A stretch of DNA of 33,027 nt, taken from Actinomycetes bacterium (GTDB lineage Bacteria > Actinomycetota > UBA4738). This document shows, piece after piece, positions 1-33,027 of this stretch (the first letter of the stretch is position 1; each line of letters starts with the position of its first letter). The notes beneath the pieces were generated by a model. It saw nothing but the letters and a program-made list of their open reading frames with translations, had not been told where the DNA came from and did not search any database. Both the position numbers and the translations under genes were made by a program. Location: the NCBI GenBank assembly GCA_021784765.1, contig JAJYHN010000163.1, forward strand, positions 1 through 33,027, given 5' to 3'.

Positions 1-46
1 CGCGTGAGCGGCGGGCGGGACACGAGCCGACGACGAGGGGGAAGGC

Positions 47-1090
47 ATGGAGTACCGGACGCTCGGGGCCACCGGGGTTCGCGTCAGCACCCACTGCCTC
101 GGGGCGATGATGTTCGGGTCGTGGGGGAACCCCGACGAGGACGAATGCGTGCGGATCGTTCACGCCGCGCTCGAGCGCGGCGTGAACTTCCTCGACACCG
201 CCGACGTCTACTCGGCCGGGCAGTCGGAGGAGATCGTCGGCCGGGCCCTGAAGGGCCACCGCGACCAGGTCGTGCTGGCGACCAAGGTCCACGGGCAGAT
301 GGGCGCCGGGCAGAACGAGCAGGGGAACTCCCGCGTGTGGATCGCGCGCGCGGTCGAGGCGAGCCTGCGCCGCCTGCAGACCGACCACATCGACCTCTAC
401 CAGATCCACCGCCCCGAGGGCGAGACCGACGTCGAGGAGACGCTCGGCGCGCTCACCGACCTGCAGCGCCAGGGGAAGATCCGCTACTTCGGCTCCTCGA
501 CGTTCCCCGGCTGGAAGATGGTCGAGGCGCAGTGGACGGCCGAGCGGCGCGGCCTGTCGCGGTTCCGCAGCGAGCAGCCCCCGTACTCGATCTTCGTGCG
601 CCACGTCGAGCACGACACGCTGCCGGTCGCGGAGCGGTACGGGATGGGCGTGCTGACCTGGAGCCCGCTCTGCCGGGGGTGGCTGACCGGACGCTACCGG
701 CGCGATGCCTTCGACGAGTCCCCGCAGGCGCGCGCCGCCCGCGGGCGCGAGCGGGGCGGGCCGATCGCCCGCCAGTTCGACCTGTCCCGCCCCGAGAACC
801 AGCGAAAGCTCGACCTGGTGGAACGGCTGGCAGGCGTGGCGGCCGAGGCCGGGATCTCGATGACCCACATGGCGATCGCGTTCGTGCTGGCGCACCGCGC
901 GGTGACCTCGGCGATCATCGGTCCGCGGACCGTGGAGCAGCTCCAGGGCCTGCTGGCCGGCGCCGACGTGCGGCTGGACGCCGCGACCCTGGACGCGATC
1001 GACGGGATCGTGGCGCCCGGCGAGACGATCGACCCGAACGACCGGGGCTTCGCCCCCTGGTGGTTCGAGAAGGACGCCCGCCGCCGGTAG
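47..1090 (+). CDS. aldo/keto reductase
   Basis: 347 aa ORF; AKR motifs MEYRTLGATGVRVSTHCLGAMMFG, NFLDTADVYSAGQSEEIVGRAL, HIDLYQIHRP, SAIIGPRTVEQL; GAGG-type RBS upstream of ATG. Confidence 0.95.
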   Translation: MEYRTLGATGVRVSTHCLGAMMFGSWGNPDEDECVRIVHAALERGVNFLDTADVYSAGQSEEIVGRALKGHRDQVVLATKVHGQMGAGQNEQGNSRVWIARAVEASLRRLQTDHIDLYQIHRPEGETDVEETLGALTDLQRQGKIRYFGSSTFPGWKMVEAQWTAERRGLSRFRSEQPPYSIFVRHVEHDTLPVAERYGMGVLTWSPLCRGWLTGRYRRDAFDESPQARAARGRERGGPIARQFDLSRPENQRKLDLVERLAGVAAEAGISMTHMAIAFVLAHRAVTSAIIGPRTVEQLQGLLAGADVRLDAATLDAIDGIVAPGETIDPNDRGFAPWWFEKDARRR

Positions 1091-1105
1091 GCGGCTCGAC
1101 GTCGC

Positions 1106-1627
1106 TCACGGGTCGAGCGTCCTCGGCTCGTCCGGAGGCCCCTCGGCGAGCAGCGCGCGCAGCAGGCCGGGCAGGTTCGGCGGCGAGAAGCGCTCGCCGG
1201 GCGCATCCATCTCCTCGAGCGTCCACCAGCGGTGGTCGCGGAGCTCCCGCCGCTCCAGCGGGTCGAGCCCACGCGTGTCCACGTCGGCGCGCGCGGCCCG
1301 CGCCAGGAGATACCGCTCGCGCTGCAGGTAGACGCGGCCGCGCCAGGGAAGCAGGAACGTGCGGGTCCAGATCCACGGGCCGAGCGCCACATCGCCGGGG
1401 CGGAGGCCGAGCTCCTCGGCCAGCTCGCGCGCCGCGGCGCGCTCGTGGGTCTCCCCGGGCTCGAGCGCGCCGCCGGGCGTGATCCAGTACGCGCCGGCGT
1501 CCCCCTCGGGATCCTCCCAGCGAAACAGCAGGATCCGGTCGAGGGCGTCGAGCAGCACGACCCGCGCCGCCAGCCGCTCGATCGCCCGGCCGCCGGCACC
1601 CGTCCTCGCGCCGGTCACCTCGTCCAC
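1106..1627 (-). CDS. NUDIX hydrolase
   Basis: 173 aa; Nudix box GGALEPGETHERAAARELAEELGL. Confidence 0.92.
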   Translation of the reverse strand: MDEVTGARTGAGGRAIERLAARVVLLDALDRILLFRWEDPEGDAGAYWITPGGALEPGETHERAAARELAEELGLRPGDVALGPWIWTRTFLLPWRGRVYLQRERYLLARAARADVDTRGLDPLERRELRDHRWWTLEEMDAPGERFSPPNLPGLLRALLAEGPPDEPRTLDP

Positions 1628-1670
1628 CCGGACACAAGGCTACGCGGGGCTACGCGGGTACGATGCCCTC

Positions 1671-2180
1671 ATGGTCGAACGAACCCCCGCACCGAAGCCG
1701 AACCGGCCGCGGCGTCCCGACGCGGCGCCCAAGCGCGAGCGCCCACGGGACGAGCTCGGCCGCCCGCTGCCGCACGGCGCCGACAACCGGCTGACGCTCG
1801 AGGACTTCGACGCCCTGCCGATCGAGGACAACCACCGGCTCGGGTTGGCGCACTTCAGGGCCGGCCGGTACTTCCCCGCGCACGAGGCGTGGGAGACCTG
1901 CTGGAAGCAGGCGAAGGCGACGACCGACGCCGAGTTCTACAAGGGACTCTCCCAGCTCGGTGCCGGCTACGTTCACCTTCTGCGCGGCAACCCGCACGGG
2001 GCGTTCACGCTGATGCGGCGGGCGGCCGGCCGGCTCGAGTCCTACCCGGCGAGCCACCACGGCGTCCCGGCCGGCGCGCTGGCGGCGACCGCTCGGCGAC
2101 ACGCCGACGCCGTCGAGCGAGCCCATCGCGACGGGCTCGCGCTGCCGGACCTCGCGATCCTCGGCGCGCCGAGCGCCTGA
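1671..2180 (+). CDS. DUF309 domain-containing protein
   Basis: ATG at 1671 inside the longer ORF; FRAGRYFPAHEAWETCWKQA...FYKGLSQLGAGYVHLLRGNPHGA resembles the DUF309 core (H-E-xWE). Confidence 0.85.
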   Translation: MVERTPAPKPNRPRRPDAAPKRERPRDELGRPLPHGADNRLTLEDFDALPIEDNHRLGLAHFRAGRYFPAHEAWETCWKQAKATTDAEFYKGLSQLGAGYVHLLRGNPHGAFTLMRRAAGRLESYPASHHGVPAGALAATARRHADAVERAHRDGLALPDLAILGAPSA

Positions 2181-2210
2181 GGACCCGGGACGCCCGAGCC
2201 CGGAATCAGC

Positions 2211-2699
2211 TCAGTCGTCGCCGCCGGAGCTGCCGGGCGGAGCGGGACTGTCGCCCGACCCGGATCCGGAGTCACCGGAGCCCGGCGGCGGGCTGGAGCT
2301 CGGGGCACCCCCACCCGACGGACTGGGGGAGCTGCCGGAGCCCGACGGACGGGGGGAGCTGCCGGAGCCCGATCCGGTGGGGACCACCGAGGGGGACGTC
2401 GTGCCGCCGGGCGCGGAGCCACCGCCGCCGGCGGTCGACGGCGATGGAGAGGGGTGGGGGCTCCGCGAGGGCGAGGGCGACGGAGTCGGTGTCGGGGAGA
2501 GGCTCGACGCGGCCGGGGACGCGGGCGTGGAGTAGAGCGCAGGCCCGCGGCCGGCCGGCGAGAACGAGGGCGCCGAGACCGCGTACGAGGCGAACCCCAC
2601 GCCCACGGGGAAGCCGAGCCCGATCGCGCCGAAGACCAGGACCTTCGCGATGCCCTTCACGATTCCACCGTACGCCGAGGCCCGTTGCCCGGGCTCCAC
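2211..2699 (-). CDS. membrane-anchored Ser/Pro/Gly-rich hypothetical protein
   Basis: 162 aa; N-terminal hydrophobic segment (VKGIAKVLVFGAIGLGFPVGVGFASYAVSA), then ~110 residues of low-complexity S/P/G/T. Confidence 0.6.
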   Translation of the reverse strand: MEPGQRASAYGGIVKGIAKVLVFGAIGLGFPVGVGFASYAVSAPSFSPAGRGPALYSTPASPAASSLSPTPTPSPSPSRSPHPSPSPSTAGGGGSAPGGTTSPSVVPTGSGSGSSPRPSGSGSSPSPSGGGAPSSSPPPGSGDSGSGSGDSPAPPGSSGGDD

Positions 2700-2706
2700 G
2701 CCATGG

Positions 2707-4128
2707 TTAAGAAAGGGTAGGCCGAGGGAACATGGCCTCGAAGCGCGTCCCCGGCCCCTCGGCCAGCCGGAGCTCCCCGCCCCACTTGCGAACGAGCTCG
2801 GCGGCGATCGCCAGCCCGAGCCCGGTCCCGGGGCCGGTCCGCCGCCCGGTCTCCCCGCGGAAGAAGCGCTCGAAGATCCGCTCGCGCTCGGCCTCGGGAA
2901 TGCCCCGGCCGCTGTCGGCGACGACGAGCATTCCCCCGGAGTCGCGACGGCCGGCCTCGATGGTCACCTCCGAGCCTGGCGGCGCGTACCGGATCGCGTT
3001 CTCCAGCAGGTTGTCGAGCACGTGCTCCAGGTCGCGCCGGTCGGCCCAGACGGCGGCGGGCGGCCCGGTCACGAGCCTGATCGCGGAGCCCGCCCGCTCG
3101 GCCTGCGGTCTCCAACGGTCCGCCGCGTCCTGGGCGAGCCCCGCGAGGTCGACCCGCTGCCCCGCCGCGCCGGCCTCGGATGCGCTCGCGAGCAGCAGCA
3201 GCTCCTGCACCAGGGTCGCCAGCCGGTCGATCTCCGCCGTCGCCCGGCGCGCCTCCTCGCCAGCCTCGCCGCCCTCGGCCTCGAGCGCCTCCAGTCGCAG
3301 CCGTAGCCCGGTCAGCGGGGTCCGGAGCTGGTGGGACGCGTTCGCGATGAAGTCCCGCTGGGCGGCGATGTTGGCTGCGAGGGCGTCGGCCATGCGGTTG
3401 AACGACCGGGCCAGCGTGACCAGCTCGCCGGGCCCCTCGGGGCTCGCCCGGGCGTCCAGGTCCCCCTGCCCGAGCCGCACGGCCGCCTCCTCGAGACGGT
3501 CGACGGGTCGCGCGATGGATGTCGCGAGGAACCAGGCCATGACCAGACCGGCCACGATGACCACCAGGCCGACCAGCCCCATCCGGAACCAGGTGCGGTG
3601 GACCTCCGCCTCGACAGCCCCGAGCTCCGCGGTGAAGCGGACCGCCCCCACCGTCCTCCCGTCGTAGATGACCGGGACCGCCACGATCAACAGCTGCTGG
3701 CCGAGGGAGGTGCTGTAGCGTTCGGCCGAGTACACCTGGCCGGCCAGGGCCAGCCCGAACTCCGGACGCCGAGACGTCGCATAGAGGGTCCCCGGCGTCG
3801 CCTCGCCCGCGTTGTCGTAGATGACCCGACCCGGCTGGTCGACCACCACCACTCGCGACCCCGAGGAGGCAGCGTAGTGGCGCACGGCCTGCTCGATCGA
3901 CATCGTGGGGTGTGGGGGCTCGGGTTTCGTCCCGGTGGCCGCCGCGCTGATGCGCGCGACCTCGTCGGCGATGGTCGAGGCCGTCAGGGCGGCGGGCCCG
4001 AGGACGCTCGGACGGAAGTCGGAGATCCGTTGCCGCTCGATGGTGACAGCGAGCGGGACCTCCAGCGCGATCACGACGACCACGAACACGTACGCAGCCG
4101 CCAGGACGAGCCGAAGCCGCAGGCTCAC
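2707..4128 (-). CDS. two-component sensor histidine kinase (HAMP, HisKA, HATPase)
   Basis: 473 aa; N-terminal TM, second TM before HAMP, H-box DFIANASHQLRTPLTGLRLRLEAL, N-box DNLLENAIRYAP, G-box DSGRGIPEAERERIFERFFRG / GTGLGLAIA. Confidence 0.96.
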   Translation of the reverse strand: MSLRLRLVLAAAYVFVVVVIALEVPLAVTIERQRISDFRPSVLGPAALTASTIADEVARISAAATGTKPEPPHPTMSIEQAVRHYAASSGSRVVVVDQPGRVIYDNAGEATPGTLYATSRRPEFGLALAGQVYSAERYSTSLGQQLLIVAVPVIYDGRTVGAVRFTAELGAVEAEVHRTWFRMGLVGLVVIVAGLVMAWFLATSIARPVDRLEEAAVRLGQGDLDARASPEGPGELVTLARSFNRMADALAANIAAQRDFIANASHQLRTPLTGLRLRLEALEAEGGEAGEEARRATAEIDRLATLVQELLLLASASEAGAAGQRVDLAGLAQDAADRWRPQAERAGSAIRLVTGPPAAVWADRRDLEHVLDNLLENAIRYAPPGSEVTIEAGRRDSGGMLVVADSGRGIPEAERERIFERFFRGETGRRTGPGTGLGLAIAAELVRKWGGELRLAEGPGTRFEAMFPRPTLS

Positions 4129-4838
4129 GGTGAGGAGGTGCCGAGCTCCTCCGGGGAGGAGAAGCGGAAGCCGACCCCCCGCACCGTGTGGATGTAGCGG
4201 GGCTCGGCCGGGTCGTCGCCGAGCTTCTTCCGCAGAGAGCTCACGTGCACGTCGAGCGTCTTCGTCGACCCGAACCAGTTCGGGTCCCAGACCTCGTCCA
4301 TCAGGTGTTCACGACGCACGACGGTCCCCGCCTGCTCCATCAGCATCCGCAGCAGCTCGAACTCCTTGAGGGTCAGCTCGACCGGCGCGCCGGCCCGCCT
4401 CACCGTTCGGGTGCGCAGGTCCATGACCACGTCGCCGATGGCGAGCTCGCTGCCCTCGGCCGGCGCGGGGGCCGCCGTCCGGCGGAGCACCGCGCGGATG
4501 CGCGCGACGAGCTCGGCGGCGCCGAACGGCTTGACCACGTAGTCGTCGGCGCCGAGCTCGAGCCCGATGACCTTGTCCATCTCCTCGCCGCGGGCCGTCA
4601 GCATCACGACCGGCGTGCGCGAGGAGGTGCGGATCTGACGCAGCAGGTCCCGGCCGTCGCCGTCGGGGAGCATCACGTCGAGGAGCACCAGGTCGGGCGA
4701 GCGCGTCCGGAAGGCCTCGAGGCCGGCCGCGGCCGTCACGGCGGTCACCACGTCGAACCCCTCGCGGCGAAGGGCCGCCGCCAGCGGGTCGGCGATCGAC
4801 TCCTCGTCCTCGACGACCAGGATGACCCGCTTCGTCAT
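4125..4838 (-). CDS. OmpR/PhoB-family response regulator
   Basis: 237 aa; receiver DLVLLDVMLPDGDG, VVKPFGAAEL; winged helix C-terminus RTVRRAGAPVELTLKEFELL...VSSLRKKLGDDPAEPRYIHTVRGVGFRF; overlaps the kinase start by 4 nt. Confidence 0.97.
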   Translation of the reverse strand: MTKRVILVVEDEESIADPLAAALRREGFDVVTAVTAAAGLEAFRTRSPDLVLLDVMLPDGDGRDLLRQIRTSSRTPVVMLTARGEEMDKVIGLELGADDYVVKPFGAAELVARIRAVLRRTAAPAPAEGSELAIGDVVMDLRTRTVRRAGAPVELTLKEFELLRMLMEQAGTVVRREHLMDEVWDPNWFGSTKTLDVHVSSLRKKLGDDPAEPRYIHTVRGVGFRFSSPEELGTSSP

Positions 4839-5077
4839 GGCGCCTCAAGGGTATACCGCCGCACGACCCGCCAGGCCCTGCCGGGCCGCGCCCCGACCAG
4901 CAGGAGGAGCCCCACGGACAGCAGGATGAGGGCCGCGGCGGCCGCGCAGGCCTCCAGCCACGCGGCGGGCGAGGCGCCGCCGATCGGCGGACCGCCCTCG
5001 CTCGGCACGCGCAGCGACGGGTCGGCCGAGGCGGGCAGCAGCGCAGTCCTCGCGATGACATCGCCGGTCGAGTTCAT
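4835..5077 (-). CDS. small single-TM protein
   Basis: 80 aa ORF whose stop overlaps the response regulator ATG (ATGA); one hydrophobic helix AAWLEACAAAAALILLSVGLLLLVGA. Confidence 0.6.
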   Translation of the reverse strand: MNSTGDVIARTALLPASADPSLRVPSEGGPPIGGASPAAWLEACAAAAALILLSVGLLLLVGARPGRAWRVVRRYTLEAP

Positions 5078-5135
5078 GCGAGGGATTCTGCCCCGAGGGC
5101 GGTCGCGGTGCGAGGACCGTCAGCCGGCCGCCGCG

Positions 5136-5333
5136 TCAGTCGGACCGCCCGCGGAGCGCGCTCCCCACGAGCAGCGCGACCACCGCCAGCGGAACGACGA
5201 CCACCGCGGCGTCCCGCAGATGGTGCAGCAACGCGGCGGCCACCAGGATCGCGAGCGCACCGACCGCGATCTCGGGGGTGTCTCCCACGATGAAGTCCCA
5301 CCAGAAGCGCCCGAACGCTCGCAGGTAGCGCAT
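5136..5333 (-). CDS. small two-TM membrane protein
   Basis: 65 aa MRYLRAFGRFWWDFIVGDTPEIAVGALAILVAAALLHHLRDAAVVVVPLAVVALLVGSALRGRSD, immediately following and overlapping the 5333..6079 gene. Confidence 0.65.
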   Translation of the reverse strand: MRYLRAFGRFWWDFIVGDTPEIAVGALAILVAAALLHHLRDAAVVVVPLAVVALLVGSALRGRSD

Positions 5334-6079
5334 CACGCGGCCTCCTCGACGGTGGCCAGGCGGCCGCGTCGCATGGCGGCGACCGTGACGAGGGTCGCGA
5401 GCGCGTAGACGCCGAGCAGCCCGAGGATGGCGAGGTCGTTCCCCGGCCACGCCACGCCGACCCCCTCGGCGGCCCAGAAGGTGCCGAAGCTCGTGAGCAT
5501 GAGCCCGACGCCCATCTTCATGGCGTTCTCGGGGACCTCGGACAGCCGCCGGTGCACGGCGAGGCCGACCAGGGCCACGAGCAGCACGGCGGCGCCCGCG
5601 CCGAGCGCCGCCACGCCGAGGCGCCCGGACGGCGCCCCGAGGGTCACGACGATGATGACGACCTCCATCCCCTCCAGGAACACGCCCTTGAAGCTCACGG
5701 TGAACGCGGTCGCGTCCCGCCCGGACCCCGACGCCGGGACCGCCGACAGACGGGCGACCTCGCGCTCGAAGATCGCGTCCTCGTCGTGGAGGGCCTTGTA
5801 GCCGGTCGCCCGCAGGACGGCCTTGCGGAGCCACTGCAGCCCGAAGACCAGGAGGAGCCCGCCGACGACGACGCGCAGCGCGTCGATCGGCACGAGCCGC
5901 GCGATCGCCGGCCCGAGGACCGCCACCAGCGCCGCCAGCGCCAGCAGCGCCGCGCCGGCCCCCTCGAAGGTCGAGCGCCACCCCCGCGTGATGCCGGAGG
6001 CGAGCACGATCGTCAGCGCCTCCACCGCCTCGACGGCGCTCGCGAGGAACACCGCCGCCAGCAGGACCCAGTCGCTCAT
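5333..6079 (-). CDS. COG4280-like polytopic membrane protein with internal two-fold repeat and ExxE motifs
   Basis: 248 aa, ~6 TM; two repeats beginning EAVEALTIV and EGMEVVIIV. Confidence 0.85.
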   Translation of the reverse strand: MSDWVLLAAVFLASAVEAVEALTIVLASGITRGWRSTFEGAGAALLALAALVAVLGPAIARLVPIDALRVVVGGLLLVFGLQWLRKAVLRATGYKALHDEDAIFEREVARLSAVPASGSGRDATAFTVSFKGVFLEGMEVVIIVVTLGAPSGRLGVAALGAGAAVLLVALVGLAVHRRLSEVPENAMKMGVGLMLTSFGTFWAAEGVGVAWPGNDLAILGLLGVYALATLVTVAAMRRGRLATVEEAA

Positions 6080-6083
6080 CGTT

Positions 6084-7220
6084 CTATGATGCCCCCTCTG
6101 CCGAGACTGCGGACGCCTCCGGGAACGCGAACGCCCCCTCGGCCGCCAGGCGGACGCCGACCGCCGCCCCCCGCTCCCGCCGGGCCTCGTCGTGCACCCC
6201 GGTGAGACGGGTGCCGTCGGGCAGCTCGATCAGGTGGTCGTAGCCGCGGCCGCGGAACGCGACGTCCCGCACGGTCCCCACGAGGGGCGCGGTCCCCGGC
6301 GGGTGGAGCGACACCGCCGACGCGCGGGCGAGGACGCGGACGGGCTCGCCGGGACTGCAGCCGGCCCCGGGCCGCACCGCCAGTCGTGCGCCGAGCACCT
6401 CGACCGTCCGAAGGCCGGGCAGCGCGGCCGCCCCCGCCCGGCCCTGCAGCTCGCCGCACACGCCGGTGAACCGTGCCACGAACGGCGTGGCCGGCCGCGT
6501 GTACACCGCCTCCGCCTCGTCGAACTGCTCCAGGCGGCCGCCCCGCAGGACCCCCACCAGGTCACCGAGCGCGAACGCCTCCGCCTGGTCGTGGGTGATG
6601 TAGAGGGCGCTCGCGCCGGATTCGCGCACGAGCGTCCCGATCTCGACGCGGAGCTGCTCGCGGAGGTTCGCGTCGAGGTTCGACAGCGGCTCGTCGAACA
6701 GCAGCAGCGAGGGGTTTCCGACCAGCGCGCGCGCCAGGGCGACCCGCTGCTGCTCGCCGCCGGACAGCTCGTTCGGGTACCGGGCGAACATGCCGCCCAG
6801 GCCGACCCGCTCGAGCATCGCGCGGGCACGGTCGCGGGCCTCGCCGGGTCCCCGCCGGCGTCGGCGAAGGGCGTAGGCGACGTTCCGCTCGGCCGTCATG
6901 TGCGGCCACAGCGCGTAGTCCTGGAACACCATCGCGAGGCCGCGACGATCCGGCGGCAGATGGAGGCGTCCGCCTGCGACCCGCCGGCCAGCGATCGCGA
7001 TCGTGCCGGCGTCGACCCGTTCGATCCCGGCGACGCAGCGCAGCAGCGTGGTCTTCCCCGACCCCGAGGGACCGAGGAGCACGACGAACTGGCCGGGCTC
7101 GACCCGCAGCGAGACCCCGTCGAGCGCGACCTTGGCCCCGAAGGACTTCACGACCTCGTGCGCCTCCACCGGGTGGGCCGGCGGCTCGGGGGCAAGCTCG
7201 AGGCGGGCCGCGGGCCTCAC
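6084..7220 (-). CDS. ABC transporter ATP-binding protein (iron/phosphonate/polyamine importer type, TOBE-like C-terminus)
   Basis: Walker A GPSGSGKTT, signature LSGGEQQR, Walker B LLLFDEP; GTG start overlaps the permease stop (GTGA). Confidence 0.93.
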   Translation of the reverse strand: MRPAARLELAPEPPAHPVEAHEVVKSFGAKVALDGVSLRVEPGQFVVLLGPSGSGKTTLLRCVAGIERVDAGTIAIAGRRVAGGRLHLPPDRRGLAMVFQDYALWPHMTAERNVAYALRRRRRGPGEARDRARAMLERVGLGGMFARYPNELSGGEQQRVALARALVGNPSLLLFDEPLSNLDANLREQLRVEIGTLVRESGASALYITHDQAEAFALGDLVGVLRGGRLEQFDEAEAVYTRPATPFVARFTGVCGELQGRAGAAALPGLRTVEVLGARLAVRPGAGCSPGEPVRVLARASAVSLHPPGTAPLVGTVRDVAFRGRGYDHLIELPDGTRLTGVHDEARRERGAAVGVRLAAEGAFAFPEASAVSAEGAS

Positions 7221-8992
7221 GAGCCGGCCCTCCGCCAGCCGGCCGGCACCAGCAGCCGGAACAGCCCGAGCGCCGCGCCGACGACGGCGAGCGCGCCCAG
7301 CACCGAGACGACCATCATCGCGGTCCCTCCCCCGAAGTCGTAGTTCGCGAGGTGCTTGGTGATGGCGACCGACAGCGGCTCCTCCCCCGGCGGGTACAGG
7401 AGCTGCGAGATCGGGAGCTCCAGCAGGGTGCCGACCCACGCGAAGAGCCAGGCCCACAGGATCGGGCGCGCCAGCAGCGGGACGACGACGCTCTGCCACG
7501 TGCGCGCCCCTCCGGCCCCGTGCACGCGGGCGGCGTCCACCATCGAGGCCTGCACCTGCGCCACGGGGCCGATCAGCATCCGGGACAGCGTCGGCAGCAC
7601 CCCGGCGAGGTACCCCATGCCGAGCAGGGTCAGCGTCCCGTACAGGCTCACGCCGAGCCGGGCGAGGATCGGAAGGTTGTAGGCGAAGATGTACCCGGCC
7701 GCGAGGACGACCGTCGGGACGGCGACCGCTCCGATCAGGGCGAGGTCCAGGACGCGGGTCAGCGTCGACGCCGAGCGCCGGACCAGCAGCCGGGCGAGGG
7801 CCAGGCCGATCACGACGGCCAGGGTCGCCGTGATCGCCGCCATCCGCGCCGACAGCAGGATCGGGCCCAGCAGGCCATCGTCGGTGAACACCCGCCGGTA
7901 GTTCGACAGGGTCCAGGCGTGCAGCCCGTAGGCGGCGCCGAAGTCCTTCAGCAGCGACGCGCTGACCGCCCCGAGGACCGGGATGCCGAGCGCGGCCAGG
8001 AACAGGCCGACGACGAACGCCAGGCCGAGCGCCATCCCACCGGGACCGAGCCGGTGGCGGCCGGCCAGCCGCGTTCGGCCGCCGAGCACCGCGTAGCTCC
8101 GCCCGCGGAGCGCGCGCTGCTGCGCGACGATCGCGAGCCCACCGGCCGCGACCAGCAGCCAGGCCACGGCGGCCGCGATCCCGAACTCGATCGGCGTGCT
8201 GTCGATCGCCGTGAACAGGGTGTAGGTGGCGACGGGGAAGTGCGCGTCGGCGGCGAGCGTCGAGGCCACGCCGAAGTCGCTGATCGACTCGGCGAACACG
8301 ATGGCCGCGGCCGACCAGAGCGCCGGCGCCACGATCGGCAGCGCGACCCGCAGGGCCCCCCACCGCGAGGCGCCGTGCACTCGGGCCGCCTCCTCGAACT
8401 CGCTGCCGAGGCCGAGGAGCGCCGCCGAGACGGTGAGGAAGGCGAACGGCACGCCGCGCGTGGCGAGCACCAGCGTGACCCCGATCGGTCCCATCACCAG
8501 GTGCCGCAGCGCCAGCGCGTGCAGGCCCATCTGCGCGAGCACGCCGTCGGGCTCGACCAGCCGCTCCCATCCGAGGGCCGACAGGTACGAGGGGGAGAGC
8601 AGCACCGCCCAGACCAGGATCGGCACGATCCTGCGGCCGGGAAGGGTGGTGCGCTGCACGAGCCAGGCGAGCGCCGACCCCGCGGCCACCGCGACGGCGG
8701 CCGCGACCACGCCGACGACCAGCGAATCGACGAGCCCCTGCAGGGTCTGCCCCGAGAGCGCCTGCGCGAAGTTGGACAGCGTGAACCACTGCGGTCCCTG
8801 CGCGAACAGCCGCGGCGACACGGCGACAGCGAGGAAGAACGCCATCGGCAGGACGAGCAGCAGCCCGAGCGCGATCCCGAGGAGCGGGCGCCCGGCGCCG
8901 GCGAGTCCGGGGAGCGCGAGGCGGGCGCGCCGTCCCGGCGCGCCCGCCACCGCCTCCGTCGCGGTCAGCCCCTGATGTTCGCGTCGAACCAC
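7217..8992 (-). CDS. ABC transporter permease, fused two-domain (FbpB-like)
   Basis: 591 aa, ~12 TM, two BPD_transp_1-like halves with EAA-type motifs (EFEEAARVHGASRWGALRVALPI; SMVDAARVHGAGGARTWQSVVVPLL). Exact start uncertain. Confidence 0.92.
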   Translation of the reverse strand: MVRREHQGLTATEAVAGAPGRRARLALPGLAGAGRPLLGIALGLLLVLPMAFFLAVAVSPRLFAQGPQWFTLSNFAQALSGQTLQGLVDSLVVGVVAAAVAVAAGSALAWLVQRTTLPGRRIVPILVWAVLLSPSYLSALGWERLVEPDGVLAQMGLHALALRHLVMGPIGVTLVLATRGVPFAFLTVSAALLGLGSEFEEAARVHGASRWGALRVALPIVAPALWSAAAIVFAESISDFGVASTLAADAHFPVATYTLFTAIDSTPIEFGIAAAVAWLLVAAGGLAIVAQQRALRGRSYAVLGGRTRLAGRHRLGPGGMALGLAFVVGLFLAALGIPVLGAVSASLLKDFGAAYGLHAWTLSNYRRVFTDDGLLGPILLSARMAAITATLAVVIGLALARLLVRRSASTLTRVLDLALIGAVAVPTVVLAAGYIFAYNLPILARLGVSLYGTLTLLGMGYLAGVLPTLSRMLIGPVAQVQASMVDAARVHGAGGARTWQSVVVPLLARPILWAWLFAWVGTLLELPISQLLYPPGEEPLSVAITKHLANYDFGGGTAMMVVSVLGALAVVGAALGLFRLLVPAGWRRAGS

Positions 8993-10029
8993 TGGTTGAT
9001 GCCCGCCTCGCGCGGGCCCCAGAGGGTCGGGTCGATGATCTGCGTCTGGAGCGCCGAGAGGTCCGGCAGCGCCGGCAGGGGCGCCACACTGCTCAGCACC
9101 GGCCAGTACAGCGAGTCGCCCTGCGGGTCACCGCCCTGCTGGACCTTCTGCCCGGCGCCGCTCAGGACGAACTCCGCGAACCGCTCGGCCTCCTTCAGCA
9201 CGGCGCCCTTCGCCCCGGTGCTGATGCCGATGCAGCCCGGCATCAGGGTCTGCGTCGGGAGGAACACGGACTTGATCGACGACGCCTGGAGCCCGGCGCC
9301 GATACCGGCCGAGCTCTGCACGAGCGCGAGCTTGATCTGCCCGGTCGTGAGCGCGTGCAGCGTGTCGCCGTTGGTCTGGAAGACCTGCAGCCCGTTCGCC
9401 TTCAGCTTCTCGAAGAACGCCTCGCCCTGCGCGGCCCCGCCGAACTGCTGCATCATGCCGGCGACGAAGCCGTAGGTCGGGCCCGACACCGACGGGTCGT
9501 TCATCCCGATCCCCTTGCTCCACTGCGGGGAGAGCAGGTCCTGCCAGCTCGTCGGCGGCGAGGACACCTTCGACGAGTCGTAGACGACCGCGGCCATCGT
9601 GGTGACGCCGGTCGGGATGTAGCTCTTGTCGGACGGGATCAGCTGCTGTCCGACGCTGGTGAAGGCGACGCTCGGCTCGAAGCCGCGGTGCAGCAGCCCC
9701 TCCTGGTCCAGCGCGGCGAACGCCGTCGCGCCGTCGACCCACAGGATGTCCCACTGCGGGTTGTCCTTCTCCGCCTGCACGCGGGCGAGCAGCGGCCCAG
9801 TGCTGTCGTCGACGAGCTTGGTGGGGATCCCGGTCGCCTTCTGGAACGCCGTCACCATCGCCGAGTCGTAGCCCTGGGCGGAGTAGACGACCAGCGGGAC
9901 CTTCCCGCTCGAGCCGCTCGCGTTCGCCTGCGAGCACGCGGCCCCCATCAACGCCAGCGCGGCGGCGAGCGCGGTGAGCCCCGCCCAGCGCCCGCGCGCG
10001 CGTCTGCCTGCCATCGGTCCTGCTCCCAT
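8965..10029 (-). CDS. ABC transporter substrate-binding lipoprotein (Fe3+/2-aminoethylphosphonate type)
   Basis: 354 aa; lipobox LMGAAC; LVVYSAQGYDSAMVTAFQKATGI...DILWVDGA. Confidence 0.9.
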   Translation of the reverse strand: MGAGPMAGRRARGRWAGLTALAAALALMGAACSQANASGSSGKVPLVVYSAQGYDSAMVTAFQKATGIPTKLVDDSTGPLLARVQAEKDNPQWDILWVDGATAFAALDQEGLLHRGFEPSVAFTSVGQQLIPSDKSYIPTGVTTMAAVVYDSSKVSSPPTSWQDLLSPQWSKGIGMNDPSVSGPTYGFVAGMMQQFGGAAQGEAFFEKLKANGLQVFQTNGDTLHALTTGQIKLALVQSSAGIGAGLQASSIKSVFLPTQTLMPGCIGISTGAKGAVLKEAERFAEFVLSGAGQKVQQGGDPQGDSLYWPVLSSVAPLPALPDLSALQTQIIDPTLWGPREAGINQWFDANIRG

Positions 10030-10164
10030 GCGGCCTCCTCGGATGCGCGTCCCGGGAGGTATAGGCGGAGCGGGTGAACGGCCGGCGACCGCGGGGCGGC
10101 AGCGTGACGGCCGGCGCGAGAAACCCTGGCGCGCGAGGACGGACGCGGCGCGGCGAGGGAGGCG

Positions 10165-10899
10165 TCAGACCGACTCGGTCGAGAAGCGGTAGCCGACGCT
10201 GCGCACGGTCTCGATCAGGCGCGCGTGCTCCTGGCCGAGCTTGACCCGCAGGCGGCGCACGTGCACGTCGACCGTCCGGATCCCGCCGTAGTAGTCGTAC
10301 CCCCAGACGTTCGACAGGATCGCCTCGCGCGTGTGGACGCGCCCGGGGTTCGCCGCCAGGAACCGCAGCAGCCGGTACTCCATGTAGGTAAGGTCCAGGC
10401 GCCGCCCGGCGGCGGTGGCCTGGTAGGTGGAGAGGTTCAGCACGAGGCTGCCGCGGCGGAGGACCTCGTCGTCGTCCTGCTGCCCGGCGCGGCGGCGCGC
10501 GAGGCGCAGCCGAGCCGCGAGGCCGGGCCGCGTGCAGGGCAGCTCGACGAAGTCGTCGAGGGCGGTGGATGCGGCCGGCAGCCGCTCGGCGCCGCCGGCG
10601 GGGACGGCCCAGACGATCGGTGTCTCCCGGTGGGCCGGCGAGCCACGCACGCCCTGCGCGAAGCGAATCGCGTCCTCGACCGCGCCGGCCCCCTGTCCGG
10701 GGAGCACCAGCACCACGAGGGCCGCGTCGGGTGGCGGGACGGCCGAGAGGGCGAGCGGCCGCGGCTCGTAGCCGATGCGGGCGAGCTCGGCGGAGAGCTC
10801 GTCGCGGTCGGGGCCCTCGTCGCCGGCGACCAGGGCGACCCCGATGCGCGCCGGTGCGTCCACCGGCCCCGACCCCCGGAGCTCGCCGGCCTCGCTCAC
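10165..10899 (-). CDS. orphan OmpR-type winged-helix regulator, GlnR-like, degenerate receiver domain
   Basis: GTG start at 10899 overlapping the glnA stop (GTGA); C-terminus LDLTYMEYRLLRFLAANPGRVHTREAILSNVWGYDYYGGIRTVDVHVRRLRVKLG; receiver lacks phospho-Asp. Confidence 0.85.
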   Translation of the reverse strand: MSEAGELRGSGPVDAPARIGVALVAGDEGPDRDELSAELARIGYEPRPLALSAVPPPDAALVVLVLPGQGAGAVEDAIRFAQGVRGSPAHRETPIVWAVPAGGAERLPAASTALDDFVELPCTRPGLAARLRLARRRAGQQDDDEVLRRGSLVLNLSTYQATAAGRRLDLTYMEYRLLRFLAANPGRVHTREAILSNVWGYDYYGGIRTVDVHVRRLRVKLGQEHARLIETVRSVGYRFSTESV

Positions 10900-12233
10900 A
10901 GCCTCGGGAGGTAGCGCTCCAGCTCGAAGCCGGTCACGTAGGCCTTGTACTCGTTCCACTCCTCGACCTTGTTCTCCAGGAACCACTCGAACAGGTGGTC
11001 GCCGAGGGTTTCGCGGACCAGATCGCTGCCGCGCATCTCGGCGAGCGCCTCCGGCAGGCTCTCCGGCAGCGACGCGATCCCGGCGGCCGCCAGCTCCTCC
11101 TCGCCCATGCGGTCGAGGTCGTCGGGCGACTCGGCCGGCAGCTCGTAGCCCCGCTCGATCCCCCGCAGCCCCGCCTCGAGCAGGAGCGCGAACGCCAGGT
11201 ACGGGTTGCAGGCGGGATCAGGCGCCCGGTACTCGGCGCGGCAGCTGCCCTCCTTGCCCGGCTTCGACAGCGGCACCCGCACGAGCGCCCCCCGGTTGCG
11301 AACCCCCCAGGAGACGCGCACCGGCGCCTCGAAGCCCGGCACCAGCCGCTTGTAGGAGTTCACCCACTGGTTGGTGACCGCGGTGATCTCCCGCGCGTGG
11401 CGCAGCAGGCCGGCGACGAACGCCCGCGCCTCCGGGGAGAGGTGGATGGGGTCGGCGGCGTCGTAGAACGCGTTGCGCTCGCCGCGAAACAGCGACAGGT
11501 GCGTGTGCATCCCCGAGCCCCACTCGCCCTGGATCGGCTTCGGCATGAACGTCGCGTACAGGCCCGCCTCGCGCGCGACCTCCTTCACCACCAGGCGGAA
11601 GGTCATCATCGAGTCGGCGATCGTGAGCGCGTCCGCGTGGCGGAGATCGACCCCGTGCTGCGAGGCCCCGACCTCGTGGTGGGAGTCCTTGACCGGGATC
11701 CCCATCTGCTCGAGGTAGGTGATGACCTGCCGGCGGAAGTCGCTGCCCACGTCGAGCGGGGTCAGGTCGAAGTACGAGCCGACGTCAAGGGGGGTCGGGC
11801 GGGCCGCGCTCTCGAACAGGAAGAACTCGACCTCGGGCCCGACGTAGAACGTGAAGCCGCGCTCGCCGGCGCGCGCGAGCGCGCGCTTCAGCACGTGTCG
11901 CGGGTCGCCCTCGAACGGCTCGCCGTCGGGGGTGAGGACGTCGCAGTACATGCGGGCCACGGCGCCGCCCTCCTCGGGCGAGCGCCAGGGAAGCACGGCG
12001 AACGTGCGCGGGTCCGGACGGGCGACCATGTCGGCCTCCTCGCGCCGCGCGAACCCGTTCACCGCGGACCCGTCGAAGCTCGCCCCCTCCGAGAGCGCCT
12101 CCGGCAGCTCCTCGGCGGGGATCGCGAACGACTTCAGGTAGCCGAGGATGTCGGTGAACCAGAGGCGGACGAAGCGAATGCCGCGCTCCTCGGCGGCCTG
12201 AAGGACGAAGTCGGCGGCGGTGTCGTGCTCCAT
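10896..12233 (-). CDS. glnA: type I glutamine synthetase (GlnA2-like)
   Basis: 445 aa; VGPEVEFFLFE, HHEVGASQHGVDLR, PIQGEWGSGMHTHLSL, NSYKRLVPGFEAPV, CRAEYRAPDPACNPYLAFALLLEAGLRGI. Confidence 0.95.
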   Translation of the reverse strand: MEHDTAADFVLQAAEERGIRFVRLWFTDILGYLKSFAIPAEELPEALSEGASFDGSAVNGFARREEADMVARPDPRTFAVLPWRSPEEGGAVARMYCDVLTPDGEPFEGDPRHVLKRALARAGERGFTFYVGPEVEFFLFESAARPTPLDVGSYFDLTPLDVGSDFRRQVITYLEQMGIPVKDSHHEVGASQHGVDLRHADALTIADSMMTFRLVVKEVAREAGLYATFMPKPIQGEWGSGMHTHLSLFRGERNAFYDAADPIHLSPEARAFVAGLLRHAREITAVTNQWVNSYKRLVPGFEAPVRVSWGVRNRGALVRVPLSKPGKEGSCRAEYRAPDPACNPYLAFALLLEAGLRGIERGYELPAESPDDLDRMGEEELAAAGIASLPESLPEALAEMRGSDLVRETLGDHLFEWFLENKVEEWNEYKAYVTGFELERYLPRL

Positions 12234-12320
12234 CCCTCGTCCCCTCGTCGCACGCCCGTCGGGCCCGGCGCGGGAGCGAACGGGCCGAGCGACCCCGCGG
12301 CCGCCGACGGCACGCCGCGA

Positions 12321-12602
12321 TTATCCCGCGCTGGCGAGCAGGGCGGGCTCGTCGGGGACGGTCACGACCCCGGGCCCGTTCGCGGCGCAGGCGAGGATTC
12401 GCGTGACGCCCGGCAGCGAGCGAATGCCGTCGACGACCCGGCGCTCGAGGTCGGCCGCGTCGGCCGCAACGGCGCGCACGATCAGGTCGTAGGGGCCGGT
12501 CACCCGGTGGACGTCGGTCACCCCATCGATCGCCGCCGCGTCGCGGGCGACGTGGCGGGCGCGCCCGACCATCGTCTCGATCATGACGTAGGCACGAACC
12601 AT
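12321..12602 (-). CDS. stand-alone Lrp/AsnC ligand-binding (RAM) domain protein
   Basis: 93 aa from MVRAYVMIET; DVHRVTGPYDLIVRAVAADAADLERRVVDGIRSLPGVTR; no HTH. Confidence 0.88.
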   Translation of the reverse strand: MVRAYVMIETMVGRARHVARDAAAIDGVTDVHRVTGPYDLIVRAVAADAADLERRVVDGIRSLPGVTRILACAANGPGVVTVPDEPALLASAG

Positions 12603-12793
12603 CAGCACCACCTCCTGCCTCACGCACGCTAGCCCCGGTCGATATCGCGACGATTTCGTCCGTGTGAACGCTCGATGACGCGGGCGGTCGCGGCTCGAAC
12701 ACTCGACCACGACACGGGTCGGGCGTAGCGTCCTGGTGTTGTGTACGATCACGAGGTCGAGAGCGCCCAGCATCTCGGAATCTGGGACGAGGC

Positions 12794-13258
12794 ATGTTCG
12801 AGCTGACCCGGCGTTGGACGATCCTGGGGATTTCCGTCGCAGTCGTTGCGGCCGCTGCCCTCGGCACGCACTTCCTCGTGGCGGCGAGAGCAGGGGGCGT
12901 CGACCCCGCCTATCTGGCGCTCGGCGTGACCCCGGAGCAGCTCGGAACTGCGGGCATCTCGATCGCGAGCGCGGCGAACGGGACGCAGCCCGTCCTCAGC
13001 CTGGCCGCTGCCGAGCAGCAGGCCGAGGCGGCCTGGCCCGGCGCCGGCTACAGGCCCGGCGTTCTCGTCGACTTCAGTCAGCCATCGGCCCCGCCGGGCC
13101 CCATCGTGGACCAGCTGTGCTGGGCGTTCTCCGATCCCGACGCCGCCATCCCCCCGGGCGGTGTCCCGGGCGGGTCGCCCCCTCCTCCGGCCACCTACTT
13201 CGTGGTGTTCATCAACGCGAGCTCGGGGGTGACGGAGTCGATCGTCTCCGGGAACTGA
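12794..13258 (+). CDS. membrane-anchored/secreted hypothetical protein
   Basis: 154 aa; N-terminal TM TILGISVAVVAAAALGTHFLVAA; C-terminus YFVVFINASSGVTESIVSGN weakly PepSY-like. Confidence 0.6.
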   Translation: MFELTRRWTILGISVAVVAAAALGTHFLVAARAGGVDPAYLALGVTPEQLGTAGISIASAANGTQPVLSLAAAEQQAEAAWPGAGYRPGVLVDFSQPSAPPGPIVDQLCWAFSDPDAAIPPGGVPGGSPPPPATYFVVFINASSGVTESIVSGN

Positions 13259-13280
13259 GCGCGGCGGCCCCCTGCCGCCG

Positions 13281-13309
13281 TTGACAGGCGCGCCCCGCGG
13301 CGGTACGAA
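13281..13309 (+). promoter_or_regulatory. candidate sigma70-type promoter of ppc
   Basis: TTGACA (13281-13286), 17-bp spacer, TACGAA (13304-13309), ATG at 13324; very short leader. Confidence 0.55.
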
Positions 13310-13323
13310 GCGATCCTCCGCCC

Positions 13324-16065
13324 ATGCCCTCCGAGCCGACCCGCCCGACCGACCCCGTGCCCGCCGGCACCGCCACGCGCGCGGGCGAGCCGCTGCCCGA
13401 GCCGCTCGCCCGCGACATCGCCGTGCTCCGCGGGGTCCTGGACGAGGTGCTGCGGGAGTCGGCGGGGCCGGACCTGCCCCGGGACCTCGAGCGGCTGCTC
13501 CAGGCGACCGTCGCGCTGCGCGCCGACCCCGGCGCCGGGCGGCGCGGCGAGGCGACGGCGCTCGTGGCCGGGCTCCGGGACGGGCGTGCCGAGCAGCTCG
13601 CGGCGGCCTTCACCCTGTCGTTCCACCTGATGAACCTGGCCGAGGAGCACCACCGCGCGCGGACGATCCGCGAGCGCGGCGGCGCGCCGGGGCGGCCCGT
13701 GGCCGACTCGATCGACGCGGCCGTGGTGGCCGTGCGGGAGCAGGACGGGGACGAGGCGCTCCGCGAGGTGCTCGGACGCCTGGAGGTCGCCCCGGTCCTG
13801 ACGGCCCACCCGACCGAGGCGCGCCGCCGGGCGGTGGTCGAGGGCATCCGCCGGGTCGGCGACCAGCTCGAGCGGCTCGACGACCCGCGCATCTCGCGCG
13901 CCGAGTCCGCCGACGTGCGGCGGCGCCTGCTGGAGGAGGTCGCGATCCTCTGGCGCACGGCGCCGCTGCGCGAGCACCGGCCGACCCCGTTGGACGAGGT
14001 GCGAACGGCGATGGCGCTGTTCGACGAGACGCTCTTCGGGATCGTCCCGCACCTCTACCGCGAGCTCGACCGGGCGCTCGGGCCTCCAGACGACGGCCTG
14101 CGCCCGTCGGCGGCGCCGGCGTTCCTGCGGTGGGGGACGTGGATCGGTGGGGACCGTGATGGGAACCCGTCGGTCACGGCCGAGATCACCCGGGCGACGC
14201 TGGCGATCCAGGCCGACCACGTCCTTCGGGGCCTCGAGGCGGCGGCGCGGCGGATCGCGCGCTCCCTGACGGCCTCCGAGCGTTCGACGCCGCCCTCCGC
14301 GGAGCTCGCGCGCTCGCTCGCGCGCGACGAGGGGGCGTTCCCCGCCGTGGCCGCCGCGCTTCGCAGCCGCGCCCCCGGCGAGCCCCACCGCCGGGCCCTC
14401 GCCCTGGCGGCCGAGCGGCTGGCGGCGACCCGGACCGGCGGAACGGGCGCATATGGCGGTCCGGAGGAGCTCCTGGCCGACCTCCGCATGCTGCAGCGCT
14501 CCCTGGAGGCGGCCGGCGCCCCGCGACTCGCCCACGGGGAGCTGCAGCACCTGGTCTGGCAGGCGGAGACCTTCGGGTTCCACCTCGCCTCGCTGGAGGT
14601 TCGCCAGCACGCCTCGGTCCACGCGCGCGTGCTGGCCGAGCTGGCCCCGGACGCCGCCGGGGACGCCGCCGCGCTCGACCGGCTGGCCGCCGAAGGGTGG
14701 CCGGCCGCGACCGCACCCCGGTCGGAGGAGTCCGCCGAGGTGCTCGCAACCCTTGGCGCGATGGCAGACCTGCAGGCCCGCCACGGGGTCGAGGCGTGCC
14801 GCCGCTACGTCGTGAGCTTCACGCGGTCGGCGGCCGACGTGGTCGCCGTGCGGGCCCTGGCCCGGCTCGCCGTCGGCGAGGATCGCTGGCCGGCCCTGCG
14901 CCTCGACGTCGTCCCCCTGTTCGAGTCGCGCGCCGACCTGCAGGCGGCGCCGGCGGTGCTGGACGACCTGTTGACGCTGCCCGGGTTCGCCGGATGGCTC
15001 GACGCGGCCGGACGCAGGCTCGAGGTCATGCTCGGCTACTCGGACTCCGCGAAGGACGCGGGCGTGCTCGCCGCGAACGTCGCGCTGTACGGCGCGCAGG
15101 CCGGCCTCGCCGCATGGGCGGCGGAGCGCGGCGTCGCGCTGGCGCTGTTCCACGGCCGCGGGGGCGCGCTCGGCCGCGGGGGCGGCCCGGCCAACCGGGC
15201 CATCCTCGCCCAGGCGCCGGGGTCGGTCGCCGGGCGGTTCAAGGTCACCGAGCAGGGCGAGGCGGTCTTCGCCCGGTACGGCAACCCGAGCATCGCGCGC
15301 CGCCACCTCGAGCAGGTGACGAACGCCGTGCTGCTGGTCTCCGCGCGCGCCGTCGCCCCCGGCCCCGCTGCCGGATGGGAGCGCTTCGAGGGGACGATCG
15401 CCCGCATGGCCGAGGCCTCGGAGGTCGCCTACCGCGACCTCGTCGAGCGCCCGGGCTTCGGCGAGTTCCTCGCCGCGGTCACCCCCCTCGACGAGCTCGC
15501 CGAGCTGCGGATCGGCTCGCGCCCGGCCCGGCGCGCCGGCCGTCACGACCTGGCCTCGCTGCGCGCGATCCCCTGGGTGTTTGCCTGGACACAGAGCCGG
15601 TGCAACCTGGCCGGCTGGTACGGGCTGGGGTCGGGGCTCGCCGCCGTCGCCGGGGATCGCGGGGGCCTCGACACCCTCCGCGCGATGCACCGCGAGTGGC
15701 CCTTCTTCACCTCGATGCTCGAGAACGCCGAGATGAGCCTGGTGAAGGCCGACATGCCGATCGCCGAGCTGTACCTGGCGCTCGGCCGGCGCCCGGACCT
15801 CGCCGGCGCGATCGTCGCCGAGCACGACCGCACGCGCGACCTCGTGCTGGCGGTCACGGGCCACGACCGGCTGCTGGCGGGGCGGCCGGTGCTGCGCCGC
15901 GCGGTCGACCTGCGCAACCCCTTCGTCGACGCGCTGTCGTTCCTGCAGCTCCGGTTCCTCCGCGAGCTGCGGGCGGCGCCCGGCGAGGCCGAGCGCGCCC
16001 GCCTCGGCGACCTGGTGCGGCTGACGGTCGCGGGCGTCGCGGCCGGCCTGCAGAACACCGGCTGA
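13324..16065 (+). CDS. ppc: phosphoenolpyruvate carboxylase
   Basis: 913 aa; VLTAHPTEARRR, GGDRDGNPSVT, MLGYSDSAKDAG, FHGRGGALGRGGGPANRAI, C-terminal QNTG. Confidence 0.98.
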   Translation: MPSEPTRPTDPVPAGTATRAGEPLPEPLARDIAVLRGVLDEVLRESAGPDLPRDLERLLQATVALRADPGAGRRGEATALVAGLRDGRAEQLAAAFTLSFHLMNLAEEHHRARTIRERGGAPGRPVADSIDAAVVAVREQDGDEALREVLGRLEVAPVLTAHPTEARRRAVVEGIRRVGDQLERLDDPRISRAESADVRRRLLEEVAILWRTAPLREHRPTPLDEVRTAMALFDETLFGIVPHLYRELDRALGPPDDGLRPSAAPAFLRWGTWIGGDRDGNPSVTAEITRATLAIQADHVLRGLEAAARRIARSLTASERSTPPSAELARSLARDEGAFPAVAAALRSRAPGEPHRRALALAAERLAATRTGGTGAYGGPEELLADLRMLQRSLEAAGAPRLAHGELQHLVWQAETFGFHLASLEVRQHASVHARVLAELAPDAAGDAAALDRLAAEGWPAATAPRSEESAEVLATLGAMADLQARHGVEACRRYVVSFTRSAADVVAVRALARLAVGEDRWPALRLDVVPLFESRADLQAAPAVLDDLLTLPGFAGWLDAAGRRLEVMLGYSDSAKDAGVLAANVALYGAQAGLAAWAAERGVALALFHGRGGALGRGGGPANRAILAQAPGSVAGRFKVTEQGEAVFARYGNPSIARRHLEQVTNAVLLVSARAVAPGPAAGWERFEGTIARMAEASEVAYRDLVERPGFGEFLAAVTPLDELAELRIGSRPARRAGRHDLASLRAIPWVFAWTQSRCNLAGWYGLGSGLAAVAGDRGGLDTLRAMHREWPFFTSMLENAEMSLVKADMPIAELYLALGRRPDLAGAIVAEHDRTRDLVLAVTGHDRLLAGRPVLRRAVDLRNPFVDALSFLQLRFLRELRAAPGEAERARLGDLVRLTVAGVAAGLQNTG

Positions 16066-16248
16066 TCCCGGCGGCGCCCGGCCACGGCGGTCCCGTGGAC
16101 GCCCCGGCGCCGCGCGTCACACAGCGTTCATCCGGGCGAAATCCGGCCGCAAACGGGCATCCCTATCGTGCGGTCCATCCCTCGGGTCGGGGGCGCGTTC
16201 GCGTCCCCTCGCGGCGTCGGCCGCGACGGCCACGGGACGGGAGGTGCG

Positions 16249-19200
16249 ATGCGCGCAAGGACGCCCGGCTGGGACCCTCGTGCGACCGAGCGGGACGCCT
16301 GCGGGGCGGGCTTCGTCGCCGACGCCGAGGGCAGGGCCTCGAGGGAGATCGTCGAACGGGCGCTCGACGCGCTCGCCCGCGTCCGCCACCGGGGAGCCGT
16401 GGCCGCCGACGCACGGACCGGCGACGGCGCCGGGCTGCTCACGCCCATCCCCCGCGGCCTGCTGGCCGCGGCGCTCGGGCCCCGGGGCGCGGCCCTCGAC
16501 CTCGAGCGGCTGGGGCTCGCGATGGTCTTCGCCTTCGACGGCGCGCCGCCGGCCGACGTCCGTCGGGCGGTCGAGGCGGCCTGCGCCGACGAGGCGATCG
16601 ACGTCGTCGCGTGGCGGACGGTGCCGGTCGAGCCGGAGGCGCTCGGCGAGCAGGCCCTGCGCGCGATGCCCCGGATCGAGCAGGCGGTGCTCGGATGGCC
16701 GACCGGCCGGTTCGAGGAGGACGGCGAGCGCGCCTGCCACCGCGCGCGCCGCCGGGCCGAGGCGGCGCTCCGCCGCGACGGCCGCCACGTCTACTTCCCC
16801 TCGTTCAGCTTCTCGACCGTCACCTACAAGGCGCTGGTCGCGGCCGACCAGCTCGCCAGGTTCTACCCGGACCTGCGCGACCCGCGCTTCGAGGGAGCGT
16901 TCGCGATCTTCCACCAGCGGTACTCGACGAACACCGCGCCGACCTGGGAGCGGGCGCAGCCGTTCCGCCTCTCCGCCCACAACGGCGAGATCAACACCAT
17001 CGCCGGCAACGTGCACCGGATGCGCTCGCGCGAGGGGCGGCTGGGACTCCCGACCCAGGCCGAGGAGGACCTGCTGCGCCCGATCGTCGACGAGACGGGC
17101 TCGGACTCCGCGATGCTCGACGACGTCGTCGAGCTGCTGGCGCGCGAGTCGAGCCTCGGCGCGCCGCGGGACATCCGTCAGGTCGTCGCGATGCTGGTGC
17201 CGGCCGCGTGGGAGGGGACCCCCGGCCTGCCCCCGGAGGTCCGCGACTTCTACCGCTGGCACGCCACGCAGATGGAGCCGTGGGACGGGCCGGCGGCGCT
17301 GGTGTTCACCGACGGGTCCGGCGTCGGGGCGGCCCTCGACCGCAACGGGCTGCGACCGCTCCGGTGGGCGATCTGCGACGACGGGTTCGTCGCGGCCGCA
17401 TCGGAGGCGGGTGCCGTCGACGTCGCCGGCCACGGGGGCGTGCGACGGGGGAAGCTCGGCCCCGGGGGAATGCTGTACGTGGACCCGCACGAGTGCGGGG
17501 TGCAGCTCGACCCCGTGCGCCGGGTGGCGCACCGGCGGCCGTACGGCGCCTGGCTGCGCGAGCACCGCATCGTGCACGCGGGCGGCGAGCCCGCCGGCAT
17601 CGCGCCCGTGACCGAGCCGGCGCGACGGCGGGCCCTGCACGGCTACACCCGCGAGGAGCTGTTGCTCTCGCTCCGGCCGTCGGCGCACGCGGGCAGGGAG
17701 CCGACGTTCTCGATGGGCGACGACACTCCGCCCGCGGCCCTGCGGGCGCACCGGGGAACGGTCTTCGACCACGTCCGGCAGCGGTTCGCCCAGGTCACGA
17801 ACCCGGCGATCGACCACCTGCGCGAGCGCTTCGTGATGTCGACCCGGGTCCTGCTCGGGCCGCGCGACCCGCTGCTCTGGGAGCGGCCCGAGACCGCCTC
17901 CGTCGTGGAGTGCGCGTCGTTCCTGCTGTTCCGCCTGCCCGGTGGGGCCGTCCTGGACGCCACCTGGCCGGTCGAGGAGGGGCCGGCCGGGCTGCGCGCC
18001 GCCCTCGAGCGCCTCGGGCACGAGGCCGTCCACGCGGCCCGCCATGGCGGCGGCATCCAGGTGGTGAGCGACGCCGGGGCCGGGCCCGCCCGCGCCCCCG
18101 TTCCCTCGCTGCTCGCCGTCGGCGCGGTGGACCTCGCGCTGCTGGCTGCCGGGCACCGGACGCGGACCTCGATCGTGGTTCAGTCCGACGACGCGCGCGA
18201 GTCCCACCACGTCGCGGCGCTCCTCGGGTTCGGCGCCGAGGCGGTCCTGCCGCGGCTCGCGTTCGTGACGATCGCCGAGCTGGCCGAGGAGGCGGAGGGG
18301 TCGGAGGCCGTCCCGGCATGGCTCGCCCGCTACTGGACGGCGCTCGAGGAGGGCGTGCTGAAGGCACTCGCCAAGCTCGGCATCTCGTCGGTGGATGCCT
18401 ACCGGGGCGCGAGGACCTTCGACGTGCTGGGGCTCTCGGAGGACGCCGTCGACCTCTGCCTCGCCGGCGCCCCAGCGGCGCTCGGCGGGACCGGCCTGGA
18501 GGATCTCGCGGCCGACGTGCTGGCGCGCCACGCGGGGGCCTTCGGCGAGGCGACGGCTCCGGCGCCGGCCAACCCCGGGCTGGTGAAGTTCCACCGGGGC
18601 GGCGAGTACCACGCGACGAACCCCGACGTGGTTCGCGCGCTGCACGGCTTCGTCGACCCCTCGGGCGAGCGGCTCCGCTCCACGGTCGCCGGGCAGGACA
18701 AGGCGGCGGTCGCGCGGCGCGCGGGCGCGGGCGCGGGCGCGGGCGCGAAGGCGAACGGTTCCGATCCCTACGAGGCGTTCGCCCGGCTGATCGACGCGCG
18801 CCCCCCGGCAGCCCCCCGCGACCTGCTCGAGCCGGCCCCGGCCGGCCCCCCGGTCCCGCTCCACGAGGTGGAGCCCGCCCCGGCCATCCTTCGAAGGTTC
18901 TCGACGGCCGCGATCTCCCACGGCTCGATCTCGAGGGAGGCGCACAAGACGCTCGCCCTCGCCATGGCGCTCGTCGGGGGGATGTCGAACTCGGGCGAGG
19001 GGGGCGAGGACCCCGCCCGGTTCCGCACCCCGCGCAATTCCCGCATCAAGCAGATCGCATCCGGCCGCTTCGGCGTGACCCCCGAGTACTGCGCGTTCGC
19101 CGACGAGCTGCAGATCAAGATCGCCCAGGGGTCCAAGCCCGGAGAGGGGGGGCACCTGCCGGCGCACAAGGTCACCGACGAGATCGCCCGCCTGCGGCAC

Positions 19201-20793
19201 ACCCGGGCCGGGGTCACGCTGATCAGCCCCGCCCCCCACCACGACATCTACTCGATCGAGGACCTCGCGCAGCTCGTGTTCGACCTGAAACAGGTGAACC
19301 CGCGGGCGGCGGTCTCGGTGAAGCTGGTCGCGGAGGCGGGGGTCGGCACGATCGCCGCCGGCGTCGCGAAGGCGCTGGCCGACGTCGTCCACATCGCCGG
19401 CGCCGACGGGGGCACCGGCGCCTCGCCGCTGTCCTCGATCAAGAACGCGGGACTGCCCTGGGAGGTCGGGCTGGCCGAGGCGCAGCACGTGCTCGCCGAG
19501 AGCGGCCTGCGGGGCCGTGTTCGGCTCCGCGTGGACGGGGGGCTGAAGACCGGTCGCGACGTGCTGCTGGCGGCCCTGCTCGGTGCGGACGAGTTCTCGT
19601 TCGGGACGGCCGTGCTGGTCGCCGAGGGCTGCATCATGGTCCGGACCTGCCACCTGGACACCTGCCCGACGGGCATCGCGACCCAGCGGCCGGAGCTGCG
19701 CTCGAAGTTCGCCGGAACCCCGGAGATGGTCGCCGCCTACCTGACGGGGGTCGCCGAGGACGTCCGCCGCCGCCTGGCCGCCCTGGGACTCCGCTCGCTC
19801 GACGAGGCGATCGGCCGCACCGACCTGCTCCGGCCGCGGGGCGGGCCGGGGGACGAGGGCGGCGGGACGGATGCCGCGGGCGGGGCGGGCGAGGCCGGCA
19901 CGGCCGCCGCACGCGGCCGGCTTCGCGTGGACGAGCTGCTCGCATCCCCGGCGGTCGATCGCCGGTTCGAGGCGCCCGGCGACCCGGTGCCCCGCTCGGC
20001 GCTCGGCGACCGCCTGCACGGCGAGGCCTGGCCGGCGGTCCGGGCCGGCCGCGCGATCTCGCTCGCCTACCCGATTACGAACTCCGACCGCGCGGTCGGG
20101 GCGCGCCTCGGTGGAGAGATCGGCCGGGCGTTCGGCACCGCTGCGCCGCCGGGCTCGGTCCGGGCCGAGTTCCACGGGCAGGCGGGACAGTCGTTCGGGG
20201 CGTTCCTGGCCGACGGGGTCGAGCTGCGGCTGGTCGGCGAGGCCAACGACTACGTCGGCAAGGGCATGGGCGGAGGACGGATCGTGATCGTCCCGCCGCC
20301 GGACGACCTCGGGGATCCCGTCCTCGCCGGCAACACGATCCTCTACGGCGCGACCGGTGGGGAGCTCCTCGTGGCCGGGACGGTCGGCGAGCGCTTCGCC
20401 GTGCGCAACTCCGGCGCGCTCGCGGTGGTCGAGGGGGCCGGCGACCACTGCTGCGAGTACATGACCGGCGGCACCGTCGTCGTGCTCGGCCCCGTCGGGG
20501 TGAACCTCGGGGCCGGCATGACCGGGGGCTCGGCGTTCGTCCTCGATCCGCTCGGCGCGCTCGCCGGGAGGGTGAATCCCGAGCTGGTCGAGGTCGGGGT
20601 CCCCGACGCCGCGGAGCTGGCGCGGCTCCGCGACCTGGTCGAGCTCCACGCGATGCTGACCGGCTCGCCACGGGCCCGTGACATCCTCGACAGGTGGGAG
20701 CTGGCGGCCGCGGCCTTCCGGCTCGTCTCGCCGCGCGGCGATGCGCGGACGACGACGCGGCGCCCCGAGGAGGCGCTTGCCCTCACTCCGTAG
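16249..20793 (+). CDS. gltB: glutamate synthase large subunit
   Basis: GGGAGGTGCG RBS and ATG at 16249; CGAGFVADAEG amidotransferase N-terminus, SHNGEINT-like LSAHNGEINTIAGN, GEGGEDPARF, KPGEGGHLPAHKV, Fe-S motif CIMVRTCHLDTCPTGIATQ, C-terminal GXGXG domain. Confidence 0.97.
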   Translation: MRARTPGWDPRATERDACGAGFVADAEGRASREIVERALDALARVRHRGAVAADARTGDGAGLLTPIPRGLLAAALGPRGAALDLERLGLAMVFAFDGAPPADVRRAVEAACADEAIDVVAWRTVPVEPEALGEQALRAMPRIEQAVLGWPTGRFEEDGERACHRARRRAEAALRRDGRHVYFPSFSFSTVTYKALVAADQLARFYPDLRDPRFEGAFAIFHQRYSTNTAPTWERAQPFRLSAHNGEINTIAGNVHRMRSREGRLGLPTQAEEDLLRPIVDETGSDSAMLDDVVELLARESSLGAPRDIRQVVAMLVPAAWEGTPGLPPEVRDFYRWHATQMEPWDGPAALVFTDGSGVGAALDRNGLRPLRWAICDDGFVAAASEAGAVDVAGHGGVRRGKLGPGGMLYVDPHECGVQLDPVRRVAHRRPYGAWLREHRIVHAGGEPAGIAPVTEPARRRALHGYTREELLLSLRPSAHAGREPTFSMGDDTPPAALRAHRGTVFDHVRQRFAQVTNPAIDHLRERFVMSTRVLLGPRDPLLWERPETASVVECASFLLFRLPGGAVLDATWPVEEGPAGLRAALERLGHEAVHAARHGGGIQVVSDAGAGPARAPVPSLLAVGAVDLALLAAGHRTRTSIVVQSDDARESHHVAALLGFGAEAVLPRLAFVTIAELAEEAEGSEAVPAWLARYWTALEEGVLKALAKLGISSVDAYRGARTFDVLGLSEDAVDLCLAGAPAALGGTGLEDLAADVLARHAGAFGEATAPAPANPGLVKFHRGGEYHATNPDVVRALHGFVDPSGERLRSTVAGQDKAAVARRAGAGAGAGAKANGSDPYEAFARLIDARPPAAPRDLLEPAPAGPPVPLHEVEPAPAILRRFSTAAISHGSISREAHKTLALAMALVGGMSNSGEGGEDPARFRTPRNSRIKQIASGRFGVTPEYCAFADELQIKIAQGSKPGEGGHLPAHKVTDEIARLRHTRAGVTLISPAPHHDIYSIEDLAQLVFDLKQVNPRAAVSVKLVAEAGVGTIAAGVAKALADVVHIAGADGGTGASPLSSIKNAGLPWEVGLAEAQHVLAESGLRGRVRLRVDGGLKTGRDVLLAALLGADEFSFGTAVLVAEGCIMVRTCHLDTCPTGIATQRPELRSKFAGTPEMVAAYLTGVAEDVRRRLAALGLRSLDEAIGRTDLLRPRGGPGDEGGGTDAAGGAGEAGTAAARGRLRVDELLASPAVDRRFEAPGDPVPRSALGDRLHGEAWPAVRAGRAISLAYPITNSDRAVGARLGGEIGRAFGTAAPPGSVRAEFHGQAGQSFGAFLADGVELRLVGEANDYVGKGMGGGRIVIVPPPDDLGDPVLAGNTILYGATGGELLVAGTVGERFAVRNSGALAVVEGAGDHCCEYMTGGTVVVLGPVGVNLGAGMTGGSAFVLDPLGALAGRVNPELVEVGVPDAAELARLRDLVELHAMLTGSPRARDILDRWELAAAAFRLVSPRGDARTTTRRPEEALALTP

Positions 20794-20863
20794 GCCCGGC
20801 GCAGCCGGAACCCGCCCGGCCACTGCGGCGGCGCATGTTCGCCGAGCTCGACGTCCGCTGAGG

Positions 20864-20907
20864 CCCGCGAGCCCGGGCCCACCCGCCCGCGAGCCCGGGC
20901 CCACCCG
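20864..20907. repeat. perfect 22-bp tandem duplication
   Basis: cccgcgagcccgggcccacccg at 20864-20885 and again at 20886-20907; unit contains GCCCGGGC palindrome. Confidence 0.9.
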
Positions 20908-20981
20908 CCCGGACACCCCCGCCCCCTCGGCCCCGGCGACGCGGGCCGTTCGCCCTCCCCCGACCGCCCGGGGGGCGCTAG

Positions 20982-21838
20982 TAGTCTGTCGGCGAAATAG
21001 TGCGGTAGTGTGATGCATGCGAACTCTGCAGGCGTCGGCGTTGCCGGTGATAGCTGAGCAGCGGGCCGAGTTGACCCGGATGGCAAGCTCGACGGTCTTG
21101 CCGCATCGCAAGGTCGTGCAGGCAAGGGCGTTGCTGCTGGCCGCTGACGGCGTGGCCAACGAGGAGATCGCGCGGCGGGCTGAGGTCGACTCCGACACGG
21201 TGCGCCGCTGGCGCGCGCGGTTCGCCGCGGAGGGTCCCGCTGGCGTCGGGGTGATCGCGAAGGGCCGGGGTCGCAAGCCGTCGCTGCCGCCGGGCACAGT
21301 CGCCGAGGTGGTGCGGCTGACGATGACCGAGACGCCCGCGGATGGATCGACGCACTGGACGACCCGGTCGATGGCCCGGCGGGTCGGGATCGGCAAGGAT
21401 GCGGTGGCGCGGATCTGGGCCGACCACGACCTCAAGCCGTGGAAGGTCGACACGTTCAAGCTCAGCACCGACCCGCACTTCGAGGAGAAGCTGGTCGACG
21501 TCGTGGGGCTGTACCTGAACCCGCCGGCGCGGGCGGTGGTGTTCAGCTACGACGAGAAGACCCAGTGCCAGGCGTTGGACCGCACCCAGCCGACCTTGCC
21601 GATCAAGCCGGGCCGAGCGGGCACGATGACGCACGACTACAAGCGCAACGGCACCACCGACCTGTTCGCCGCCATGAACATCGCGACCGGGCAGGTGCTC
21701 ACCGGCTGCCAGAAGGGCCACGCGGCGACCGACGTGCTGCGCTTCTTCAAGCGGATCGACGCGTCGGTGCCGCGAGGGCTCGCGGTCCACGTCGTTCTCG
21801 ACAACCTGTCCGCGCAGCGCCACGCCCTCGCGCGCGGG
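20982..21838 (+). mobile_element. IS630-family insertion sequence remnant (right part missing)
   Basis: TAGTCTGTCGGCGAAATAGTG-type left end next to TA, followed by an IS630-type transposase lacking the C-terminal third. Ends approximate. Confidence 0.75.
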
Positions 21839-21859
21839 GGTGCTCCTCCAAGGAGCTGA
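21017..21859 (+). pseudogene. truncated IS630-family transposase
   Basis: HTH ANEEIARRAEVDSDTVRRWRARFAAEGPAGV; DDE first Asp SYDEKTQCQALDR; second Asp VHVVLDNLSAQ; homology ends here and the WLN...E region is absent. Confidence 0.85.
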
Positions 21860-22310
21860 CCGCCCCGTGGGAGTCCCTCGCCGGGCGACGCCCGGCGGCG
21901 CCGCGGAGATCGTGGATCGCGCCCGAATGAGCGGTGCGAGACCGCTCGCGGAGGCCGGACCCCGACCGGGCCGACCGGCGCGTCACGGCACACGGCAGCC
22001 TGGGTGCGCCCCGCCGACGTGCCGGCCCCACTCTCGGGCCCCGCGGCGGCGCCCACGACCCCCCGCCCGGCCCCCCTTCCCCGCCCGAGCCATCGGGCTC
22101 GGCCTCGAAGCGAAGCCCGAGCCACGTGAGGTAGGAGAGCATCCCGATGACGAGCGCGGCCATGACCATCTGGACGAGGAGCACCTCCACGGGGAGGCCG
22201 CCACTCGAGAGGCCGCCACTCGCGAGGCCGCCGTTCGCGGAGGAGGCGAGTTGTCCGGTCGCGGGGTCCGAGCCGAGCGGGCTCGGGTCGGGGACTGCGT
22301 GGATCTGCAT
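21747..22310 (-). CDS. single-TM hypothetical protein; C-terminal part doubtful
   Basis: Good RBS GGAGGAGG before ATG at 22310 (MQIHAVPDPSP...); TM VEVLLVQMVMAALVIGMLSYLTWLGL; the ORF continues antisense into the IS630 remnant, so its native C-terminus is uncertain. Confidence 0.45.
   Translation of the reverse strand: MQIHAVPDPSPLGSDPATGQLASSANGGLASGGLSSGGLPVEVLLVQMVMAALVIGMLSYLTWLGLRFEAEPDGSGGEGGPGGGSWAPPRGPRVGPARRRGAPRLPCAVTRRSARSGSGLRERSRTAHSGAIHDLRGAAGRRPARDSHGAVSSLEEHPRARGRGAARTGCRERRGPRALAAPTRRSA
22194..22238. repeat. three 15-bp tandem units
   Basis: gaggccgccactcga / gaggccgccactcgc / gaggccgccgttcgc; encodes GGLxS-type pentapeptides on the minus strand. Confidence 0.85.
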
Positions 22311-22410
22311 CGCGTCCTCCTCCCATCCTTCGACGGGCACCACGATACGGACCCGGTTCCAGCGTCAGGCAAACGCGCGGGGAGGCTCGGGTAAAGAATC
22401 GCCCCAGCGG

Positions 22411-23373
22411 CTATCTCGCGGCCGACGAGGCGCTGGCCCCCTCCCCGGATCCCCTCGGGCGCTCGACGGCCGGCCGGCCGTCTGCGCCCGCGAGCCACCC
22501 GAGCGAGGCCAGGGCGCCCACCGCGACGAGCGTGGCCGCGGCGGCGGCGAGGTGGGCGTCCTGCCAGACCTCGGGCGCCCGCAGGAGCCCGGTCACGGCG
22601 CCGATTGCTCCTGTGGCAGCGAGGAGCGCGACCGTCGCCGCAGCGAGCGGCCGCGCCCCACGCGTGGCAGGCCACCGGCGCCACGCGCGGACGGAGAAGG
22701 CGAGCATCGCCGTGCCGGCCGCGAGCCCCAGACCCCGGTGAACGAGCTGAAGGGCGACCAGGGGTCCAGCGACGCCCGCCACAGGGCACCCGGGCCAGCT
22801 GGGGCAGGTCGCGCTCGCCCCACCGTCGACCACCAGCGACCCCGACACGAGGAGCAGCAGAGCGCCGCCCGTCGCCCACCATCCCAGCGGACCCAGCCCG
22901 CGCGCCGGCGCCTCCTCGTGGGGGGCGAGGGCCGCCACCGCCGTGACCGTGACGAGCGAGAGCAGGACGAGCCCGGTCACGAGGTGGGCGGCGACGGTGG
23001 GCGGCGCGTTGTGCGCGAACACCGTGACGGCGCCGAGCACGATCTGGACCACGATCAGCCCGGCGCCGGCCAGGGCCGGCCGCGTCGCGACGGGCCGTGG
23101 ACGGCGCCGCAGGGCAATCAGGGCGGTGGCCACGACGCCGATCGTGACGGCCGCGGCGAGGTAGCGGTGGCTCTGCTCGAGCAGGGCGTGGAAGCGATCG
23201 ATCGGGCCGAGCTGTCCGTAGCAGAGCGGCCAGCCCGGACATCCCATCCCGGACTCGGTGACCCGCACGGTGCTGCCGAGCACCACGAGCGCATACGTCG
23301 CGACCGCCGTGGCGACCGCCAGCGCGCGCAGCGTCACATCCCGATGGCTCCCCGCCGCTCGCACCTGCATCAC
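22411..23373 (-). CDS. ctaA: heme A synthase (COX15/CtaA family)
   Basis: 320 aa polytopic; LGSTVRVTESGMGCPGWPLCYG, EQSHRYLAA, QIVLGAVTVFAHNAPPTVAAHLVTGL, LVHRGLGL. Confidence 0.93.
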   Translation of the reverse strand: MMQVRAAGSHRDVTLRALAVATAVATYALVVLGSTVRVTESGMGCPGWPLCYGQLGPIDRFHALLEQSHRYLAAAVTIGVVATALIALRRRPRPVATRPALAGAGLIVVQIVLGAVTVFAHNAPPTVAAHLVTGLVLLSLVTVTAVAALAPHEEAPARGLGPLGWWATGGALLLLVSGSLVVDGGASATCPSWPGCPVAGVAGPLVALQLVHRGLGLAAGTAMLAFSVRAWRRWPATRGARPLAAATVALLAATGAIGAVTGLLRAPEVWQDAHLAAAAATLVAVGALASLGWLAGADGRPAVERPRGSGEGASASSAAR

Positions 23374-23403
23374 CCAGTCAGCCTGTCAGCGCGGGGCCTG
23401 CCC

Positions 23404-23883
23404 TCACGCTCGTTCGGTCCGCGGCCGGCGGCGGTGGGAGTCCACCGGCGCGGGCACCCGGCCCTCGCGGATGGCCCGATCCTCGGCCGCGACGGCGTCG
23501 AGGGTTCCCCGCGCCAGCTGTTCGGCGATCGCCTGCCGCGCGGACAGCCAGATGGGGTGGAGGGGACAGACGTCCTCCCAATGACACGGGCCGCCCTGCA
23601 GCGCGCAGTCTCCGTCGGTGAGGGATCCCTCGAGCGCCTCGACGATCTCCAGAACCGAGATCTGCGACGCCGACCTGGCGAGCCGGTATCCCCCATTGCG
23701 ACTCGGGCTCGAGGTCACGAGATGGGCCCGTCGCAGCTCGCGAAGGACCTGCCGGAGGAAGTTCAGCGGCATCTCCATCCGCTCGGCGATCTCGGTCGCG
23801 GGGACCCGCTGGCCATCGGCGGACGCAAGATAGATCATGGCGCGCAGCCCGTAGTCGGTCCGATGGGTAGGAACGAGCTTCAT
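23404..23883 (-). CDS. Rrf2-family transcriptional regulator with three-Cys motif
   Basis: 159 aa; TDYGLRAMIYLAS...IAERMEMPLNFLRQVLRELRRAHLVTSSPSRNGGYRLAR; CALQGGPCHWEDVC. Confidence 0.93.
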   Translation of the reverse strand: MKLVPTHRTDYGLRAMIYLASADGQRVPATEIAERMEMPLNFLRQVLRELRRAHLVTSSPSRNGGYRLARSASQISVLEIVEALEGSLTDGDCALQGGPCHWEDVCPLHPIWLSARQAIAEQLARGTLDAVAAEDRAIREGRVPAPVDSHRRRPRTERA

Positions 23884-23932
23884 CGCGCCATCCTACCGGG
23901 GTGGTCCCCGATGGCGACCGAGCTCGATCCGA

Positions 23933-24553
23933 TCAGCTGACCTTCGGGCTCGCGACGAACAGCGTCGTGATCGCGGTGAGCACGGCCACCGCCGCCACCC
24001 AGCTCCAGACGTAGCCCATGAGCCGAACCTGGCCGAAGCGGGCGGCGTCGTACCGGCCCGCCCGCGCCCTGTTCCACAGCCCGAGGCCGAGCAGGCCGGT
24101 GACCACCAGGTGGAACAGGTGGTACCCGGCGAGGACGACGAACGACCCGGCGTAGGCGCCGTCCGACGCCCGGAACGGGAGCGCCGAGAGCTGCCACGCC
24201 TGCAGGACCGCATCGACGAGCAGCAGGGCCAGCGCGAGCGACGTCCCGGCGACGAGGCGGGCCCGGTCCCCCGCCCGGATGCCCCGCTCCCCCCACCGGT
24301 AGGCGAGGGCGCTCGCCACGATGACCGCCGCGATCGTCCACACGGCCCAGACGGGGGCGGTGTGGGTGCCCGCCGGGATCCACATGCCCTGCACGTTCAA
24401 CCCGCGGAGGTAGAAGTACGAGAACAGCAGGCAGAGGACGAAGACCGCGTCGGCGCCCAGGAAGAGCAGCACCGCGATGCGCTGCCGGTCCTCGACCAGC
24501 GCGGGGTCGTCGTGGGCGGGGGTCGCCGGCCCAGCAGAGGCCGCCATGCTCAT
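23933..24553 (-). CDS. coxC: cytochrome c oxidase subunit III
   Basis: 206 aa heme-copper oxidase subunit III family, ~5 TM; FVVLAGYHLFHLVVTG; ATGA overlap with coxA. Confidence 0.9.
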   Translation of the reverse strand: MSMAASAGPATPAHDDPALVEDRQRIAVLLFLGADAVFVLCLLFSYFYLRGLNVQGMWIPAGTHTAPVWAVWTIAAVIVASALAYRWGERGIRAGDRARLVAGTSLALALLLVDAVLQAWQLSALPFRASDGAYAGSFVVLAGYHLFHLVVTGLLGLGLWNRARAGRYDAARFGQVRLMGYVWSWVAAVAVLTAITTLFVASPKVS

Positions 24554-26469
24554 GGTGTCAACCTCCCAGGGTCAGCGAGTCCCGGCGAGCCCGGCCCGGC
24601 CCCGGTGGCCACGGAGGCCGCGACGGGCTGGACGGGCTCCCCGTACCCGTACGGATCCGACGTGACCACGGGGAGGACCTCGAAGTTCTCGAGGGGAACG
24701 GGGGTGGGGACCTGCCACTCGAGCGTCTTCGCCCCCCACGGGTTGGAGGTCGCGCGCTCCCCGTGGCGCCAGGACCAGATCACGTCGTACAGCAGGATCA
24801 GCATGCCGATCGCGAGGATGTAGGCGCCGATGGTTGCGACCAGGTTCCCCGTCGCGAACGTGGCCGGGTAGTCCGCGACGCGGCGCGGCTCTCCCTGCAG
24901 GCCGATGTAGAAGATCGCAAGGAAGGTGATGTTGAACCCGATCTGGGTGATCCAGAACGACACCTTGCCGAGCCGCTCGTCGAGCATCCGGCCCGTCATC
25001 TTCGGGAACCAGAAGCAGAGGGCCGCGAGCGCGCCCATCATCGCCCCGCCCATCAGCGTGAAGTGGAAGTGGGCGGTCACGAACAGCGAGCCGTGCAGCT
25101 GGTAGTCGACCGGGACGTCGGACAGGTAGATCCCGGTGATGCCGCCGATGATGAAGTTCCAGAGGAACGCGTAGACGAACATCATCGGCAGGCGGGTCCA
25201 GATGCGGCCGCGCCACATCGTGCCGATGATGACCAGGATCAGCAGGCCGGTCGGGATCGAGATCAGCTCGGTCGTCAGCATGAAGGGCCCGTTCAGGGCC
25301 GGGGCCCATCCCGTGGTGAACATGTGGTGGGCCCAGACGAAGACGCTGAGCGTCACGATGCCGATCTCCCCGATGATGGCGGCGCTGAAGCCGAACAGCG
25401 GCTTTCGCGAGAACACGGGGGTGATCTCCATGATCGCGGCGACCGCGGGCAGCAGGATCACGTACACCTCGGGGTGCCCCATGAGCCAGAACAGGTTCTC
25501 GTAGAGCCACGGGCTGCCGCCGCGCGCGGCGATGTAGAAGCTGGTGCCGATCGTCCGGTCCAGGCCCTCCAGGACCTGGGACGCCATGAACGCCGGCATG
25601 ACGAACAGGCCGAGGATGGAGGTGACCGCCACGCCCCACACGAAGATCGGCGTGCGGTTCCAGGTCATGCCCCGGGCGCGCATGGTCACGGCGGTGGTGA
25701 CGAGGTTGACCGCGCCGGCGCCGCTCGACACGACGAACAGGATGATCGTGATCAGGAAGGCGTCCATCCCCGGCGGCGCCTGGTCCGCCAGCGGCGCGTA
25801 GGCCGACCATCCCGTGGGGATGCCGCCGAGGAAGATGGCCGACAGCAGCACGGGGACGGCGGCGAACAGGGTCCAGAAGCTCAGCGCGTTCAGCCTCGGA
25901 AACGCCATGTCCCGGGCGCCGATCATGATCGGCATGACGAAGTTGCCGAACGGCCCGACGATCATGATGATCGTCGCGACGACCATCACGATGCCGTGCA
26001 GGCCGACGATCGCGTTGTAGGTGGCCGGCCCGAACGTGGAGGTGGGGCGGGCGGCCTCGGTCCGGATCAGCAGCGCGAGGATCCCGCCGACCCCGAAGGT
26101 CACCATGCCGAGCACCAGGTACTGCACGCCGATGACCTTGTGGTCGGTCGTGAACCGGAAGAAGCGGAACGCCCCCTGGTCCTTGCCGGCCATGAACTGC
26201 TCGTCGGCGTGCGTCAGGTCGCGCCCGAGCGCCCACCGCACCGGCCCGGTGAAGGCGCCGACCCCCACGAGGAACCCGAGGATCCAGCAGACCATCGCGA
26301 TCGAGATCGTCCGGTCATCGGCGTAGGGCCCCGACATGAGGGCCCGGGAGATGCCCCAGCCGAGGGCGGCCGCCACGATGCCGGCCACGACGCCCGTGAA
26401 CGCGTTCAGGCGGCGCATCACGCCCCCGCCCCGAAGGTGCTGGTCCCCCACGGTCGCGGTCTCCCCCAT
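24550..26469 (-). CDS. coxA: cytochrome c oxidase subunit I (divergent, K-channel residues substituted)
   Basis: Start at 26469 preceded by GGGAGGATCTG; FGNFVMPIMIGARDMAFPRLN, GHPEVYVILLP, VWAHHMFTTG, VTAHFHF, GEPRRVADYP; N-terminal extension with ~2 extra TM. Confidence 0.95.
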   Translation of the reverse strand: MGETATVGDQHLRGGGVMRRLNAFTGVVAGIVAAALGWGISRALMSGPYADDRTISIAMVCWILGFLVGVGAFTGPVRWALGRDLTHADEQFMAGKDQGAFRFFRFTTDHKVIGVQYLVLGMVTFGVGGILALLIRTEAARPTSTFGPATYNAIVGLHGIVMVVATIIMIVGPFGNFVMPIMIGARDMAFPRLNALSFWTLFAAVPVLLSAIFLGGIPTGWSAYAPLADQAPPGMDAFLITIILFVVSSGAGAVNLVTTAVTMRARGMTWNRTPIFVWGVAVTSILGLFVMPAFMASQVLEGLDRTIGTSFYIAARGGSPWLYENLFWLMGHPEVYVILLPAVAAIMEITPVFSRKPLFGFSAAIIGEIGIVTLSVFVWAHHMFTTGWAPALNGPFMLTTELISIPTGLLILVIIGTMWRGRIWTRLPMMFVYAFLWNFIIGGITGIYLSDVPVDYQLHGSLFVTAHFHFTLMGGAMMGALAALCFWFPKMTGRMLDERLGKVSFWITQIGFNITFLAIFYIGLQGEPRRVADYPATFATGNLVATIGAYILAIGMLILLYDVIWSWRHGERATSNPWGAKTLEWQVPTPVPLENFEVLPVVTSDPYGYGEPVQPVAASVATGAGPGSPGLADPGRLTP

Positions 26470-26515
26470 CAGATCCTCCCACCGTCCCACGATCCGTCGT
26501 GCCGCCGGCGGGCCG

Positions 26516-27286
26516 TCATCCGACCCGACCGCCGTTTGCCCGAACCCACGCCGTGAACGCGCTCCCGCTCACGACCTGAACGGCCGACTCCATGTAGGCG
26601 TGGTAGAGGCCGCAGAGCTCCGCGCACCGCACGTTGAACACGCCGAGCTGGTCCGGCGTGACGCCGACCTCGGTCGTGACCCCCGGGTTGGCATCGATCT
26701 TGATGCCCATGTTGGGGATCCAGAAGGAGTGGACGACGTCCTTCGAGGTCACCCGGAACAGGATGGACCGGCCGACCGGCAGCACCAGGGTCGCCGACTG
26801 GACGCCGCCGTCCTGCGGGTAGGCGTAGGTCCACATCCACTGCTGGCCGACCACGTCCACGACCAGCGGCTTCGGGGAGGCCTGCGCGGAGATCGCCTGC
26901 AGCTCCCCGAGCCCCCAGACCAGGAGGAAGAGCGTGAGGAAGCTGGAGACGAAGAGCCACGCGACCTGAACCGTCGTGTTGCCGCGGATCGGCGGGCCAT
27001 CCTCGGGCGGCACGTCGCTCGACCGATGGCGCCAGACGACGAGGCTGTAGAGCGCGATCCCCCACACGAGGGCCGCGACCGGCGCCGCCGCGACGGTGAA
27101 CACGATCACGGTGAGCCGGACCTCGTGCATGGTTCCCGACGCGGGTTGCGGCATGAGCCGCGGGGGGAGGAACAGCCCGAACAGCACCCCGGCGACCGTG
27201 ATGCCCGCCCAGATGAGCAGGATGTGGCCGACGTGCCCCCTCCACCACGCCCGCCGCTCCGGCGCCGTCCCCTGTGTCTCCCTCAT
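26516..27286 (-). CDS. coxB: cytochrome c oxidase subunit II (CuA)
   Basis: 256 aa; VVHSFWIPNMGIKIDANPG and CAELCGLYHAYM CuA motif, VGQQWMWTYAYP. Confidence 0.95.
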   Translation of the reverse strand: MRETQGTAPERRAWWRGHVGHILLIWAGITVAGVLFGLFLPPRLMPQPASGTMHEVRLTVIVFTVAAAPVAALVWGIALYSLVVWRHRSSDVPPEDGPPIRGNTTVQVAWLFVSSFLTLFLLVWGLGELQAISAQASPKPLVVDVVGQQWMWTYAYPQDGGVQSATLVLPVGRSILFRVTSKDVVHSFWIPNMGIKIDANPGVTTEVGVTPDQLGVFNVRCAELCGLYHAYMESAVQVVSGSAFTAWVRANGGRVG

Positions 27287-27320
27287 GGCCCCGTCCGATC
27301 CCTCCGCGTCGACTCGCGCC

Positions 27321-28004
27321 CTACCCGACGGTGAGCGTGCCGGCCATGTAGCCCTGCGTCGACATCGGGCCGCCGAAGCCCGCGACGCCGACGCCGCACG
27401 GGTACTCGCACTGCCAGACGTAGCGGCCCGGGCCGCCCGTGACGAACTGGAAGGTCACGATCACCGGGCGCGGGTAGCCGTTCGCGAGGTTCGGCGCCGA
27501 CGCCGGCACCGCGGGCAGCGGCACGTTCACGAACAGCGAGGTCTGATCCGTCGGGAACGTATGGATCGTGAATGTGTGCCCGATGTTGTTGGGATCCACG
27601 CCGCCGACGCGCCGGCCGTTCACCCACTCCACCCCCCCGACGGTGCCGCGGGCCGACGCGAAGAACGGGTTGAGGATCGTCCCGCCCGTGTCGTACTGGC
27701 GGATCGTGACGGTCACCAGCGCGTGCGCCGGCACCCACAGGCTCGTCGACGGCCCGTAGCTCACCCAATCGGGGTGGGCCCCGCCGCCCGACCCGTGCTC
27801 ACCGGCGAGGCTGTCGGGATAGGTGTCGAGCGTCAGGGACGCACGGACCAGGCGGCCCTCCGGCGTCGACACGTAGCCGTGGACGCTCGCCCGGAGCATG
27901 GCGGGCGAGGGCGAGGCGATCGCGAGCACCGCGGTGGTCGCGCCGACGACCACCGCGCCGAGCACGACCGTGACGACCACGCCGACGAGACGCCTCGCGC
28001 CCAT
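27321..28004 (-). CDS. membrane-anchored cupredoxin-like protein
   Basis: 227 aa; N-terminal TM; GHTFTIH...GRYVWQCEYPCGVGVAGFGGPMSTQGYM resembles a COX2/cupredoxin fold; RBS GGGAGGTAGGGGGGA before ATG. Confidence 0.75.
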   Translation of the reverse strand: MGARRLVGVVVTVVLGAVVVGATTAVLAIASPSPAMLRASVHGYVSTPEGRLVRASLTLDTYPDSLAGEHGSGGGAHPDWVSYGPSTSLWVPAHALVTVTIRQYDTGGTILNPFFASARGTVGGVEWVNGRRVGGVDPNNIGHTFTIHTFPTDQTSLFVNVPLPAVPASAPNLANGYPRPVIVTFQFVTGGPGRYVWQCEYPCGVGVAGFGGPMSTQGYMAGTLTVG

Positions 28005-28059
28005 TCCCCCCTACCTCCCCGAGGGCCCGGATGGGGTGTCCACCCGTGCGATCGCGCGG

Positions 28060-28088
28060 ATTCTGCGATGGACGCGTCTGTATGTCAA
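28060..28088 (-). promoter_or_regulatory. candidate sigma70-type promoter of the cupredoxin-coxBAC operon
   Basis: On the minus strand: TTGACA (28088-28083), 17-bp spacer, CAGAAT (28065-28060), ~55 bp upstream of the ATG at 28004. Confidence 0.55.
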
Positions 28089-28116
28089 GTCAGAAACGTC
28101 AGGAACTTTACGAGGA

Positions 28117-29022
28117 GTGCCCTCGCGCGCTAGGCTCACCGGCGAGTTGAGTCCCACGCTGCAGTTCCTCGGGTCCTGGACGTTCGATCCGCTCCTCGCG
28201 GGAGCCCTCGTCCTGGCGGGCGTCGGGTACCTCTGGGGCGTCCGCGTGGCCGCCCGCAGGAGGCCCGGGCCGCCCTGGCCCGCCCGCCGCACCACCTCGT
28301 TCCTGATCGGGCTCGCGCTCGTCTGGGTCGTCACGCTCGGGCCCATCGGCGCCTACGACGACGTCTTCTTCTGGTCCCACATGGCCCAGCACATCGTGCT
28401 GATGATGGTCGCGGCGCCGCTGCTCATGCTGGGCGCTCCGATCCTGCTGGCCCTGCGAGCGAGCACCCGCGCCTTCCGCCGAGCCTGGATCCTCCCGGTG
28501 CTGAACGGGCGGGTCGTCGCCTTCCTCACCCATCCCGTCGCCTCGTGGGTCATCTTCGCCGGGGTGCTGATGGGCACCCACTTCTCCCCCTTCTACGAGT
28601 TCGCCCTCGAGCACCCGAACGTCCACAACTACCTGGAGCACCCCCTGTATCTGGGGGCCGGGATCCTCTTCTACTGGCCGTTGCTGGACGGGAATCCCTC
28701 CAGGCGGAAGCTCCCCCATGTGGGACGCGTGCTGTCCATGTTCCTGATGATGGCGCCCGAGACCATGACGGGGTTCTTCATCTACTCGGCGGGACACGTG
28801 CTGTATCCCTTCTACGACTCGGTCGCCCGTCCGTTCGGACCGGGCCCACTGCGAGACCAGCAGTGGGGCGGTGCCCTCATGTGGGGCGGCAGCATGGTCA
28901 TCGACACCGTGTGGATCGCCGTCGCCGCCCTCGCGTGGTACCGGCACGAGGAGCGACGGGCCGTTCGCGTCGACCAGCGGGTGGCGCGGGAGCTCGCCGT
29001 CGCCGGACCGGGTCGCTCGTAG
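28117..29022 (+). CDS. ctaG: cytochrome c oxidase assembly factor CtaG-like (caa3_CtaG)
   Basis: Polytopic; SHMAQHIVLMMVAAPLLMLGAPILLALR, EHPLYLGAGILFYWPLLDGNPSRRKLPHVGRVLSMFLMMAPETMTGFFIY. Start is GTG 28117 or TTG 28147; uncertain. Confidence 0.88.
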   Translation: MPSRARLTGELSPTLQFLGSWTFDPLLAGALVLAGVGYLWGVRVAARRRPGPPWPARRTTSFLIGLALVWVVTLGPIGAYDDVFFWSHMAQHIVLMMVAAPLLMLGAPILLALRASTRAFRRAWILPVLNGRVVAFLTHPVASWVIFAGVLMGTHFSPFYEFALEHPNVHNYLEHPLYLGAGILFYWPLLDGNPSRRKLPHVGRVLSMFLMMAPETMTGFFIYSAGHVLYPFYDSVARPFGPGPLRDQQWGGALMWGGSMVIDTVWIAVAALAWYRHEERRAVRVDQRVARELAVAGPGRS

Positions 29023-29051
29023 GAACAGATCGCCGCGCGCAGGAGGATCCG

Positions 29052-30239
29052 ATGTCGGGCATGAGCAGGGGGATCCCGACCAACAGCCCGCTGGTCGAGG
29101 CGGCGTTCCGGACCGCCCTGCTCCAGCAGGGGCGCATCGTCCTCCTGTACGCGGCGGTCGTCTGTGCGGGCTGGGCCGCCCTGCTGCTCGCCATCTCCCT
29201 CGGGCGGCGCGGCGACGACGCCGCCCTGCTGCCACGGAGCGCCTGGCCCGAGCCGGCGGCCCGCCGGATGCTGCGGGTCACGTTCGGGCTGCTCTGGGTG
29301 CTCGACGGGATCCTGCAGGCCCAGCCGCAGATGCCCCTCGGGCTGCCGACGCAGGTCGTCGGGTCGGCGGCCGCGGGCGCGCCGGGCTGGCTGGCGCACC
29401 TCGTCGGGTTCGGCATCGCCGCGTGGGAGAACCACCCGATCGGGGCCGCCGTGGCGGCGGTGTGGATCCAGGTCGGCATCGGCGCATGGCTGCTGCTCGC
29501 CCCGCGCGGGCCCCTCTCGCGCGCGGCGGGGCTGGCGAGCGCCGGGTGGGCCCTGGTGGTCTGGGTGTTCGGGGAGGCGATGGGCGGGCTGCTGCAGCCG
29601 GGCGCCACCTGGCTCTACGGCGCGCCCGGCGCGGTGCTCGTGTACGCGGTCGTCGGCGCCCTGCTGGCGCTCCCCGAGGGATCCTGGGGGTCGCCGCGGC
29701 TCGGCGTGCGACTGCTGCGGGGCATCGGCGTGTTCTTCCTGGCGATGGCGCTCCTGCAGGCCTGGCCGGGTCGCGGGTTCTGGCAGGGCGGCCCGCTCTC
29801 CGGGATGGTGCGCGGGATGTCGGGGACGCCCCAGCCGCTGCCGCTCTCACGTCTGCTGGGCGCGTTCGCCGGCCTCGCGGCGGCGCACGGGTTCGCCGTG
29901 AATCTCGCGGTGGTGATCGCCCTCGGCGGCGTCGGCGCGGCGCTCCTCATCGGGGGACGGGCCCGCGTGCCGGGCGTCTGGGCGGGCGTCGTCCTCTGCC
30001 TCGGGACCTGGGTCCTCGTCCAGGACCTCGGGTTCTTCGGGGGCCTCGGCACGGATCCGAACGGCGGGCTGCCCACCGCGCTCCTGCTGCTCGGCGGCCT
30101 GCTCGCGGCCCGTCCGGCCGCGGCGCCCGTCCCGGTCCCCGTCGCGGAGGCGGCGGTCGCGGAGGCGGCGCCCGCCCCCGCCGTCCGCTGGACCCCCGTC
30201 GTCGCGCTGCGGGCGATGGCGGTTGCCGGCGCCGTCGGG
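29052..30239 (+). CDS. polytopic membrane protein, likely N-terminal part of a frameshifted membrane-SCO gene
   Basis: ATG at 29052 with AGGAGGATCCG RBS; ~10 hydrophobic segments, FGLLWVLDGILQAQPQMPLGLP. Coding character is lost in this frame after ~30239 (ORF runs to 30425 as SPCSAPCRSRSPRSPR...). Confidence 0.75.
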
Positions 30240-30862
30240 TCACCCTGCTCGGCACCGTGCCGATCGCGCTCGCCTCGGTCACCTCGAACGCCAGCCCCAT
30301 CCTGGCCCAGAGCCTCGCGGGCGCCAGCCTGCCGCAGAACGCGCCGGCTCCCGGGTTCCGCCTGGTGGACCAGTTCGGCCGCCGGGTCGGCCTCGAGAGC
30401 CTTCGGGGAAAGGTCGTGCTGCTGACCTTCCTCGACCCCGTGTGCACCACCCAATGCCCGATCATCGCCCAGGAGATGAAGGCGGCCGACCGGCTGCTCG
30501 GCCCGAGGACGGCGTCCAGGGTCGCGATGGTCGCGATCGCCGCGAACCCCGTGTACCGGTCCACCGAGGTGCTCCGGTCGTTCGACCGCCAGGAGCGGCT
30601 CGGTTCGCTCTCGAACTGGCTGTTCCTCACGGGCACGCGCAAGCAGCTCGAGCGCGTGTGGGCCGCATACGGCATCGAGGTCCAGGTGGTGCCGGGGGGC
30701 GCCATGGTCGCGCACAACGACATCGCCTACGTGCTCGACGCCTCCGGCCGGATTCGATGGATCCTGAACACGGATCCCGGTCCCGGCTCGGCCGCGACCA
30801 GAGCATCCTTCGGCGCGCTGTTCGTCGAGTACCTGACCCGGGTGCTCGGGCCCTCGTCATGA
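30239..30862 (+). CDS. SCO1/SenC/PrrC family thioredoxin-like domain (reading frame opens without a good start codon)
   Basis: APGFRLVDQFGRRVGLESLRGKVVLLTFLDPVCTTQCPIIAQEM (CxxxC), distal VAHNDIAYVLDASG His. Frame entered at ~30239 from the upstream ORF. Confidence 0.85.
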   Translation, partial: VTLLGTVPIALASVTSNASPILAQSLAGASLPQNAPAPGFRLVDQFGRRVGLESLRGKVVLLTFLDPVCTTQCPIIAQEMKAADRLLGPRTASRVAMVAIAANPVYRSTEVLRSFDRQERLGSLSNWLFLTGTRKQLERVWAAYGIEVQVVPGGAMVAHNDIAYVLDASGRIRWILNTDPGPGSAATRASFGALFVEYLTRVLGPSS

Positions 30863-32031
30863 GCGACCCACGGGCGTTCCCGAGGGGCCGTCGCCCGCGA
30901 TCCTCCGCGGGGCGCGCGGCGCTCGCGTGCGCGCTGTCGGCGCTCGCCCTGTCCTCGTGCGCGCAGCGCGCCACCCCCGTGGGCGCGGCCCCGCTCCCGA
31001 GCCCACCCCTCGCCGTGACGGTGGCGACCCCCGAGGCGACCTGGACGACGGTCAAGGTCGGCGCCTACTGGGAGCTGCTCCGCCGGCCCCGGAAGGGATC
31101 GACCTGGTCGCTCGCCACGCCTCCCGGCGTCGACGACGGGGGAGGGCTCGTTCTCGCCGGGGCTCCCGACGGGTCCCTCACCGTGGGCTTCCGGCCCACG
31201 GATCTCCTCCGGTTCTCCCCGCTGGAGGCGACCGGCGACGGCGGGCGGACGTGGTCGCAGGGGCTCCTGCCGGGCGGGCTGGCCAACGGCGCCGACACGT
31301 TGTCGAGCGGTCCCGGCGGCCGCGCCTGGGCGCTGCTCCAGGAAGGGGGCGGCGAGGTCGTGGCCCGCTCGTCCCCGGGCTCGCCCTGGCGGAGGGTCGT
31401 GAGCGCCGGCTCGCTCCGGTCGGAGCCCGTGGCATCCCCCTGCGGCGTCGAGGCCATCTCGAGCGTCCTGCTGCCGCCCTCGGGCTCCGGCCTCGTCGCC
31501 GCCGTCTGCGATCGCCCCGGCACGGCCGGGATCTTCGCGGAGGCAGCGGGCGCGTGGCGGGCGGCCGGACCCCAGCTTCCCCCCGTCCTCCGGACCGCGA
31601 TGGTCCGGGTCGTCCGCGTCACCGCGACGGGCGGCGGGCTCGTCGCGCTGCTCCTCGTCCGCTCGGCGGCGGGTGCGTCGATCATCGCCGCCTGGGGATC
31701 GAGCGGCGCCACCGACTGGCGCCTGTCGGCCCCGCTGCCCCTGGGGACGGGGACGCCCCCGCGCCTCCTCGAGGCCGCGATCGACCCTCAGGGCGCGGGC
31801 TACGTCCTTCTCGGCGCCGCCGGGCACCGCCTCGCGCTCGCGCGCGCGACGCGGGCGTCGGCAACCTGGCAGGGGATCCCGCCACCGCCAGGGTCCGTCA
31901 CGTCGGTGGCGATCGACGGAGAGCGGATCGACGCCTTCCAGCCCCGGCGCGGGAGCATCCTGGACTGGAGGCTGGACGCCGCAGCGGGCGTGTGGCGCGA
32001 GGCGGCGAGCATCAGGATGCCGTTCTCGTAG
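30859..32031 (+). CDS. predicted lipoprotein, possibly beta-propeller/sialidase-like
   Basis: 390 aa; lipobox ALALSSCAQ; repeated GGRTWSQGLLPGG, SPGSPWRRVVSAG, GATDWRLSAPLP, ASATWQGIPPP segments; ATGA overlap with the SCO frame. Confidence 0.75.
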   Translation: MSDPRAFPRGRRPRSSAGRAALACALSALALSSCAQRATPVGAAPLPSPPLAVTVATPEATWTTVKVGAYWELLRRPRKGSTWSLATPPGVDDGGGLVLAGAPDGSLTVGFRPTDLLRFSPLEATGDGGRTWSQGLLPGGLANGADTLSSGPGGRAWALLQEGGGEVVARSSPGSPWRRVVSAGSLRSEPVASPCGVEAISSVLLPPSGSGLVAAVCDRPGTAGIFAEAAGAWRAAGPQLPPVLRTAMVRVVRVTATGGGLVALLLVRSAAGASIIAAWGSSGATDWRLSAPLPLGTGTPPRLLEAAIDPQGAGYVLLGAAGHRLALARATRASATWQGIPPPPGSVTSVAIDGERIDAFQPRRGSILDWRLDAAAGVWREAASIRMPFS

Positions 32032-32043
32032 CGCGCCACCGGC

Positions 32044-32101
32044 CGACGGCTCACCGACGGCTCGGCGACGGCTCCTCACCAACGGCCCGCCGACGGCTCG
32101 G
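32044..32101. repeat. 11-bp phased direct repeats (cgacggctcNN)
   Basis: cgacggctc at 32044, 32055, 32066 (exact 11-bp period) and 32091. Confidence 0.85.
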
Positions 32102-32163
32102 CGAAAGGACGCCTCCGGTCGGACCACGGCCGGGCCGGCCGGCCGGCCCAGCCCACCCGGCCC

Positions 32164-33027
32164 TCAGCCGACGAGCGGGGCGAGCGCCATGGCGAGGAAC
32201 AGGGCGGCGAGGTAGGCGAGCGAGAAGTGGAACAGCACCCGGGCGCGGGAGGGGGTGGGATCGGCCCGGAGCCGCAGCGCGAGCCAGACGAAGGCCCCCC
32301 CGAGCACCAGGGCCGGGACGAGGTAGGCGAGCCCGAGCGTGCCCGAGGCATAGGGCGCGAGCGTCACCGCGACCAGCACGAGCGAGTAGCGAAGGATCTG
32401 GCGGGTGGTCTCGATCTCCCCGCGCACGACCGGCAGCATCGGGATGCCGGCGGCGGCGTAGTCGGCGCGCATCAAAAGGGCGAGGGCCCAAAAGTGCGGC
32501 GGGGTCCAGAAGAACACCGTGAGGAACAGCCACAGCGCCGGGATCGAGAGGTGCCCGGTGGCGGCGGCCCAGCCAACGAGCGGGGGGATCGCTCCGGCGG
32601 CGCCGCCGATCACGATGTTCCGGGGCGTCGAGCGCTTCAGCCATCCCGTGTAGACGAGGACGTAGACGAGGTTGCCGGCGAGGGCGAGCAGGGCGGCAAG
32701 GACGTTCACGAGCGAGGCGAGAAGGACGAAGGAGGCGGCCGACAGGGCAAGGCCGAACTCGAGGGCCGCCGAGGGCCCGACCCGGGTGGCGGCGACCGGA
32801 CGCGTGGAGGTCCTGAGCATCCGCCGGTCGACGTCGCGGTCCATCACGTGGTTCAGGGCGCTCGCGCCCCCCGAGGCGAGGGCCCCGCCGAGCATCGTGA
32901 GGGCGAGGGCGCGAAGGGAGGGGACCCCGTGCGCGGCGACGAACATGCCCCCGGCCGCGGTGACGAGCAGCAGCACCATGATCCGGGGCTTGGTGAGGGC
33001 GAGGTAGTCGCGCCAGTTCCCCAGGGG
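32164..33027 (-). CDS. ctaB: protoheme IX farnesyltransferase (heme O synthase), truncated by window edge
   Basis: LGNWRDYLALTKPRIMVLLLVTAAGG, GASALNHVMDRDVDRRMLRTSTRPVA, YTGWLKRSTPRNIVIGGAAGAIPPLVGW; frame open to position 33027. Confidence 0.95.
   Translation of the reverse strand, partial: PLGNWRDYLALTKPRIMVLLLVTAAGGMFVAAHGVPSLRALALTMLGGALASGGASALNHVMDRDVDRRMLRTSTRPVAATRVGPSAALEFGLALSAASFVLLASLVNVLAALLALAGNLVYVLVYTGWLKRSTPRNIVIGGAAGAIPPLVGWAAATGHLSIPALWLFLTVFFWTPPHFWALALLMRADYAAAGIPMLPVVRGEIETTRQILRYSLVLVAVTLAPYASGTLGLAYLVPALVLGGAFVWLALRLRADPTPSRARVLFHFSLAYLAALFLAMALAPLVG

Follow-up and report, generated by a model that had tools for sequence, protein, structure and literature searches.

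The oxidase operon studied here encodes a subunit I that has lost the lysine of the K-channel, and we lean towards the reading that the enzyme is a family-A-related CuA oxidase (aa3-like, with an additional pair of N-terminal helices) whose K-channel unit, namely E62 of subunit II (E62(II)), S255 and K319 in bovine numbering, is replaced by E310 and S313. A broader reading, attractive but held with more doubt, is that a helix VIII Glu-Ser relay constitutes an undescribed proton input in D-channel oxidases, with at least two origins, each accompanied by K-channel loss in two subunits, and with one subclade adding a modified Mg site and a cupredoxin-like subunit. It is usual to regard the K-channel lysine as essential to A-type oxidases, and the role of the channel is still debated, being seen as the supply of reductive-phase protons, as charge compensation, or as both. 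A natural Glu/Ser replacement coordinated with subunit II offers a ready-made test of this role. In addition, the signature of Leu, Ile, Val or Phe at 319 with Glu at 310 and Ser at 313 means that 'K-channel lost' labels and residue-based classifiers can hide an alternative path.

The oxidase operon and the residues of subunit I

The window, that is, the whole stretch of 33,027 nucleotides analysed, carries on its minus strand an aa3-type oxidase operon in the order 227-aa protein, ctaC, ctaD, ctaE, Rrf2 regulator and ctaA. On the plus strand beside it lies a divergent gene for a caa3-type CtaG, and a SCO domain is encoded farther along the window. The genes are as follows.

22411..23373, minus: ctaA, haem A synthase (COX15-CtaA Pfam, 4e-27)
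23933..24553, minus: ctaE, subunit III, overlapping ctaD by 4 bases (COX3 Pfam, 1.1e-12)
24550..26490, minus: ctaD, oxidase subunit I, 646 aa (Pfam COX1, E=1.7e-128)
26516..27286, minus: ctaC, subunit II (COX2 Pfam, 6.5e-22; TIGR02866 above cut-off; alignment)
27321..28004, minus: 227-aa membrane-anchored cupredoxin-like protein (alignment, AF2 model, Foldseek)
27898..29022, plus: caa3-type CtaG assembly factor, divergent, TM domain at residues 109-349 (Pfam, 4.4e-67)
32164..32979, minus: UbiA prenyltransferase (Pfam UbiA, 6.1e-61)

From its context, the UbiA gene is probably the haem O synthase gene ctaB. The longest open reading frame of ctaD begins with GTG at 26490, and an ATG at 26469 has a GGAGG motif ahead of it; the latter is probably the start, as the coordinate given in the initial annotation implied. 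The Rrf2-family regulator (23404-23883, minus strand) lies between ctaE and ctaA and has three Cys (DCALQGGPCHWEDVC). A helix-turn-helix/DDE_3 transposase-like open reading frame (21017-21859, plus strand) is found upstream of the oxidase cluster.

CtaD was aligned with bovine COX1, the reference being checked against PDB 1occ_A (one substitution, M to I), and the positions below follow from this alignment, together with the CtaD model and the alignment of CtaC.

26260..26403, minus: two extra N-terminal TM helices of CtaD, residues 30-77 (model)
25909..25911, minus: D194 = bovine D91, D-channel entrance, kept
25468..25470, minus: E341 = bovine E242, D-channel top, kept
25462..25464, minus: Y343 = bovine Y244, cross-link Tyr, kept (89/89 E-type, 89/89 K-type; types defined below)
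25429..25431, minus: M354, replacing K-channel S255
25366..25368, minus: E375 = bovine 277, helix VII, private to the window sequence
25267..25269, minus: E408 = bovine 310, helix VIII (89/89 E-type, 0/89 K-type)
25258..25260, minus: S411 = bovine 313, helix VIII (Ser in 89/89 E-type; Ala in 84 and Gly in 5 K-type)
25249..25251, minus: T414 = bovine T316, helix VIII, kept (84/89 E-type, Phe in 5)
25240..25242, minus: L417, replacing K-channel K319 (E-type: Leu 45, Ile 26, Val 10, Phe 8)
25090..25092, minus: G467, replacing Mg-site D369 (Gly in the cupredoxin-bearing subclade only)
26966..26968, minus: Q107 of CtaC, replacing the K-channel entry Glu, bovine E62(II) (alignment)

Besides these, CtaD retains the equivalents of H240, H290, H291, H61, H376 and H378, of N80, N98 and N163, and of R438 and R439. 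The residue assignments of the initial annotation are thus all confirmed: Leu at K319 with T316 kept (no gap falls in the helix VII-VIII segment of the alignment), Met at S255, Gly at D369, two membrane Glu where bovine has Met (E375 at M277 and E408 at M310), and an intact D-channel entrance, E242, cross-link Tyr, His ligands and Arg pair. The AF2 model of CtaD (pLDDT 92.7; Foldseek matches 2yev, 9gy6 and 7ate) places the extra helices at residues 30-51 and 57-77, and the matches of relatives begin near residue 20-35. Across the clade, metal ligands aside, the only conserved charged residues in the modelled membrane helices are E341, E355 (bovine 256) and E408.

E-type and K-type homologues and the origins of the exchange

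CtaD homologues were gathered from whole genomes and GTDB contigs, and were called E-type when they combine E310 and S313 with a hydrophobic residue at 319, and K-type when they have K319, no E310, and Ala or Gly at 313. In a first set (n=170 with clear state), columns 310, 313 and 319 are the only ones that separate the groups perfectly. Enlarging the set to 181 distinct sequences gives 89 E-type, 89 K-type and 3 of neither type, and among all of them E310 with S313 never occurs together with K319. On helix VIII, the polar sites in E-type are 310, 313 and nearly always 316, with 319 nonpolar, while those in K-type are 316 and 319, with 313 nonpolar and 310 nearly always so. Site 277 is mostly small in K-type (T/G/S) and bulky in both E-type lineages described below (F/I/M/L/V/Y), as if the lysine cavity had been filled. 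It follows that the Glu of the window at this site is no conserved second Glu: the other E-type sequences have one of the bulky residues, E375 is unique to the window sequence among the homologues, and its candidacy for a conserved path, raised by the initial annotation, was rejected.

The cross-link Tyr, His ligands and Arg pair are retained across the homologues, with an exception for the Arg pair in Ktedonobacteria, where L085, L086 and L088 have Trp for R439, the second Arg of the propionate pair. T316 is otherwise near-invariant, but is Phe in five E-type sequences from actinobacterial MAGs (L063, L068, L076, L080 and L083). The three sequences of neither type (L130, L150 and L151) have Gln or Ile at 319 and no E310, a third route to lysine loss, and in L150 and L151 D-channel residues are altered too. 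As these three lack both K319 and E310, loss of K319 need not bring E310.

The canonical K-channel has its entry at a subunit II Glu, bovine E62. The CtaC of the window keeps the CuA ligands and the E198 equivalent (CAELCGLYHAYM), and has Q107 at the entry position. Among operons with an alignable ctaC, the Glu is present in 41 of 41 K-type and in 0 of 86 E-type, which means that two proteins change together. K319, S255 and E62(II) therefore appear, from their distribution, to behave as one module. No substitute for E62(II) as the N-side entry was found in the E-type enzymes.

A CtaD tree built without columns 255, 310, 313 and 319 divides the exchange between two lineages that lie apart: the larger includes the window, and the smaller includes L207, L213 and their kin. 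The small lineage is nested in the K-type part, adjoining the K-type L136, and the well-supported branches require two or more changes of state. Joining all E-type sequences in one clade costs 82.6 log units and is rejected (AU p=0.0026, in a quick tree under one model). Since the small lineage is otherwise canonical (W323, F321, D369, and Ser or Thr at 255), the exchange is not merely a matter of shared ancestry. We read the two lineages as convergence, or as transfer of a stretch of helix VIII along with the matching subunit II; as an alternative to two origins, the helix VIII segment and ctaC could have recombined after a single origin. Whether by convergence or by transfer, the exchanged residues would form a functional module. 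With just two events, the 89 against 89 sequences do not amount to 178 independent observations.

A proposed helix VIII relay and competing readings

In canonical enzymes, helix VIII carries K319 and T316 at a spacing of three residues, and the two lead on to Tyr244. E310, S313 and T316 are likewise spaced by three, extending the T316-K319 stripe upward. In bovine structures positions 313, 316 and 317 contact haem a3, and from these contacts and helix periodicity E310 would lie close to the edge of the haem, level with the binuclear centre. We infer from sequence that E310 and S313, beside T316, probably serve as an alternative proton relay. E310 would act as an internal proton donor or acceptor near the binuclear centre, replacing K319 in the reductive phase, and its protons would reach Tyr244 via S313, T316 and a haem a3 side chain, in this putative order. 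A path via T316 is not obligatory, because of the five E-type sequences with Phe at this site. The D-channel is the generally accepted pumping route, and in the window enzyme, where it is intact, it would carry the pumped and the remaining chemical protons. In canonical K319M enzymes, reduction of haem a3 is blocked or not normal (PMC12901375), therefore a functional enzyme without K319 needs a replacement. Further support comes from the host's metagenome-assembled genome (1.94 Mb, 84% complete, 213 contigs), in which, at this completeness, the search for haem-copper and bd oxidases turned up two K-less enzymes and nothing else. The initial annotation had proposed a catalytically intact enzyme with a different second proton path. 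The retained ligands, the loss of the canonical K-channel in both subunits and the helix VIII Glu/Ser in two lineages speak for this proposal, while E375 and D369G drop out of it. A Lys or Glu supplied nearby, which had been named as counting against it, is half present, E408 being that Glu.

The strongest competitor, which we consider unlikely but worth weighing, is that all protons enter through the D-channel and that E310 and S313, without forming a path, have an electrostatic or packing role at haem a3, such as the charge compensation that K319 normally gives. The window CtaD fits this with D91, N80, N98, N163 and E242 intact, with a K-cavity that looks plugged at 277, 319 and 255, and with the entry E62(II) gone; moreover, movement of K319 is reported to compensate charge in the A to Pr step (PMC12901375). 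On the other hand, Glu and Ser are invariant (89/89, in two lineages), a stricter pattern than loose packing would call for. The second K-less oxidase of the host is L002 (with L112, contig C83), which falls in the same branch as L006 and L203; in this branch D91 is replaced by Arg or Lys and N98 by Glu, E242 is kept, and L002, L006 and L203 nevertheless keep E310 and S313. A D-channel serving all protons therefore fails there unless other residues serve.

Less probable still is a place for E310 on the exit side, where it would load or release protons close to haem a3 in K-less enzymes that pump differently. E310 lies at binuclear-centre depth by sequence, 9 residues (2.5 turns) above K319, and an aromatic residue occupies position 357 of helix IX in the two E-type lineages, both of which would suit such a role; but a conserved acidic partner toward the P side was not found, and the coupling with K319 and E62(II) speaks for a part in proton input. 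It is very improbable that the enzyme is no O2 reductase at all, but a relative of nitric oxide reductases or a scavenging enzyme. NOR-type relatives of family A do lose proton-channel residues and an Rrf2-family regulator sits in the operon; against this, the cross-link Tyr is present in 89/89 E-type sequences whereas eNOR has Gln (PMC8756737), the CuA ligands are kept, haem A synthesis genes are adjacent, and no homologue of the Rrf2 regulator was found in the oxidase loci of relatives. A search for HPEVQ covered 297 genomes of the phylum, but none of the 15 loci examined from it contained COX1, so that it has no bearing on this reading. Misalignment, a pseudogene or an assembly error has practically no chance of being right, in spite of a source that is a metagenome-assembled genome in 213 contigs, given the gapless alignment, intact operon, 89 distinct homologues alike and confident model. 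The exchange pattern is not chance or assembly error, because K319 is missing, and E310 and S313 are present, in 89 distinct homologues drawn from a large number of independent assemblies.

Known oxidases, the Mg site and the cupredoxin-like protein

With its COX1 fold and six invariant His ligands, CtaD falls in the haem-copper superfamily, and Y343, the cross-link Tyr, marks it as an oxygen reductase rather than a NOR; the Gln by which eNOR is recognized is absent, as all homologues have Tyr. The D-channel Glu of type A1 (E278 in Paracoccus, E242 in bovine) is present. The type A1 K-channel of Paracoccus comprises Lys354, Thr351, Ser291 and Tyr280 (PMC3084760, Table 2); in CtaD the Lys is Leu and the Ser is Met, while Thr and Tyr are kept, so that CtaD is not canonical A1 by residue definition. 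By homology and by its D-channel, CtaD belongs with family A; its score for TIGR02891 CtaD_CoxA is 583.5 bits, under the curated cut-off of 670.75. Types B and C do not apply, since the D-channel is intact and A-type chains are matched far better. The two extra N-terminal TM helices of the model are those that define '2TM' COX1.

Compared with A1 oxidases (bovine, Paracoccus, Rhodobacter and Mycobacterium aa3), the window enzyme has in common the fold, the His, CuB and haem ligands, Tyr244, the D-channel with E242 and a CuA subunit II; it differs in lacking K319, S255 and E62(II) and in having E310, S313, two extra helices and Gly369. The ba3 and cbb3 oxidases have a K-route rebuilt with Thr/Ser/Tyr and no D-channel (PMC3084760). 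The window enzyme resembles these B- and C-type oxidases in a rebuilt K-route, but differs from them by its Glu/Ser and its intact D-channel. Degli Esposti et al. 2021 (PMC8239418) describe '2TM' COX1, including the COX of iron oxidisers, with gene clusters having a caa3-type CtaG beside the operon and a membrane-bound cupredoxin, and report K-channel variants and losses in family A. The window is similar in its two extra helices, adjacent CtaG and membrane cupredoxin-like protein. The exchange of K319 and E62(II) for E310 and S313 was not found in the literature searched, whose reach does not include the published listing of '2TM' K-channel variants; K-channel variants and '2TM' COX1 are already known, and the coupled exchange is no more than a candidate for novelty. 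No solved structure with the E310 motif was found, and the best structure match for the helix VII-VIII segment is Thermus caa3, where the sequence reads TALIAVPTGVK. No match from a plasmid search for named E-type examples reached 60% identity.

The initial annotation had listed D369G together with the K-channel changes. D369G is found in the window's own clade and in the branch of L002, L006 and L203, while the other E-type sequences keep D369, and a homologue of the 227-aa protein lies upstream of ctaC in 54 of 54 G369 loci with enough upstream sequence but is absent in 15 of 16 D369 loci, the exception (L099) being a marginal match. D369G was therefore rejected as a component of the exchange: it marks the cupredoxin-bearing subclade, to which it is confined, and is a trait separate from the K-channel exchange.

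The 227-aa protein has no Pfam or NCBIfam match. Its model (AF2 pLDDT 86.8) consists of one N-terminal helix and a beta-sandwich, with Foldseek matches to auracyanin, rusticyanin and the ba3 CuA domain, AcoP coming lower, at rank 44. The residues invariant in the alignment are H143, C199, C203, M214 and M220. Measured against the CuA motif (C-x3-C-x3-H-x2-M with a core His), C-x3-C and H143 are present and the loop His is absent. The protein resembles AcoP of Acidithiobacillus ferrooxidans in being, by gene and model, a membrane-anchored cupredoxin in an oxidase cluster, although no sequence match between the two was found. AcoP has the motif C-x6-H-x4-M (PMC4059628), with H85 as a further ligand, whereas the loop here has C199-x3-C203 and the two invariant Met, M214 and M220, without His. 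We infer from sequence and model that the protein may be an extra electron-transfer or copper-handling subunit. In actinobacterial MAGs that also have an E-type oxidase (L160, L163 and L165), the K-type oxidase has SAS for HDT at 368-370, so that D369 is changed to Ala by a separate route.
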